In this document: positions 1 to 64,000 of the stretch, in pieces
How the letters are laid out: the number at the start of each line of letters is the position of its first letter
How positions within the stretch are numbered: position 1 is the first letter of the stretch
Assembly: GCA_003388555.1 (NCBI GenBank)
Contig: QQVD01000068.1
Coordinates: forward strand, 1 to 64,000
Source: Acidobacteriota bacterium
GTDB lineage: Bacteria; Acidobacteriota; Thermoanaerobaculia; Multivoradales; Multivoraceae
Direction: 5' to 3'
DNA: 64,000 nt
Notes under the pieces: model-generated
Database searches by the model: none
What the model saw: the letters and a program-made list of their open reading frames with translations, nothing else
Told to the model about the DNA's origin: nothing
Program-made: the position numbers and the translations under genes

Positions 1-149
1 GGCGGAGCGGAACCCAACCGCGAGCGCGGCACGCGGCACGGCTCGAGGGCGCATCGTCTGCTGCGGCAAAGGAGAAGCGGGGATGAACGCTGTCGCGAGG
101 TTGGCTTGGAGGGACGAGGAGGAGCCGATCTCTCGGCACTCGACGCAGC

Positions 150-224
150 TGGTTGGGGCGGGAGGATTCGAACCCCCGAATGCGAGATCCAAAGTCTCGA
201 GCCTTACCACTTGGCGACGCCCCA
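150..224 (-). tRNA. tRNA-Gln (anticodon TTG)
   Basis: Read on the minus strand this is a complete cloverleaf. The 7-bp acceptor stem TGGGGCG/CGCCCCA closes on itself, the T arm contains GGTTCGAATCC, and the anticodon stem CGAGA/TCTCG encloses the loop CTTTGGA. The anticodon is TTG, which reads CAA for glutamine. Discriminator A and a genome-encoded CCA follow the acceptor stem at 153-150. It lies downstream of the TPR and LolB-like genes on the same strand. A matching GlnRS is encoded at 48.4-50.2 kb. Confidence 0.95.
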
Positions 225-453
225 ATGCCTGAAGACCGGTACCCGACGCGGAGACCGAGGCCTCGGAACGGGTGCGCTGCCGCCTCCGGGTCCGACGATC
301 CCCGGCAACCGGGGCACTCGACGGTTCGTCGACCGTCGGGCGCCGGGCCGGATCCCCAGCGCGGAGGTCGCGCCGGAACTCTGCCAGAGGATACATGAAT
401 GTCGGCAGGAATCGAGTCTCCAACCGCGGTGCGCCGCGAGCTCGCCCGCCGGC

Positions 454-1365
454 TCATCGGGTGTTCGAGGGTCCGTCGTCGCAGTCTCCGACCTCGAAAC
501 CGCCCGGAGGCTCGAGCGGCAGCGGATCACCGGCCAGCTCCTGCAGCCTGCCCAGCTTCCAGCGCAGCTGCAGTGCGCCGTCGCGCGAGCGGCTGGAGAG
601 GTAGCTCAGCTCCCCCTGCCGCTCGTACCAGGCGATAGGCGCCTCGTCGCCGAGCCGCTCGAACAGACTCCAACCCGCGAGCTCGATCCCGGCCGACTCC
701 CCTGCCGCCCCGGTCGCGCCAGCCGACGGTTCAGCACCCTCGGCAGACGCAGCGACGCGCACGGTCCACAGCCTCCCGAGCTCGTCGACGGCGGCGGTGT
801 CGCCGTCCCGTCGCCGCCAGGTCGGAGCCTCGACCGGCAGCCGTCCCAGCAGCAGCTGCGGCAGCACCGAGAAGCGCAGCGGCCCGAGCGGCAGGTCGAC
901 GATCTCGACCGCTTCCTGGTAGAGGCAGTAGGTCTGCTGGCGCAGATCGAGCGATGTGGCGCGTCGACCATCGACTGCCAGCGACCACCAACTGCGGCCG
1001 AGGCGATCCTTCGCCAGCAGCGAGTATCGAGTCGGTGAAGCGATACGCCACACCAGGTAGAGAGTCACGTCGCCCCCGCCGTCGTCGTACGACAGCCGCA
1101 GGGTGCGCTGGCCGGGCCAGTCGTCGGCGCCCGGCCGCGCCAGCGCCGCCAGCCGGGCGTCGTTCTCCTCGCCCGGGGCCGACTCCCCTGCCGCCGGCGT
1201 CCTCGGGTGGCGGCTCGCCAGTTCGCCAGGCTCCGAGACCGAACCGCGAGGCGGGTGGGCCGAGCAGCCCAGCAGCAGCGCCAGCGAGGCCAGACAGGCG
1301 ACGGCGAGCGGTGGCACGGAGATCCGCGGCGCGGCTCCTGCACGAGCCACTGCTGCACGGTTCAA
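454..1365 (-). CDS. LolB-like outer-membrane lipoprotein
   Basis: Predicted secreted lipoprotein of 303 aa. The N-terminus has a hydrophobic stretch ending in lipobox LLGC at about residues 31-34. The body is a beta-rich domain with alternating strands (for example TLYLVWRIASPTRYSLLAKD), the kind of fold seen in LolB and LolA-like lipoprotein carriers. LolB inserts lipoproteins into the outer membrane. The start is TTG at 1365, overlapping the TPR stop by 4 bp (TTGA); a GTG five codons in is possible. Support for LolB is mostly context: TPR gene, this lipoprotein, then tRNA-Gln resembles the TPR-lolB-ispE-tRNAGln block of Pseudomonas. ispE is absent here. A generic DUF4292-like lipoprotein is the alternative. 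Confidence 0.6.
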   Translation of the reverse strand: MNRAAVARAGAAPRISVPPLAVACLASLALLLGCSAHPPRGSVSEPGELASRHPRTPAAGESAPGEENDARLAALARPGADDWPGQRTLRLSYDDGGGDVTLYLVWRIASPTRYSLLAKDRLGRSWWSLAVDGRRATSLDLRQQTYCLYQEAVEIVDLPLGPLRFSVLPQLLLGRLPVEAPTWRRRDGDTAAVDELGRLWTVRVAASAEGAEPSAGATGAAGESAGIELAGWSLFERLGDEAPIAWYERQGELSYLSSRSRDGALQLRWKLGRLQELAGDPLPLEPPGGFEVGDCDDGPSNTR

Positions 1366-3521
1366 CGGCGGACGCGTGGCGTCGACTCCGTCATCGACTC
1401 GAGCTCGCGCAGCTTGCGCTCGACGCTCTCCAGGTTCTCGGGATCCTCGATCTCGTATGCCTTCCGGTACAGCTCAGCCGCGGCATCGAGCTCCCCCGTG
1501 GCGCGATAGACGTCACCCAGGTGCTCGAGGATCACGGCATTGCCCGGGCTGAGCTGGCTCGCCCTCTCGAGCGAAGCCCTCGCCTCCTCGAAGCGGCCGA
1601 GCCGGAACAGCGCCCAGCCCAGTGAGTCGACGTAGGAGCCGTTCTCGGGCTCGATCTGCACGGCCCTCTCGACCAGCTGCAGGGCGGCCTCCAGCTCGAC
1701 GCCCGCCTCGGCCCACATGTAGCCGAGATAGTTCATCGCCGTGGTGTCGTCGGGGCGCAGCTTGAGCACCTCGCGGAACTGCCGCGCCGCCTGATCGACC
1801 TCCCCGGTGCGCTCGAGAGCCTGGCCGAGCCAGAAGTGGGTGTCGGCGCGCACGTCGTCGCGCTCCTCCTCGAGAGCGATCTCCAGCGCACGGCGCAGGT
1901 GCGGCAGGGCCTCGTCGAAGCGACCGGTGGCGGAGAAGAACTGCCCGGCCATGAAGCGCGCCGGCAGGGTGTCGGCGGCGGCGAGCTCGAGCACCCGCTC
2001 CGCGGCCTCGCCCTCCTCCTCGAGCTCGACCAGGAGGCGCGCCACCTGGAGCTGCGTCGCAGGGTCCTCGTCGCCTGCCAGGGGCGCTGCACGAAGGACC
2101 TTCAGGGCCTCGCGCCGCCGACCGGCCGCGGCGAGGGCATCTGCCTCGAGCAGGGCATGAGGCACCGAGCCCGTCGCGGCGCCGGAACCGTCGCCGCGTC
2201 GCTTCGCTTCGGCGCGGACCAGCCGCAGCGCTTCGTCGTGTCGCTCCAGGGCGCTCAGCGCCTCGACCCGGAGCTCCACCACCGCATCCCTTGCCTCGCC
2301 GTCGAGGGCGCCGAGCAGCTGGTCGGACCACTGCAGGACCCGCTGCCAGGATCCCCTCTGTCGGTCGATCCACAGCAGTCGGCCGACCAGGTCGAGCCTC
2401 ATCGAGGGCTGACCGGCGAAGCGCTCACTCGCCGCCTCGAGCACCGAGGAAGCCTCCACCAGCTGCCCCATCGCCTCGTAGAGCCCGCTGAGCAGCAGGT
2501 GGCTCCAGGGCTCTTCGGGACGCTCGTCGACGAGCGCCTGGTACAGGCCGACGGCCTCCTCCACCCGGCCGAGCCGACGCAGAGCCGTGCCTTCGAGCCT
2601 GAACAGCCCCGGCCCCTTCTCTTCGTCGGGCAGCGAACGCACGATCTCCAGTGCTCGCTCCAGGTCGGAGCGCCGCTGGTCGCTCGACAGACCCGGCGCC
2701 GAGGAATGCTGCAGATACTGCTCCGAGAGGAAGGAGCGCACCGCCGGGATCTGGCGTAGGCGTTCGTCGCCCTCCTCCACCAGACGGATGGCCTCGGCGT
2801 GATTGCCCTTCTCCGCCTCGAGCTCGGCGAGGGCCATGCGGCTCTCCGAGGACTCCTGCTCGATGCGCAGCATCTCCTGGAGCTCGGCGCGTGCCTCCTC
2901 GGAGCGGCCCGACCGACTGAGCGCCTCGATCAGCATGCGCTTGAGCTGGGCGTTGTCGACGTTGCGCGAGACCAGATCGCGGTAGAGGGAGATCGCGTCG
3001 TCGGAGCGACCCAGCTGCTCGTAGAGCTGCGCCAGCGCGACCATTCCCTGGAGCTCGTCGGGCTCCACCGCGCGCAGGCGTTCGAGAGTCTCCCGCGCCT
3101 GCTCGAGCAGCGCCGGCTGGCTACGGCCGAGGCTCCACAGGATCTGCCCCATCGTGCGCAGGGCGTCGGGGTCGTCGGGCGCCAGCTCGATCGCCGCCCG
3201 GGCCTGTGCGCGAGCGTCCTCGAGCCGTCGCAGCGACGCCAGCAGGCGCGCCAGGTCGACCCGCAGCACGGCGGAGTCGGGATCGAGCGCGATCGCCCTC
3301 TCGAGCTGCTCCTCGGCCGCCTCGAACTCGCCGTCCGCGGCGTGCAGCTTGGCCAGCGCGAAGTGATACGCAGCACTGTCGGTGCTGTCGGTGGTTCCGC
3401 CGTCAACGGTGGTCTCGACCCCGAGGCCGATCGCCGGTGGCTGGGCCGCCGCCACCACGCCCGAGCCCACGCCCACGAGGAGCACGACGAGAGCCCGAAG
3501 TCTGAGCACATGCCGGCACAT
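1362..3521 (-). CDS. Large secreted TPR-repeat protein
   Basis: A 719-aa protein that is almost entirely tetratricopeptide repeats. They begin with SAAYHFALAKLHAADGEFE near residue 50 and end with ILEHLGDVYRATGELDAAAE near the C-terminus. TPR arrays are protein-interaction scaffolds. I chose the ATG at 3521 because it places a signal peptide first (LVVLLVGVGSGVVAAAQPP); the frame stays open 59 codons further upstream but that part is Arg/Pro-rich and not protein-like. The protein is therefore probably periplasmic or outer-membrane associated. It overlaps the downstream LolB-like gene by 4 bp, so the two are co-translated and probably act together in envelope assembly. No catalytic domain is visible. 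Confidence 0.85.
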   Translation of the reverse strand: MCRHVLRLRALVVLLVGVGSGVVAAAQPPAIGLGVETTVDGGTTDSTDSAAYHFALAKLHAADGEFEAAEEQLERAIALDPDSAVLRVDLARLLASLRRLEDARAQARAAIELAPDDPDALRTMGQILWSLGRSQPALLEQARETLERLRAVEPDELQGMVALAQLYEQLGRSDDAISLYRDLVSRNVDNAQLKRMLIEALSRSGRSEEARAELQEMLRIEQESSESRMALAELEAEKGNHAEAIRLVEEGDERLRQIPAVRSFLSEQYLQHSSAPGLSSDQRRSDLERALEIVRSLPDEEKGPGLFRLEGTALRRLGRVEEAVGLYQALVDERPEEPWSHLLLSGLYEAMGQLVEASSVLEAASERFAGQPSMRLDLVGRLLWIDRQRGSWQRVLQWSDQLLGALDGEARDAVVELRVEALSALERHDEALRLVRAEAKRRGDGSGAATGSVPHALLEADALAAAGRRREALKVLRAAPLAGDEDPATQLQVARLLVELEEEGEAAERVLELAAADTLPARFMAGQFFSATGRFDEALPHLRRALEIALEEERDDVRADTHFWLGQALERTGEVDQAARQFREVLKLRPDDTTAMNYLGYMWAEAGVELEAALQLVERAVQIEPENGSYVDSLGWALFRLGRFEEARASLERASQLSPGNAVILEHLGDVYRATGELDAAAELYRKAYEIEDPENLESVERKLRELESMTESTPRVRR

Positions 3522-4128
3522 CGGCCGCGACGATAGCACCGGCTCCACGGTCCCCACCGACCGGCCGGGACGGGCGGCGCCGGCCGACCGTCGATCGCCT
3601 GCCGTGGCCGAAGCCGGAACGCGATCGGGCCCGAGGGCTGCTCGCCATCCGATCTGCCGTGGGGCCGGGGGGCGTCGTCGGATCGAGGGCTGTGGCATCG
3701 GGGACTGCTCGGCTGGGAGAGGAGAGGGCGGAGGGCAGACGTCCGCGGTCGCAGAAGGCGCCGGCCGACCCGAACGGCTCGGGTCGCGAGGTTCGCAACG
3801 GCGGCCAGGGCCTTCGGCATTCCGCCGTCCCGACGCTGCGTCGCTCGACCGCCGGGCGCGAGCCCCCGGGGCCGTCGCGCCCGGTCAACGGGCCGACGGC
3901 CGGGGCTCCGAGACACGCCCTGCGAAGGGGGTTCGGCGGCCGACCGGCCGATCGATCGATCGCCGACGAGACAGCTCCGAGCGCCCGAACATCTGTACAC
4001 TCAGCGCATTCGCGTTCGCTGCCCCCGCGTCGCCCGCGTCGGTCCTCCAGCCGACGCCGGGTCGGCGTGGGTGAGCGGCGACGGGCATTCTCCTACGGCT
4101 CTCGTCCAAGGCTTCCGCGGGGTACTTC
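3522..4128. other. Divergent intergenic region, 607 bp
   Basis: This space separates the divergent TPR and MshEN genes. Open frames across it are Arg/Gly/Pro-rich and look like GC-driven noise. On the plus strand an extended -10-like TGTACACT occurs at 3994-4001, but I see no convincing -35. A short run of overlapping ATCGATCG lies around 3950-3962. I see no RNA gene or other feature. Confidence 0.4.
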
Positions 4129-5196
4129 TTGAAGCGCATCGGCAAGCTGCTGGTGGATCTCGGCTGGATCACCGAGCAGGATCTGCAGAGAGCACTGATC
4201 TCGCAGCGGGCGCTGGGCGGCTCCCTAGGTACCTGCCTGCTCGAGCACGACGCCCTCTCCGAGGAGCGTCTGATGCGCGCCCTGGCGCACCAGGCCGAGC
4301 TGCCTGCGGCCCGGCCGTGGGACCTGACGAACGTGCCTCAGGTGGTGCGCGATCTGCTGCCGGCGAAGGTGGCAAGGCGACACAAGGCGGTGCCCTTCCG
4401 GATGATCGGCAACGAGCTCTACGTCGCGATGGTCAACCCCGAGAGCCTCGAGGCCCGCGACCAGATCGCCTTCGTCACCGGCAAGGAGCTGCGGCCTCAC
4501 GTCGGCAACGAGGTGCGCATCCTGGTGGCCCTCGATCGCTACTACGACGCACCGTCGGACGAGCGTTACCTGCAGCTGGAGGCACGACTCGACTACCTCA
4601 ACGAGCGCATCAGCGATCGTCCCGGACCGCGGGAGAGCACCGAATCGGTCACCGTCAGCGACCTCAGCCGTCGCCTGGCCGTGGTCGACCACCCAGGAGC
4701 GCTGGCTCAGGAGATGCTGTCGTACCTGGCGCCCAAGTTCCGTCGCGTCGCTCTCTTCCAGGCTCTCAGCCACGGTGTCAGGGGGTGGCGCGGGGTCGGC
4801 CTGGTCTCCGCGAAGGAGCTGCCGCAGTACCGCCAGGGCTTCCACGAACCCTCGATCTTCCTCGAGCTGAAGGCCGGCAAGCGATGTCACGTCGGCCCCC
4901 TCTCGCGCGTGCCGGCCCATCGCAGGCTCGAACGTGCCCTCGGCGAACCTCCGGTCGAGCACTGCTTCGTGATGCCCATCCACGTCGGGCGACGACTCGC
5001 GGCCGTGATCCTCTGCGAGCATGCCAAGCACACCCGGCCGGGAACCGACGCCACCGAGGTCGAGCGCATCGCGAGCGCCGCCGGCGAGGTGCTGGCCCGT
5101 TGCATCCGGAACACGAAGTCGTCGACGTCTTCGCTCTCGCCACGACCTTCCCCAGCCGCAGACGCGGCTCGAGTTGACGAGCCGAGCGCCACTTAG
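4129..5196 (+). CDS. MshEN (GspE N-terminal) domain protein with GAF-like C-terminus
   Basis: A 355-aa protein with the N-terminal domain of type II secretion/MSHA ATPases but no ATPase. Residues 3-26 match the c-di-GMP-binding MshEN motif: RIGKLLVDLGWI, then L17, A20, L21 and Q24 at the expected spacing. A second copy follows (SLGTCLLEHDALSEERLMRA). Residues about 180-340 look like a GAF-type sensor fold. The TTG start at 4129 gives MKRIGKLLVDLGW, the usual beginning of this domain. It stands alone, divergent from the TPR gene and upstream of an HU gene. A c-di-GMP receptor controlling another partner is likely; the partner cannot be told from the sequence. Confidence 0.75.
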   Translation: MKRIGKLLVDLGWITEQDLQRALISQRALGGSLGTCLLEHDALSEERLMRALAHQAELPAARPWDLTNVPQVVRDLLPAKVARRHKAVPFRMIGNELYVAMVNPESLEARDQIAFVTGKELRPHVGNEVRILVALDRYYDAPSDERYLQLEARLDYLNERISDRPGPRESTESVTVSDLSRRLAVVDHPGALAQEMLSYLAPKFRRVALFQALSHGVRGWRGVGLVSAKELPQYRQGFHEPSIFLELKAGKRCHVGPLSRVPAHRRLERALGEPPVEHCFVMPIHVGRRLAAVILCEHAKHTRPGTDATEVERIASAAGEVLARCIRNTKSSTSSLSPRPSPAADAARVDEPSAT

Positions 5197-5203
5197 CTAC
5201 CCT
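5174..5203 (+). promoter_or_regulatory. Sigma70-type promoter for the HU gene
   Basis: TTGACG at 5174-5179 and TACCCT at 5198-5203 are separated by 18 bp and lie just upstream of the HU start at 5237. The -35 overlaps the last codons of the preceding gene, so HU would have its own promoter. Confidence 0.5.
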
Positions 5204-5236
5204 GCGCAGTTACCCCATCAGTGCCGGAGCCGAGCC

Positions 5237-5503
5237 ATGATCAAGGCCGATATCGTCAATCGCGTCGCCGAGACTTCCGACGTCTCGCGCGTCAAGGCCG
5301 CAGTCGCGGTGGACACGATCCTCGACACCCTCAAGGCCGCTCTCGGAGAGGGCAAGCGGATCGAGCTGCGCGGCTTCGGCGTCTTCCAGGTGCGCGATCG
5401 CAAGCGTGGTGTCGGCCGCAATCCGAAGACCGGTGTCGAGGTGGCGATCGCGCCCGGCAAGACGGTGCGGTTCAAGCCCGGCAAAGACCTGCGCGACATC
5501 TGA
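5237..5503 (+). CDS. HU/IHF-family DNA-binding protein
   Basis: An 88-aa histone-like protein, the standard length of HU. It begins MIKADIVNRVAETSDVSRVK, has the dimerisation helices, and carries the beta-arm region GFGVFQVRDRKRGVGRNPKT with the conserved RNPKTG tip and the FKPGKDLR C-terminus. HU-family dimers bend and compact DNA and assist replication and recombination. Gly in GFGVF and Pro in the arm tip are intact. HU is more likely than IHF because nothing in the sequence marks an IHF subunit. It converges with dtd. Confidence 0.95.
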   Translation: MIKADIVNRVAETSDVSRVKAAVAVDTILDTLKAALGEGKRIELRGFGVFQVRDRKRGVGRNPKTGVEVAIAPGKTVRFKPGKDLRDI

Positions 5504-5507
5504 TCGA

Positions 5508-5541
5508 CCTGATCCCGTCGGGTCGCTCCGGGACCATCAGG
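5508..5541. terminator. Possible bidirectional hairpin between the HU gene and dtd
   Basis: CCTGATCCC at 5508-5516 can pair with GGG and ATCAGG at 5530-5541, with a small bulge. It sits between two convergent genes and overlaps the dtd stop codon. There is no T-tract on either side, so intrinsic termination is only a possibility. Confidence 0.3.
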
Positions 5542-5980
5542 CCTCGAGCACGAACGTCACCGGACCGGCGTTGACCAGCTCGACTTCCATACTCGCGGCG
5601 AAGCGACCCGCCGCGACCCGCTCCTCACCCAGGCGCCGGCGCAGCGAGTCGAGCAGCTCGAGGTAGAGCGATTTGGCCTGGTCGCCGTCCGCTGCGGTGT
5701 GCAGAGAAGGCCTCCTGCCCTTGGCCAGCGACGCCGCCAGGGTGAACTGCGACACGACCAGCACCGATCCGCCGATCTCCTCGAGCGAGCGGTTCATCCG
5801 ACCGCGTTCGTCCTCGAAGATCCGCAGTTCCACGATCCGCGCGCAGGCACCTCGCGCATTGCTCTCGTCGTCGCCCCTCTCGACGCCCACCAGCGCGACG
5901 AGGCCGAGCCCGATGCTGCCGACCACGGCTCCATCGATCCGGACCTCCGCCCGCTTCACACGCTGCAAGACGAGACGCAA
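5537..5980 (-). CDS. dtd: D-aminoacyl-tRNA deacylase
   Basis: A 147-aa cytoplasmic enzyme that hydrolyses the ester bond of D-aminoacyl-tRNAs, and of Gly-tRNA(Ala), recycling the tRNA. Family hallmarks are all present: N-terminal [15 protein letters not shown], the SQFTLAAS active-site motif, GRRPSL, and the C-terminal NAGPVTF carrying the cross-subunit Gly-Pro motif. The start is TTG at 5980, required to give the canonical MR(L/V)VLQRV beginning. Length is normal. It is divergent from ssb by 140 bp. Confidence 0.96.
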
Positions 5981-6120
5981 CGGCTACGTTCTCGTGGGTA
6001 GAAGAACATCCATCCGGGGCGCGGGACCTCTACGGCTCTCCGCCGTCCGCCGCAGTCGGCCGGCGTCGGCCGAGGCCTATGATACGTTGCAGCGCCGCAA
6101 GAGAAGGGAGCACTGGTTCC

Positions 6121-6555
6121 ATGGTCAACAAGGTGATTCTGGTCGGCAATCTGGGGCGAGATCCCGAGCTCCGAACCACGCCTTCCGGGCAGACAGTCGC
6201 GAAGTTCAGCCTCGCTACCACCCGCCGATGGCGCGACCGCGACGGCAACCGGCAGGAGGCCACGGAGTGGCACAACATCACCTGCTGGGGACGCCAGGCC
6301 GAGGTCGCCGGGCAGTACCTGACCAAGGGGCGACAGCTCTACGTCGAGGGCAGGCTGCAGACCGACTCGTGGGACGACCGCGAGACGGGCAAGAAGATGT
6401 ACCGCACCGAGGTGATCTGCCTCGACTTCCAGATGCTCGGCAGCCGCAGTGACTCCGGTGACTCCGGCGGCGACTCTTCCGGCGGCGGACGTCCGGCGCC
6501 CAGCGGCGACTCCGGCTTCGACCCCGGCGCCGAGGACGACGACATCCCGTTCTGA
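6121..6555 (+). CDS. ssb: Single-stranded DNA-binding protein
   Basis: A 144-aa SSB. The OB fold spans residues 1-105, beginning [18 protein letters not shown] and including [13 protein letters not shown] and [15 protein letters not shown] Ser/Gly/Asp-rich flexible linker follows, then the acidic tip DDDIPF that binds replication and repair partners. It coats ssDNA during replication, recombination and repair. The chosen ATG at 6121 gives the canonical N-terminus; the frame is open 14 codons upstream. A good -10 (TATGAT, 6078-6083) lies 37 bp upstream with no clear -35. The next gene, mutS, is convergent. Confidence 0.97.
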
Positions 6556-6583
6556 TTGCCTTCGGCGCGCTACCGGACCGTGC

Positions 6584-9394
6584 TCAGTCGGACGGTGGCA
6601 CGCGGACGTCGTCGCTCCCCGCTTCCGGCGGCGCCGACTCGGCCCCTGCCTCCCTGGGCTCGTCTGCTCCGAGCAGGCGGCCGCGCAGCGTCGCCAGCAG
6701 GTTGAGCGCCGCCAGCGGCGTCAGCCGCTCGAGGTCGAGCTCGCGAAGGAGGTCGGCGACCACGTCTTCCGGTCGCGCGAACAACGTCAGCTGATCGGCG
6801 CCGCTGGCCTCCGGGCTGGCCAACCCGTCGGCGATCCTGGGCCGACCGCGGCGATCGTGGTCGGTGGACTCGAGGTTGTGCAGCACCCGCCCGGCGCGCT
6901 CCACGACCTCCTCCGGCACGCCGGCGAGACGGGCCACCTGGAGACCGTAGGAGCGGTCGGCGCTGCCCGGCTCGACCCGGTGGAGGAAGACGATGCTCTC
7001 CTTCCACTCCTTGACCCGCATGCGGAGGTTGACGACGCCGGGCAGGGTCTCCGCGAGCTGGGTCAGCTCGTGGTAGTGAGTCGCGAAGAGGGTCTTGGCG
7101 CCGGTCTTCTCGTGCAGGTGCTCGACGATCGCCCAGGCCAGCGAGAGGCCGTCGTAGGTCGCCGTTCCCCGGCCGACCTCGTCGAGCAGCACCAGGCTGT
7201 CGCTGGTGGCGTAGCGCAGGATGTAGGCGGTTTCGATCATCTCCACCATGAAGGTCGATTCGCCGCGGGCCAGATTGTCGCTGGCGCCTACCCGGGTGAA
7301 GATGCGATCGACCAGCGGCACCTCGGCCCGGGCCGAAGGCACGAAGGAGCCGCAGTGGGCGAGCAGGACGTTGAGCGCGACCTGACGGAGGTAGGTCGAC
7401 TTGCCACCCATGTTGGGACCGGTCAACACCGCGACGCGCTCCTCCGCGCCGAGGGCCACGTCGTTGGGGACGAACGGACTCGCGACCGTGCGTTCGACCA
7501 CGGGGTGACGGCTCTCGACCAGGCGCAGCTCGCCCCCCGCCGCCCCGATGCGCGGTCGGCTGTAGTCGTGCCGCACCGCCACCTCGGCGAAGCACCAGAG
7601 CACGTCGAGCTCGGCCAGCGCCGAGGCCAGGTCCTTGAGGCGCCGGGCCTGATCGGCGATGGCTCGACAGAGCCCAGCGAAGAGGCGCTCCTCGAGCTCC
7701 TGCTGCTCCTCCTCCGCGGCGAGGATCCTGGCCTCCAGCGCGTCGAGCTCCTCGGTGACGTAGCGCTCGGCATTGGCCAGCGTCTGCTTGCGTCGGTAGT
7801 GCTCGGGAACCAGGTGCTGGTTCGAGCGGGTGACCTCGATGTAGTAGCCGAAGACCTTGTTGAAGCGGATCTTCAGCGAGCCGATGCCGGTCGCGGCGCG
7901 CTCGCGCTCTTCGATCGCGAGCAGGTGGCCCTTGGCGTCGCCGGCGAGAGAGCGCACCCGGTCCAGCTCCTGGTCGAAGCCCTCCGCGATCACCCGGCCG
8001 CCCTTGACCGAGACCGAGGGCTCCCCGCTCAGACCCCGAGCGAGGAGATCCGCCAGGTCTGCCAGCGGATCCACTCGCGCGATCTCGCGGAGACGTTGCG
8101 CCGAGCAGCCCCGGAGCGCGCCGAGAACCTCGGGCGTCGCGTCCAGCGAATCGCGCAGCGCCGCGGCTTCGCGCGGCTGCAGCGACCCGAACACGGCGCG
8201 CGCGGTGAGGCGCTCGAGATCGGACACTCGGCGCAGCGACCCCGAGAGCGATGAACGCCGCGACTCGGGGAGGAGCTCTTCCACCGCATCCAGTCGGGCC
8301 TCGATCACCGCCGAGCGCCGCGAAGGGCGCTGCAGCCACGATCGCAGCAGGCGGCCGCCGGCCGCCGTGGCGGTTCGATCGATCGTCGCCAGCAGGGTGT
8401 GACGTCGCCCGCCCTCACGCAGGCTGCGCAACAGCTCGAGGTTGCGCTGCGTCGCCTCGTCGAGCACGACCCACTGCTCGGGCTGACCGACTTGCAGCGT
8501 GCGCACGTGGTCGAGGTCGGCCATCAGGTTGCCGCGTGCATAGCGCAGCGCCACGGCGGCAGCCTCGATCGCCGGCCCCTCCTCGTGCTCGACGCCGAAG
8601 CCGCGGAGGCTGTCGACTCCGAGCTGCCTTGTGAGCACCCTGCTCGCCTCCCGCCCCCGCTCGACGCTGGCGGCCGCGACGCGGGTGACGCAGATCGGCT
8701 CGGCTGCGATCCAGTCGGCGAGCGCTGCCGGCGGCCGGTCTTCCTCGACCAGCACCAACTCGCGCGGCGCCAGGGCGATCAGCTGATCGACGACTTCGTC
8801 GACCCGGGCGAGCTGGCGCACCTCGAAAGCGCCGGTGCTCACCTCGAGCGATGCGACGCCGATCGCGCCTTCGCCGACGACGAGGGCGACGAGCGGATTC
8901 TCCGCCTTCTGGTCGAGCAGATCGAGGCTGCTGACCGTGCCGGGACTGATCACCCGGGTGACCTCGCGCCGGACCAGACCCTTGGCGGTGGCCGGATCCT
9001 CGACCTGGTCACAGATCGCGACCTTGCGGCCAGCCCGTAGCAGCTTGCCGATGTAGCCCTCGATCGCGTGGTGCGGAACGCCGCACATCGGCGCCTCGCT
9101 CGCGGTACCCTTCTGGCGCGCGGTGAGCTGGATCTCGAAGATCGGAGCGGCGATCTCCGCGTCCTCGAAGAAGGTCTCGTAGAAGTCGCCCATCCGGTAG
9201 AGCAGGATCGCTTCGGGATGCTGCGCCTTGACCTCCACGTAGTGCCGCAACATCGGTGTGAGCTCGGCGATCTCGGGTCTCGCCGAACCGGCGCCGGGTC
9301 CGCCGTCATCCTGCCTGTCGCCCTCGCCTGCGCGACGCTTCGGCGCCACGGCTCCTGAGGACCGGCTGGTCGATCTTTGCGTTGGAGGAGGCAT
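6584..9394 (-). CDS. mutS: DNA mismatch repair protein MutS
   Basis: A 936-aa MutS. After about 45 disordered residues comes the mismatch-binding domain (TPMLRHYVEVKAQHPEAILL, with the GDFYETF motif whose Phe wedges at mismatches). Connector, lever and clamp regions follow. The ATPase has the Walker A GPNMGGKSTY near residue 660, the VEMIETAYIL segment, Walker B LVLLDEVGRGT and FATHYHEL. The C-terminal extension has a MutS dimerisation segment. MutS recognises mispairs and recruits MutL. Its length is slightly above the usual 850-880 aa because of the N-terminal tail. It converges with ssb and is divergent from tsaB. Confidence 0.97.
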   Translation of the reverse strand: MPPPTQRSTSRSSGAVAPKRRAGEGDRQDDGGPGAGSARPEIAELTPMLRHYVEVKAQHPEAILLYRMGDFYETFFEDAEIAAPIFEIQLTARQKGTASEAPMCGVPHHAIEGYIGKLLRAGRKVAICDQVEDPATAKGLVRREVTRVISPGTVSSLDLLDQKAENPLVALVVGEGAIGVASLEVSTGAFEVRQLARVDEVVDQLIALAPRELVLVEEDRPPAALADWIAAEPICVTRVAAASVERGREASRVLTRQLGVDSLRGFGVEHEEGPAIEAAAVALRYARGNLMADLDHVRTLQVGQPEQWVVLDEATQRNLELLRSLREGGRRHTLLATIDRTATAAGGRLLRSWLQRPSRRSAVIEARLDAVEELLPESRRSSLSGSLRRVSDLERLTARAVFGSLQPREAAALRDSLDATPEVLGALRGCSAQRLREIARVDPLADLADLLARGLSGEPSVSVKGGRVIAEGFDQELDRVRSLAGDAKGHLLAIEERERAATGIGSLKIRFNKVFGYYIEVTRSNQHLVPEHYRRKQTLANAERYVTEELDALEARILAAEEEQQELEERLFAGLCRAIADQARRLKDLASALAELDVLWCFAEVAVRHDYSRPRIGAAGGELRLVESRHPVVERTVASPFVPNDVALGAEERVAVLTGPNMGGKSTYLRQVALNVLLAHCGSFVPSARAEVPLVDRIFTRVGASDNLARGESTFMVEMIETAYILRYATSDSLVLLDEVGRGTATYDGLSLAWAIVEHLHEKTGAKTLFATHYHELTQLAETLPGVVNLRMRVKEWKESIVFLHRVEPGSADRSYGLQVARLAGVPEEVVERAGRVLHNLESTDHDRRGRPRIADGLASPEASGADQLTLFARPEDVVADLLRELDLERLTPLAALNLLATLRGRLLGADEPREAGAESAPPEAGSDDVRVPPSD

Positions 9395-9728
9395 CTCGTG
9401 GTCTTCGGAGAGGTGTCGCAGGTGACCCGGGCGCTGCGGCCTCGCGAGGCTGACGGCGCCTCACCGCACCAGGGCCTCCGGCCGACGTGCAAGGATCGTG
9501 TGTGTCGGTCGGAAGTCGCTGGGCACCAGCGCCAGGGGCGTCAGCCGGCACTCCACCATCGCGCGACCGTCCCGGGACCTCCGCCCTTCCGCCGTCACCT
9601 TCCGCGTACCGCCAGAGGGGAGGAGGCGATCGACGACGCAGTCTAACCAGCGGGTCGCGAAAACGACCCTCGGCCGCACCTACGGTCCCTGCCCGCCCAG
9701 TCACCGCCCGCCCAGTCACTGCCCGCCG
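9395..9728. other. Divergent mutS-tsaB intergenic region, 334 bp
   Basis: Frames through this space are Arg/Pro-rich and not protein-like. Its only structure is a 15-bp direct repeat, GCCCGCCCAGTCAC plus C or T, at 9691-9705 and 9706-9720, with a partial third copy running into the tsaB start codon. No convincing promoter hexamers were seen. Confidence 0.5.
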
Positions 9729-10487
9729 ATGATCCTCGCCATCGACTGTGCCTCCTCGACCGCGAGCGTCGCCCTCGGCGGAGGCGACGAGGATGTCGTG
9801 CGCTGGCACGCCGCGAGCGAGCGAGGCTGGTCCGAGAGTCTGCTCGACCGGGTCGCCGAGCTGCTCGCCGAAGCTGGACGCGCGCCCGGCGACCTGCGGC
9901 AGATCGTCGCGGTGCGTGGACCGGGCAGCTTCACGGGGGTACGGATCGGCCTCTCGATCGCCCTCGGTCTGCACCAGAGCCTCGGCTCGCGGGCGGGCAC
10001 GGTCAGCACCCACGACGCACTCGAGCAGTGGAGCCGCGACCAGGTCGCGGACCTCCCGGACGGCTCACTCACGGCGGTCGACGCGCTGCGCGGAGGGTGG
10101 TTCGTGCGGCGGATCCCGTCCTCGCCCCGCGACCCGGTCGCCGCCTCCGCGGTCGCGGTGGACGAGCGGGGGGCGGACGCGGAGCACCTCTACCGCGGCT
10201 CCGACTCCGACCGCGGCGTCGACGACGGCCAGGGCATCGTGCGCGTGACGCAGGACGATCCGCTGCTGCGCGAAGCGCCGCTGGTCGTCGGCTTCGGCGT
10301 CTCGAGCCTGGCCTTGAAGGCCGAGTTGGTGGAACCGTCGGCGCTGGCTCCGGCGGTCGTCCGGCTCGCCGCCGCAGCCTCGGCTCCAGTCACCGTCGAC
10401 CAGCCGCACACGCTGTCGCGTCCGCTCTACCTGCAGGACCCCGAGCTACGCCGCTCCGGCGCCGCGCCGGCGCCGCGCCGCCGATGA
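9729..10487 (+). CDS. tsaB: tRNA threonylcarbamoyladenosine biosynthesis protein TsaB
   Basis: A 252-aa member of the ASKHA-fold TsaB family. It begins MILAIDCASSTASVALGG and has the diagnostic GPGSFTGVRIGLSIALGL motif near residues 65-82. TsaB pairs with TsaD and TsaE to transfer threonylcarbamoyl to A37 of ANN-decoding tRNAs. The frame is open far upstream, but the ATG at 9729 gives the canonical first strand. It overlaps rimI by 4 bp (ATGA), the common tsaB-rimI arrangement. tsaD and tsaE are not in this window. Confidence 0.92.
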   Translation: MILAIDCASSTASVALGGGDEDVVRWHAASERGWSESLLDRVAELLAEAGRAPGDLRQIVAVRGPGSFTGVRIGLSIALGLHQSLGSRAGTVSTHDALEQWSRDQVADLPDGSLTAVDALRGGWFVRRIPSSPRDPVAASAVAVDERGADAEHLYRGSDSDRGVDDGQGIVRVTQDDPLLREAPLVVGFGVSSLALKAELVEPSALAPAVVRLAAAASAPVTVDQPHTLSRPLYLQDPELRRSGAAPAPRRR

Positions 10488-10975
10488 CCGCACCGCCGTC
10501 GCGCGGCTCGGGCGGCTTCGACGCCAAGCCGGCTGCCGAGAGACTCGATGCGAGCGCCGTGGCGGCGCTGGAGCTGCTCGACCGGCAGTCCTTCCCGCCA
10601 GGCTGGAGCGCCGCGCAGTGGCGCTCAGTGCTCGGCGGCGGACGTCATCTGGTGCTCGGCCTGCGCCGATCGGGACGCACTGCCGTGCCCGGTCTCGCCG
10701 CGTGCGCCGTGCTCCAGGTCGTACCGCCCGAGGCGGAGCTCCTGCGACTCCTGGTGCACCCGTCGCTACGCCGGCGCGGCCTGGCGCGCCTGGTGCTCGA
10801 CGCGGCGTTCTCCATTCTGCGGCGCGACGGCTGCACCTGCTGCCACCTCGAGGTGGCGGCCGGCAACGACGCTGCGCGACAGCTCTACCACGACCTCGGG
10901 TTCCAGCAGCGAGGCGTACGGCACGGCTACTACGGCGACGGATCGGACGCGGTGCTGATGAGCCTGGAGCTCTGA
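10484..10975 (+). CDS. rimI: RimI-like ribosomal-protein/protein N-alpha-acetyltransferase (GNAT)
   Basis: A 163-aa GNAT-fold enzyme. The acetyl-CoA pyrophosphate loop is VHPSLRRRGLARLVLDAAF (R-R-G-L-A variant of Q/RxxGxG/A), and the later ARQLYHDLGFQQRGVRHGYY segment is typical of RimI, which acetylates protein N-termini such as S18. Position immediately after tsaB with a 4-bp overlap supports RimI. The N-terminal 30 residues are poorly conserved and longer than usual. The exact substrate is inferred from the family only. Confidence 0.85.
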   Translation: MTAPPSRGSGGFDAKPAAERLDASAVAALELLDRQSFPPGWSAAQWRSVLGGGRHLVLGLRRSGRTAVPGLAACAVLQVVPPEAELLRLLVHPSLRRRGLARLVLDAAFSILRRDGCTCCHLEVAAGNDAARQLYHDLGFQQRGVRHGYYGDGSDAVLMSLEL

Positions 10976-11031
10976 GCATGGAGCTCTCAGTCGCTGACGC
11001 CGTGCTGCTGCGGAGGCCGCTCCCACCTCGC

Positions 11032-11060
11032 TTGAGACACTCCTCGGCGAGTGCTACATT
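11032..11060 (+). promoter_or_regulatory. Strong sigma70 promoter upstream of the DUF465 gene
   Basis: TTGAGA at 11032-11037 and TACATT at 11055-11060 are separated by exactly 17 bp. TG at 11052-11053 supplies an extended -10. Predicted transcription start is near 11067, about 215 nt before the gene at 11283. It is one of the best promoter matches in the window. Confidence 0.7.
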
Positions 11061-11282
11061 GCGGACGATGTCCCGAGCCTCGGTTCACGGCGAGCAGCCC
11101 ACCGACGCAGCAGCGTCGGCGGGGAACGGCCCACGTGCCGCTGCCGCTCCCCGCCCGAGCTCGAGCACGATCCCGCCCGGCGCCCTCCCCGAGGGCGCTG
11201 CCGGAGATCCATCCGTCACCAGCCGAGTCAGGAACGCGTCCTGGCGGCCCGACCGGCGCTGCGCAGAGAGGAGAAGGGTACG
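11061..11282 (+). other. Structured 5' leader of the DUF465 gene
   Basis: About 215 nt of leader separate the promoter from the gene. Two perfect hairpins are visible: CCGACG/CGTCGG at 11102-11119 with a 6-nt loop, and GCGCCCTC/GAGGGCGC at 11180-11198 with a 3-nt loop. A ribosome-binding sequence GAGAGGAGAAGG ends just before the start codon. An open frame from 11068 to 11286 also runs through the leader and ends by overlapping the DUF465 start; it is low-complexity and may not be translated. Confidence 0.45.
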
Positions 11283-11501
11283 ATGAGCTACGAGTCCATC
11301 AAGGCCGAGCTGCTGAAGAACGATGCCGAGTTCAAGCGCCTCTACCAGGAGCACCAGGACTGCGAGGGGCGACTCGAATCGATCCAGGAGCAGGGCAACC
11401 TCTCGGCCGACGAGGAGACCCAGGCCAAGGCGATCAAGCTGCACAAGCTGGCCCTGAAGGACCGCATGGAGTCGATCATCCGCTCCCACTCCGCCACCTG
11501 A
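11283..11501 (+). CDS. DUF465 (YdcH-like) small protein
   Basis: A 72-aa, highly charged, all-helical protein. It begins MSYESIKAELLKNDAEFKRL and has YQEHQDCEGRLE followed by LHKLALKDRMESIIRSH, the helix-turn-helix hairpin pattern of DUF465/YdcH. Function is unknown for the family. It has its own promoter, a strong Shine-Dalgarno (GAGGAGAAGG) and an intrinsic terminator overlapping its stop codon, so it forms a complete single-gene unit and is probably well expressed. Confidence 0.85.
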   Translation: MSYESIKAELLKNDAEFKRLYQEHQDCEGRLESIQEQGNLSADEETQAKAIKLHKLALKDRMESIIRSHSAT

Positions 11502-11530
11502 GCTCCCCTCCCAACGGGAGCTCTCTTTCG
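11500..11530 (+). terminator. Intrinsic terminator after the DUF465 gene
   Basis: GAGCTCCC at 11500-11507 and GGGAGCTC at 11516-11523 form a perfect 8-bp stem with an 8-nt loop, followed by TCTTTCGTT. The stem begins inside the TGA stop codon of the DUF465 gene. Confidence 0.85.
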
Positions 11531-11628
11531 TTCAGGGGCGGCCTCTTGCCTTCCGGACCGTCGCCCCGCCCGCCGGTCGGGAAGCGGTGGGTCCCGGGAC
11601 GCTGCGCCGAGGTAGTACGATCGCTGCG

Positions 11629-12273
11629 ATGCGCATCGCTCCCCAGGCCTGGCCCTTCGCCGCCCCTCTCCTCATCGCCAGCATCGCCGCAGCGATCTGG
11701 CTCCCGATCTGGCTGGCCGTCGTCGGGCTGCTCGCCACGCTCTGCGTCCTCGCCTTCTTCCGCGACCCCCATCGCACCTTCGAAGGCGCCGCAGAGGCGT
11801 TCGTGTGCCCCGCCGACGGGGTGGTGACGACGGTCGACACGGCGGTCGACGAAGACGTCTCGCCCGAGCCGCGCCGCCGCGTCGTGATCTTCCTGAACGT
11901 ATTCAACGTGCACGTGCAGCGCGCTCCGTGCAGCGGCACGGTCGTGCTCAGCAAGCGGCGCGCCGGGCGCAAACTCGCCGCCTACCGCGAAGACGTCGAC
12001 CGGGTGAACGAATCCCACCTCACCGTGCTCCAACTGGCCGACGGCGACACCGTCGCGATCAGGCAGATCGCCGGTCTCGTGGCGCGCCGCGTGGTGCCCT
12101 ACCTGGGCGCAGGCGACACGGTCGAGCGCGGCGGTCTGCTCGGTCTGATCCAGTTCGGTTCGCGGGTCGACGTGTTGCTGCCCGATCGATACGTGCCGAG
12201 AGTGGCCGTCGGCCAGAAGGTGCGCGCCGTCGCCACCCTGCTCGCGGAGCCGCTCGCCCGAGACGAGTCGTGA
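11629..12273 (+). CDS. psd: Phosphatidylserine decarboxylase proenzyme, short form
   Basis: A 214-aa enzyme of the short, archaeal-type Psd family that decarboxylates phosphatidylserine to phosphatidylethanolamine at the inner membrane. Residues 8-45 form one or two membrane-associated hydrophobic helices. Diagnostic motifs are FFRDPHRT, CPADGVV, FLNVFNVHVQRAP and the FGSRVD self-cleavage site, where the serine becomes the pyruvoyl cofactor. The ATG at 11629 is used. The last bases overlap the GTG of pssA (GTGA), so this is a psd-pssA operon. Confidence 0.93.
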   Translation: MRIAPQAWPFAAPLLIASIAAAIWLPIWLAVVGLLATLCVLAFFRDPHRTFEGAAEAFVCPADGVVTTVDTAVDEDVSPEPRRRVVIFLNVFNVHVQRAPCSGTVVLSKRRAGRKLAAYREDVDRVNESHLTVLQLADGDTVAIRQIAGLVARRVVPYLGAGDTVERGGLLGLIQFGSRVDVLLPDRYVPRVAVGQKVRAVATLLAEPLARDES

Positions 12274-13142
12274 CGAGCGAGACGCCCGACAGCGCCGAGG
12301 TGCAACCTCGGATTCGGCAGGGCTTCCGGCGGCGGGCCTACCTGTTGCCGAGCATCATCACGATCGGCAACCTGCTGCTCGGCTTCTATGCGGTGATCCT
12401 GGGACTGCGGGGCGAGTTGCAGACCGCCGTGCTGCTGGTCTTCGTCGCCGCGTTCGTCGACGGGATGGACGGGCGCCTGGCCCGCAAGCTCCAGACGGAG
12501 AGCGATTTCGGTCGTGAGTACGACTCCCTCGCCGACGTCGTGACCTTCGGCACCACTCCTCCCCTCCTCGCCTACCTGTGGATCCTCGCCGATCTGGGCC
12601 GTGTCGGCTGGGCCGTGCCCTCGTTCTTCCTCGTCTGCGCCGCCACCCGACTCGCCCGCTTCAACGTACAGACGCGCATCGTCGACAAGCGGTACTTCGC
12701 CGGGCTGCCGGTCCCTGCCGCCGCGGGTTGCCTCGGTTCGCTGATCTACTTCGGTGTCGAGATCGGCGCCGCCGAGCGCTTCGGCCCGCTGCCGGTCCAA
12801 TCGATCCTGCTCGCGAGCTCGATCCTCCTCAGCCTGCTGATGGTCTCGGGCTTCCGGTACTACAGCTTCAAGGAGCTCGACCCCCAGCGTCGATGGACCT
12901 TCCGCATCGCCCTGCCGATCGCGGCGGTCGGCCTGCTCGCCCTGCTGCAGCCGGCCGCCTTCTTCCTCGTCGTGAGCACCGGCTACGCGCTCTGGGGCCC
13001 CGGCCTGTGGCTGCGCGGCAAGCTGCGGCGCGGCCGCACCGACTCCGACGACGGTGACGGTGATCCGGGCGCGAGCACCGAGGGCCTCGAGCCGCCGTCG
13101 CTGGCCGGACCGGGCGCGAGACGTGGCGAGGACTCGCCTTGA
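12270..13142 (+). CDS. pssA: CDP-diacylglycerol-serine O-phosphatidyltransferase
   Basis: A 290-aa integral membrane enzyme making phosphatidylserine from CDP-diacylglycerol and serine, the substrate of the upstream decarboxylase. The CDP-alcohol phosphatidyltransferase motif is complete: D64, D67-G68, A71-R72, G81, D85 and D89. About seven or eight hydrophobic helices follow from residue 25 onward. The start is GTG at 12270, overlapping psd by 4 bp. The last 35 residues are a charged Asp/Gly-rich tail. The gene overlaps the following Asd-like gene by 4 bp (TTGA). Confidence 0.94.
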   Translation: MTSETPDSAEVQPRIRQGFRRRAYLLPSIITIGNLLLGFYAVILGLRGELQTAVLLVFVAAFVDGMDGRLARKLQTESDFGREYDSLADVVTFGTTPPLLAYLWILADLGRVGWAVPSFFLVCAATRLARFNVQTRIVDKRYFAGLPVPAAAGCLGSLIYFGVEIGAAERFGPLPVQSILLASSILLSLLMVSGFRYYSFKELDPQRRWTFRIALPIAAVGLLALLQPAAFFLVVSTGYALWGPGLWLRGKLRRGRTDSDDGDGDPGASTEGLEPPSLAGPGARRGEDSP

Positions 13143-14212
13143 GCGACGAAGGCGCAGCAGACGTCGGTTCCGACAGCACGACCGTCGGCATCCTCGCCGC
13201 CTCCTCGATCCTCGGCAAGGAGCTCGGCGAGCGGCTGTTCGCGATCGACCCGAGCCTGGCGATCCGCGGCTTCTCCGGCGACCCGGCGGACGAAGGCGAG
13301 CTGGCCGAGTTCGGCCGCGCCGCCACCCTGATCGAGGTGCTCGATCTCCAACGCCCCGATCCGGAGCTGCTGGCCGGCCTCGATCTCTTCTTCGTTCCCG
13401 TCGCCGTCTCCGCCGCGGTGGTCTCGGCCCTGCGTGAGGCCCTGCCACCCACCGCGGTGCTGGTGCTGGTCGATGCCGTCGGCTGGAGCGCCGAGCTCGC
13501 CGGGCCCGAGCTGGGCGACCTCGACCTGGTGCCGGTGGTGGCCGGGCTCCCCCTCGCCGAGAGCTCGGAATCCGCGCAGGTGCTGGTCTCGCCGCCCGCC
13601 AGCCTCGTCTGCCAGGCTCTGCTCCTGGACGCGCTGCGCGAGCTCGTTCCTCGCCGCGTCGCGACCACCGTGCTGGAGCCGGTCTCGGTGCTGTCGGCCG
13701 AGGCGGTCGAGGAGCTGCTCGGTCAGACGCGAGCGATCCTCGCCTTCTCCGGCGAGATGCCGACCGATCTGCTCGGCGGTCAGCAGGCGTTCAATCTGCT
13801 GCCGGTGGCGGCGACCGAGACCGCGGCAGCGCTCCGCCGGCTCACCGGGGTCGAGCTCGAGACGGCGTCGCAGCAGGTCGTGCGCGCCGGCGTGTTCCAC
13901 GGAGTTGCGCTGAGCACCTGCATCGAGTTCGAGCAGCCCGTCGGTGACGAGGCGCTCGCGGCGGCGATCGAAGTGCGACCCGGGCTGCACCTGCATCCGA
14001 CCGGTGCGACCTCGCGCAAGGGATCCGCCGGCGACCCGGTGGCCGTAGCCGGGGAACACAGCGTGCACGTCAGCCTGGCTCCGCTGCGCGGGCCAGGGGA
14101 TGGGTCGCGCAGCCGGCGCCGCTGGTTCTGGGTCCTGGCCGACAACCTCACCACGGTCGGCGCCTGGAACGCCGTGTCGATCGGTCTGCCACCGACCCAC
14201 GAGGTCAACTGA
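13139..14212 (+). CDS. Aspartate-semialdehyde dehydrogenase-like protein lacking catalytic residues (USG-1-like)
   Basis: A 357-aa protein with the overall plan of Asd: a nucleotide-binding N-terminus ([19 protein letters not shown]) and a dimerisation domain. The catalytic-cysteine motif PNCST is replaced by PPASL, so Ala154 sits where the cysteine belongs. The catalytic His of the FHGHS motif is Val256 (FHGVAL). E. coli USG-1 is a comparable non-enzymatic paralogue. The start is TTG at 13139, overlapping pssA. Being in the psd-pssA operon is unusual and its role is unknown. The residue replacements are visible directly; assignment to the Asd/USG-1 superfamily is by fold pattern and length. 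Confidence 0.7.
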
Positions 14213-14259
14213 CGGCAAGCCGAGACACACCTTCAGTGAAAAGCCCCAGAGGACGCGAG

Positions 14260-15306
14260 ATGAGCTCCACGAGCAGTACGACAGCCGAGAACGGTTCCCC
14301 GCCCGGAGACACGGAGCACCGACGCCTGGCGATCCTGGGCTCCGGTCCCGCCGGCCTGACCGCGGCCCTCTACGCCGCCAGGGCGGACCTCGCCCCGGTC
14401 GTCTTCGAGGGCGCCCAGCCGGGCGGCCAGCTCACCACCACCACCGACGTCGAGAACTACCCGGCCTTCCCGGAGGGGATCCTCGGTCCCGAGCTGATCG
14501 ACCGGATGCGGGCGCAGGCGATCCGCTTCGGAGCCGAGGTCCGATTCGAGACCGTTGACGCGGTGCAGCTCGATCGACGTCCCTTCCGTCTCGTCGTCGG
14601 CGACCGATCGGTCACCTGTGACGCCCTGATCATCTGCACCGGCGCCTCGGCCAAGTACCTGGGCCTCGAGTCCGAGAGCCGGCTGCTCGGATTCGGCGTC
14701 TCCGCCTGCGCGACCTGCGACGGCTTCTTCTTCCGCGACAAGCACGTCATCGTGGTCGGCGGCGGAGACACCGCGATGGAAGAGGCGCTCTTCCTGACCA
14801 AGTTCGCCAGTCGCGTCACTGTGGTGCACCGCCGCGACGCGCTGCGCGCCTCGCAGATCATGCAGGACCGGGCCCTGGCGAATCCCAAGATCGACTTCCT
14901 CTGGAACCACGTCGTCGAGGAGGTGCTGGGCAGCCGCGAGAAGGGCGTGCGCGGCGTGCGCCTGCGCAGCACCATCGACGAACAGACACGTGAGCTGCCG
15001 TGCCAGGGGATGTTCCTCGGCATCGGCCACAAGCCGAACACCGACCTCTTCCGCGGTGCGCTGGCGATGGACCCGGTGGGTTACCTCGAGGTGAAGCTGC
15101 CCGGCACCGCGACCGACGTCGACGGGGTCTTCGCAGCCGGCGACGTGATGGACCCCTCCTACCGTCAGGCGATCACCGCCGCCGGAACCGGATGTCAGGC
15201 GGCGATCGACGCCGAGCGCTGGCTCGCCGAGCACCTCGGCGAAGGAGAGGCGGAGCCGGCCTCGGCCGCCGCCGCGACCACGCGCGAGACAGCGCCGGCA
15301 CCCTGA
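14260..15306 (+). CDS. trxB: Thioredoxin reductase
   Basis: A 348-aa FAD/NADPH enzyme that reduces thioredoxin in the cytoplasm. The FAD motif is [19 protein letters not shown], followed by [14 protein letters not shown]. The redox centre is C150-A-T-C153-D, and the NADPH motif is [15 protein letters not shown] with HRRD for the 2'-phosphate. The C-terminal FAD motif is [23 protein letters not shown] prefer the ATG at 14260 (AGAGGA 6 bp upstream) over the GTG at 14236. The N-terminal 20 residues and C-terminal Ala/Glu-rich tail are extensions beyond the usual 315-320 aa. It follows the Asd-like gene by 47 bp. Confidence 0.96.
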
Positions 15307-15402
15307 AGCGGAGTTCCAGGCCTCGGGCGCGCCGTCGTCGGGCACCCTGCTGTCCCGCCCACGGCGATCGGCCACCGCGGGCGACACCGGCCGGCGCGCA
15401 GC

Positions 15403-16962
15403 TCAGTCGCTGCTGGGATCGACGCCCTCGACCCGCTTGACCAGGGTGCCGCGCTGCAACGTCTGCCCCGGGTCGAGCCGGTTGATCAGCAGGATCTCGT
15501 CCTGCGGGATCGAGGAACGCAGGGCTTCGACCCGTTCCACCGGCTCGGTGCGGTCGACGGCAGCGACCTGCAGGCGCATCGGCTGCACGTCGAGCCAGCG
15601 CCTCTCGCGCAGCGGACGCAGCGACGACAGCGACGCCCTCAGCGCCGGGCCTCGTGCCGCCACCACGTTGGGCCGCGCGTAACCCAGGAGCTGGAAGAGC
15701 TGGTCGCCCTGCTCGACGTGGGCGACCCATCCCTCGACCACCCGCTGCCCCTGCTGGTCCTCGACCGCGAAACCGCGCGCGATGTCGGGACTGTAGCCCG
15801 AGCTCCAGGCCTGACCGGCGAGCACCCCCTGCTGTTCGAAGAAACTGTTCGCCGCGGTCTGGGGAGAATCCCCGGCGGCCAAGGTGAGCTGAACGACCGC
15901 GTCCTTCTGCGGCGACAGGGCCACCACGGCCTGACGGCCGTTCTGGGTCTGCCAGCCCTCGGGGAACTCGAGCTGGAAGGCCATGTCGGGGTGCAGGAAG
16001 GTCGAGCCGCGGAAGAAGCCGTGGCGGGGGTTGTCGCCGAAGACGATGCCGTCGAGACGGCGCAGGTAGCTGTCGCGACCGACCTCGAGCCGAGGCGGCA
16101 GCTCGCTGCGCGCGACCAGGGCCTGGATCCGTTCGGTGCGGTCCTCCGAGGAGGGGTGGGTGGACGCCCACCCCGGCAATCCGCTGCGGCCGGAGGCGGC
16201 CGAGACGCGACCCAGCGTCTCGAAGACGCCGACCAACTCGCGAGCGTCGAAGCCCTCGCGCAGCGAATAGCGAACACCCAGCGCATCGGCTTGGCGCTCG
16301 TCGTCGCGACCGTACTTGAGGAAGAGCAGCTGCGTCGCCGCGACGGCGAGGCCACCGTACGACTGGGCCTCCTCCGGAGCCAGGATCGCTCCGACTCCGA
16401 GGCCGAGCTGGGCGAGCATCGCCTTGCTCATCTGACTCGCCCCGTGCCGCGCCGTGACGTGGCCGATCTCGTGCCCCAGGACTCCGACGAGCTCGGCCTC
16501 GCTGTTGAGGTGGGCGAGGATGCCGCGGGTGATGTAGATGAAGCCGCCGGGCAGGGCGAAGGCGTTGACCAGGGGATCGTCGAGGACCCGGAAGGTCCAC
16601 GGCAGGTCGGGCCTTTCGGACGCAGCCGCGAGCCTGCTCCCGAGGTCCTGGATGTAGCGCTGCCACTCCTCGTCCGGGTAGAGCCCGTACTGAGCCACGA
16701 TCGCCTCGTCGTTCTGTCGGCCGATGGCGATCTCCTGTGCCTCACTGACCAGCGAGAGCTCGCGCTCCCCGGTGGCAGGATTGACCGAGCAGCTGGTCAG
16801 GAAGGCGGTCGCACAGACGGTGGCCGAGACCGCGGCCAGACTCCGGCGGGAGAGCCGCGCGGAGCTGCGGGCGGAGCTACAATGCGCACTCTCCGCGCCC
16901 GATCCATCCAGTTCTCCGGACCCGCGGCGAGCGCGAGGCCTGTCCTCCATCAGCTGGCCCAT
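15403..16962 (-). CDS. M48-family metalloprotease lipoprotein
   Basis: A 519-aa predicted lipoprotein protease. The signal segment contains SRRSL and ends in lipobox LTSC, so export may be by Tat. The zinc site HEIGH is near residue 163, with the third ligand Glu in the DERQADALGVRY segment, as in BepA/LoiP-type M48 enzymes that maintain outer-membrane proteins. An additional about 200-residue domain with a PDZ- or LysM-like ending (PQDEILLINRLDPGQTLQRG) follows the protease. The ATG at 16962 has a strong GGAGGAGAAGG ribosome site. It is divergent from the TRAP binding-protein gene and converges with trxB. Confidence 0.9.
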   Translation of the reverse strand: MGQLMEDRPRARRGSGELDGSGAESAHCSSARSSARLSRRSLAAVSATVCATAFLTSCSVNPATGERELSLVSEAQEIAIGRQNDEAIVAQYGLYPDEEWQRYIQDLGSRLAAASERPDLPWTFRVLDDPLVNAFALPGGFIYITRGILAHLNSEAELVGVLGHEIGHVTARHGASQMSKAMLAQLGLGVGAILAPEEAQSYGGLAVAATQLLFLKYGRDDERQADALGVRYSLREGFDARELVGVFETLGRVSAASGRSGLPGWASTHPSSEDRTERIQALVARSELPPRLEVGRDSYLRRLDGIVFGDNPRHGFFRGSTFLHPDMAFQLEFPEGWQTQNGRQAVVALSPQKDAVVQLTLAAGDSPQTAANSFFEQQGVLAGQAWSSGYSPDIARGFAVEDQQGQRVVEGWVAHVEQGDQLFQLLGYARPNVVAARGPALRASLSSLRPLRERRWLDVQPMRLQVAAVDRTEPVERVEALRSSIPQDEILLINRLDPGQTLQRGTLVKRVEGVDPSSD

Positions 16963-17218
16963 ACCTTCTCCTCCTTCGAACCGCTTCCACCTAGAAAGCA
17001 AGGCGCTCTGGCGCTCTCCTGGTCAGCGTGAGTCGCCGACCTCCGAACCTACACCGCGAAGGCGCCACCGGCCGGCAGCGCCGAACGGTGCCACACGATC
17101 CACATCGCACGCGCTCTGCAAGAGCCAGGCCCAATCGAGGAGAGCTTCGGCTCGTCCGCCGGGAGAATGGGCCCGCCCGACGACCGCCCACCGGGACCCT
17201 AGCCAGAGGAACACCAGT

Positions 17219-18433
<1,215 letters not shown>

Positions 18434-18496
18434 TCCTCGACAGCCCGGGGGCGCCGCGGCGCGCACCAGGGCGATGCTCCGCTCAGCCCGCCGCGC

Positions 18497-19834
18497 TCAG
18501 CCTGCCAGTCCGAGCACCAGCTGCGGGAAGATCATCACCAGGGCGAGGCCGACCAGCTGGATGACGATGAACGGGATCACCCCGCGATAGATCCTGGTCG
18601 TCGGGATCTCGCTCGGCGTCACCCCACGCAGGTAGAAGATGGCGAAGCCGAACGGCGGCGTGAGGAACGACGTCTGCAGGTTCATCGCGATCATCACTCC
18701 GAACCACACCAGGTCGATGCCGAGGTGCGACGCCGCCGGCGCCAGCAGCGGCACGATGATGAAGGCGATCTCGAAGAAGTCGATGAAGAAGCCCAGCACG
18801 AAGACGGCCAGGTTGGCGACGATCAGCAGACCGATCACCCCGCCGGGCAGGTTGGTCAACATCTCCTTGATCCACAGGTCGCCGTCGAGGCCGCGGAAGA
18901 CGAGCGCGAAGAGGGTCGATCCGATGAGCAGGAACATCACCATCGCGGTGAGACGCGTCGTCTCCTCGGCGGTCTCGCGCAGGGTGTTCCACGACAGGCG
19001 GCCGTTGAGCGCCGCCAGACCGATCGCTCCGACCGCGCCGACGGCACCCGCCTCCGTCGGGGTCGCGACGCCGGCGAAGATGCTCCCCAGCACGAGCAGA
19101 ATGAGGACCAGCGGCGGCAGCATCACGATGACGGTCTTGCGCCACAGTCCCTCCTCCGCCTGTCGCTCCCCGGCCGGCAGCGCCGGCGCCAGCTCGGGCT
19201 TCACCACGGCGACGCCGACGACGAAGACGGCATACATCGAGGCCAGCATCACTCCCGGGATCAACGATCCCTGGAACAGGCTGCCGACCGACACGCCGAG
19301 CTGATCCGCCAGCACCACCAGGACCACGCTCGGCGGGATGATCTGGCCCAGGGTACCGGCGGCGGTGATGACGCCGGTGGCCAGCTCCGGCGAGTAGCGG
19401 TAGCGCAGCATGATCGGCAGGCTGATCATGCCCATCGCCACCACCGAGGCTCCGACCACACCGGTCGCCGCCGCGAGCAGGGCGCCGACGAACACCACCG
19501 CCAGCGCGAGGCCGCCGCGCAGCCGCCCGAAGTGCAGGCCGATGGTGCGCAGCAGGTCCTCCGCCAGACGCGAGCGCTCGAGCATCGTGCCCATGAAGAC
19601 GAAGAAGGGCACCGCCAGCAGGGTGTAGTTCGACATGATGCCGAAGACCCGCTCGGGGAAGGCGTAGAGCAGGTGCCAGTCGAAGTAGCCGAACTCGACG
19701 CCGAGGAAGGCGAAGAGAAGCGCCGCGCCGCCGAGCGAGAAGGCGACGGGATAGCCGACGAAGATGAACAGGAAGACGACCACGAACATCAGTGGCCCGA
19801 GCAGATCAGCCACGGCTGTGGTCTCCCCCGCCAT
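18497..19834 (-). CDS. dctM: TRAP transporter large permease subunit (DctM)
   Basis: A 445-aa membrane protein with about 12-13 hydrophobic helices, the main translocation subunit of a TRAP system. Recognisable segments are the N-terminal FVGYPVAFSLGG, VPFFVFMGTMLERSRLAEDLL, the ATGVVGASVVAMGMISLPIM region, the IIPPSVVLVVLADQLG motif and the C-terminal LTPPFGFAIFYLRGV. It overlaps dctQ by 29 bp; a GTG at 19813 would shorten the overlap. It works with DctQ and the binding protein encoded convergently at 17.2-18.4 kb. Confidence 0.93.
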   Translation of the reverse strand: MAGETTAVADLLGPLMFVVVFLFIFVGYPVAFSLGGAALLFAFLGVEFGYFDWHLLYAFPERVFGIMSNYTLLAVPFFVFMGTMLERSRLAEDLLRTIGLHFGRLRGGLALAVVFVGALLAAATGVVGASVVAMGMISLPIMLRYRYSPELATGVITAAGTLGQIIPPSVVLVVLADQLGVSVGSLFQGSLIPGVMLASMYAVFVVGVAVVKPELAPALPAGERQAEEGLWRKTVIVMLPPLVLILLVLGSIFAGVATPTEAGAVGAVGAIGLAALNGRLSWNTLRETAEETTRLTAMVMFLLIGSTLFALVFRGLDGDLWIKEMLTNLPGGVIGLLIVANLAVFVLGFFIDFFEIAFIIVPLLAPAASHLGIDLVWFGVMIAMNLQTSFLTPPFGFAIFYLRGVTPSEIPTTRIYRGVIPFIVIQLVGLALVMIFPQLVLGLAG

Positions 19835-20369
19835 CGCGCCGCGCCTCGGAGCGACCTCGCAGCACCGCCACGGAGCGCGCCAGCTCGGCGAACGCCTGCA
19901 GCAGCAGCAGTGCGAATCCGACGGGCAGCACGGTCTTGATCGGGTACCGCGCCAGGCCCCCCGGATCGGGCGAGGTCTCCCAGGTCGACCAGGCGTTGCG
20001 CACCGAGGGCAGCGACAGCAGCACGCCGGCTACGGCGAACGGGATCAGGAAGCAGAGGGTGCCGAGCAGGTCGATCGTGCCCTGGCCGCGAGGCCCGAGC
20101 CGGGCATAGAAGACGTCGACACGGACGTGGGCGCCGCGCTTCAGCGCATACGAGCCGCCGAGCAGGAAGACGACGCTGAACAGGTACCACTGCAGCTCCA
20201 GGTAGGCGTTGGAGCTGAGGTTCCAGCCGGTGAAGCGGCTCGAGTATCGAGCCACCGCATTGAAGGCCCCGACCAGGATCATCAACACGACGAGCCAGGA
20301 GATCGCCCGCCCGAGCCACTCGCTGAGGCGATCGATGCGCGCCGTCCAGCGCGCGGTTTGGGTGGTCAT
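19806..20369 (-). CDS. dctQ: TRAP transporter small permease subunit (DctQ)
   Basis: A 187-aa four-helix membrane protein. It has the typical pattern ISWLVVLMILVGAFNAVARY, NAYLELQWYLFSVVFLLGGSYALKRGAHVRVDVFY and the AWSTWETSPDPGG periplasmic turn. The ATG at 20369 (MTTQTARWTARIDRL) is chosen over an upstream frame extension. It precedes and overlaps dctM on the same strand. It is divergent from the MATE gene. Confidence 0.9.
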   Translation of the reverse strand: MTTQTARWTARIDRLSEWLGRAISWLVVLMILVGAFNAVARYSSRFTGWNLSSNAYLELQWYLFSVVFLLGGSYALKRGAHVRVDVFYARLGPRGQGTIDLLGTLCFLIPFAVAGVLLSLPSVRNAWSTWETSPDPGGLARYPIKTVLPVGFALLLLQAFAELARSVAVLRGRSEARRDGGGDHSRG

Positions 20370-20450
20370 GGCGCCGTAGCTTAGCCGCTGAGCGGGCGCG
20401 CCAGGTGGGCGCGTCCTTCTCGCGGTGAACGTCTCCACCCACGCCTCGAC

Positions 20451-21827
20451 GTGGCGCTCCTCTCCGTCCACTCACGCGCTGAAGCTCGCCGGTCAGTCCC
20501 TACCGCCTCAGGTCCTCCTTTGCTCGACCCAGCCCTCCGCAGGGAGTTCCGGCGACTGGCGCTGATCAACGTCCTGTCGAATCTCACCGTGCCACTCGCC
20601 GGTCTCGCCGACACGGCGATGCTCGGCCGCCAGCCCGGCGCCATCGACCTCGCCGGCGTGGCGCTCGCGGGTCTCCTCTTCGACCTGCTCTACTTCGGGC
20701 TGGGCTTCCTGCGCATGGGGACCACCGGCCCGGTGGCGCAGGCCCACGGGCGCGGCGACGACCGGGCACAGGCCGAGCTGCTGGCGCGTGGCGGAGCGCT
20801 GGCGGTGGTGCTCGGCCTGCTGGTCGTCGCCGCCAGCCGGCCGCTGGAGCACCTGACCTTCTCGCTGCTCTCGGGCACCGCCCTGGTCGAGCAGGCCGGT
20901 GCCGAGTACCTGCGTGCGCGCATCTGGGCGGCCCCGGCCACGCTGCTCAACATGGTCCTGCTGGGGTGGTTCCTCGGGCGCTCACAGAGCGGTCGCGCGC
21001 TGATGGTCACCGCGGTGGCCAACGCAGTCAACATCCTCGGCAACGCGCTGTTCATCCTCGCTCTCGGGATGGGGGCGGCCGGCGCCGGTCTGGCCACGGC
21101 GCTCGGACAGGTGTGTGGGTCGATCGTGGCGCTGGCGCTGCTGCGTGGACAGATCGCCGGCGGCCTGCGGCTCGAACGGCTGCGCGACCGCCGAGCGCTG
21201 ATCACGATGTTCTCGCTCCAGCGCGACATCTTCGTCCGCACCATCTGTCTGCTGGTGGCCTTCACGCTGTTCACCGAGCTGTCGGCGCGACTCGGCACGG
21301 TCGTGCTCGCCGCCAACGCCGTCCTGCTGCGTGTCGTGTCGGTGGGCTCCTACTGGATCGACGGACTGGCCTACGCCACCGAGACGCTGGTCGGCAGGTT
21401 ACACGGCGCAGGTGATCCGCGGGCCCGCCACCAACTGCTGCGATGGGCCGCGTCAGCCGGCCTGGGCAGTGCCCTTGCGATCGCACTCCCCACCGCACTG
21501 GCGCCGGACCTCCTGCTTGGCTGGCTGATCGAGGAACAGTCGGTCCGGGCCCTCCTGGCCACCATCGCACCCTGGCTGGTGCCGGTACTGGGACTCGGGT
21601 CGGTCGCCTACGTGCTGGATGGCTACTTCCTCGGACTCTCGGCGGGCCGAAGACTGCGCGATTCGATGCTGCTCAGTCTGGCCGGGTTCCTGCCGGTGGC
21701 CCTCGCCGGATGGCGGCTCGACAGCGTGCACGGCCTGTGGCTGGCGATGACGGTGTTGATGGCGGCGCGGGCCCTGACCCTGGGGCTGCCTGCCTGGCGG
21801 AAAGGTCCTGCGGCCAGGACCTCTTAG
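20451..21827 (+). CDS. MATE-family efflux transporter (DinF-like)
   Basis: A 458-aa integral membrane protein with twelve predicted helices in two halves. The MATE signature appears as NVLSNLTVPLAGLADTAMLG near the start, followed by GTTGPVAQAHGRGD and later NAVLLRVVSVGSYWIDGLAYATETLVG in the second half, which is typical of DinF-like members. It exports cationic compounds using a sodium or proton gradient. The GTG at 20451 is the longest start; the conserved part begins near residue 24. It is divergent from dctQM, 80 bp away. Confidence 0.9.
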   Translation: MALLSVHSRAEARRSVPTASGPPLLDPALRREFRRLALINVLSNLTVPLAGLADTAMLGRQPGAIDLAGVALAGLLFDLLYFGLGFLRMGTTGPVAQAHGRGDDRAQAELLARGGALAVVLGLLVVAASRPLEHLTFSLLSGTALVEQAGAEYLRARIWAAPATLLNMVLLGWFLGRSQSGRALMVTAVANAVNILGNALFILALGMGAAGAGLATALGQVCGSIVALALLRGQIAGGLRLERLRDRRALITMFSLQRDIFVRTICLLVAFTLFTELSARLGTVVLAANAVLLRVVSVGSYWIDGLAYATETLVGRLHGAGDPRARHQLLRWAASAGLGSALAIALPTALAPDLLLGWLIEEQSVRALLATIAPWLVPVLGLGSVAYVLDGYFLGLSAGRRLRDSMLLSLAGFLPVALAGWRLDSVHGLWLAMTVLMAARALTLGLPAWRKGPAARTS

Positions 21828-22061
21828 GTGATTCGCGGCCGATCGCGCCTCGCTCGCATCGGCCGCCGACGAAGACGCCATCGGCTACGATTCGGCGCGA
21901 GCTCGGCGCCCATCGCCCCTATAGCCCCCTTCTCCGCATCGGGGCACCGACTCGGAGCTCCGTAGCGGGGTCCGGTCTCCGGCTCACTCCGGCGGTGAAG
22001 GCGCGGCAGGAGTCGCAGCGACGGCTTCACGATCCAGCCAACGTTCCAGAGAGGTCTGACC

Positions 22062-23681
22062 ATGCAGAGCACCATGCAGGACGTGCAACTGAACATCAAC
22101 ATGATCTTCCGGCACGGCCTGTCCACCTACGCCGACAGCCGGGTGATCACCTGCGAGGCCGACGGCGCGCGCATCGGCACCTATCGCGAGGTGGCCGACC
22201 ACGCGGCTCAGCTGGCCCACGCCCTGGCCGAGCTCGGCGTCGGCGAGTCGGATCGGGTCGGGACCTTCTGCTGGAACAACCAGGAGCACGTCGAGGCCTA
22301 CTTCGCGATCCCCTGCATGGGGGCGGTGCTGCACACGCTGAACATCCGGCTGTTCCCGGAGGACCTGTCCTACGTGATCAACCACGCCGAGGACAAGGTG
22401 ATCCTGGTCGACGACACCCTGGTGCCGCTGCTGGCGCGGGTCGCCGATCAGCTCGACACCGTCGAGCACATCATCGTGGTCGGAGCCGGCGACGCCTCGC
22501 TCCTCGACGGCGCCAAGGCCAAGGTGCACCGCTACGCCGAGTTGCTCGATGGGCGCGAGACCGAGTATCCGTGGCCCGATGTCGACGAACGCAGCGCCGC
22601 GGCGATGTGCTACACCAGCGGCACCACCGGCAGGCCGAAGGGCGTCGTCTACAGCCACCGCTCCTCGGTGCTGCACGCCCTGGGTGTGGCGAGCGGCAAC
22701 GCCATCGCGATCAGCGAGCGCGACCGCATCCTCTCGATCGTCCCGATGTTCCACGCCAACGCCTGGGGGCTGCCCCACGTCGGCTGGTTCATGGGCGCCG
22801 ACTTCGTCATGCCCGATCGCTTCCTGCAGGCCGAGCCGCTGTGCCGGATCATCCGCGAGTACCGGCCGACCATCAGTGGCGCCGTGCCGACGATCTGGAA
22901 CGAGGTGTTGCGCTACGCCGACGACAAGAAGGTCGACTTCAGCTCGTTCCGCACCGTGCTGTGCGGCGGATCGGCCGTGCCGCGGTCGCTGATGGAGGCG
23001 TTCGAGGAGCGCTACGACCTCGAGATCCTCCAGGGCTGGGGGATGACCGAGACGTCGCCGCTGGGCTCGCTGGCGCGGCCGCCCAAGGGCACCCCCGAGG
23101 GCGAGCAGATGGAGTGGCGGGTGAAGACGGGGCGCATCCTGCCAGGGATCGAGCTGCGCATCGTCGACGACGAAGGCAACGTGCTGGCCCGCGACGGAAA
23201 GGCGGTCGGCGAGATCGAGGCGCGTGGAGTCTGGGTGACCGGCTCGTACTACAAGAACGAGGACCCCGGGAAGTTCCACGACGGCTGGCTGCGCACCGGC
23301 GACGTCGGCTCGATCGACGCCAAGGGTTTCGTGCAGATCACCGACCGGGCGAAGGACGTCATCAAGTCGGGCGGCGAATGGATCTCCTCGGTCGACCTCG
23401 AGAACCAGCTCATGGGGCACCCCAAGGTACGCGAGGCCGCGGTGGTCGGTGTGCCCGACGAACGCTGGGACGAGCGTCCCCTGGCCTGCGTCGTCGCCGA
23501 CGACGGGGTCTCCGCCGAGGAGCTACGCCAGTACCTGGCCGAGCGGGTCGCCAAGTGGTGGCTGCCGGAGCGTTGGACCTTCATCGAAGAGGTGCCGAAG
23601 ACGAGTGTCGGCAAGTTCGACAAGAAGGTGCTGCGCGCCCGCTACGGCGACGGCGATCTGAAGGTCGAGACGCTCGGCTGA
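22062..23681 (+). CDS. Fatty-acyl-CoA ligase (AMP-forming, AlkK-like)
   Basis: A 539-aa ANL-superfamily enzyme that activates medium- or long-chain fatty acids with ATP and CoA. Motifs in order: P-loop [16 protein letters not shown] near residue 184, [12 protein letters not shown], the AMP-binding GWGMTETSP, the hinge WLRTGDVG, and the catalytic lysine in [11 protein letters not shown] near residue 520. The FHANAW element and length match the AlkK/medium-chain ligase branch. A 234-bp leader without a visible gene precedes it. An acyl-CoA dehydrogenase at 50.6 kb could act in the same beta-oxidation route. Confidence 0.92.
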
Positions 23682-23711
23682 CCCGCACCGCCGAGCAGCG
23701 CGGGAGAGGCT

Positions 23712-24914
23712 TCAGCTGTTGCCGTCGCGCTCGGCGTCGAGCCGGCGACGCAGTTGCCGCACCCGCTCCTGGTCGGCGTCCAGCTTGCTCGCCCGGCGCA
23801 GCAGCCGTTCGGCGGCGCGGTGTTGACCCCGTGCGACGTGCAGCAGGCCGAGTGCGGCCATCGGCTCGGCCTGCTCGCCGTGCATCCTGATCGCCCGGCG
23901 GTAGAAGCGCTCCGCCTCGTCGGCACGTCCGTGGCGCAGGCTCAGGTCGCCGAGAGCCAGGAACGCGAAGGGATTGCGGTTGCCGCTGTGATCGGTCAGG
24001 GCCATCAGCTCGAGCGCCTCGCCGTGCTTCCCCTGCATGCGTAGCAGCGTCGCGAGGTTCTGGTAGGCCGAGGTCTCGCTGGCGTCGATGGTCAGCGCCT
24101 GGCGATAGGCACGTTCGGCTCCCGTCTCGTCGCCGGAGCGGCGCCGCGCCACGCCGAGGTTGACCCACGCACCCGCCGAACCGGGGGCGATCCGTACCGC
24201 GTCCTCGAGCCACCCCTGGGCAGCGGCGTTCTCGCCTCTGCGCAGCTCCTCCGCTCCCCGATTCGAGTAGAAGAGGGCCGTCGCCTCGAGATCCGAGATC
24301 GGGCTCACCCTACGGTAGGAGCTCTGCTCGGTGGCGAAGTCGATGATCGTCAGGTTGTGACTGGGCCCGAGCCCGACCGCGATGTGGTCGGAGTGCACCA
24401 CCAGGTCTCCCTCGCGATCGTAGTTCTCGAGGTCGCGAACCTCGAGGAAGTAGACCGGCAGCCCGATCTCGCGCGCCATGCCGACGAAGAGGTGGGTGAA
24501 CGCCAGGCAGTTGGCCGACCGCTCGTCGAACACCTCGCGTGCTGTCAGCGTCGGCTCGCGCCGGTATTCGATCCCGAGGTGGTCCTCGTCGAGGAGCACC
24601 TCGACGAGACGCTGGACGCGGAGCATCTCGTCGCCGCCCTTGGGGATCCGTTCGCCGAGCCACTCGCGCATCTCGCGATCGAGCGAGAACGGCACCACGA
24701 CGCGGGCCAAACCGAGGTTCTCGAGATCCGCGCGCCAGGCCGCAGCCGATCGATGGGAGACCGTCGAAGCGCAAGAGGTGGCGCTCGCCCAGACCACCGC
24801 TGCGCAGAGGAGTAGCGCCGGCCACCCTCTGCCGCGGCTGCCGATCCCCGTCGAGGCCGGTCGACGCGACGGAGCCAGCGGTGCCGGATCGCTGCCGTGC
24901 CGAGGTGCACCCAT
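23712..24914 (-). CDS. Lipoprotein with transglutaminase-like domain and C-terminal TPR repeats
   Basis: A 400-aa predicted lipoprotein (lipobox cysteine 48 in ASATSC). Residues 70-200 form a transglutaminase-like domain with an intact triad: C136 (ERSANCLAFT), H177 (HSDHIAVG) and D192 (IIDFATE). Five or six TPR repeats then run from residue 210 to the end. This layout resembles SirB1-like or peptide-cleaving transglutaminase folds coupled to a protein-interaction scaffold. The ATG at 24914 is the first giving a signal sequence. It converges with the acyl-CoA ligase gene. The substrate is unknown. Confidence 0.8.
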   Translation of the reverse strand: MGAPRHGSDPAPLAPSRRPASTGIGSRGRGWPALLLCAAVVWASATSCASTVSHRSAAAWRADLENLGLARVVVPFSLDREMREWLGERIPKGGDEMLRVQRLVEVLLDEDHLGIEYRREPTLTAREVFDERSANCLAFTHLFVGMAREIGLPVYFLEVRDLENYDREGDLVVHSDHIAVGLGPSHNLTIIDFATEQSSYRRVSPISDLEATALFYSNRGAEELRRGENAAAQGWLEDAVRIAPGSAGAWVNLGVARRRSGDETGAERAYRQALTIDASETSAYQNLATLLRMQGKHGEALELMALTDHSGNRNPFAFLALGDLSLRHGRADEAERFYRRAIRMHGEQAEPMAALGLLHVARGQHRAAERLLRRASKLDADQERVRQLRRRLDAERDGNS

Positions 24915-24991
24915 GACGATCAATGCTACGTCAGGCGGCAGGCGAAAGATTCCGCCGGCCTGATCGGACGCTGGGGCGGCCGCTGAACGCC

Positions 24992-25600
24992 TCAGGCGGC
25001 TCGGTGCATCTCGGATCGCCGCTGCTCCCTGGCTCCCAGGAAGCGTGCGGTCTTGACCCCAGTGGTCAGCACCAGGGTCATCACCACCAGCAGGGCGACC
25101 AGCGGCAGCAGCAGGGCCAGCGATGCCAGCGATGCAGCGCCGCCCGCCTCGGCGGTCGACAGGATCGGATTGCCGAATCCAGCGGTGGAGATCGACGACA
25201 GACCGCGCAGCAGCGTCGTGCCGGTCTGCAGCACGCCCGCAGCGCCGCCGCCGCCGATGGCGGCCAAGGTCCAGCCGAGCAGGGGACTCGTGCCCTGGAA
25301 CGTGGCCGCTGCCGCCACGGTGCCGGCGACGACCGCCGCGGGCGTGGCCACCGTGTCGAGCAGGTTGTCCAGCCACGGCACGTAGTAGGAGCCGATCTCC
25401 AGCACCGTGGCGAGAGCCAGGACCCCGAGGGCCACGTCGCTGGCGATCCAGTCGAAGCGCTCCGACAGATCCAGGTGTCCAGCACGCGAAGCGATGCTCA
25501 TGGCCAAGAAGGGCACGAAGACGCGGAAGCCGCAGGCGGCGGCCAGGCCGAGCCCGAGACCGACACTCATCAGGACTTCCATCGTGTACACGGATTCCAT
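24992..25600 (-). CDS. DUF4126 membrane protein
   Basis: A 202-aa protein with about five hydrophobic helices. It has the family pattern GLGLGLAAACGFRVFVPFLAM, then LASRAGHL-like spacing and EIGSYYVPWLDNLLDTVATP, and ends with a basic tail. Function is unknown for this family; it is an inner-membrane protein. The ATG at 25600 starts a hydrophobic N-terminus. It lies between murJ and the transglutaminase/TPR gene on the same strand, with gaps of 77-102 bp. Confidence 0.85.
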   Translation of the reverse strand: MESVYTMEVLMSVGLGLGLAAACGFRVFVPFLAMSIASRAGHLDLSERFDWIASDVALGVLALATVLEIGSYYVPWLDNLLDTVATPAAVVAGTVAAAATFQGTSPLLGWTLAAIGGGGAAGVLQTGTTLLRGLSSISTAGFGNPILSTAEAGGAASLASLALLLPLVALLVVMTLVLTTGVKTARFLGAREQRRSEMHRAA

Positions 25601-25702
25601 CGCTTTCCTCCTCGTGAGGCCCTACGGACGGGGCGTCGGCTTTGTTCCAGGAGGGAGCCGATCCCCCACTCTTCCGTCGACTCCGGCGCCACGTCTCCTC
25701 TT

Positions 25703-27418
25703 CTACGAACGGTGGCCGCGGCGCAGGGGATTCCACCGCTCCACGACTGTCGCCAGCTCCGGCACGCCAAGGAAACGGGCGAGCACCAGGTAGACCGCGG
25801 CGAAGGCCGCGACCACCAGCGGCCCGAGCACAAGGGGCGGCAGGCTCCGCAGCACCCACCAGGCGGCGCCGCCCGACGCCGCCGCCACGATCGACAGCGA
25901 GGCGAAGAGCGCCAGTCGTCTCCACGGCAAACCCAGCGGCACCGCACGGCGGCGACTCGCCACGGTCAGCGCGCCCAGCTCGAACCAGGCGCCGAGAGCG
26001 GATCCGAGGGCCAGGCCCCAGGCCCCGAGGCGAAGAGCCGAATCGCCGACCGCGAAGACGTCGGAGACCCCGATGCGGTCCAGCGCCAGCATCGACGGCA
26101 CCGCGATCGCCGCCCCGACCGCCAGACGACCCGCGGCGATGCGCGCCGGAGTCGCGGTGTCTCCGAGGGCGTAGAAGAGGTTCTGCAGCAGACGCGACGA
26201 GATCCCCGGCACCAGACCCACGGCGTAGATGCCCAGCACCGTCCCGACCAGCAACGTCTCGGCGCGTCCGAAGCGACCGGTCTGCAAGATCGTGCCGACG
26301 ATCGGCACGCCGAGCACGGCGAGGCCGACCGCCGACGGCAGGCTGAGGAAGGCCGCGTCGGCGAACGAACGACGCAGGCGGACCAACGCCGCGGTCGGGT
26401 CGAGCCGGCTGCCGCCGTCGGGGCTCGCGACGGGCCGCACCAGGCGCGACAGCGCCGGCAGCTCCACAACCACGATCGTGGTTCCGACCAGGGTCGCAGC
26501 CAGGAAGTAGATGCGGAACGCATTGCCCATGGCGGCGATGGCTCCCGCCGCGAGCAGCGAGCCGAGCATGAGGTCGAGGTAGCTCGAGAGCTGCACGACA
26601 CCTCGCCCCATCAGCGCCGGTCCGAACGCCCGCCCGAAGTCGGTCACCCCCGCGGCGCGCCACGACCCCAGGATGCGACCGCCGACCTCGCGCAACGCCG
26701 GGCCGAGCTGCACCAGCAGCTGCAGCGCACCGCCGACGACTCCTCCCCAGCACGCCCAGAGGACGATCGCCCGCTGGCTCTCCGGACGGGCGAGCACCAG
26801 GGCGTCGCCGCGGCTACTCGCGAGGGTCCACCAGGCCGCCGCCAGGGCGGTCAACAAGGCCACGTTCCAGGCCACTGGAGCGGCGTAGGGCAGGAAGAAT
26901 CGGTCGTGGGAGTTCAGCACTGCGAGGCACCAGGCCGAGAGCACCAGGAAGCCGCTCATCGGCAGCAGGATCCGGACTCCGCGGACCACGTCCGCCATGC
27001 GCTGCGGCTCGTCGGCCCAGCCAGGCACGAGGATCCGTGCCGTCCACGGCGCCACCAACCAGAGGGCGAGCACCAGAGCGGCAACGGTGACCACCATGAT
27101 CAGCAGGACCGCGTGGGCGAAGCGCCGTGCTTCCTCGGGTCGACCGCCCTCGCGGAAGCGGTTGTAGATCGGCAGGAAGGCCGCCGACAGGGCCTGTTCG
27201 CCGAGCAGGTTCTGCAGCAGGTTGGCGCCGCGGAAGAGCACGTCGAACAGATCGCGCCACAACCCGACACCGAGCAGGTGGGCGAGCAGGCGGTCGCGCA
27301 CCAGTCCGAGCACCCGGCTCGACATCACTCCCGCGGCCACCGACAGGCTGTGGCTGCGGCGGCCCCCCGCTGCAGCTCCGCCCGTCTCGAGGTCGGGAGC
27401 GGCGTCGAGGTCGCTCAT
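25703..27418 (-). CDS. murJ: Lipid II flippase MurJ
   Basis: A 571-aa membrane protein with about 14 helices, belonging to the MVF/MurJ family that flips lipid II across the inner membrane for peptidoglycan synthesis. The start region SLSVAAGVMSSRVLGLVRD and GANLLQNLLGEQALSAAFLP are classic MurJ signatures, with the conserved RxxGxxRD arginines. A later LLQNLFYALGDTATP segment also matches. It is the second gene after the PilZ-AMIN gene, 67 bp away on the same strand, which fits an envelope-assembly operon. Confidence 0.94.
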   Translation of the reverse strand: MSDLDAAPDLETGGAAAGGRRSHSLSVAAGVMSSRVLGLVRDRLLAHLLGVGLWRDLFDVLFRGANLLQNLLGEQALSAAFLPIYNRFREGGRPEEARRFAHAVLLIMVVTVAALVLALWLVAPWTARILVPGWADEPQRMADVVRGVRILLPMSGFLVLSAWCLAVLNSHDRFFLPYAAPVAWNVALLTALAAAWWTLASSRGDALVLARPESQRAIVLWACWGGVVGGALQLLVQLGPALREVGGRILGSWRAAGVTDFGRAFGPALMGRGVVQLSSYLDLMLGSLLAAGAIAAMGNAFRIYFLAATLVGTTIVVVELPALSRLVRPVASPDGGSRLDPTAALVRLRRSFADAAFLSLPSAVGLAVLGVPIVGTILQTGRFGRAETLLVGTVLGIYAVGLVPGISSRLLQNLFYALGDTATPARIAAGRLAVGAAIAVPSMLALDRIGVSDVFAVGDSALRLGAWGLALGSALGAWFELGALTVASRRRAVPLGLPWRRLALFASLSIVAAASGGAAWWVLRSLPPLVLGPLVVAAFAAVYLVLARFLGVPELATVVERWNPLRRGHRS

Positions 27419-27485
27419 CCGGCGCCCTCCTGCAGGCGCGGCACGCTGCGTGGGACGAGCGATCGCACCACGGCGCCGCCCGCGC

Positions 27486-29810
27486 TCAGAGGTCCTCGAC
27501 TCCGATCAGCAGCTCACCGTCGACGACGTCGGCTGTGGTCTCGTAGTCCGCCGAGGCGAGGTCGATGACCAGGTGCAGCTCCGGTCCGGCGTGCAGACCC
27601 GACCGGATGCGCCGGATCCGCTCGCCGCGCGCACCGGTGCGGAACGGCTCCGAGATGCCACGGATCTTGACCACGAAGCGCGGTGGGTTCGACAGCGAGA
27701 CCACCTGGATCTGCGAGGACGCGATCGGCCGGTCGGTAATCACCCGCACCAGGGTGGAGCGGGCGAGCTCGTCGACCTGCAGTCCCCGTACCCTGGTCGA
27801 CGCGGTGCCGGCCGAAGGCGAGCCCGGGTCGTCTTCGGCGCGCAGGGAGTCGGCGGCGGTCGGTGCACGACTGCCGGTCCCGTCGTCGCGGCGGGCAGCC
27901 ACTTCGCCGGATGCGGAGGCTGCGGACGGCACCGGGGACGGCTCAGCCAAGAGGCTCGAGTCGTCGGCATCCGGCTCGCGCGCAGCCTCCTCGAGGTCCG
28001 ACCCGATTTCGGCGCCGGCAGCGGCTGCGAGGCTCTCGTCCGCAAGGCCGGTGGCCACTTCTGCATCGTCCACCGGCATCGCTCCAGGGCGATCGGCAGC
28101 ATCCATAGATCTGTCAGGAGCAGTGGACCGAACCGTGGCCACCTCCGCGGATGCGTCGTCTCCGGGGGCGACGAAGTCCACGAGCCAGCCTCGCTGCCAC
28201 CAGCCCACGGCCGCCAGGCCGAGCACGGCGAGCAGCGCGATCAGAACCCCGGTGCGCCGCCCGCTCCGGCGCACCGCCCCGGCGGAGTACGCTGCGCCAC
28301 CCTGGCCGGCGGAGCGCAGCTGATCGGGGGTCGGCATCTCCACCGCCGGGGGCGCCGGTCTCGACGCGGCCCGCACCGCAGAGCCGAGATCGGAGGCCTC
28401 GGTCCCGCTACCGGAGGTGGCTGGCTCGAAGGCCGACTGTCGGACGGTCGGCCGGTCGGGGTCCGAGGTGCCGCCACTGGTGGGCTCGGGTGGACGGATC
28501 GGGTCCTGTCGCGACTCCTCCCGCAGCGACGTGGAGGACGGTGCCGAGGACGGCACGGGTGAGGTCTTCTCCGATGGTGCGCCGGGCGCTGGATCGGAGG
28601 CCGAAGGCACCGCGGCCTGCGACGCCGGGTCCGGCAGCGAGGTCGCGGGCTTGGAGGTCAGTGGAGGCAGCGGGACGATCGACGGCGCGGTCTCGTCCAG
28701 GTCGCTGGCGCCCGACTCCCCGACTCCCGGGACCTTGCCGAGGTCGATCGAGCGGATCGGCTCCCTGGCCTTCTGCTCCGGACGCCTCGCGGGAGGACTG
28801 ACGATCGTGGCCAGCGGATCGATCTCGCTGCCGGCGGCGGTCTCTCCCTCCTCGTCCTCGAGTCGAAACAGCTGTTCCTCGCCGCCCGCGCCCTCCGGCC
28901 CGGAGCTCTTCCTGCCGGTCGCCGCCATGGCCGGGACAGGGCCTCGCGACGACTCCGGGGGCGCGACCTCGTCTCCACGCGAGAGCTCGCTGTCATCGAG
29001 CCGGAAGGGTTGCGAAGCAGGTTCCGACCCGCCTCGCTCCACCCTGCTCGCCTGGCTGTCGTCTTCCGCATCCGGCCGCCCGGACCGCCGCTCCGCCTCA
29101 CCGGCCCCCTGCGAGGTCGCCGGACCGGCGCCCGGCGGCCTAAGGCCGATCTCCGTGACCTCTTCGGAACCGGGGCCCGCTGGCGCCGGCGCAGAGCCGC
29201 CGGCGAGCGCCGCCGCCAGAGGCGGCAGGCGCGGCTTGTCGGCGGCTTCAGGTGACGGGGCCTCGCGCTCGGCGGTGTCGGCGAGCGAAGCCACGTTGGG
29301 ACCTGCTGCGGCCGGTTTCCGTCCACTGGTGAGCGCGCTGATCGCGTCGGGGACCGGCGTCGAAGGCTGTCGATCACCTGGACCCGGACCCTGCGACGGG
29401 TGCACGGTGGCTTCCGCCTGGGACTCCCCCCGGCGTGCGTTCGAGCGCTGCAGGTAGTCGCCGACGATCTGGAAGATCTGGTCGCGGCTGCGCGGGTCGA
29501 CGTAGCGGAACTGGATCCCCATGCCCATCGGCTTGCTCTCGGTCACCAGGTCGCCCGTCCGCACCCAGACGACGTCGCCAAGGCCCTGGATCGGCTCGTT
29601 CTTGCCGCCGGGTACCTCGAGCTCGAACTGGACCAGGGTGCCGATCGGCTTGGGGCTCTCACTCTCGACGAACATGCCCTCCATCGACAGGTCCGAGGTG
29701 CGTGCGAAGTCCGATCCCTCCTGCCGGTCGTAACGTAGGCGCACGATCGACTGGAACGGCGCGCGGGTGGTGTCGCGGAAACGAAATCCCCTGCCTTCGT
29801 CGCTGCTCAT
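27486..29810 (-). CDS. PilZ - transmembrane - AMIN domain fusion protein
   Basis: A 774-aa protein with a c-di-GMP sensor on one side of the membrane and a peptidoglycan-binding domain on the other. Residues about 5-120 form a PilZ domain with both ligand motifs intact, RDTTR (RxxxR) and DLSMEG (DxSxxG). A long Pro/Ser/Glu-rich, disordered linker follows to about residue 515. One helix spans about residues 520-540 (GVLIALLAVLGLAAVGWW). Residues about 670-774 resemble an AMIN domain (STLVRVITDRP, PPRFVVKIRG, ELHLVIDLAS). The ATG at 29810 is chosen because the frame upstream overlaps the DAHP synthase. Function inferred: linking c-di-GMP to cell-wall or pilus machinery. Confidence 0.8.
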   Translation of the reverse strand: MSSDEGRGFRFRDTTRAPFQSIVRLRYDRQEGSDFARTSDLSMEGMFVESESPKPIGTLVQFELEVPGGKNEPIQGLGDVVWVRTGDLVTESKPMGMGIQFRYVDPRSRDQIFQIVGDYLQRSNARRGESQAEATVHPSQGPGPGDRQPSTPVPDAISALTSGRKPAAAGPNVASLADTAEREAPSPEAADKPRLPPLAAALAGGSAPAPAGPGSEEVTEIGLRPPGAGPATSQGAGEAERRSGRPDAEDDSQASRVERGGSEPASQPFRLDDSELSRGDEVAPPESSRGPVPAMAATGRKSSGPEGAGGEEQLFRLEDEEGETAAGSEIDPLATIVSPPARRPEQKAREPIRSIDLGKVPGVGESGASDLDETAPSIVPLPPLTSKPATSLPDPASQAAVPSASDPAPGAPSEKTSPVPSSAPSSTSLREESRQDPIRPPEPTSGGTSDPDRPTVRQSAFEPATSGSGTEASDLGSAVRAASRPAPPAVEMPTPDQLRSAGQGGAAYSAGAVRRSGRRTGVLIALLAVLGLAAVGWWQRGWLVDFVAPGDDASAEVATVRSTAPDRSMDAADRPGAMPVDDAEVATGLADESLAAAAGAEIGSDLEEAAREPDADDSSLLAEPSPVPSAASASGEVAARRDDGTGSRAPTAADSLRAEDDPGSPSAGTASTRVRGLQVDELARSTLVRVITDRPIASSQIQVVSLSNPPRFVVKIRGISEPFRTGARGERIRRIRSGLHAGPELHLVIDLASADYETTADVVDGELLIGVEDL

Positions 29811-29913
29811 CTCGAATCCCGCCTGTCGGCCACGTGGTGAACCGTTCCTCTCCAGCAAGATGCCGCTGTGTGCCTGCTGCACATCGAACCCTTCCGTTGC
29901 CAGCGCCTCGGCC

Positions 29914-31329
29914 TCATGCCACTCCTCGCGGCTGGCGCCGCCGTCCGGCAGTGCCGGCAAGCCTGGCAGCATCGCCTACCGGCGCGGCCTGAGCGGCGAT
30001 CCGCTCGCCGACCAGGAGCGCCATCTCCAGCGCCTGCTCGTAGTTGAGACGAGGGTCGACCTGTGAGCGGTAGGCACGGTGGAGATCGACCTCGTCGAGG
30101 CCGCGGGCGCCGCCGACACACTCCGTGACGTCCTCGCCGGTAAGCTCGAAGTGCACCCCGCCCAGCAGGCTGCCTTCGGCGGCGTGGATCTCGAAGGCGA
30201 GCTCGAGCTCACGCAGTATGTCGTCGAAGCGGCGGGTCTTGAGACCGCTCGCCGTCGATCGGGTGTTGCCGTGCATCGGGTCGCAGCACCAGAGAACGGT
30301 CTTGCCGCTCTCGCGCACCCGCCGCACCAGCGGTCCCAGGCCCTGCTGGATCTTGTCGGCGCCGAATCGGTGGATCAGGGTCAGGCGACCGGGCTCGTCG
30401 TCCGGATGGAGCAGGTCGAGCAGTCGATCGACGTCCTCGAGCCGGGTCGAGGCGCCGACCTTCAGGCCGATCGGGTTGCGGACGCCGCGGAAGAACTCGA
30501 CGTGTGCACCGTCCGGCGCGGCGGTGCGCAGCCCGATCCAGGGCAGATGGGTCGACAGGTTGTACCAACCGACACGGCGCGGCACCTGGCGCGTCTGCGC
30601 CTGCTCGTAGGACAGGTGCAGACCCTCGTGGCTGGCGTAGAAGTCGACGCGGTCCATCTCGCCGACGTTGACTCCGACCAGCGTCTCCATGAAGCGCAGC
30701 GACTCGCCGATCGACTCGACGATGCGTTGATAGTCGCGAGCTCTCGGCGAGTGCTGGACGAAGTCGAGATCCCAGTACTCCGGGTGATGCAGGTCGGCGA
30801 AACCTCCGTCGATCAGGCCGCGGATGAAGTTGAGCGTCAGGGCAGCGCGCTTGTAGCCCTGCAGCAGCCGATACGGATCCGGCTCACGTCCCTCGGCGTC
30901 GAACTCGAGCGAGTTCACCAGGTCGCCGCGGTAGGACGGCAGGGTGACGCCGTCGCGGATCTCGGTATCGCTGGAACGCGGCTTGGCGTACTGCCCGGCG
31001 AAGCGACCCACGCGGATCACCCGGCGGCGGCCGCTGTGCACCAGCACCAGGCTCATCTGGAGGAGGATCTTGAGCTTGTTGGTGATCGCGTGCGAGGTGC
31101 AGTTCTCGAAGCTCTCGGCGCAGTCGCCGCCCTGCAGCAGGAAGCTCTCACCGCGCGCGGCGGCAGCCAGCTGGGACTTGAGCGTTTCGATCTCCCACGA
31201 GGTGACCAGGGGCGGCAACCTGGCCAGGCGCTCGAGGCAACGCTCGAGCTCGGCCGGATCGGCGTAGGTCGGCTGCTGCAGGGCTATACGCCCCTTCCAG
31301 CTGTCGGGAGTCCAGGGCTTTTCGGACAT
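29914..31329 (-). CDS. 3-deoxy-7-phosphoheptulonate synthase, class II
   Basis: A 471-aa class II (plant and mycobacterial type) DAHP synthase, the first enzyme of the shikimate pathway, joining phosphoenolpyruvate and erythrose 4-phosphate. Diagnostic motifs are LLQGGDCAESF, the cysteine of which is a metal ligand, then GRFAGQYAKPRS, SHEGLHLSYEQ, NPIGLKVG, CDPMHGNT and HFELTGEDVTECVGG. Length is typical. It is upstream of the PilZ-AMIN gene on the same strand. Class II enzymes are common in Actinobacteria and several other phyla. Confidence 0.96.
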   Translation of the reverse strand: MSEKPWTPDSWKGRIALQQPTYADPAELERCLERLARLPPLVTSWEIETLKSQLAAAARGESFLLQGGDCAESFENCTSHAITNKLKILLQMSLVLVHSGRRRVIRVGRFAGQYAKPRSSDTEIRDGVTLPSYRGDLVNSLEFDAEGREPDPYRLLQGYKRAALTLNFIRGLIDGGFADLHHPEYWDLDFVQHSPRARDYQRIVESIGESLRFMETLVGVNVGEMDRVDFYASHEGLHLSYEQAQTRQVPRRVGWYNLSTHLPWIGLRTAAPDGAHVEFFRGVRNPIGLKVGASTRLEDVDRLLDLLHPDDEPGRLTLIHRFGADKIQQGLGPLVRRVRESGKTVLWCCDPMHGNTRSTASGLKTRRFDDILRELELAFEIHAAEGSLLGGVHFELTGEDVTECVGGARGLDEVDLHRAYRSQVDPRLNYEQALEMALLVGERIAAQAAPVGDAARLAGTAGRRRQPRGVA

Positions 31330-31565
31330 CAGTGGGCTCGTGGGATCCCGGGAGGCCTCTGCGGTACAGAGGGTTCGATGCAGCGTCGGGGTTGCCGGGC
31401 AGGTCGTGGTCGTGGGCCTGGACCTCTGGCGGAAGCCGCAACCCGACGCCTAAACGACCGTGGGGCAAGCACTTAAGCAACCCACCATAGCAGGGGCGGG
31501 GGACGCCTCTCAACCTCCGATCTCCGCCTACCGCTGCGCCGGCGCGGGCGGCACGGCACCTCGAC

Positions 31566-32387
31566 TCAGCGAGGACCGCGAAGGGGATGGTCGATCTCGA
31601 GGTAGCGGGACAGCCAGCGGGTGCCGAGATAGAACGGAACCGTGTCGATCGCGGCTGCGGTGACCTTGAACACGTAGCCGGTGGCGATGAACACGAAGAG
31701 CTGCGGCCAGATCGGCTGCGCGAGATCGACCGGAAGAGCCTTGGCGTAGAAGTGGGTGATGGTGATCACCGCGGTCGAGTCGACGAGCTGACTCACCATC
31801 GTCGACGCGTTGTTGCGCAGCCACAGGTGCCGTCCACCAGTGAGGCGTTTCCAGAAGTGGAAGAGGTGCACGTCGCAGAGCTGCGCGGCCAGGTAGGCGA
31901 TCATCGAGGCGGCGACGGCCCCCAGGGTCAGGGTGCGCAGCTCGAAGAAGACCGGCAGCCGCCCGGCGGCGTCGGGCACCGGCTGGTCGAACCCCGGCAG
32001 GATCCCACCGATCCAGAAGATGATCACCAGCCAGACGTTGATCAGGAACCCGACCCAGACGAGGAAGTTGGCCCGCCGCTTGCCGTAGAGCTCCGAGATG
32101 AAGTCGGTGCACAGGAACGTGATCGGATAGGGCAGCACACCGATGGCGAGCGGCACCGGCACGGTGAGACCGAAGAGGGTGAAGCTGAGGTCGAGGAACC
32201 GGGTGACCCCGAGGATGTTCAGCATCGTCATCGATCCCAGGAACAGTCCGGCCAGGACCAGGAACACCCGTTCACGGCGTGCCTGCAGCGACGAGAGCTC
32301 GATCGGATGCAACTCCGGATCGGTATCCCGTTCCATCCCGCGCCGTCCGGCCTTCGACTCGGTGCCTACCGCTTCACTGCCAGTCAT
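31566..32387 (-). CDS. Queuosine precursor transporter (YhhQ/QPTR family)
   Basis: A 273-aa protein with six predicted membrane helices. Family markers are GVLPYPITFLCTDFISELYG, the LAAQLCDVHLFHFWKRLTGG segment and NNASTMVSQLVDSTAVITI. It imports preQ0/preQ1 or queuine for tRNA modification. The first 40 residues are a charged extension of uncertain translation; an ATG 17 codons in is an alternative. It follows the DAHP synthase on the same strand after 236 bp and is divergent from the FmdB gene. Confidence 0.9.
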   Translation of the reverse strand: MTGSEAVGTESKAGRRGMERDTDPELHPIELSSLQARRERVFLVLAGLFLGSMTMLNILGVTRFLDLSFTLFGLTVPVPLAIGVLPYPITFLCTDFISELYGKRRANFLVWVGFLINVWLVIIFWIGGILPGFDQPVPDAAGRLPVFFELRTLTLGAVAASMIAYLAAQLCDVHLFHFWKRLTGGRHLWLRNNASTMVSQLVDSTAVITITHFYAKALPVDLAQPIWPQLFVFIATGYVFKVTAAAIDTVPFYLGTRWLSRYLEIDHPLRGPR

Positions 32388-32583
32388 CGCATCGATCCTC
32401 TGGTTGAACCGCTGACGAGGTGTTCGCCCCTTCAGGATGCCGCTGCCTCGGCGAGCCGATAAAATATCGTCGAGGCGCGGCCTGCACCTTGTGGCGTCTC
32501 GCGACGCCCGCTACGACCGCAGCGCCGACCTGCGCCGAGACCCCTTCCCCGCTGCGGACCGAGCACGACCCCACCGACCGCCG

Positions 32584-33087
32584 ATGCCGATCTACGAGTT
32601 CTACTGCCCCGACTGCCACACGCTGTTCAGCTTCCTCGCCCAGAGCGCCACCAACCGCCGGCGCCCCGATTGCCCGCGCTGCGGCCACGAGAAGCTGTCG
32701 CGTCGGCCTTCGCGCTTCGCCTTCGTCAGCGGCGGCAGCGAAGATGCGGGGGACGATGACGACGAGGTCTTCGCCGGCCTCGACGAGAGTCGGCTCGAAG
32801 GCGCAATGGAGGCCCTCGCGGGGGACCTCGAACGGATGGGAGATGCCGAGGATCCGCGGGCCATGGGACAGCTCTTCCGGAAGTTCAGCGACCTCACGGG
32901 CCTGCAGCTCGGTGACCGGATGCAGGACGCCCTCGAGCGCATGGAGCGCGGCGAGGATCTCGACGAGATCGAGGATCAACTCGGAGGTGAGGACGAGGAC
33001 GACCTGGCCGACCTCTTCCAGATCAAGAAGCGCCTTCTCGGCCGTGCCGCGCGTCCGGCGGTCGACGACGAGCTCTACTTCCTGTGA
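32584..33087 (+). CDS. FmdB-family zinc-ribbon protein
   Basis: A 167-aa protein. Residues 1-45 are the FmdB/CxxC zinc ribbon, with C8-P-D-C11 (YEFYCPDCHTLFSF) and C30-P-R-C33 (PDCPRCGHEKLSRRPS). The remainder is acidic (DDDDEVFAGLDESRLEGAME, then QLGGEDEDDLADLF) and helical. FmdB proteins are named as putative regulators but have no settled function. An AT-rich GATAAAATATC at 32458-32468, containing -10-like TAAAAT, may be its promoter, with a leader of about 110 nt. The next gene encodes a TerB-like protein. Confidence 0.85.
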   Translation: MPIYEFYCPDCHTLFSFLAQSATNRRRPDCPRCGHEKLSRRPSRFAFVSGGSEDAGDDDDEVFAGLDESRLEGAMEALAGDLERMGDAEDPRAMGQLFRKFSDLTGLQLGDRMQDALERMERGEDLDEIEDQLGGEDEDDLADLFQIKKRLLGRAARPAVDDELYFL

Positions 33088-33268
33088 GGGAGCACAGCGA
33101 GCCGCCCTCTGGCGCGTCGAGCGGACGAGCCGCGGCAGGCCAAGACTCGACCGGCAGTGCCGATCCGGTGATCTCGACCGCGCCCTCCTCCGGCGTACCT
33201 GCCGGTCGAACGCTCAGACCGGCCGCGACGACGGCCGAATCCCCTCGGTCGGCGGAGCCCGAGACCCC

Positions 33269-33769
33269 ATGCAGCATCTCCTCGATCGCGTGAAGACCCT
33301 GCTCGGGGGCGCTTCCCCGAGTACACCGGAAACCGGGCCCGAGGCCGCGCAGGTGGCCTGCGCGGCCCTGCTGCTGCAGATGGCCTCGGCCGACTTCGAG
33401 GCCGACCCGGTCGAGTTGCAGCTGGTCGAACGCACTCTGCATCGTCTCCTGCACCCCACCGATCCGACCGAGATCGAGCGGCTCGTCGACCAGGCGAGGC
33501 AGCGGGCCGAGGATTCGGTGTCGCTCTACGACTTCACCGCGGTGATCCACCGCGACTGGGAGCTCGAGGCGAAGACGGCCCTCGTTCGCGAGCTCTGGAG
33601 CGTCGCCTTCGCCGACGGCGCCATCGATCCCAAGGAGGAGCTGCTGGTGCGCAAGGTCGCCGGGCTCCTCCACCTCCCGCACCCCGACTTCATCGCCGCC
33701 AAACAGGCGGCCCGTGAGCGACATCTCGCTGGCGGCGACTTCGGCGACGGGACAGGCGATCGCCGCTGA
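33269..33769 (+). CDS. TerB-family tellurite-resistance-like protein
   Basis: A 166-aa cytoplasmic helical protein. Two acidic repeats typical of TerB/DUF533-like domains are present: ASADFEADPVELQLVERTLH and AFADGAIDPKEELLVRKVAG. TerB-like domains bind divalent metal and serve as stress-response scaffolds; the family alone does not show tellurite resistance. The ATG at 33269 is the only convincing start. The gene lies 181 bp after the FmdB gene and converges with the sulfatase-like gene. Confidence 0.8.
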   Translation: MQHLLDRVKTLLGGASPSTPETGPEAAQVACAALLLQMASADFEADPVELQLVERTLHRLLHPTDPTEIERLVDQARQRAEDSVSLYDFTAVIHRDWELEAKTALVRELWSVAFADGAIDPKEELLVRKVAGLLHLPHPDFIAAKQAARERHLAGGDFGDGTGDRR

Positions 33770-33794
33770 GACGCGCGGAGCGGGACGGCAGCGC

Positions 33795-35513
33795 TCAGCG
33801 TCGCGACGCCCTGGCGGGCGATCTCTCCGCCTCGACCGCCCCCTCCACCAGCACTGGCGCGGCACCCGTCGCCGGCACCCCGTTGAGTCGCAGCCAGGCG
33901 AGCTCCAGGGTCCCGTCGGAGGACGCTGCAGGCTCGGCCGACAGTTCGATCCCGTGGCCGACCGCTCGCCAACCGAAGGCCTGCTCGCTGCAGCGCGGTG
34001 GTCGACAGGAGCGGTCTGCGGTCCCGAATCCGGCGCCGAGCGGTGGGGCGGCCCGAAAGCTCTGGAGCAGCTCGGGCTCGACGTGACCGACGATCCGTCG
34101 GCGCCAGGCGCCCTCCGGCGGAGGCGCAAACCGCTCGCTGCGCAGCAGGAACCAATCGCGGCCGTAGAGCGCCACCTGATTGGCGCCGTCGCGAAGGTAG
34201 AGCTCCGCCAACAACGGCGCGCCTGCAGCAGGAGGCCACGGGATCGCACCGCTGCTGCGGGCGCCGGCGCGCACCGCCCGGGCAAGTCGCGGCAACCCCT
34301 CGGCGAGCTCTGCCAGTCCCACGATCGGCGCCGGCGAGGACCCCGACCTCGCCATCGCTCCGCCCGCCTGCTCGCCCCGCACCCCCGGCAGACGCACCAG
34401 GATCGGCACCACCACCTGTTCCGGCGTCAGCGAGCTGCCGCTCGACACGTTGCCCGCCGGCTCACCCTCCCCCAACGACTCGCCGTTGGTCGAGGTCACC
34501 ACCAGCAGAGTCGAGGCCAGCCCGTCGGCGGCGATCAGCTGTTCGAGCACCGCGCCGAGCACCCGATCGGCCCGCGCCAGGTTGATCTCGTGCAATCGGC
34601 GCAGCTCCCGCGCCCGCGGGGCCGGCAGCTCGGCTTCCGGGTCGAACCATCCGGCCACCTGGGCGAAGCCGACCCGCTCCGGTAGTGCCACGAACTCCTC
34701 GACCGGTAGGTGCGGCGCCACCTGCTCGAGCAGACGGGCGTCGCGTTCGTAGGGCAGGGCCGGGCGGCGCACCCCGATCCAGAAGAACTCGTCGCCGGCC
34801 GGCGGCGGGCTGAGCGAGTCTCCGAGGCGCCGCAGGTTGCGCAACCAGCGGAACGATCCAAACCCCTGCCGGAAGCCGTGGTCGGTGTCCTGCAGCCAGA
34901 GCAGGTCGCGCCAGGCCTCGGTGTGGAAGCCCTCCTCGGCGAATCTCTCGGCGAGGGTCACGGCCGCCGGATCGAGCGAACGCTGAGCCCAGTGGAGCAC
35001 CCCGTGCCGCCAGGGCTGCAGGCCCGTCCACAGACTGGCGAGGCTGGCAGGGGCGAAGCTGGAGGCCGCGATCGCCGGCCCGACCCAGTCGGCCTCGGCC
35101 TCCAGGCGGTGCAGGTTGGGCGTCACGCTCGCGACGCCGCCGTGAGCGCTCAACGCGTCGAGGCGCAGCCCCTCGAAGGTGACCAGCACCACTCTCAGCG
35201 GACCTTCCACCGGCGAGCCCGGCAGAGGGCCGCTCTCCTCGGCCGGCGCGGCAACGGCCGGCGGGCCGCCGGGCCGCCACGTCTCACCTCCCGGCTGCGT
35301 TGACGGCCTGCCGCCCGTACAGGCGAGCACCGCCCCGAGACCCACGAGGAGGACGGGCCGGAACAGCGCCGGCGCGCTCTGCGGCCTACCGGGCCTCCGG
35401 GAACCAGAGCAGGCCCCGGCATCGTCGCAGCGCCACCGCGGCGTCGCCGCGACCGTTTCGCGATGCCTGCGGTCGCTCCGCCGCCGCGCCTCGACGCGGA
35501 GCAGGCCCGGCAC
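33795..35513 (-). CDS. Degenerate sulfatase-fold (alkaline phosphatase superfamily) lipoprotein
   Basis: A protein of about 572 aa with a signal stretch ending in lipobox LAC (FRPVLLVGLGAVLACTGG) and a sulfatase-like core. Key catalytic positions are altered. The usual DD of the first metal motif is replaced in VTFEGLRLDALSAHG, the C/S-x-P-x-R nucleophile motif is absent from SSFAPASLASLWTG, and SDHGE is STNGE (VTSTNGESLGEG). It may bind but not hydrolyse its ligand. The start is uncertain: no ATG precedes the signal, and GTG at 35513 or at 35621 would carry a long Arg-rich leader. It is divergent from the aminotransferase gene. Confidence 0.65.
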   Translation of the reverse strand: MPGLLRVEARRRSDRRHRETVAATPRWRCDDAGACSGSRRPGRPQSAPALFRPVLLVGLGAVLACTGGRPSTQPGGETWRPGGPPAVAAPAEESGPLPGSPVEGPLRVVLVTFEGLRLDALSAHGGVASVTPNLHRLEAEADWVGPAIAASSFAPASLASLWTGLQPWRHGVLHWAQRSLDPAAVTLAERFAEEGFHTEAWRDLLWLQDTDHGFRQGFGSFRWLRNLRRLGDSLSPPPAGDEFFWIGVRRPALPYERDARLLEQVAPHLPVEEFVALPERVGFAQVAGWFDPEAELPAPRARELRRLHEINLARADRVLGAVLEQLIAADGLASTLLVVTSTNGESLGEGEPAGNVSSGSSLTPEQVVVPILVRLPGVRGEQAGGAMARSGSSPAPIVGLAELAEGLPRLARAVRAGARSSGAIPWPPAAGAPLLAELYLRDGANQVALYGRDWFLLRSERFAPPPEGAWRRRIVGHVEPELLQSFRAAPPLGAGFGTADRSCRPPRCSEQAFGWRAVGHGIELSAEPAASSDGTLELAWLRLNGVPATGAAPVLVEGAVEAERSPARASRR

Positions 35514-35662
35514 TGCCGGCGTCGTCGCGCACCGGCGGGCGGGCGCTTCGAGCGCCGCCCCGGCGCGGAACTTCGGAAGTGCTGGTCTAGACTGCCGCTC
35601 GGCCGCTGGTTCCTCTGCCACTCGAACGCCTCCCCTCCACCGCCTGCACCGAAGATCGGATC

Positions 35663-37006
<1,344 letters not shown>

Positions 37007-37113
37007 ACCCCGCTCCGAGCGCTCCAAGCCCCTGCTCTCGACCCGTCGGACCGCCCCAGGAGCCGCGCCTCGCCAGCCGCGACGCCCGGGCCGCCGCAGG
37101 CCGGGAGCCGGCC

Positions 37114-38568
37114 TCAACCGTGCGCCAGAAGGCTCTTGAGCTCCTCGGGGCGACGACTGCGCAGCAGGGCCTGGTCCTCGCCCACCAGGCCGCGACGCAC
37201 GAGTTTGGCGAGAGAAGCCTCGAGACTCACCATACCGTCCTTGCGGCCCATCAACATCTCGTTGTACAGCTTCTGGATCTGCCCGGCGCGGATCTGCTGC
37301 CGCACCGGGAAGGTGGCGCGGAGGACCTCCACCGCCGGCACCACGCCGCGACCGTCCAGGCGCGGAACCAGGCGCTGGCAGACCACCGCTTCCAGACTCA
37401 TCGCCAACTGCTGACGCACCTGATTCTGGGCGTTCTCCGGATACAGGTCGAGGATGCGGTGGATCGACTGTGCCGCATCCGTGGTGTGCAGTGTGCCGAG
37501 GATCAGGTGCCCGGTCTCGGCAGCCGTCATCGCGGTGGAGAGTGACTCGAGGTCGCGCATCTCGCCGAGCAGGATGACGTCGGGGTCCTGGCGCAACGCG
37601 GAGCGCAGGGCTTCGGGGAACGACGGCGCGTCGATGCCGATCTCGACCTGCTCGATCAGGGCCTGGTCGGGAAGATGCTCGAACTCCATCGGTTCCTCGA
37701 TGGTGATCAGATGCACGGCGCGGCGCCGGTTGATGCCGTCCACCAGCGCCGCCAGGGTCGAGGACTTCCCCGATCCCGTCGGACCGCAGACGAGGACCAG
37801 TCCGCTGTCGCGCTCGACCAGCGAAGCGAGCTCCGCCGGCAGGTCGAGCTCGTCGAGCGACGGCACCCGCGTCGGGAGGGCACGGATGGCTGCTGCGTGG
37901 CCGCCCGCCTGTCGGTGCAGGTTGATGCGGAAACGACCGCCGTGCCCGCCTTCGAGTCGCAGCGACAGGTCGGTCGCAGCGACGGTGCGCAGCTGGTCGC
38001 GCTCCCGCACGGTCAACCGGTCTGCGAAGAGGGACTCGATGGTGTCCGCCGCGACCGGGCCGCCGCGCACCACCAGGCTGCCGTCGATGCGTAGCCGCGG
38101 TCGCTGCCCGGCCACCAGGTGCAGATCGGTCGCACCGGCAGACCGCACGTCGTCGAGGATGCGTCCGAGTCGAGAGTCGATCCCGACGACTCGCCGCTGC
38201 GCGCCGAGCAGCGAGCCGCCGAAGAGTCCGGTGCCGTACTCCGCGGCGGTCCTGTCGGCGGTCCTGTCTGCGGTCCTGTCTGCGGTCCTGTCGGCGGACC
38301 TGGCGCGCTCCGACCACCCTCCGTCGTCGGGCGCCCGGCCAGGAGCAGCGGGCGCAGCGGTCGCTGGCCACCGGTCAGGACCATCGTCCGGCGACGATCG
38401 TGGGGACTTCGACGCCGCCCGCTCCGCTGTCTCGAACTTCGCCTTCGCCTCGGCGTCCGCTGCGTGGCTGCGGTTGAGCTCCGCCACCAGGGACGACAGC
38501 TCCGGAGAATCGAGCAGTCCCCCGGGGGGCACCGGCCCGGAACCGCGATCCTGCTCCCGATCGCTCAT
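37114..38568 (-). CDS. pilT: PilT-family twitching-motility ATPase with extended N-terminus
   Basis: A 484-aa pilus-retraction ATPase. Residues about 1-130 are an unusual disordered extension (Ala/Asp/Arg-rich, containing tandem TADR repeats). The PilT body begins at IDSRLGRILDDVRSAGATDLHL. Walker A is GPTGSGKSS near residue 262, followed by the Asp box (HLITIEEPMEFEH), Walker B DPDVILLGEMRD and the His box TGHLILGTLHTTDAAQ. PilT depolymerises the type IV pilus. The C-terminus carries VRQQIRAGQIQKLYNEM where canonical PilT has AIRNLIREGK, so retraction may be modified. The ATG at 38568 is used. Confidence 0.9.
   Translation of the reverse strand: MSDREQDRGSGPVPPGGLLDSPELSSLVAELNRSHAADAEAKAKFETAERAASKSPRSSPDDGPDRWPATAAPAAPGRAPDDGGWSERARSADRTADRTADRTADRTAAEYGTGLFGGSLLGAQRRVVGIDSRLGRILDDVRSAGATDLHLVAGQRPRLRIDGSLVVRGGPVAADTIESLFADRLTVRERDQLRTVAATDLSLRLEGGHGGRFRINLHRQAGGHAAAIRALPTRVPSLDELDLPAELASLVERDSGLVLVCGPTGSGKSSTLAALVDGINRRRAVHLITIEEPMEFEHLPDQALIEQVEIGIDAPSFPEALRSALRQDPDVILLGEMRDLESLSTAMTAAETGHLILGTLHTTDAAQSIHRILDLYPENAQNQVRQQLAMSLEAVVCQRLVPRLDGRGVVPAVEVLRATFPVRQQIRAGQIQKLYNEMLMGRKDGMVSLEASLAKLVRRGLVGEDQALLRSRRPEELKSLLAHG
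38245..38304 (-). repeat. 12-bp tandem repeat inside pilT
   Basis: Four near-perfect copies of a 12-bp unit, (G/T)GCGGTCCTGTC on the plus strand, start at 38245, 38257, 38269 and 38281; a degenerate fifth copy ends at 38304. It encodes a TADR-type four-residue repeat in the PilT N-terminal extension. Confidence 0.9.
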
Positions 38569-38856
38569 CGCCGAGAGCCCGACTCGCCCTGGTGACTCTT
38601 CCTTCCTACCCCCATCGTCTCCTCCATCCGCGACAAGGTGGTCGAGGTGGTTACCGGCGTGCAAGGCGCCTCCGCCCCTCCTACGAGCCACGCACCTGTG
38701 GCGTCCCGGCCGCGCCCGATTCTCGATCGCCGTCGCGCGCTCGTCCACCCGCCTCGGTCACATCGCCTGGACAGACGACGACCGCGCCGGCGTCGCTCGC
38801 GTCGACTACCGTAGGATCCTGCTGCATGCCGGTCTCGCTCCGGCACATCCGGATCC

Positions 38857-39930
38857 ATGCCCACCCGCCGAACCTCACTCCGTCGCGCCTCGAGCCCTCC
38901 GGGCGCCGGTGCGGCTCCGTCGCGCTGGACACTTCTCCTGTTGCTGCTGCTGTGGACGCCGCTGGCCGCGTCCGCGCGCACGGATTCCGCGCCTGGCACG
39001 TCGACGCGGACGACGCAACAGCTCTGCTCCGCGATCGCCAACCGCCTGGCCAGCGTCGACATGACGGAGTGTCTCGAAGCCGAGCTGAGCGCCACCGGCG
39101 CGAGCAGCGTCGGCGGCTGGCCGATCGTCACCCGCGACTTCTCGCCACCGGCGCCGCGCACCCCGGCCTGGCTGCTCGAGCTGCTCGACCTGCCGCGCGT
39201 CGAGCAGCCGGGGCGCGTACTGCTCGTCGGCGGCATGCACGGCGACGAGCTCTCCGCCACCAGCATCGTCTTCCACTGGATCGCCGAGCTGGAGAAGGCA
39301 GGCGCCGGCAGACCTCCCGGCCGCGAGCACCGCGACGACCGCGACGACGACCTGCCCCTGCACTGGCGTATCGCCCCGCTGCTCAACCCGGACGGGCTGC
39401 TGCAGCGGCCGGCAGTGCGTATGAACGCCCACGGCGTCGACCTCAACCGCAACTTCCCCACCACCAACTGGTTCAACGAGTCGCGCGACTACTGGGAGAG
39501 GCAGACGGGCAAGGACCCGCGTCGGTATCCGGGCCCTTACCCGGTCAGCGAGCCCGAATCACGCTGGCTCGCCGAGGAGATCGACCGCTTCCAGCCCGAT
39601 GTCGTCGTCTCGGTGCACGCGCCCTACAACAACGTCGACTTCGACGGCCCGCCCGACGCCCCCGACCGTCTCGGTCCGCTGCAGCTGCGCCTGATGGGCA
39701 CGTACCCCGGCTCGTTGGGGCGCTACGCCGGCGTCTCGCGGCGGATCCCGGTGGTGACCATCGAGCTGCCACATGCCGGGATCATGCCCAGCGCCGGCGA
39801 CCAGCTCGGCATCCTCGGCGATCTGGTCGACTACCTGAGCGAGAAGATCGCGTCGCAGCGCGGCGTCCACGCCGTCCCTCCGGCCGACCTCGGCGAGGCC
39901 GACGGAGCTTCTTCGACCGGAGGCCGCTGA
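38857..39930 (+). CDS. M14-family zinc carboxypeptidase (MpaA-like)
   Basis: A 357-aa secreted metallo-carboxypeptidase. A Leu-rich signal peptide (WTLLLLLLLWTPLAASA) precedes the domain. Zinc ligands are H and E of GGMHGDELS, with the third His in SVHAPYNN; the catalytic Glu is in TIELPHA, and GVDLNRNFP is the substrate-binding segment. It most resembles MpaA-type murein tripeptide amidases that release diaminopimelate-containing peptides. The upstream L,D-transpeptidase cluster converges from the other side, so envelope remodelling is the likely setting. The substrate is inferred. Confidence 0.9.
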   Translation: MPTRRTSLRRASSPPGAGAAPSRWTLLLLLLLWTPLAASARTDSAPGTSTRTTQQLCSAIANRLASVDMTECLEAELSATGASSVGGWPIVTRDFSPPAPRTPAWLLELLDLPRVEQPGRVLLVGGMHGDELSATSIVFHWIAELEKAGAGRPPGREHRDDRDDDLPLHWRIAPLLNPDGLLQRPAVRMNAHGVDLNRNFPTTNWFNESRDYWERQTGKDPRRYPGPYPVSEPESRWLAEEIDRFQPDVVVSVHAPYNNVDFDGPPDAPDRLGPLQLRLMGTYPGSLGRYAGVSRRIPVVTIELPHAGIMPSAGDQLGILGDLVDYLSEKIASQRGVHAVPPADLGEADGASSTGGR

Positions 39931-39960
39931 CAAAGCCGGCGAAGGGCGCCGAGCCAGGCC

Positions 39961-41121
39961 TCAGACGCCGCCTTCCTGGACGATCCGCCAGCCCTCGGCA
40001 CCACGGCGCCAGAACTGCGACTTGTGACGCGTCGAGTCGTAGTTGTCGCTGCGGTAGTCCTGGCGGAAGGTGACCAGGAACAGGTCGTCCTCCCCCGGGT
40101 ACTTGAATGCCGCTAGCTCGTCGAGAGCGACGCGGATCTCCCGCTTGTGGGCATTGACCCGGCGCTTGTGCGTGCTCCAGGTCGCCAGGTTCATGCCTTC
40201 GGCCCGGAAGTCCTCGCCGTAGTGAGCCAGGTAGGCGTCCGTGTCGAGGCTCTCCCAGTCGAGCCGCCAACGCTCGACCGCGCCGAGCAGGTCGTCGCGC
40301 ACCCTGACGAACTCGGAGCGGGAGACCCACTGCAGGTCGTGGGCGATGACCACCGGCGTGCGACCGATCTCCACCAGCGGATCGAGCGCCCGGAAGTCCC
40401 GGTTGCGCAGCGTCAGGCAGCCGCGACTGGAGCGCGGCAGCAGCTCGTCGTCGGCTTTGTCCGTGCCGTGGATCCAGATCCCGCTGCCGGTCCGACCCAG
40501 CCGCCGATCCCACAGGTTCGGGTAGGAGATCGGATAGGCGCCCTCGCCGTAGATCTCCGGCAGCCTAGAGCCCGGGATGAAGTCGCGCACCCAGTAGACG
40601 CCGATCGGCGTCTTCTCATCGCCCTCGCGCACCTTGTCGGCGCCCGCCTTGCCGATGGCGACGTAGATCTCACCCGGCAGCGCGGTCAGCTCGCCGCCCC
40701 CGGTCGCGATCTCTCGCGACGGGTCACCGGGCAGGATGCGCACCAGCTGATTGTCCTCGGTCGCGAAGAGCAGTGCCGCCGGCGCGTCCTGCCGGCCTGC
40801 GGCGGGCAGTGACAGGACGTGCAACGGCAGCAGGCCCGCGGCCAGCCTGGCGGCCACCGGGTCGCCGAGAAGTGCGTCGTCGGTGCCGCCAGCCAGCGCT
40901 GCCGCCGAGGGCTGCGGTGCCTTCCGGGCGGTGGCGACGATCGAGGCCCCGGTCACCACCGCCGGCTCGCCGGTTGCGCTCGGCGGGCGGGAGGCCGCCG
41001 GCACCGGCGGCGCTGCGCCCGCGACCAGGAGCACGACACCGAGCGCCGCCCCGAGCAGCGAAGCCAGCAACACCGGCTGACGCCGCGGCGGTGGGGACGA
41101 AGAACGCGGGAACACCCTCAT
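39961..41121 (-). CDS. L,D-transpeptidase (YkuD) with NTF2-like C-terminal domain
   Basis: A 386-aa membrane-anchored enzyme. A hydrophobic anchor spans residues 16-38. The YkuD catalytic domain has IWIHGTDK (H218) and SRGCLTL (C235), the intact HxxxxxxSxGC pair. Residues about 270-386 form an NTF2-like domain, as in E. coli LdtF/YafK. L,D-transpeptidases cross-link diaminopimelate residues or attach lipoprotein to peptidoglycan. The C-terminal RSDNYDSTRHKSQFWRRGAEGWR matches the neighbouring gene. The start overlaps that gene's stop by 4 bp (ATGA), so the two are co-translated. Confidence 0.92.
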   Translation of the reverse strand: MRVFPRSSSPPPRRQPVLLASLLGAALGVVLLVAGAAPPVPAASRPPSATGEPAVVTGASIVATARKAPQPSAAALAGGTDDALLGDPVAARLAAGLLPLHVLSLPAAGRQDAPAALLFATEDNQLVRILPGDPSREIATGGGELTALPGEIYVAIGKAGADKVREGDEKTPIGVYWVRDFIPGSRLPEIYGEGAYPISYPNLWDRRLGRTGSGIWIHGTDKADDELLPRSSRGCLTLRNRDFRALDPLVEIGRTPVVIAHDLQWVSRSEFVRVRDDLLGAVERWRLDWESLDTDAYLAHYGEDFRAEGMNLATWSTHKRRVNAHKREIRVALDELAAFKYPGEDDLFLVTFRQDYRSDNYDSTRHKSQFWRRGAEGWRIVQEGGV

Positions 41122-41753
41122 CGCGGCAGCGACTCCTCGCGCACGATCCGCCAGCCGCCCTCTTCGCGGCGGGTTGCGAGCTCCTTGCTCACGTGGTCCG
41201 AGTACGAGTCGGAGCTGTAGCTCTGATCGAAGCGGACCAGGGCGTTGGCGCCGTCGAGCTCGACGCGCACTCCGCTGACGTCGATGCGGATCGTCTCGGG
41301 ATTCCGCAGCCGGTCTCGGCGCGAGAGACGCCACTCACCGCTGGTGTAGGAGGCGTACCTGCCTGTGGGCTGGAAGTCCTCGCTGTAGAACGACAGGTAG
41401 CGGTCGACGTCCTGCTTGGCCCAAGCGTCAGCCCAGACCGCGACCAGACGGTGCAGCTGGTACACGTCGTCGCCAGCGAGCAGAGCGGAGGCCGTCGGCC
41501 CCTGCGCCACGAGATCCCACAGCTGAGCGTCCTCCCCTGCCACCGGCTGCTGGCGTTCGATCGGCGCCAGGACCTCGACCGGCTGCTGACCGGCCGAGAT
41601 TCCGGTGGCCGCGACGAGCCCGAGCACTCCCTTCTCGATCCTCCTGCGCCAGGTCCTCGCCGCGAGCGCCGACCATCCGACGCGCATCGGCTCGCGCGCC
41701 GCCGCTCGGGCCGACGCCGTGTGTGCGAGCTGTGGAAGGAAGGAGAAGGGCAT
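41118..41753 (-). CDS. NTF2-like domain protein paired with the L,D-transpeptidase
   Basis: A 211-aa protein homologous to the C-terminal domain of the next gene. Both share WAxxxxxDRYLSFY/AHYxxDF, then RFDQSYSSDSYSDHVSKEL against FRQDYRSDNYDSTRHKS and end in RREEGGWRIVRE. A basic segment and weak hydrophobic stretch (GVLGLVAATG) near residues 42-52 could be an export signal. It has no catalytic residues and probably acts as an accessory to the transpeptidase. Start uncertain: ATG at 41753 or 41687. It is upstream of the transpeptidase gene in one operon. Confidence 0.75.
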   Translation of the reverse strand: MPFSFLPQLAHTASARAAAREPMRVGWSALAARTWRRRIEKGVLGLVAATGISAGQQPVEVLAPIERQQPVAGEDAQLWDLVAQGPTASALLAGDDVYQLHRLVAVWADAWAKQDVDRYLSFYSEDFQPTGRYASYTSGEWRLSRRDRLRNPETIRIDVSGVRVELDGANALVRFDQSYSSDSYSDHVSKELATRREEGGWRIVREESLPR

Positions 41754-41921
41754 CTGATGCAGGAGTCCGAACCGCGCGCGCCGGCCGCAGACGCAGAGCC
41801 GGCGACGGGGGGAATGCCGCCGGGCGACCTGCCCCGAGGGCTCGGATCGAATGGACCCGAAGAAGCTAGCACAGGGTTCGAGCGCCGGATCGTCCGGCGA
41901 TCGCGGAGCTACACCCCCCGC

Positions 41922-42917
41922 TCAGTCCCAACTCAGGGAGGCGCCGGTCTGGTACTCGGTGACCCGGGTCTCGAAGAAGTTCTTCTCCTTGGCCAGGTCG
42001 GTCGACTGGGACATCCAGGGGAAGGGGTTCTCGCGGTTGTACTGCTTCGGAAGCCCGAGCCGCTCGAGCCGGCGATCGGCGACGTGCTCGACGTACTGGC
42101 AGAACTTCTCGGCGTTGATGCCGAGCACGCCCTCCGGGCATGCATCGACCGCGTACTGCTTCTCGAGCTCGACCGCCTGCACGATCAGCCCGACGACCTC
42201 GGCCTGGAACTCGTCGTTCCAGACTTCGGGATTCTCGGCACAGATCGTCTTGATCAGGTCGCAACCGAAGGCGAGGTGGAGGCTCTCGTCGCGCATGATG
42301 TACTCGAACTGCTCGCCGATGCCGACCATGCGGTTCTGCCGTCGCAGCGCCAGCATCATGGCGAAGCCGGCATAGAAGAAGATGCCCTCCATGATCACGT
42401 AGAAGCCGATCAGGTCGCGTACGAAGCGACGGATGTTCTCGGTGCCTTCGGTGGTGAAGTTGGGGTCGAACACCGACTGCGTCAGCCCGACGACGAACTG
42501 GTCCTTCTCCCGGATCGACGGGATCGTCAGGTACATGTTGTAGACGTCGTCCGGATCCAGGCCGAGCGTGTCGCAGCAGTAGATGAAGGTGTCGGTGTGC
42601 ACCGCCTCCTCGAACGCCTGGCGCAGGAGGTACTGGCGTGCCTCGGGGTTGGTCACGTGGTTGTAGACCGCGAGCACGATGTTGTTGGCGGTGAGGCTCT
42701 CGGCGGTCGAGAAGAAGCCGAGGTTCCAGAGGATCAGCCGCCGTTCGGTGTCGCTCAGCACCTGGCCCGACTTCCACTGCTCGACGTCCTTCTGCATCGA
42801 GATCTCTTCCGGCGTCCAGTTGTTGGCGATGCCGTTCTTGTAGTACTCCCGCGCCCACGGGTAGGTGATCGGCAGGATCTTGTTGGGATCGGTCTTCGAG
42901 CTGTTGATGATGGGCAT
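41922..42917 (-). CDS. nrdB: Ribonucleotide reductase beta subunit, class Ic type
   Basis: A 331-aa R2 subunit carrying the metal cofactor that generates the oxidant for ribonucleotide reduction. Metal ligands E73, E104, H107, E177, E211 and H214 align with Chlamydia trachomatis E89, E120, H123, E193, E227 and H230 at a constant offset of 16. The radical tyrosine position is F111 (EAVHTDTFIY), as F127 in Chlamydia, and Asp84 of E. coli is Glu. This indicates a Mn/Fe cofactor and no tyrosyl radical. It has a good ribosome site (GGAGAGAGG) and follows nrdA after 242 bp without a gene. Confidence 0.92.
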   Translation of the reverse strand: MPIINSSKTDPNKILPITYPWAREYYKNGIANNWTPEEISMQKDVEQWKSGQVLSDTERRLILWNLGFFSTAESLTANNIVLAVYNHVTNPEARQYLLRQAFEEAVHTDTFIYCCDTLGLDPDDVYNMYLTIPSIREKDQFVVGLTQSVFDPNFTTEGTENIRRFVRDLIGFYVIMEGIFFYAGFAMMLALRRQNRMVGIGEQFEYIMRDESLHLAFGCDLIKTICAENPEVWNDEFQAEVVGLIVQAVELEKQYAVDACPEGVLGINAEKFCQYVEHVADRRLERLGLPKQYNRENPFPWMSQSTDLAKEKNFFETRVTEYQTGASLSWD

Positions 42918-43159
42918 GGCCTCTCTCCTGTCTTCGATCACCGCCGCACCCCGCCTCAGGGGGATCGACCACACCGCGCTCCCCGGAGACGGGTCGCTGA
43001 TGCCGGATCGTTGTCTGGTTGTACGTCTTCGCTGCCGTCGGAAACGAGATTCAGGCGCCAGACCGGGATGCCGACCGGGCGGGGTTCGCCGCCGCCCGGT
43101 CTTCCGGGGGCGGCGCTGCGTTCCGGCGCGGGAACCCCCACGCCGCGGCACGCCCCGGC

Positions 43160-46018
43160 TTACTGGCAGGCCTCGCAGTCGGGATCGTCGATGCGGCACA
43201 GCCCCGGCTCGACCTTGCGCCCCTCGGGAGCCGGCGAGCCCTCGACTTCACCCCCGTCCGGGACCGAGGCCGCCGGCACCGGTACGGCGCCGGCGGAGTC
43301 CGCCACGAGGCCACCACCGAGTCCTCCGGCCGCGACCCCCAGCTTCTGGTACTCGCGCTTCTGGGTGAAGCCGTACTTGGCCGCGTCCAGCGTCGATTTC
43401 TCGACCTGGGTCGCCGCCAGCGAACGCAGGTAGTAGGTCGTCTTCAGACCCGCCTCCCAGGCGGCCATGTAGACCTCGCTGAGCTTCTTGCCCGAGGTGC
43501 CCTTGAGGAACACGTTGTGCGACTGGCTCTGGTCGATCCACTTGCTGCGCACGGCGGAGAGCCTGATGCAGTGCAGCGCGTCGATCTCGAAAGCCTCCTT
43601 GTACTTGGCGCGCAGCGCCTCGGGGATGGCATCGATCATCTGCACGTTGCCGTCGTAGTACTTGAGCTGCTCGAGCATCTCGTCGCCCCACAGCCCGAGC
43701 TGCTTGAGGTCCTCCACCAGGTAGCGGTTGACGATGGTGAACTCGCCGCTGATGTTCGCCTTGACGTAGATGTTCTTGTAGATCGGCTCGATACACGGGA
43801 AGCAGCCGGAGATGTTGGAGATCGTCGCGGTCGGCGCGATCGCCATCGTGTTCGAGTTGCGCATCCCGTGCTCGGCGACGTGCTCGCGCACGATGCTCCA
43901 GTCGAGCCGCTCGGTGCGCGGCACGGTGACCGGGACCCCGCGCTCCTGCTCGAGCAGGTGCAGGGTGTCGAGCGGGAACAGGCCGCGATCCCACTTCGAG
44001 CCGGGGTAGCTCTCGTAGGTTCCCCGCTCGGCGGCGAGCCGCGAGGAGCCCAGGATCGCGTGGTAGCCGATGATCTCGCCGATGCGATCGGCGACCTCGA
44101 TCGCCTCCTCGCTGTCGAAGTTCACGTCGAGCTGGTAGAGCGCGTCCTGGAAGCCCATCACCCCCAGACCGACGGGACGGTGGCGCAGGTTCGAGTTGCG
44201 CGCCTCGGGGGTCGGGTAGAAGTTGATGTCGACGACGTTGTCGAGCATGCGGATCGCGCACTCCACCGTCTGCGCCAGGCGGGCCTCGTCGATGCGACCG
44301 TCGGTGATGTGCCGTGCCAGGTTGATCGACCCCAGATTGCACACCGCGGTCTCGTCGGCGGAGGTGTTGAGGGTGATCTCGGTGCACAGGTTGGAGCTGT
44401 GGATGACCCCCACGTGGTCCTGCGGCGAACGCACGTTGCAGGCGTCCTTGAAGGTGATCCATGGATGGCCGGTCTCGAACAGCATGGTGAGCATCTTGCG
44501 CCACAGGTCGCGGGCCTGGACCCGCTTGTAGAGCCGCATCTCACCGCGCTCCCCTCGCGCCTCGTACTCGAGGTAGCGACGCTCGAAGTCGCGGCCGTAG
44601 GTGTGGTGCAGATCCGGGACCTCGTCGGGCGAGAAGAGGGTCCAGTGAGCGTCCTCCCGCACCCGCTTCATGAACAGATCCGGGATCCAGTTGGCGGTGT
44701 TCATGTCGTGGGTGCGCCGCCGGTCGTCCCCGGTGTTCTTGCGCAGGTCGAGGAAGTCCTCGATGTCGTAGTGCCAGGTCTCGAGGTAGGCACACGTCGC
44801 GCCGCGGCGCTTGCCGGAGCGGTTGATCGCCATCGTCACGTCGTTGGCGATCTTGAGGAACGGCACGACGCCCTGGCTGTCGACGTTGGTGCTCTGGATG
44901 TGAGCGCCGGTGGCGCGGATGTTCGACCAGTCGTTGCCGATGCCACCCGACCACTTCGACAGCTGGGCGTTGTCGCCGAGGCTCTTGAAGATGTGCGCCA
45001 GATGGTCGTCGATGGTGGTCAAGTAGCAGCTCGACAGCTGGGGATGGCTGGTGCCCGAGTGGAAGAGCGTCGGCGTCGAGGCCACGTAGAGCAGCTGCGA
45101 GAAGACCTCGTAGAACTCGAGTGCGCGCTCGGTGGCGTTGGGCTCCTCGATCGACAGGCCCATCGCCACCCTCATCCAGAAGCCCTGCGGCAGCTCGAGC
45201 ACCTCGGAGCGCTGGTTGCGCATCAGATAGCGGTCGTAGAGGGTCTGCATGCCGAGGTAGGTGAACTCGTCGTCGCGCTCCAGCTTGAGGCTCGCGGCCA
45301 TCAGGTCGAGGTCGAAGCGTCCCAGCCGCTCGTCGTAGCGCTTGGCCGCGAGACCGTCGACGATCGAACGCTTGAAGGCGTCACGGTAGGCCTTGTCGAG
45401 CTCCTTGCGGGAGGTCGAGCGCCCGATCACCTCGCGGCAGACGATCTGCCGCTGCAGCCGGGCAGCGAGCTTGTTGTACGCGGGATCGCGCTCGATGTAG
45501 GCCGCCGCTGAGAGCACCATGGCGTTCTGGACCTGCACCGTGGGGATGCGGTCGTAGACGTTGTGCACCACCTCGCGCAGCACCAGGTCGACGTCGACGT
45601 CGACGAGCCCGTCGGCGGCGCGGCGCAGGGCGTCCTCCACCTTCTTGACGTTGAACAGCACCACCCTGCCGTCGCGCTTCACCGCGGTGAGCTTGCCGAG
45701 ACGGGCGTCCTCGATCGCCCGCTGCCGCGCGGCGTCCCGCGCCTTCTGCCGATCGGCGCGATACAGGATGTAGGCCTTGGCCACTTCGTAGTGGCCGCCC
45801 AGCACCAGGTGCTTCTCGACGATGTCCTGGATGTTCTCGACGTTCGGGAAGAAGTCCTGGAACCGGGTCCGGATCTCCTCCACGATCTCGGCGACCACCG
45901 CGTCGACCTGCTCGGCCGCCACGCCGGCCCCGGTGGCCCGCACCGCATTGCGGATGGCCACGGCGATACGCTCGCGATCGAACTCGACGACCTCACCCGT
46001 GCGCTTGACGACTCTCAC
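43160..46018 (-). CDS. nrdA: Ribonucleotide reductase alpha subunit, class I, with two ATP-cones
   Basis: A 952-aa R1 subunit that reduces ribonucleoside diphosphates to deoxy forms. Two ATP-cone domains lie at residues about 1-92 and 108-200 (KRTGEVVEFDRERI, then KRDGRVVLFNVKKV), so dATP inhibition may be stacked. Active-site motifs are SNLCTEITL (the N-x-C-x-E triad), NISGCFPCIEP, and TYYLRSLA with the radical-transfer tyrosine pair. The C-terminal Cys pair DPDCEACQ shuttles electrons. The start is GTG at 46018, with GGGAGAG 6 bp upstream. The next gene on the same strand is nrdB. Two or three ATP-cones are usual for class Ic systems. Confidence 0.93.
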   Translation of the reverse strand: MRVVKRTGEVVEFDRERIAVAIRNAVRATGAGVAAEQVDAVVAEIVEEIRTRFQDFFPNVENIQDIVEKHLVLGGHYEVAKAYILYRADRQKARDAARQRAIEDARLGKLTAVKRDGRVVLFNVKKVEDALRRAADGLVDVDVDLVLREVVHNVYDRIPTVQVQNAMVLSAAAYIERDPAYNKLAARLQRQIVCREVIGRSTSRKELDKAYRDAFKRSIVDGLAAKRYDERLGRFDLDLMAASLKLERDDEFTYLGMQTLYDRYLMRNQRSEVLELPQGFWMRVAMGLSIEEPNATERALEFYEVFSQLLYVASTPTLFHSGTSHPQLSSCYLTTIDDHLAHIFKSLGDNAQLSKWSGGIGNDWSNIRATGAHIQSTNVDSQGVVPFLKIANDVTMAINRSGKRRGATCAYLETWHYDIEDFLDLRKNTGDDRRRTHDMNTANWIPDLFMKRVREDAHWTLFSPDEVPDLHHTYGRDFERRYLEYEARGERGEMRLYKRVQARDLWRKMLTMLFETGHPWITFKDACNVRSPQDHVGVIHSSNLCTEITLNTSADETAVCNLGSINLARHITDGRIDEARLAQTVECAIRMLDNVVDINFYPTPEARNSNLRHRPVGLGVMGFQDALYQLDVNFDSEEAIEVADRIGEIIGYHAILGSSRLAAERGTYESYPGSKWDRGLFPLDTLHLLEQERGVPVTVPRTERLDWSIVREHVAEHGMRNSNTMAIAPTATISNISGCFPCIEPIYKNIYVKANISGEFTIVNRYLVEDLKQLGLWGDEMLEQLKYYDGNVQMIDAIPEALRAKYKEAFEIDALHCIRLSAVRSKWIDQSQSHNVFLKGTSGKKLSEVYMAAWEAGLKTTYYLRSLAATQVEKSTLDAAKYGFTQKREYQKLGVAAGGLGGGLVADSAGAVPVPAASVPDGGEVEGSPAPEGRKVEPGLCRIDDPDCEACQ

Positions 46019-46493
46019 TGCATCTCTCCCTCTCGCTCTGGACGCTCGCACTGCTCCCCTGGCGCGGGGCCGGAGGCCACGGCCGGAGTCCGTCGGTGGA
46101 AGCTGCTCTCGGCAGCCCGATCTGGCCACGCGGCACGACGCCACGCCCCCGGCGGCCGCTGCGTCTCGGCGCGGCGCCCTCCCTGGCTCGTCCCCAGATC
46201 GTTCCGTCCGCGAAGCCCTCGACCGGTGGTTCGAGCGGGCCTAGGGCCGAGGATCCCGACCGGGCCCGCGTCATCCCGTCGGGATCTCCGGAGAGCCCCG
46301 ACCGGTGCTTGCCACCGCATCGCCGAAGCTCTGGACACCCTTTCGGTCACGAAACGAACCCCCTCGCAAAGTCCGCACCGCCCGCGGCAGTCGATCGAGC
46401 TGCTAAGTCGTTCCAGCAGTTCGACTTGGAGCCGCAGGCCGTCGGCGGTTCGCGGCACGACGAGCGCCGCTTCCTCGTTGGACGGTGCGAGGC
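46019..46493 (-). other. Long nrdA leader, about 475 bp
   Basis: No convincing gene lies between the promoter and nrdA. The minus-strand frame here is Arg/Gly/Pro-rich and not protein-like. A small inverted repeat AAGTCG/CGACTT occurs near 46404-46427. I looked for a cobalamin-riboswitch B12 box (GCCACTG) and did not see one. A 475-nt leader is long for this compact genome. Confidence 0.4.
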
Positions 46494-46544
46494 AACCTAC
46501 AACATGTTGTGGGGCACCGTCAACGCCACCACAACATCATGCAA
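46494..46544 (-). promoter_or_regulatory. nrdAB promoter with paired NrdR-box-like sites
   Basis: On the minus strand, -35 TTGACG at 46523-46518 and -10 TAGGTT at 46499-46494 are separated by 18 bp. Box 1 (46497-46512) contains the perfect palindrome ACAACATGTTGT and overlaps the spacer and -10. Box 2 (46529-46544) contains CAACATCATG, 32 bp from the same point in box 1, or three helical turns. Matches to the NrdR consensus ACACWATATATWGTGT are 11 and 9 of 16. Binding is inferred. Confidence 0.55.
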
Positions 46545-46680
46545 GCATCTCCAATGCCTCGGGGAGCCCAAGGAATGTCGCCTCGCGCCCCGCGAACCGG
46601 GGCTGGGCGGCTACTTGCCTGGTCCAGGTCGGCCGCAGCAGGCGGCCGATGATCGGCGGCGCGTCCGGCCACAGGAGACC

Positions 46681-46709
46681 CGGACACGCAGAGCGGCTGA
46701 CCGTACAAT
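46681..46709 (+). promoter_or_regulatory. Promoter upstream of gltX
   Basis: CGGACA at 46681-46686 and TACAAT at 46704-46709 are separated by 17 bp. Transcription would start near 46716, about 100 nt before the gltX GTG. The -10 differs from consensus at one position; the -35 shares only GACA. Confidence 0.55.
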
Positions 46710-46818
46710 GGCCGACCGGTGCTCGCCCCGGACCCGCCGTCGGGTCGCGAGTCCCGACCGACCAGCCACTCCGAAGAAGAACCAGGCCCGAGCCAGGGCC
46801 CGCCGGGAGACAGCCCCC

Positions 46819-48366
46819 GTGAGCGACGACAGAGAGAAGCCGGTGCGCGTCCGGGTCGCGCCGTCGCCGACCGGCGACCCGCACCTCGGTACCGCCTACC
46901 AGGCACTGTTCAACTACGCCTTCGCGCGCCGCCACGGTGGTCAGTTCGTGCTCCGCATCGAGGACACCGACCGTCAGCGCAGCAGCCGCGAGTCGGAGGA
47001 GGAGATCCTCGCCGCCCTGCGCTGGCTGGGACTGGCATGGGACGAAGGCCCCGACCAGGACGGCCCACACGCGCCTTACCGTCAGAGCGAGCGACTGGAG
47101 ATCTACCGCGAGCATGCCGAGCGGCTGCTCGCCAGCGGCGCCGCATACCGCGACTTCTCGACCCGCGAGGAGATCGCGCGGGAGCGCGAGAGCGGCCAGG
47201 ACGCGCTCGACTACGTCGGCCACAGTCGCCGCCACCGCGACCTCGATCCCGAGGAGGCGGCGCGGCGGGCGGCCGCCGGCGAGGAGCACGTGGTGCGTCT
47301 CAGGGTGCCGACCGACGGCGTCTGCACCATGCACGACGTGCTGCGCGGCGCCATCGAGCGCGAATGGAGCCTGGTCGACGACCAGGTGCTGCTCAAGTCG
47401 GACGGCTTCCCCACCTACCACCTGGCCAACGTCGTCGACGACCACCTGATGGAGATCACCCACGTGATCCGGGGCGAGGAGTGGATCAGCTCCCTGCCCA
47501 AGCACCTGCTGCTCTACGAGAAGCTCGGCTGGCAGCCGCCGCTCTTCTGCCACCTGCCCCTGCTGCGCAACGACGACGCCAACCGCAGCAAGCTCTCGAA
47601 GCGACGCAACCCGACCTCTATCGACTACTACCGGCGCGCCGGCTACCTGCCCGAGGCGCTACTCAACTTCCTCGGCCTGATGGGACTCTCCCGCGCCGAC
47701 GGCGACGAGAAACTGTCGCTCGAGGAGTTCGTCGAAGGGTTCGATCTCGAGGCGATCTCGCTCGGCGGGCCGGTCTTCGACCAGAAGAAGCTGCGCTGGC
47801 TGAACGCGCGCTACCTGCGAGAGGACTTCGACGCCGCCGGCCTGGTCCGGCTGCTGCGTTCGTGGCGCCTCGACGACACGACCCTCGAGCGCATCGCCCC
47901 GCTGGCGCAGCCGCGCCTCGAGACGCTCGGCGACTGGGGCGAGCTCACAGCCCACCTCTTCGCCGATCTGGTCGAGCCGCCGGTCGAGGAGCTCACGCTC
48001 GAGGGATGCGAGCCCGAGCAGGTCGCCGAGGTGCTGCAGATGGTCGCCTGGCGCGTCGACACCCTGCGCCCCTTCGTCGCCGATCGGATCCACGGCGTCC
48101 TGCGCGAGTTGGCCGAGCAGCTCGGCTTCAAGCTACGCCAGTTCACCCGACCGCTCTATGTCGCCATCTCCGGCAAGCCGGCCTCGACGCCGCTCTTCGA
48201 CACCATGGAGATCCTCGGCCGGGACCTCACCCGCGCCCGCCTGCGCGCCGCCGTCGAGCGACTCGGCGGTCTCGGCGCCAAGAAGTTGAAGAAGCTCGAG
48301 AAGCGCTACCAGGCGCTCGGCGGTGGATCGGGCGGCGAAGGATCAGACGACGACGGCGACGGCTGA
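46819..48366 (+). CDS. gltX: Glutamyl-tRNA synthetase
   Basis: A 515-aa class I synthetase that charges tRNA-Glu. The HIGH motif is PTGDPHLGTAYQ, the ATP loop includes RIEDTDRQRSS, and the KMSKS motif is SKLSKRRN near residue 258. The specificity segment FPTYHLANVVDDHLMEITHV is bacterial GluRS-like. The C-terminal anticodon domain extends to a charged Gly/Asp tail. GTG at 46819 gives the canonical KPVRVRVAPSPTG start; the frame is open upstream but that part is Arg-rich. It converges with glnS, whose stop is 58 bp away. Confidence 0.96.
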   Translation: MSDDREKPVRVRVAPSPTGDPHLGTAYQALFNYAFARRHGGQFVLRIEDTDRQRSSRESEEEILAALRWLGLAWDEGPDQDGPHAPYRQSERLEIYREHAERLLASGAAYRDFSTREEIARERESGQDALDYVGHSRRHRDLDPEEAARRAAAGEEHVVRLRVPTDGVCTMHDVLRGAIEREWSLVDDQVLLKSDGFPTYHLANVVDDHLMEITHVIRGEEWISSLPKHLLLYEKLGWQPPLFCHLPLLRNDDANRSKLSKRRNPTSIDYYRRAGYLPEALLNFLGLMGLSRADGDEKLSLEEFVEGFDLEAISLGGPVFDQKKLRWLNARYLREDFDAAGLVRLLRSWRLDDTTLERIAPLAQPRLETLGDWGELTAHLFADLVEPPVEELTLEGCEPEQVAEVLQMVAWRVDTLRPFVADRIHGVLRELAEQLGFKLRQFTRPLYVAISGKPASTPLFDTMEILGRDLTRARLRAAVERLGGLGAKKLKKLEKRYQALGGGSGGEGSDDDGDG

Positions 48367-48424
48367 GCCCGTCGCACCCGCGGGAACCACCGGTCGAGGC
48401 CCGCTGCTCCCGTCGCCCCCGGGG

Positions 48425-50173
<1,749 letters not shown>

Positions 50174-50562
50174 CGCCTGGCTCCTGATCACAACCGCCGC
50201 CGGTCCCGAACGGACCGACCTGCACGGCGTCGCCGACTCGGCTCCGCGGCGCGGGCCTCTGGCAGGGTCCTCCGGTGGCCATCGGCGCTCGGCGTCCACC
50301 GACCACCCTGTCGGGACCGCCGTCGCACCCCGACGGGAGGACGGATCGTGCCGAACGGCGCCTCTCGCCGGCTCCCGGGGTGGCGCCCGGCACGGGGCGG
50401 CGTGCACGCGGCGCGCGAGTATAGCCCGTGAGCTCGCGAGCGACCGCACCGCCGCCGCGCAGACTCCACCGGCCGCCACCCGGATGGCCGCTTGAGATCG
50501 CACCGCGAAGCGGACAACATCGGCCGACGACCGTCCTCGCGGCGCAGCACGGAGAAGAGCGA
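50174..50562. other. Divergent intergenic region between glnS and the acyl-CoA dehydrogenase gene, 389 bp
   Basis: Open frames here are Arg/Gly/Pro-rich and not protein-like. GGAGAAG precedes the acyl-CoA dehydrogenase start. I see no RNA gene, repeat or convincing promoter pair. Confidence 0.45.
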
Positions 50563-51804
50563 ATGGACCTCAGAGACACCGCCGAGCAGCACGCCTTCCG
50601 ACAGGAGGCGAGGCAGTGGATCGCAACCAACGCGCCGCGTCACCTCGACGAGAAGCTGGCCGCCAGCTCGTTCGGTCGCAGCGCCTTCGAGCCCGACGAG
50701 TACATCCGGGAATCCAAGGCCTGGCAGGCCCGCAAGGCCGACGCCGGCTGGGCCTGCCTGCACTGGCCGGAGCAGTACGGAGGCCGCGACGCGACGCCGA
50801 TCCAGCGCGTCATCTGGGCGCAGGAGGAGGGCCGCTACGGCTACCTGAGCAGCCTCTACATCATCGGTCACGGAATGTGCGCGCCAACGCTGATGGCCTA
50901 CGCCAGCGAGGAGCAGAAACGACGCTTCCTGCCGCCGATGGCGCGTGGCGACGAGATCTGGTGCCAGCTCTTCTCCGAGCCGGGCGCCGGCTCGGACCTC
51001 GCAGGCATCTCCACCCGCGCCCGCCGCGACGGCGACGAGTGGGTCCTCGACGGCCAGAAGGTGTGGACTTCCGGGGCACAGAACAGCGACTGGGGGATCA
51101 TCGTCACGCGCTCCGACCCGGACCGGCCGAAGCACAAGGGCATGACCTTCTTCTTCCTCGACATGCGCTCTCCCGGCATCGAGATCCGCCCGATCCGGCA
51201 GGCCGCCGGAGACGCCGCCTTCAACGAGGTCTTCCTCTCCGGCGTCCGGGTCCCCGACGCCCAGCGCCTGGGCGGCGTCGGCGACGGCTGGAGCGTCTCG
51301 ATCACCACCCTGATGAACGAACGAGCCGCCATCGGCACCTCGATGGCGACCGGCTTCGACGAGCTCCTGGCGCTGCTCGGCGAGCTCGCGCTGGAGAGCG
51401 GGCCGGCGCTCGACGACGGCGAGGTGCGCTGCCGGGTCGCCGACTGGTACGTGCGCGCGATGGGCCTGCGCTACACCGGCTACCGCTCGATCACCGCGCT
51501 GGCGAAGGGCGGCCTGCCGGGGCCCGAGAACTCGATCGGCAAGGTCGTCGCCGGCAACATGATGCAGGAGATCGCCTCCTGCGCCCTCGAGCTGCAGGAG
51601 GTCGACGGGGTCCTGGTCGAGGACGCCGGCCTGGCGCTGCGGGCGAAGTTCCCACGCATGCTGATGCGCTCGCTCGGCACCCGCATCGAGGGCGGAACCG
51701 ACGAGATCCTCAAGAACATCATCGCCGAACGCGTGCTCGGCCTGCCCGGAGACGTCCGCGTCGACCGCGACGTGCCCTTCCGCGAGGTGCCGCGGGGGGC
51801 CTGA
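50563..51804 (+). CDS. Acyl-CoA dehydrogenase
   Basis: A 413-aa flavoenzyme that introduces a 2,3-double bond into acyl-CoA. Signatures are [38 protein letters not shown] and the C-terminal [19 protein letters not shown], which carries the FAD and catalytic-base region. The ATG at 50563 follows GGAGAAG. The N-terminal domain ([20 protein letters not shown]) matches the FadE-like subgroup found in steroid and branched-chain catabolism. It lies upstream of trkA on the same strand, 43 bp away, although their functions are unrelated. The exact acyl substrate is unknown. Confidence 0.93.
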
Positions 51805-51847
51805 ACGCCGCGCGAGGGCGGCACGGGCGAACCAGCGGATCGCAGCC

Positions 51848-53209
51848 TTGAAGAGCCAGCGCTTCGTCGTCATGGGGGCCGGAGAGGTCGGCTTCCACCT
51901 GGCGCGCCAGCTCGATGCGGACGGCCATCGGGTGGTGGTCATCGACACCGACCCGGAGAAGCAGGTGCGAGTCGACGAAGAGCTCGACGTGCAGTTCCTG
52001 CTCGGCAGCGGCACCCACGTGCCGACCCTCGAACAGGCCGGGGTCGACGGCTGCGACCTGTTCATCGCCGCCTCCGACAACGAGGAGGCCAATCTCGCCT
52101 CCACCGTGCTGGCCAAGGACCTGGGGGCGCGCCGGGCCGTGGTGCGACTGGAGACCACCGAAGCGGTGGGACGCTTCCGCTCCCTCTACGAGCGGCTCTT
52201 CCACGCCGACCTCATCCTCTCCTCGCAGAGCCTCGCGATCATCGAGATCCTCAACCTGGTGCTCGGTCATCACACCCACGAGATCGACTTCCTCGCCGAG
52301 GGCCAGATCCAGCTGCGCACCATCGGCATCCAGGCCGACAGCCCGATCACGCGCACCTCGCTGCGGCGGGCCAGACTGCCGGAAGGGTCTCTCGTCGTCG
52401 GCTACCTCGACGAGCAGCACGAGCTGGCGATCCCGACCGCCGACCTGCACCCGGCGCCGGGTGGCCAGGCCATCGTCCTGTGCACCCGCGACTCGATCCG
52501 AGCCGTCGAGCAGATGTTCGCGGCGCAGCTCGAGAGCCCCCGTCACGTGGTCGTCGCCGGCGGCGGGCTCATGGGGTCCGCGATCGCTCAGGCGCTGAGC
52601 CACGAGGTCCGCCAGCTGCGAGTCTTCGAGCGCGATCGCGGCCGCGCCGAGCGGCTGGCCCGTCAGATGCCGGGCGTCGAGGTGCTGTGCGCCGACGCCA
52701 CCGATCTGCGGGTCCAGCGTGCCGAGGGCATCCATCAGGCGGACGCCTTCATCGCCGCCATGGGGCACGACGAGACCAACCTGATGGCCGGACTGATGGC
52801 GCAAGAGAACGGCGTCGGCAAGGTGATCTCGACGGTGCGGCGGAGCGAGACGTCGCGCTTGTGGCAGCGCGTCGGCGCGTTCGATCTCGTCTCCCCGAGG
52901 TTCCTCGCCGCGGAGCACATCGACCACTACATCCGCGGCGGCTACCGCGCCAACATGATCTCGCTGGAGGGTGGCGCCCTGCGGGTCTTCACCCGCCGGA
53001 TCCACCCCGCCAGCGCCGTCGTCGGCGCCACCCTGGCGGAGATCGCGCCACCCGACGGGTTGCTGGTCGGAGCGGTGGTGCGCGGCGAACGTGTCTTCCT
53101 GCCCACGGGAGAGGATCGCCTGGCCGCCGACGACCACGTGATCCTGTTCGTGCACCAGAGCGAGCTCGGCACCCTGCACCTCTTCTTCCCCGGGCCCGAC
53201 GAGACCTGA
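51848..53209 (+). CDS. trkA: Trk potassium-uptake regulatory subunit TrkA
   Basis: A 453-aa peripheral protein with two RCK_N/RCK_C pairs, the gating ring of the Trk potassium system. First Rossmann motif: VVMGAGEVGFHLARQLDADG with the acidic strand end IDTD; second: VVVAGGGLMGSAIAQALSHE. C-terminal RCK_C segments are IGIQADSPITRTSLRRARLP and the GGALRVFTRRIHPASAVVG region. TrkA binds NAD(H)/ATP and controls TrkH. The start is TTG at 51848, giving MKSQRFVVMGAG. trkH follows after 43 bp. Confidence 0.95.
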   Translation: MKSQRFVVMGAGEVGFHLARQLDADGHRVVVIDTDPEKQVRVDEELDVQFLLGSGTHVPTLEQAGVDGCDLFIAASDNEEANLASTVLAKDLGARRAVVRLETTEAVGRFRSLYERLFHADLILSSQSLAIIEILNLVLGHHTHEIDFLAEGQIQLRTIGIQADSPITRTSLRRARLPEGSLVVGYLDEQHELAIPTADLHPAPGGQAIVLCTRDSIRAVEQMFAAQLESPRHVVVAGGGLMGSAIAQALSHEVRQLRVFERDRGRAERLARQMPGVEVLCADATDLRVQRAEGIHQADAFIAAMGHDETNLMAGLMAQENGVGKVISTVRRSETSRLWQRVGAFDLVSPRFLAAEHIDHYIRGGYRANMISLEGGALRVFTRRIHPASAVVGATLAEIAPPDGLLVGAVVRGERVFLPTGEDRLAADDHVILFVHQSELGTLHLFFPGPDET

Positions 53210-53252
53210 GCCGGCCTCGGGCACACCCACCGCCGCACGATCGAGTCCCTGC

Positions 53253-54689
53253 GTGAACCTGCGCACCGTCTTCCGGCTGGTCGGACGCCTGCTGCTGCTG
53301 CTCGCCGCGGCCCATCTGGTGCCCGTCATCTGCGCTCTGCTGACCGGCGAGCCACGCTCGCTGGCGCTGTTCGCGCTATCCGCCACACTGACCGCCGTCG
53401 TCGGCGCCGCGCTGTCGCGTCTGCCGGCTTCCGACGAGCCGATCTACCGACGCGAAGGTGTGCTCTTCGTGGTCCTCGGCTGGCTGGTGGCCTCGATCGT
53501 CGGCGCCGTGCCGCTGCTCCTCGACGGCTCGATCTCCGCTCCGGTCGACGCCCTCTTCGAGTCGGCGAGCGGCTTCACCACGACCGGCGCCTCGATCCTG
53601 GTCGACATCGAAGCGCTACCGCGCAGCGTCCTGCTCTGGCGCAGCTTCACCCAGTGGCTGGGCGGCCTCGGGATCATCGTGCTGCTGGTGGCGCTGCTCG
53701 CCGAGCTGGGCCCGGGAACCCGGTTCCTCTACCGCGTCGAGGTGCCGGGGCCTACCACCGAGTTCCTCCGCCCACGGGTTCGCGAGACGGCGGCAGCTTT
53801 GCTGCGCCTCTACCTGGCCCTGACTGGAGCGATGGTCGCGGCGATGCTGGCCACCGGAGTCGGCCTCTACGATGCCGTCGCCCACACCTTCACCACCCTC
53901 TCCACCGGTGGCTTCTCGCCCTACAACGCGAGCGCCGCCGCCTTCGCCCCGGGCACCCAGGTGGTCATCCTCGTCTTCATGGTGATCGCGGGGATGAACT
54001 TCTCGCTGCTCCACGAGGGCCTGCGCGGGCGCGCCAACGTCTGGCGCAACCGCGAGCTCACCGTCTACGTGGCGATCCTGCTGCTCGCCATCGGTCTGGT
54101 GCTCGCCTACGTGCCGCCTTCGCCGGGCGGCGACGGAATCCGGCTGCTCGACGCGTCGTTCCAGGTCGTCTCGCTGATGACCAGCACCGGCTTCGCCAGT
54201 CGCGACTTCGATCAGTGGCCGAGCGGAGCCAAGGCGGTGCTGGTCATCCTGATGCTGATCGGCGGATCGGCAGGATCGACCGCCGGCGGCATCAAGGTGA
54301 TGCGGATCCTGGTCGGCTTCAAGAGCGCCATGCGCGAGGCCCGCCTGCTCTACTCGCCGAACCTGGTCTTGCCGATCACCCTGCGCGGGCAGGTCGTCCC
54401 CGACAACGTGGTGCAGAGCGTCACCGGCTTCCTGGTGCTGTTCCTTATGACGCTGTTCTTCGGCACCCTGCTCCTGGCGCTCGGCGGCGCCGACCTCATC
54501 ACCGCCTTCACCGCCGCCCTCGCCTGCCTCAGCAACATCGGCCCCGGGCTCGGCGAGGTCGGACCGACCGCCAACTTCTCGGCCTTCGCGGCGTGGGAGA
54601 AGCTGCTGCTGGTGCTGTTGATGCTGCTCGGCCGGCTCGAGATGCTGGCCATCGCGGCGCTGATCACGCGCCCGTTCTGGCGCTCCTGA
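53253..54689 (+). CDS. trkH: Trk potassium-uptake membrane subunit TrkH
   Basis: A 478-aa potassium-translocating membrane protein. Four M1-P-M2 repeats are visible; selectivity-filter-like loops are SASGFTTTGAS, FTTLSTGGFS, MTSTGFASRDF and LSNIGPGLGEVGP, each with the family glycine. It works with TrkA for K+ influx. The start is GTG at 53253. It is the second gene of the trkA-trkH operon and converges with ptsN, with 8 bp between the stops. Confidence 0.95.
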   Translation: MNLRTVFRLVGRLLLLLAAAHLVPVICALLTGEPRSLALFALSATLTAVVGAALSRLPASDEPIYRREGVLFVVLGWLVASIVGAVPLLLDGSISAPVDALFESASGFTTTGASILVDIEALPRSVLLWRSFTQWLGGLGIIVLLVALLAELGPGTRFLYRVEVPGPTTEFLRPRVRETAAALLRLYLALTGAMVAAMLATGVGLYDAVAHTFTTLSTGGFSPYNASAAAFAPGTQVVILVFMVIAGMNFSLLHEGLRGRANVWRNRELTVYVAILLLAIGLVLAYVPPSPGGDGIRLLDASFQVVSLMTSTGFASRDFDQWPSGAKAVLVILMLIGGSAGSTAGGIKVMRILVGFKSAMREARLLYSPNLVLPITLRGQVVPDNVVQSVTGFLVLFLMTLFFGTLLLALGGADLITAFTAALACLSNIGPGLGEVGPTANFSAFAAWEKLLLVLLMLLGRLEMLAIAALITRPFWRS

Positions 54690-54697
54690 GCCTCAGA

Positions 54698-55168
54698 TCA
54701 GCTCGAAGAGGCCAGGGTCTCGAGGATCTCCTCTCTGGTCCTCGCCTCGACCAGCCGCTCGACGTTCTCCGGCCGCTTGGCCCAGGACGAGATCGCCGCC
54801 AGGCAGCGCAGGTTCTGCTTCGGCTCGCTGGCAGCCGAGACGACGACGAAGAAGACCCTGACCGGCTTGCCGTCGAGCGCCGCGAAGTCGATTCCCCGCC
54901 GGGCGACGCCGACCGCGATCACCGCGTCCTGGATCGCCTCGGCCCTGCAGTGTGGCACCGCGATCGAGTGGCCGATCCCGGTCGAGCCGAGAGCCTCGCG
55001 CTCCTCGAGCCGTGCCAGCACCGTCTCGGCATCGAGGTCCGGGTGCACCCGCGCGATCTCGCGGGCGAAGAAGCGCAGAACGCCATCCCGGTCGAGACCG
55101 GCCAGATCCGGGAAGACGAGCTCCGGGGTGGTGAATCCGAGCAGTGTGTCGATCGAGCTGGCAGTCAT
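54698..55168 (-). CDS. ptsN: PTS IIA-like nitrogen-regulatory protein PtsN
   Basis: A 156-aa PTS EIIA domain of the fructose/nitrogen type. The phosphorylated histidine lies in STGIGHSIAVPHCR, and the later GKPVRVFFVVVSAASEPKQNL matches EIIA-Ntr. It begins with a short hydrophobic helix (ASSIDTLLGF). PtsN takes part in the nitrogen PTS and in E. coli its unphosphorylated form inhibits TrkA. Convergence 8 bp from trkH makes that link plausible here. The ATG at 55168 is used. Confidence 0.9.
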   Translation of the reverse strand: MTASSIDTLLGFTTPELVFPDLAGLDRDGVLRFFAREIARVHPDLDAETVLARLEEREALGSTGIGHSIAVPHCRAEAIQDAVIAVGVARRGIDFAALDGKPVRVFFVVVSAASEPKQNLRCLAAISSWAKRPENVERLVEARTREEILETLASSS

Positions 55169-55432
55169 CCGGTTCGGACCCGTGCCCACATGGTGCCTGT
55201 GGTTGGGCGGGCGGCCCGCCGGAGCGGCCAGGCCCGAGACGGACCCGAGGCCCCGCGAAGGCCGATGGCGCCGCAGTCTAACCAAACCCCCGACCTCTCG
55301 AAGGCGACGTCCGGAGCACCGTCTCGTGCGGCGAGCCCGGGCACCGTCAGTTGCGGTGGTACCGATCTGCCGAGCCCGGGGTCGCCTGCCGATCGCCGCG
55401 CGGCCGGCTTCGACGGTTCCCCGATCCGAGGC

Positions 55433-55462
55433 TTGCATATTCGATATTGCGCATGTTACGAT
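55433..55462 (+). promoter_or_regulatory. Promoter for an orphan small RNA
   Basis: TTGCAT at 55433-55438 and TACGAT at 55457-55462 are separated by 18 bp. The surrounding 25 bp is AT-rich for this genome (GCATATTCGATATTGCGCAT), which sets it apart from its neighbours. Confidence 0.6.
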
Positions 55463-55468
55463 TCTCTC

Positions 55469-55570
55469 GTCCTTGGGAGGGTCGCTCCAAAGAGGGCGGC
55501 ATCCCCTCCTCCCGCACACAGAAGGACCCCTTGAAGGGCTCGGGCTGGCCGCCACGAGCCCTCTTTTTTT
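55469..55570 (+). ncRNA. Candidate small RNA, about 100 nt, with own promoter and terminator
   Basis: An independent transcription unit between two minus-strand genes, ptsN and the CoA-transferase. A promoter ends at 55462, putting the start near G55469. The RNA folds into a 5' stem: GTCCTT at 55469-55474 pairs with AAGGAC at 55522-55527, and GGGAGG at 55475-55480 pairs with CCTCCC at 55508-55513. It ends in a perfect intrinsic terminator. No downstream gene on this strand begins within 1.6 kb, so it is not a leader. I do not recognise the family; it is not tmRNA, 6S, SRP or RNase P RNA. Confidence 0.65.
55535..55570 (+). terminator. Strong intrinsic terminator of the small RNA
   Basis: AGGGCTCG at 55535-55542 pairs perfectly with CGAGCCCT at 55555-55562 around a 12-nt loop, followed by a C and seven T. 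It is the best terminator in the window. Confidence 0.9.
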
Positions 55571-55700
55571 GTCCCGGGAATCTCTCGTCCGCGAGTCCCC
55601 AGCCCGGACAACCGGTCTGGGACCCAGCCGTCGAGTGAGGCCGAGAGGGGCGCGAAGGCCCGCCTGCCGCGAGCCGTCGAGGATCTGGAGCTCTCGGGTC

Positions 55701-56972
55701 TCAGGTCGACGAACCGCGAGTCAGGTCGTCGCGGAACTCCGGCGCCGCGACGGCGATCAGCCGCTCGCGACGCTCCGATTCGGTGGCGCCGCGCAGGCGA
55801 GCGGAGCCCCACTCGGTGACGACCCAGTCGACGTCGGTGCGGCACGAGGTCACCACGGCTCCCTCGGCGATACGAGCGACGATCCGTGATGCGCTGCCGC
55901 GCGCCGCGGTCGCCGGCAGGGCGAGGATCGAGCGGCCGCCCGGCGACGCCGAGGCGGCGCGCAGGAAGTCCACCTGGCCTCCGACGCCGCTGACGGCGCG
56001 GCCGCCGATCCGCTCGGCGTTCACCTGACCGAGCAGATCCACCTCGACCGCCGAGTTGATCGAGACCAGCTGGCGCAGGCTCGCGAGAACACCGGCGTCA
56101 TGGGTGTAGCCGACCGGACGCAGTCTCAGGGTCGGCTCATTCGTCGCCCAGCGATAGAGGTCGGCACTGCCGAGCAGGAACCCGGTCACCAGCAGGTGGC
56201 GGTCGATCGTCTTGCGGGCACCGGTCACCGCACCGTACTGCACCAGCTGACGCACCCCGTCGGAGACCATCCCGGAGTGGATTCCGAGATCGCGACGCGA
56301 GTGCAGCCGCGACAGCACGGCATCGGGCAGCGCACCGACCCCGAGTTGCAGGCAGTCGCCGTCGTCGATCAGCGCTGCGACCTGCTCGGCGATGCGTTGC
56401 ACCGTCGGGCTCGCATCGCCCGGCTCCACCTCGGCCGGGGCGACGGCCGAATCGCACACCACCTCGGCCCTCGAGAGCGGCAACACCGGCGCTCCCATCG
56501 CCGCTGGTAGCGAGCGGTTGCGTTCGACCAGCAGCCGACGACCTCCGCTCAGCGCCGCGGGAAGGAAGTCGACGCCGAGGCCCAGCGACAGACCCGCCGG
56601 TGACGGCGCCACCTGAGCGATCACCAGGTCCAACCGATCGGGTTCCGCCAGCCAACGCGCGATCTCGCGATACTGCATCGGCACCAGCTCGACCTCCGGC
56701 GCCCCGGCCATCTCGGGCAGGTGGAAGAAGACCCTGACCCTGCCGCCGGGTGCTCGCAGCGGCGGCTGCGCGTAGCCGGCGGGTTGGGCGAAGATCCACT
56801 CGCGATCCGCGGTGGCCTCGGGGTGGCGGTTCAGCCACTCCACGACCGTCGACGGGCACGCGGCGCCGCCGGCGACGAAGATGCTGCGCGCCGCGGCGAG
56901 TGCGGCGCGCAGCCGCGCCTCGTCGAGCTCGGGCTCGCCCGGCGCGGGCCCACTCACCGCGGCGCCGTCCAT
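55701..56972 (-). CDS. Acetyl-CoA hydrolase / 4-hydroxybutyrate CoA-transferase family protein
   Basis: A 423-aa class I CoA-transferase. Motifs are GDCLQLGVGALPDAVLSRL (Gly-rich oxyanion region), LGIHSGMVSDG, the catalytic glutamate in SINSAVEVDLLGQVN near residue 306, and GVGGQVDFLRAASASPGG. These enzymes exchange CoA between carboxylates through a glutamyl-CoA intermediate, or act as acetyl-CoA hydrolases. The ATG at 56972 is used; the upstream frame is Arg-rich noise. It is divergent from the class V aminotransferase gene. The substrate is unknown. Confidence 0.88.
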   Translation of the reverse strand: MDGAAVSGPAPGEPELDEARLRAALAAARSIFVAGGAACPSTVVEWLNRHPEATADREWIFAQPAGYAQPPLRAPGGRVRVFFHLPEMAGAPEVELVPMQYREIARWLAEPDRLDLVIAQVAPSPAGLSLGLGVDFLPAALSGGRRLLVERNRSLPAAMGAPVLPLSRAEVVCDSAVAPAEVEPGDASPTVQRIAEQVAALIDDGDCLQLGVGALPDAVLSRLHSRRDLGIHSGMVSDGVRQLVQYGAVTGARKTIDRHLLVTGFLLGSADLYRWATNEPTLRLRPVGYTHDAGVLASLRQLVSINSAVEVDLLGQVNAERIGGRAVSGVGGQVDFLRAASASPGGRSILALPATAARGSASRIVARIAEGAVVTSCRTDVDWVVTEWGSARLRGATESERRERLIAVAAPEFRDDLTRGSST

Positions 56973-57199
56973 CGGCGCGCAAGGACTCGGTGGGCCGGTC
57001 CGGACAGCGAGCCCCGAGCGCTCCGGAGTCGGCGGTCGTCGAACCCGTGGGACTCGGACGCCGTCGGCGTCGCCAGCGCGCGCGCCGTGCCGGCCGGCGG
57101 CGCGGCCGCGTGGGTCATGGCGGCGCTGGTTGGTAGTGTGCAGCGCCACCGTCCGCCGCCCTCGGCGACTCGCCGACGAACCACCGACCGACACCCTCC

Positions 57200-58369
57200 A
57201 TGCACGAAACCGCTCTCGACTGCCAACGTCCGCTCTTCTCCCTGCCGGCCGACACCCACTACCTGAACTGCGCCTACATGGCGCCTCTCGCCCGAAGCGT
57301 CGAACAGGCAGGACTCGCGGGACTCGAGAGGACGCGCCTGCCGTCCGACATCGTCGCCGACGACTTCTTCGCGCCATCGAACCGGGTGCGGTCGCGATTC
57401 GCCGAGCTGATCGGGGCGCCGAGCGAAGGCGTCGCGCTGGTGCCGTCGGTATCGTACGGGCTCGCCTGCGTGGCCAACAACCTGCCGCTGCAAGCGGACC
57501 GGGAGATCGTCGTCGCGGCCGGTCAGTTCCCCAGCAACTACTACCCGTGGTCGCGTCGCGCCAGGGAGGTCGGTGCCCGCCTGACGGTCGTCGAGCCCCC
57601 GGAGAATCGGACCCGGCGCGCCTCCGGCTGGTCGCAACGCCTGCTCGAGGCGATCGGTCCGCACACCGCGATCGTCGCTCTGCCCCAGATCCACTGGTCC
57701 GACGGCACCCGCTTCGATCTGGCGGCGATCGGCGCCCGGGCGCGCGAGGTCGGTGCCGATCTGGTGCTCGACGTGACGCAGTCCGCCGGCGCGCTCGATC
57801 TCGAGCTCGATCGGGTACGGCCGACGGCGATCGTGGCGGCCGCCTACAAGAGCCTCTTCGCCCCCTACGGCACCGCCTTCGCGTGGCTGGCGCCGGCGCT
57901 GTACGAGGGTCGACCGCTCGAGGAGACCTGGATCGCCCGCCGCGGCAGCGAGGACTTCGCGCGGCTGGTCGACTACAGCGAGCAGTACCGTCCGGGCGCG
58001 GCGCGCTTCGACGTCGGAGAGCGGTCGAGCCCCATCCTGATCCCGATGCTCGAGGAGGCCCTGCGCCTGGTCGCCTCCTGGGGCGCGAGCCGGATCCAGG
58101 CCTACGCCGCCCAGCTGCTCGAACCGCACCTCGAGGAGCTCGCGGAGCTCGGCTGTCACGTCGAAGACGCGCGCTGGCGCAGCGCCCATCTGGTCGGCGT
58201 GAGGCCGCCGCGGGGAACCGACCTCGAGGCACTGCGCCAGGAGCTCGCCAGGCGCTCGGTGCACGTGTCGATCCGCGGCGACGCCGTCCGCGTCTCGATC
58301 CAGGTGTTCAACGACGCCAGCGATCTCGAGGCCCTGGTCGCCGCCCTGCGCAGCGTGCTCGCGGGCTGA
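57200..58369 (+). CDS. Class V PLP aminotransferase / cysteine-desulfurase-like
   Basis: A 389-aa fold-type I PLP enzyme of the class V family. Markers are HYLNCAYMAPL at the start, VPSVSYGLACVANNL, LDVTQSAGALDL with the Asp that binds the pyridine nitrogen, and the PLP lysine K217 in AAYKSLFAPYG. It lacks the SSGSAC-type catalytic-cysteine loop of desulfurases, so an isopenicillin-N-epimerase or kynureninase-like activity is more likely than SufS/IscS. It is directly followed by the first heptad-repeat block. Confidence 0.85.
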   Translation: MHETALDCQRPLFSLPADTHYLNCAYMAPLARSVEQAGLAGLERTRLPSDIVADDFFAPSNRVRSRFAELIGAPSEGVALVPSVSYGLACVANNLPLQADREIVVAAGQFPSNYYPWSRRAREVGARLTVVEPPENRTRRASGWSQRLLEAIGPHTAIVALPQIHWSDGTRFDLAAIGARAREVGADLVLDVTQSAGALDLELDRVRPTAIVAAAYKSLFAPYGTAFAWLAPALYEGRPLEETWIARRGSEDFARLVDYSEQYRPGAARFDVGERSSPILIPMLEEALRLVASWGASRIQAYAAQLLEPHLEELAELGCHVEDARWRSAHLVGVRPPRGTDLEALRQELARRSVHVSIRGDAVRVSIQVFNDASDLEALVAALRSVLAG

Positions 58370-58373
58370 GTGG

Positions 58374-58565
58374 GGGACGAGGGACAAGGGACAAGGGACA
58401 AGGGACAAGGGACAAGGGACAAGGAGGGACAGCAGAGACTCTGCCTCTGTTTTCTAAGTTCTGCCTTCTAGGTTCTGCCTTCTAAGTTCTGCCTTCAGCT
58501 TCTCCCGTTCTTCCCTCTTCCCTCTTCCCTCTTCCCCACTCCCTCTTCCCTACTCCCCTCTCCCC
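58374..58565. repeat. Heptad-repeat block 1 (GGGACAA, TTCTGCC/TTCTAAG, TTCCCTC)
   Basis: Immediately after the aminotransferase stop, GGGACAA is repeated six times at 58381-58422, preceded by one variant copy. Then three 14-bp units (TTCTGCCTTCTAAG and variants) lie at 58459-58500, and 7-bp TTCCCTC-type units follow to about 58565. The repeats cover the end of the DUF3037 gene, supplying its last residues and TAG stop. Period is 7 or 14 bp almost throughout. Confidence 0.92.
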
Positions 58566-59026
58566 TCCGCACACGCGTGCCGCTGGTTCTCGTCGAGCCC
58601 GGGCGCAGCGCGCTCGAGAATGCGCTGCAGCTCTCGCCTCGCGTCGCGGGTGCGCCCGACGTGGATCTGCGAGCAGCGCACCACCGCCGAGCGCACGGCG
58701 GCGAGCCAGTGGAATCGCTCGCTGGCTGGCAGAGCGGCGAGGGTCCCCGCTTCGGCCACGCCCCTCGCGACGGCGACGAAGGCGTCGAGTTGGGCCTTCA
58801 TCTCGGCGAGATCGCAGCCGGGCTCGAGCAGTTCCGCGAGCTTCCAGCGATCGCTCAGCGCCACCTCGAGCCGCTTCTTCTCGTCGACCAGCTGCAGCAG
58901 CACGCCGGTGTTGACCGACTCCTCGCGATCGGCGCGCGGCACCACGCGCACCACGACGTAGCGGTAGGTCCGCCAGGCCGCCGGGGTGTCGGCGGAGCGA
59001 CTGGGCCCGCGGAGCGAGTCGCTCAT
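58550..59026 (-). CDS. DUF3037 protein
   Basis: A 158-aa protein of the DUF3037 family, recognised by YRYVVVRVVPRADREESVNTG followed by VLLQLVDEKKRLEVAL near the start. It has no catalytic motif that I can name and is predicted cytoplasmic, alpha/beta. It overlaps the upstream HipA-like kinase gene by 4 bp (ATGA), so the two are co-translated, an arrangement I believe recurs for DUF3037. The last seven codons and stop are made of heptad-repeat sequence. Function is unknown; a partner, regulator or target of the kinase is the likeliest role. Confidence 0.8.
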   Translation of the reverse strand: MSDSLRGPSRSADTPAAWRTYRYVVVRVVPRADREESVNTGVLLQLVDEKKRLEVALSDRWKLAELLEPGCDLAEMKAQLDAFVAVARGVAEAGTLAALPASERFHWLAAVRSAVVRCSQIHVGRTRDARRELQRILERAAPGLDENQRHACAEGRGE

Positions 59027-59835
59027 GCGGTCAACCCCAACACCGTGGTGACCGAGCGCACCCGAGCGCGCAGCAGGCCGCGGTAGGCGGCGCGAGCCTC
59101 GCCGCCGTGCTCGAAATCGGCCTGCACCCCGGCCGGCGCGTCGAGCAGCAGAGCGTCGGGCACAGCATCGAGCACCCTGTCGATCACGTCGTCGGCGAGT
59201 GCTCTTCTTGCCTCGTCGGCGGTGCTGCGCAGAGCGCTGGCGCGCGGCAGCAGCACGTGGTCGGCGAGCTGAGCGAACCGCCGCGACGCCTTCGCTTCGT
59301 CGACCGTGGCCCAGTCGTGATGCGGGTAGAGCGCGGCGCCGTGGTCGATCATCCACAGCCCGCCGCCCTGCACCATCAGGTTCGGGTTGCGCGCGGTGCG
59401 GTCGATGTTCCAGCACAGCGCGTCGAGACAGACGATGCGACTGGCGAGCAGCGGATCGACCCCGTCGAGGTCTGCCGCGGCGTCGAAGTTGTAGGCCCCG
59501 GCGAGGAAGTCCATGCCGACGTTGACGCCGCGGCTGGCGCGCAACACGTCCTGGATCTCGGGATCCGGCTCGAGGCGGCCGAAGTCGTCGTCGAGCTCGA
59601 CCACCCGCAGCTCCGGCACCGGCAGTCCCCAGGAACGCGCCAGCCCCCCGACCACCAGCTCGGCGACCAGCGCCTTCGCCCCCTGGCCGGAGCCGCGGAA
59701 CTTCAGCACGACGGTGGCACCGTCCTCCGTCTCCACCACGGCCGGCAGCGATCCGCCCTCGCGCAGCGGCACCACGTAGCGCACCGCGCGGTCGTGGGTC
59801 CAGAGAGGCGGGGCTGACGTCGAGTCCAGGGGCAT
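59023..59835 (-). CDS. HipA-like (HipA_2) kinase-fold protein
   Basis: A 270-aa protein with the minimal HipA/PI3K-like kinase core. Key residues are in place: ATP lysine K45 (TVVLKFRG), E59, catalytic D145 with metal-binding N150 in NIDRTARNPN, and the DFG-equivalent D164 in WMIDHG. Classical HipA is about 440 aa with an N-terminal domain that this protein lacks. Known HipA toxins phosphorylate GltX, but this short family is uncharacterised. ATG 59835 is used. It leads a two-gene operon with DUF3037 and sits between heptad-repeat blocks. Confidence 0.82.
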   Translation of the reverse strand: MPLDSTSAPPLWTHDRAVRYVVPLREGGSLPAVVETEDGATVVLKFRGSGQGAKALVAELVVGGLARSWGLPVPELRVVELDDDFGRLEPDPEIQDVLRASRGVNVGMDFLAGAYNFDAAADLDGVDPLLASRIVCLDALCWNIDRTARNPNLMVQGGGLWMIDHGAALYPHHDWATVDEAKASRRFAQLADHVLLPRASALRSTADEARRALADDVIDRVLDAVPDALLLDAPAGVQADFEHGGEARAAYRGLLRARVRSVTTVLGLTA

Positions 59836-59877
59836 GGGGGTTGGGGGTTGGGGGACAGGGGTTGGGGGTCAGGGAGC
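59836..59877. repeat. Heptad-repeat block 2 (GGGGGTT)
   Basis: Six consecutive 7-bp units follow the HipA-like start codon: GGGGGTT twice, GGGGGAC, AGGGGTT, GGGGGTC, AGGGAGC. They abut the ATG of that gene, so they occupy its ribosome-binding region. Confidence 0.88.
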
Positions 59878-60235
59878 GGAGCTATCGCGGCCCGCAGACC
59901 GCTGATGGTACGACGGGCGCGAGGCACCGCGGCAGAGCCCCGGTAGACTGCGCCGCAGTCTTGCGATTCGTCCGCCCGGGATCCAACCGCGAAGGGAGAC
60001 CGGTCACCTCGCGGACGACGCGTGGCCTGCTCTCACTCCCGTTCTCCCTGCGACTGCTGACCGCTCTTCTCTCTGTCGCTTCTCCTTTTGCCTCTTGCCT
60101 TTCCCTCCCTCCCGGTCCCTTTTCCCTAGTCCCTTTTCCCTAGTCCCTTTTCCCTAGTCCCTGAGCCCTGACCCCTGACGCCCCTGACCCCTTGCCCCCC
60201 AACCCCTCTCCGCCCCTCTCGCCGCCCGTCTCGTC
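59878..60235. repeat. Intergenic region with heptad/14-bp-repeat block 3
   Basis: From 60115 to 60156 the 14-bp unit GTCCCTTTTCCCTA is repeated three times exactly; degenerate 7/14-bp units (GTCCCTGAGCCCTG, ACCCCTGACGCCCC, TGACCCCTTGCCCC) continue to 60198. It is pyrimidine-rich on the plus strand. The first part (59878-60060) shows nothing recognisable. The block ends near the GTG start of the luciferase-like gene. Confidence 0.88.
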
Positions 60236-61219
60236 GTGCTCCCGCTCTCCATCCTCGACCTCTGCCCGGTGCCCGAGGGCTCGACCCCGGTCCAGGCGCT
60301 CGCCAACAGCCGACAGCTCGCCCACGTCGCCGAGCAGCTCGGCTACCGCCGCTTCTGGATGGCGGAGCACCACAACATGCCCGGCATCGCCAGTGCCGCG
60401 ACAGCGGTGGCGCTGTGCCACGTCGGCCAGGGCACGAGCACGATCCGCCTCGGCGCCGGCGGCGTCATGCTGCCCAACCATGCGCCGCTGGTCGTCGCCG
60501 AGCAGTTCGGCACCCTGGCCTCGATCTTCCCCGGCCGCATCGACCTGGGCCTCGGCCGCGCTCCGGGGACCGATCCGATCACGGCGCACGCCCTGCGCCG
60601 CAGCCGCGACGGCGACGTCGACGACTTCCCCCGCGACGTGCTCGAGCTGCGGCAGTACTTCGCCGCAGCGGACGACGGAGCCCCGGTCACGGCAGTGCCT
60701 GGAGCCGGGCTCGGGGTGCCTCTCTGGATCCTGGGCTCGAGTCTCTACGGCGCATCTCTCGCCGCCGCACTCGGGCTGCCCTACGCCTTCGCCTCGCATT
60801 TCGCACCCGCCGCCCTCGACCAGGCGCTCGACCTCTACCGCAGCCGCTTCGAGCCCTCGGCCCAGCTCGATCGGCCGCACGTGATGCTGGGCATGAACCT
60901 CTGCGCGGCGGACGACGCCGAGGAGGCGCGGTTTCTCAGGACCTCCGGACTGCAGGCGGTGCTGAACCTGCGCCGCGGCCGGCCCGGCCTGCTGCCGCGA
61001 CCGCGAGCCGACTTCGACTCCACCCTCGGCGCCGCCGAGCGTCAGCTGCTGGACGGCTTCAGGAGCTGCTCTGCGGTGGGAGGGCCGGAGGACGTCCGCC
61101 AGGCGATGAGCTCCTTCGCCGAGCGCACCGCCGCCGACGAGCTCATCCTGGTCTCCCAGATCTGGGATCCGGCGGCGCGGGTCCGCTCGTACGAGATCGC
61201 CGCGGGTCGGGCTCAGTAG
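60236..61219 (+). CDS. LLM-class flavin-dependent oxidoreductase (luciferase-like)
   Basis: A 327-aa TIM-barrel FMN/F420 oxidoreductase of the YhbW/MsnO8-like group. Markers are the start [79 protein letters not shown], and [27 protein letters not shown]. The start GTG at 60236 gives MLPLSILDL, the family beginning. It is likely an alkane- or flavin-monooxygenase-type enzyme of unknown substrate. It is flanked by heptad-repeat blocks on both sides. Confidence 0.9.
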
Positions 61220-61290
61220 GGGCTGGGGTTTGGGGGTCAGGGGTCAGGGGTTTGGGGGTCAGGGGTCAGGGGTCAGGCGTCAGGGGTTTC
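61220..61290. repeat. Heptad-repeat block 4 (GGGGTCA)
   Basis: Directly after the TAG stop of the luciferase-like gene come heptads of the GGGGTCA/GGGGTTT type, for example GGGGTCAGGGGTCAGGGGT, continuing to about 61290. It is purine-rich on the plus strand. Confidence 0.88.
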
Positions 61291-61440
61291 GAGACCGCGG
61301 CCGGGATTCTGAGCCGAAGTCGTACGACCCCGACGCACCTGCAGTGCGGTCGCCGCAACGACGCCGGCTGCATCGCGCGAGCGCCAACTCCTCCCCCTTC
61401 AGCGGGAGGACCGAGATGGGGGCGTCTCATCCAACCACTC

Positions 61441-61507
61441 CTCTTCCCTGTCCTTTGTCCCTCTTCGCTTGTCCCTTGTCCCTTTTCCCTTGTCCCTCGT
61501 CCCTCCC
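61441..61507. repeat. Heptad-repeat block 5 (TTGTCCC)
   Basis: TTGTCCC units occur at 61469 and 61476, TTTTCCC at 61483, TTGTCCC at 61490 and TCGTCCC at 61497, with further imperfect units either side. TTGTCCC is the reverse complement of GGGACAA of block 1. The block ends at the stop codon of the permease gene. Confidence 0.9.
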
Positions 61508-63964
61508 TCACTCCTCCCGCAACGTGCGCGCCGGCTCGAGCCGGACGGCGCGCAGCGCCGGGACGAAGCAGCCGATCCCGGTGACCGCGAGGAGCAGCGC
61601 CGAGACCGAGCCATAGACCCACGGATCGACCGGCTCGACACCGAAGATCTGGGTGGAGAGCACTCGCGTCACCAGGCTCGCGAGCGCCACGCCGAGCACC
61701 AGGCCCGCCGCCGCGAGCACCGCCGCCCGGCCGACGACGATGCCCAGGATCGATCGGCGCTGAGCTCCCATGGCCATCCGGATACCGAGCTCGCGCCGCC
61801 GATCGGCGACCATCTTGCCGAGCAGCGCATAGAGGCCGATGGCGGCCAGGAAGAGGGCCAGCAGGCCGAAGACCACGAGCAGTCGGGTGAGCAGGCGCGG
61901 CCTGGCGAGGGTTCCGGCGACCACCTCGTCGAACGAACGAACGCCGCTGATCGGCAGCTGCGGGTCCATGCCCCAAACCGTGGTGCGTACGAGCTCGGCC
62001 AGAGCCGGCCCCTCGGCCCGGCTGCGCAGCATGACGTTCATGGTCCGAGGCACCATGCCGAAGAGAGCGGCGCTCTGCCCATAGTTGAAGTAGACCTCGG
62101 TGCCGGCACGCTGCTCGAGACCGCGCTGGGGCACGTCCTCCAGCACGCCGACGATCTGCATCCACGGCATCTCTCCGAAGCCGGGGCGCAACCGGCGACC
62201 CACCGCATCCTGGTTCGGATAGAAGACGTCGGCGAGGCGGCGATTGATCAGCACCACCGGCGTCTCGGCGCCCTCGTCCGCCGCGTGGAAGCCGCGGCCG
62301 GCGATCACTCTCTGGTCGAGTACCTCCAGCGCGTCACTGGTCACGAACTGCCAGTAGTCGACGTTGTGGGCCGGCCCTTCGTCGGTCCGCTCGACGCCCT
62401 CGAACTCCATGTCGTTGGCGTTCAGCACCCGCTGCGGAGGCAGGCCGCTGATCGCCGCGACCTCCTCGACCTCGGGCCGGCTCCGCAGCTGCCCGAGCAG
62501 GCGGTCGTAGAAGGTCCGCTGCTCAGCGGTCTCCGGGTAGTCGCTCTGCGGCAGTCGGAGCTCGAAGGTCCAGAGCCGTTCGGAATCGAAGCCACGATCG
62601 ACCTGGAGAAGCTCCCACAGAGTGCGCACCATCAGTCCCGAACCGACCACCAGGGCCAGCGCCAGACCGACCTCGAGTACCACCAGGCCGCCCCGGACCC
62701 TCGACCAGGCCCGGTCGGAGGTGTTGCGCTGAGCTCCCTGGCGCAGCAGGGAGGCGACTCCGGTGCGTGAGAGGCTGACCGCGGGCAACAGCCCGAAGAG
62801 CACCACCGAAACGATCGAGATCGCGGCAGTGAAGGCGATGACCTGGCCGTCGAGCCCGATCTCGTCGACCCGCGGCAGGCTGTCGGGGAATTCGCGCACC
62901 AGCAGCTCGAGACCGAGATGAGCGAAGACCAGACCGAGCAACGCGCCGAGGAGCGCCAGGGCGAGATTCTCGGTCAGCAGCTGACGCAGCAGCGTGCGGC
63001 GGGACGCACCGAGCCCGGCGCGGACTGCCATCTCACGTCGGCGCGTGTCGGCTCGCGCAATCAACAGCCCTGCGACGTTGGCGCAGGCGATGAGCAGCAA
63101 GAACCCCACTGCGCCGAGCAGCGCGAAGAGAGCCGGCCGGGCACCGCCGACCACCTCCTCGTGCATCGCTGCGATATGCAGCGGATGCCCGTCCGGACTC
63201 GGACCGTGGCGCTCGCCGGCACGGTCCTCCCAGCCGGCAACCAGCGTCTGCAACTCGCTGCGAGCCTCCTCCAGAGTCACGTCCTCGCGCAGGCGACCGG
63301 CGACCCACAGGAAGTGGTTGCCGTTGCGCTCGCGATCCGACGGCCCGAAGGCCAGCGGACGCCAGATCTCGATGCCGCCCTCCTCGAGGTCGAATCCGGG
63401 GGGCATCACACCGACGACCGTGCACACCTCTCCGTTCACCGTCACGGTGTCTCCGACCAACGAATCCCTGCCGCCGAACGCTCGCTGCCAGAGCTCGTGC
63501 GACACCAAGGCCACCGGCGGTCCGCCGGCCGTGTCCTCCTCCTCGGTGAAGATCCGGCCAACCTGCGCCCTGACGCCGAAAGCCTCGAGCAGCGAGGCAC
63601 TGACCACCGCCGAGCGCACCCTCAGGGGTCGGTCCGGCGTCACCAGGCTCGACTCGCCGGCCCGGTAGGCGCCCAGTGCGCTGTAGGAGGTGCTCCACTC
63701 ACGCAGCGACATGAACTCCGGCGGATCGATCCAGAAGCGATCGAAACCCATCGTCGGGAAACTCGAGCTGATGATCACCAACCGGTCCGGCTCGGGGTAG
63801 GGCAGCGGCTCGAGCACGACGCCGCGCAGCACGCTGAACATGGCGCTGTTGGCGCCGATCCCCACCGCGAGTGTGAGAACCAGCACCACGGTGACACCGC
63901 GATCGCGGCGCAGGGCCTTGACGCCACCGAAGAGGTCGCGCACGAAACGCTCGATCGTCTGCAT
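61508..63964 (-). CDS. MacB/FtsX-type permease, acidobacterial orphan (ADOP) type
   Basis: An 818-aa protein with two MacB_PCD-FtsX units. First helix about residues 24-44, then a periplasmic MacB-like domain (FMSLREWSTSYSALGAYR), a three-helix FtsX core near residues 270-390, then a second helix, periplasmic domain, and C-terminal FtsX core ending in VRLEPARTLREE. Conserved segments are MAVRAGLGASRRTLLRQLL and LGIRMAMGAQRRSILGIVV. This duplicated form, without its own ATPase gene next to it, is characteristic of Acidobacteriota. ATG 63964 has GGAAGGAG upstream. The transported substrate is unknown. Confidence 0.92.
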   Translation of the reverse strand: MQTIERFVRDLFGGVKALRRDRGVTVVLVLTLAVGIGANSAMFSVLRGVVLEPLPYPEPDRLVIISSSFPTMGFDRFWIDPPEFMSLREWSTSYSALGAYRAGESSLVTPDRPLRVRSAVVSASLLEAFGVRAQVGRIFTEEEDTAGGPPVALVSHELWQRAFGGRDSLVGDTVTVNGEVCTVVGVMPPGFDLEEGGIEIWRPLAFGPSDRERNGNHFLWVAGRLREDVTLEEARSELQTLVAGWEDRAGERHGPSPDGHPLHIAAMHEEVVGGARPALFALLGAVGFLLLIACANVAGLLIARADTRRREMAVRAGLGASRRTLLRQLLTENLALALLGALLGLVFAHLGLELLVREFPDSLPRVDEIGLDGQVIAFTAAISIVSVVLFGLLPAVSLSRTGVASLLRQGAQRNTSDRAWSRVRGGLVVLEVGLALALVVGSGLMVRTLWELLQVDRGFDSERLWTFELRLPQSDYPETAEQRTFYDRLLGQLRSRPEVEEVAAISGLPPQRVLNANDMEFEGVERTDEGPAHNVDYWQFVTSDALEVLDQRVIAGRGFHAADEGAETPVVLINRRLADVFYPNQDAVGRRLRPGFGEMPWMQIVGVLEDVPQRGLEQRAGTEVYFNYGQSAALFGMVPRTMNVMLRSRAEGPALAELVRTTVWGMDPQLPISGVRSFDEVVAGTLARPRLLTRLLVVFGLLALFLAAIGLYALLGKMVADRRRELGIRMAMGAQRRSILGIVVGRAAVLAAAGLVLGVALASLVTRVLSTQIFGVEPVDPWVYGSVSALLLAVTGIGCFVPALRAVRLEPARTLREE

Positions 63965-64000
63965 GGGGGCTCCTTCCACGACGCCCCTCCAGCCGTCCGG

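Follow-up and report, generated by a model that had tools for sequence, protein, structure and literature searches.

The window, a stretch of 64,000 nucleotides, carries a compact HipA-like kinase gene followed on the same strand by a DUF3037 gene (Table 1). The first-pass annotation had described the two as an operon, and this holds: both frames are intact, the proteins match the Pfam families HipA_2 and DUF3037, and the two genes share an ATGA overlap. Each protein is the sole match to its family in the 6.8-Mb genome (E 1e-3). The genes flanking the pair run on the opposite strand and encode a class-V aminotransferase and a luciferase-like monooxygenase. Synteny, or an empty site in the family, could not be judged, as the nearest relative there of the luciferase-like gene (70%, in genome G003) lies at the edge of its contig of 4.6 kb. 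A scan for a sigma-70-like promoter found none, and the chance expectation was also none. Intergenic gaps of the window (58374-58567, 59835-59874, 60102-60200, 61218-61287 and 61440-61505) hold short G- or C-rich tandem repeats of 7 and 14 bases, among them GGGACAA and GTCCCTTTTCCCTA.

Table 1. Features of the kinase-DUF3037 pair, in positions of the window.
Feature	Position	Strand	Description
HipA_2-type compact kinase gene	59023..59835	(-)	270 aa, first of the pair
DUF3037 gene	58550..59026	(-)	158 aa, short form without C-terminal extension
ATGA stop/start overlap of the two genes	59023..59026	(-)	From the sequence; ATG of DUF3037 and TGA of the kinase
K45 codon	59701..59703	(-)	K in 113/113 short-branch kinases
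Catalytic loop and metal site, codons D145 to D164	59344..59403	(-)	From the short-branch alignment

The kinase frame has no internal stop over its 270 aa, and its translation matches HipA_2 (PF20613) with E 1.8e-12 and 47.5 bits, above the curated cut-off of 27. The residues K45, D145, N150 and D164, which had been named as kept, are all present; by homology we take them to be the ATP-binding lysine, the catalytic Asp, an Asn and the metal-binding Asp. These four, and also D138, N143, R146 and N152, are each found in 113/113 kinases of the short branch described below, a count that excludes the L012 kinase, which was shortened by ORF calling. The conserved catalytic loop is D138-x4-N143-x-D145-R-T-x-R-N150, and so extends beyond the residues first named. 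Judged by its sequence, the window kinase appears to have the complete residue set expected of an active HipA-fold kinase.

The AF2 model of the kinase has a mean pLDDT of 92.9 and a pTM of 0.91. Its nearest solved fold is CtkA of Helicobacter pylori (Foldseek E 1.4e-5; Z 16.7, 213 aligned, 3.2 A, 15% identity), and it also fits type II PI4-kinases (best Z 13.8, 227 aligned, 4.3 A), Shewanella HipA (4pu4; Z 12.1, 188 aligned, 3.5 A) and Legionella HipT (8ezs; Z 11.9, 192 aligned, 3.8 A). CtkA is presumably also a compact HipA-fold kinase; the likeness is one of fold, with no claim of shared function, and a PDB search by sequence from the window kinase did not find CtkA at E up to 1. Model residues 27-270 cover residues 150-427 of Shewanella HipA, and no N-terminal HipA family matched the window kinase (Pfam, E 1), which supports the absence of the HipA N-terminal domain noticed at first. 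None of the ten HTH_3 matches in the genome lies on the window's contig, which agrees with the earlier remark that no HipB-type antitoxin is nearby.

The second protein matches DUF3037 (PF11236) with E 2e-25 and 89.7 bits (curated cut-off 22.6). The domain covers residues 23-139 of 158, and the protein stops 19 aa past it. Its AF2 model, with a mean pLDDT of 86.5, was compared with the PDB to examine the idea of a split HipA, in which DUF3037 would be the missing N-terminal domain. Foldseek and VIA-align returned nothing convincing from the PDB, the top scores being E 0.52 and Z 3.1 (81 aligned, 11.8 A) respectively. The window DUF3037 is strongly diverged, with an end branch of 2.53 in the DUF3037 tree. 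It lacks Q117, which is Q in 112/113 short forms, and has A at 114, where 107/113 have T or S. Because of this divergence and these missing residues, a restraining role is less sure for the window DUF3037 than for its relatives.

DUF3037 was found at 71 places, comprising the window, 4 places in its order and 66 in a phylum sample. A HipA-like kinase gene lies directly upstream on the same strand at 54 of the 55 loci L001-L055; at L049, the only exception, a divergent methyltransferase-like ORF takes the kinase's place. Among the remaining 16 places, 14 have a HipA_2 match alongside (by eye), one (L172, G317:C100) has a kinase fragment at a contig end and one (L173, G236:C41) has no kinase. 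Short-form DUF3037 places with loci in the phylum sample lie beside a HipA_2 match in 30/30 cases, also by eye. A scan of a genome collection with kinases only gave at least 594 confirmed relatives. The 80 best were taken further, and in 79 of them DUF3037 overlaps the kinase end. The 80th locus (L099) could not be judged, since its contig ends 198 bases past the kinase. These two counts exclude chance pairing and bear out the proposal that the two genes form one system.

The refuting condition named at first, a pairing confined to close relatives, clearly does not hold, as the pair also occurs in Gemmatimonadota, in the genus Stenotrophomonas and in other phyla. Both families are present in the same 80 of 91 Stenotrophomonas genomes and neither is present in the same 11, with adjacency read by eye in about ten genomes. 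DUF3037 occurs in 11/121 Gemmatimonadota genomes, with a kinase at 10 of 11 distinct places; one Gemmatimonadota locus, L170, has a weak, partial DUF3037 match and no recognised kinase. No clear short-form gene without its partner was seen, L170 being ambiguous. HipA_2 kinases without a DUF3037 neighbour were considered as members of the branch and rejected: none of the nine places read (L174-L182, with places from 28 bits down left out) scored above 54 bits against a profile built from 25 kinases of the short branch, and the best of them, L174, is 26% identical to the window kinase. At L176 (1789-3438) a HipA_2 kinase of another branch is accompanied by a divergent DUF3037-like ORF (144 aa, 52.9 bits).

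The pairs come in two architectures. In the short form, to which the window pair belongs, the DUF3037 protein has a tail of 5-32 aa past the domain (79 short pairs), and in the long form it is about 260-310 aa. Identity to the window kinase is 43-49% in 14 kinases of the short form and 20-22% in 8 of the long form. A FastTree tree of 132 of the 134 kinases, two being left out as too short, splits short from long kinases with support 98. The D145 column is a gap in 15/18 long-form kinases of the window's own phylum. The reference pair L138 is a long-form PDC-M66 pair that adjoins type I restriction genes, and it matches the PADLOC profiles PDC-M66A and M66B over nearly their full length (355.6 and 359.8 bits). 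The window kinase matches PDC-M66A at 74.8 bits (E 1.5e-21, positions 15-173 of 270), and the window DUF3037 has no match to the PDC-M66 profiles at E 1. One short and one long form are found together in 16 genomes of the phylum sample, so the two architectures are not simply interchangeable.

Long-form DUF3037 genes without a recognised intact kinase were found at L049, L139, L140, L141 and L173. Four of these were located at L141:7594-9807, L140:7608-8659, L049:2577-3392 and L173:2122-2910; one of the four is by a PDC-S20 gene, one by an apparent remnant of a kinase end (by eye), and two have no kinase at all.

The geometry of the gene overlap is kept within lineages, with the proviso that ORF calling is crude in GC-rich DNA and start sites there are less certain. 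The 4-nt overlap of the window pair occurs in 14/17 rows of its subclade (12/15 distinct) versus 1/107 other short pairs, and in 78 of those 107 the DUF3037 gene starts 23 nt before the kinase gene ends. No conserved third gene was seen among the 30 most frequent neighbour families of 80 loci. The neighbour families that recur are internal to Stenotrophomonas, scattered in offset and strand, or ORFs overlapping the pair.

Beyond its own phylum, and going by record titles, the short branch was found in Bacteroidota, Gemmatimonadota, Pseudomonadota, Myxococcota, Cyanobacteriota, Actinomycetota, Ignavibacteriota and Rhodothermota, at least eight phyla, several of them by a single record each. Its kinases cluster mostly, and imperfectly, by phylum. 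The 61 Bacteroidota rows form one clade of the 132-kinase tree, and the 14 group labels need 14 changes where the minimum is 13; taken singly, the own phylum requires 5 and Pseudomonadota 2. A smaller IQ-TREE tree with 8 groups needs 10 changes, the minimum being 7. In Stenotrophomonas the short form is single-copy in 79/91 genomes, and one further genome (G405) has the long form. The family of Chitinophaga sp. CF118 has the short form in 70/147 genomes, judged by score and frame length, the long form in six, and a partial match in one.

Both genes are under purifying selection in Stenotrophomonas. Across eight Stenotrophomonas-type loci (28 pairs for each gene) the median dN/dS is 0.113 for the kinase and 0.125 for DUF3037, the latter value taking in overlapping sequence because in 7/8 loci the DUF3037 start used lies some 50 nt upstream of the kinase stop. 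The record of L057, one of these loci, bears the name Bacillus subtilis SK7B5 yet carries a Stenotrophomonas-type pair nested in Stenotrophomonas. Its genome (G344) falls within the Stenotrophomonas genus search, and the record is probably misnamed or contaminated.

The window copy itself was most likely acquired laterally. The window kinase groups with 15 Gemmatimonadota rows and one Rhodothermota row with support 100/98 (two pairs of rows are identical), on an end branch of 0.87. Constraining it to its own order was rejected with p-AU 0.002, in a test made after the tree had been seen. DUF3037 is found in 1/24 genomes of the window's family, namely the window's own genome, and, in one other family of the order, in each of the four genomes sampled. 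Hidden paralogy is a possible alternative for the placement of the kinase. In the DUF3037 tree, which left out L063 and L169, the window copy has no supported place and its nearest rows are mostly from its own phylum; its branch is very long and unsupported, so this tree gives no backing to the kinase's link with Gemmatimonadota. L063 and L169 (G343:C43) are the same Gemmatimonadota locus, where DUF3037 lies in two overlapping pieces, as after a frameshift, beside an intact kinase.

The first-pass annotation had proposed counting how often such pairs go with defence islands. Around the window pair, PADLOC matched none of five ORFs (E 1e-10). A wider scan of the short form covered 124/204 neighbours at 22 of the 61 Bacteroidota loci (E 1e-15) and found 12 PADLOC families, each on one or two proteins: DndA, SspA, three RtcR-type families, MkoA (two), MkoC, GlgB, mad2, mad3 and PDC-S37. 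Several of these we take to be close relatives of ordinary enzymes, and mad2, mad3 and PDC-S37 may be genuine. The long-form scan covered 47/64 neighbours at 9 loci, with L137 and L139 left out, and found 84 families; many of the first 25 listed come from two type I restriction proteins at one locus. Ten proteins were checked singly, with strong defence matches in L138, L141 and L142, so that at least 3/5 long-form loci outside the own phylum have type I restriction, PDC-S20 or PD-Lambda-1 genes as neighbours. The short branch thus shows no evident defence island among the neighbours scanned, in a contrast of 22 versus 9 loci that is one of small samples without a random-genome baseline.

Mobility was considered as a divider of the two branches and dropped, as the phage and plasmid counts are alike across kinases. 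Three kinases were compared: that of the window, a short one from Stenotrophomonas and one like PDC-M66. All had 0 matches in 50,697 phage records, and in 72,556 plasmid records they had 6, 8 and 5 respectively. Since the PDC-M66-like kinase is likewise absent from the phage records, that absence does not separate the branches. A scan of IMG/VR with short kinases gave 24 pattern matches and 0 confirmed relatives. Long forms of the own phylum do lie in a phage-like packaging block, with pairs between Terminase_6C and Phage_portal genes at L143:5917-11051 and L144:5220-10062. This position fits the E. coli prophage origin of HipAD, as stated in a reference title in PMC13092281. In gut phages called Gratiaviridae, a gene for a HipA-like kinase is described as lying between those for portal and capsid (PMC8008677).

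The pairing of DUF3037 with HipA-like kinases, and its reading as a toxin-antitoxin or anti-phage system, are already published. PMC12548924 describes DUF3037 as strongly associated with HipA-like proteins. It reports that in Retron-Sda1 of Sphingobacterium daejeonense the kinase is required for defence against Bas51, that deleting DUF3037 is toxic, and that this HipA-DUF3037 pair is PADLOC's PDC-M66. In DS-6, renamed HipAD, the partner is DUF3037 plus DUF1829, a kinase residue is needed, and the predicted DS-6A/DS-6B complex has an ipTM of 0.76-0.79 (PMC13092281). HipA kinases are classified in PMC8262856, whose main text, as available, mentions neither CtkA nor PF20613. No description of the short, tail-less branch as a group was found in the accessible text on DUF3037 and HipA-like kinases; the DUF3037-neighbourhood supplement of the PLoS Biology paper may show it. 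What we did not find described is this separate, apparently resident, tail-less branch.

Like PDC-M66, HipAD (DS-6) and Retron-Sda1, the window pair joins the gene of a HipA-like kinase to that of a DUF3037 protein and has no HipB-like partner. The effect reported for those systems depends on the kinase (PMC12548924, PMC13092281). Their DUF3037 partners, as far as described there, have an extra C-terminal part, either DUF1829 or a part similar to a DNA-binding protein, which the window DUF3037 lacks; and unlike PDC-M66 and HipAD, the window pair has no full-length match to the PDC-M66A and M66B profiles. With HipBST it shares a compact kinase without the HipA N-terminal subdomain (HipT; Legionella HipT fits the model). 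It differs from HipBST in having two genes, the kinase first, with no HTH_3 gene on the contig. HipBST also has a separate protein, HipS, that resembles the HipA N-terminal subdomain; the PDB scores given above do not show the window DUF3037 to be HipS-like. The kinase core and catalytic residues are those of classical HipBA, from which the pair differs in the N-terminal domain and the nearby HTH antitoxin that it lacks.

Based on these comparisons, we propose that the pair is an operon of a kinase and its restrainer, in which DUF3037 binds and quiets an active compact kinase, and that it serves as a resident switch more than as an anti-phage device; we put this at roughly one chance in two. 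The first gene would give an active compact HipA-fold protein kinase without the HipA N-terminal domain. The second, whose translation would be tied to that of the first through the ATGA overlap, would give a DUF3037 protein that binds the kinase and holds it quiet. A shift in the balance would free the kinase to phosphorylate a cellular protein and so slow growth. That the kinase may be toxic and DUF3037 neutralising is carried over from the published relatives, where the toxicity of DUF3037 loss in Retron-Sda1 fits a restrainer. GltX is a candidate target by analogy with classical HipA. DUF3037 would not repress its own promoter, as it has no C-terminal part of the kind found in published relatives. 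The short-branch module would be a regulatory or stress switch of the cell and not mainly anti-phage.

A broader version of this reading is more tentative. In it, the short branch would be an old resident bacterial kinase switch whose dedicated inhibitor, DUF3037, has a fold unmatched in the PDB, and HipAD/PDC-M66 would derive from it as a mobile lineage that acquired a C-terminal tail and entered prophages and defence islands.

The pair could instead be a full anti-phage toxin-antitoxin like HipAD/PDC-M66, in which a phage frees the kinase and the resulting growth stop aborts infection. It was reasonable of the first-pass annotation to suggest a toxin-antitoxin or defence module, since related pairs are reported to defend against phage: the homologous domain pair does so in Retron-Sda1 and DS-6 (PMC12548924, PMC13092281). 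The match of the window kinase to PDC-M66A points the same way, as do the patchy presence of the window copy in its family and the apparent lateral acquisition of its kinase, which are often seen with defence genes. A defence role is nonetheless unsupported for the short branch, which is near-core in Stenotrophomonas, mostly clustered by phylum, free of evident defence islands in the neighbours scanned (while at least three of five long loci outside the own phylum have defence genes beside them), and short of the C-terminal part of the published partners. We consider the anti-phage reading unlikely, at about half the weight of the kinase-restrainer operon.

Slightly less probable still is a housekeeping signalling pair without an antitoxin, in which DUF3037 is a positive partner of the kinase, as activator, substrate or substrate adaptor. 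The constraint on both genes in Stenotrophomonas would suit such a pair, and so would the lack of a clear unpartnered short-form gene, since antitoxins that lack a toxin should turn up now and then, as they do in the long branch. The toxicity of DUF3037 loss in the published relative (PMC12548924) speaks against it. That the window copy is a relic, or that its genes are accidental neighbours with no joint function, is very improbable, for despite the long branches of both proteins and a pair present in one of 24 family genomes, the frames are intact, the catalytic residues complete and the ATGA kept, and pairing elsewhere is near-universal.

The short branch makes the target of its kinase a concrete question in culturable genera such as Pedobacter and Dyadobacter. 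As the branch resembles resident cell machinery, automatic toxin or defence labels may mislead for many genomes. If the short branch is indeed an old resident switch, a widespread family of bacterial kinases would owe its classification as toxin or defence to association alone.
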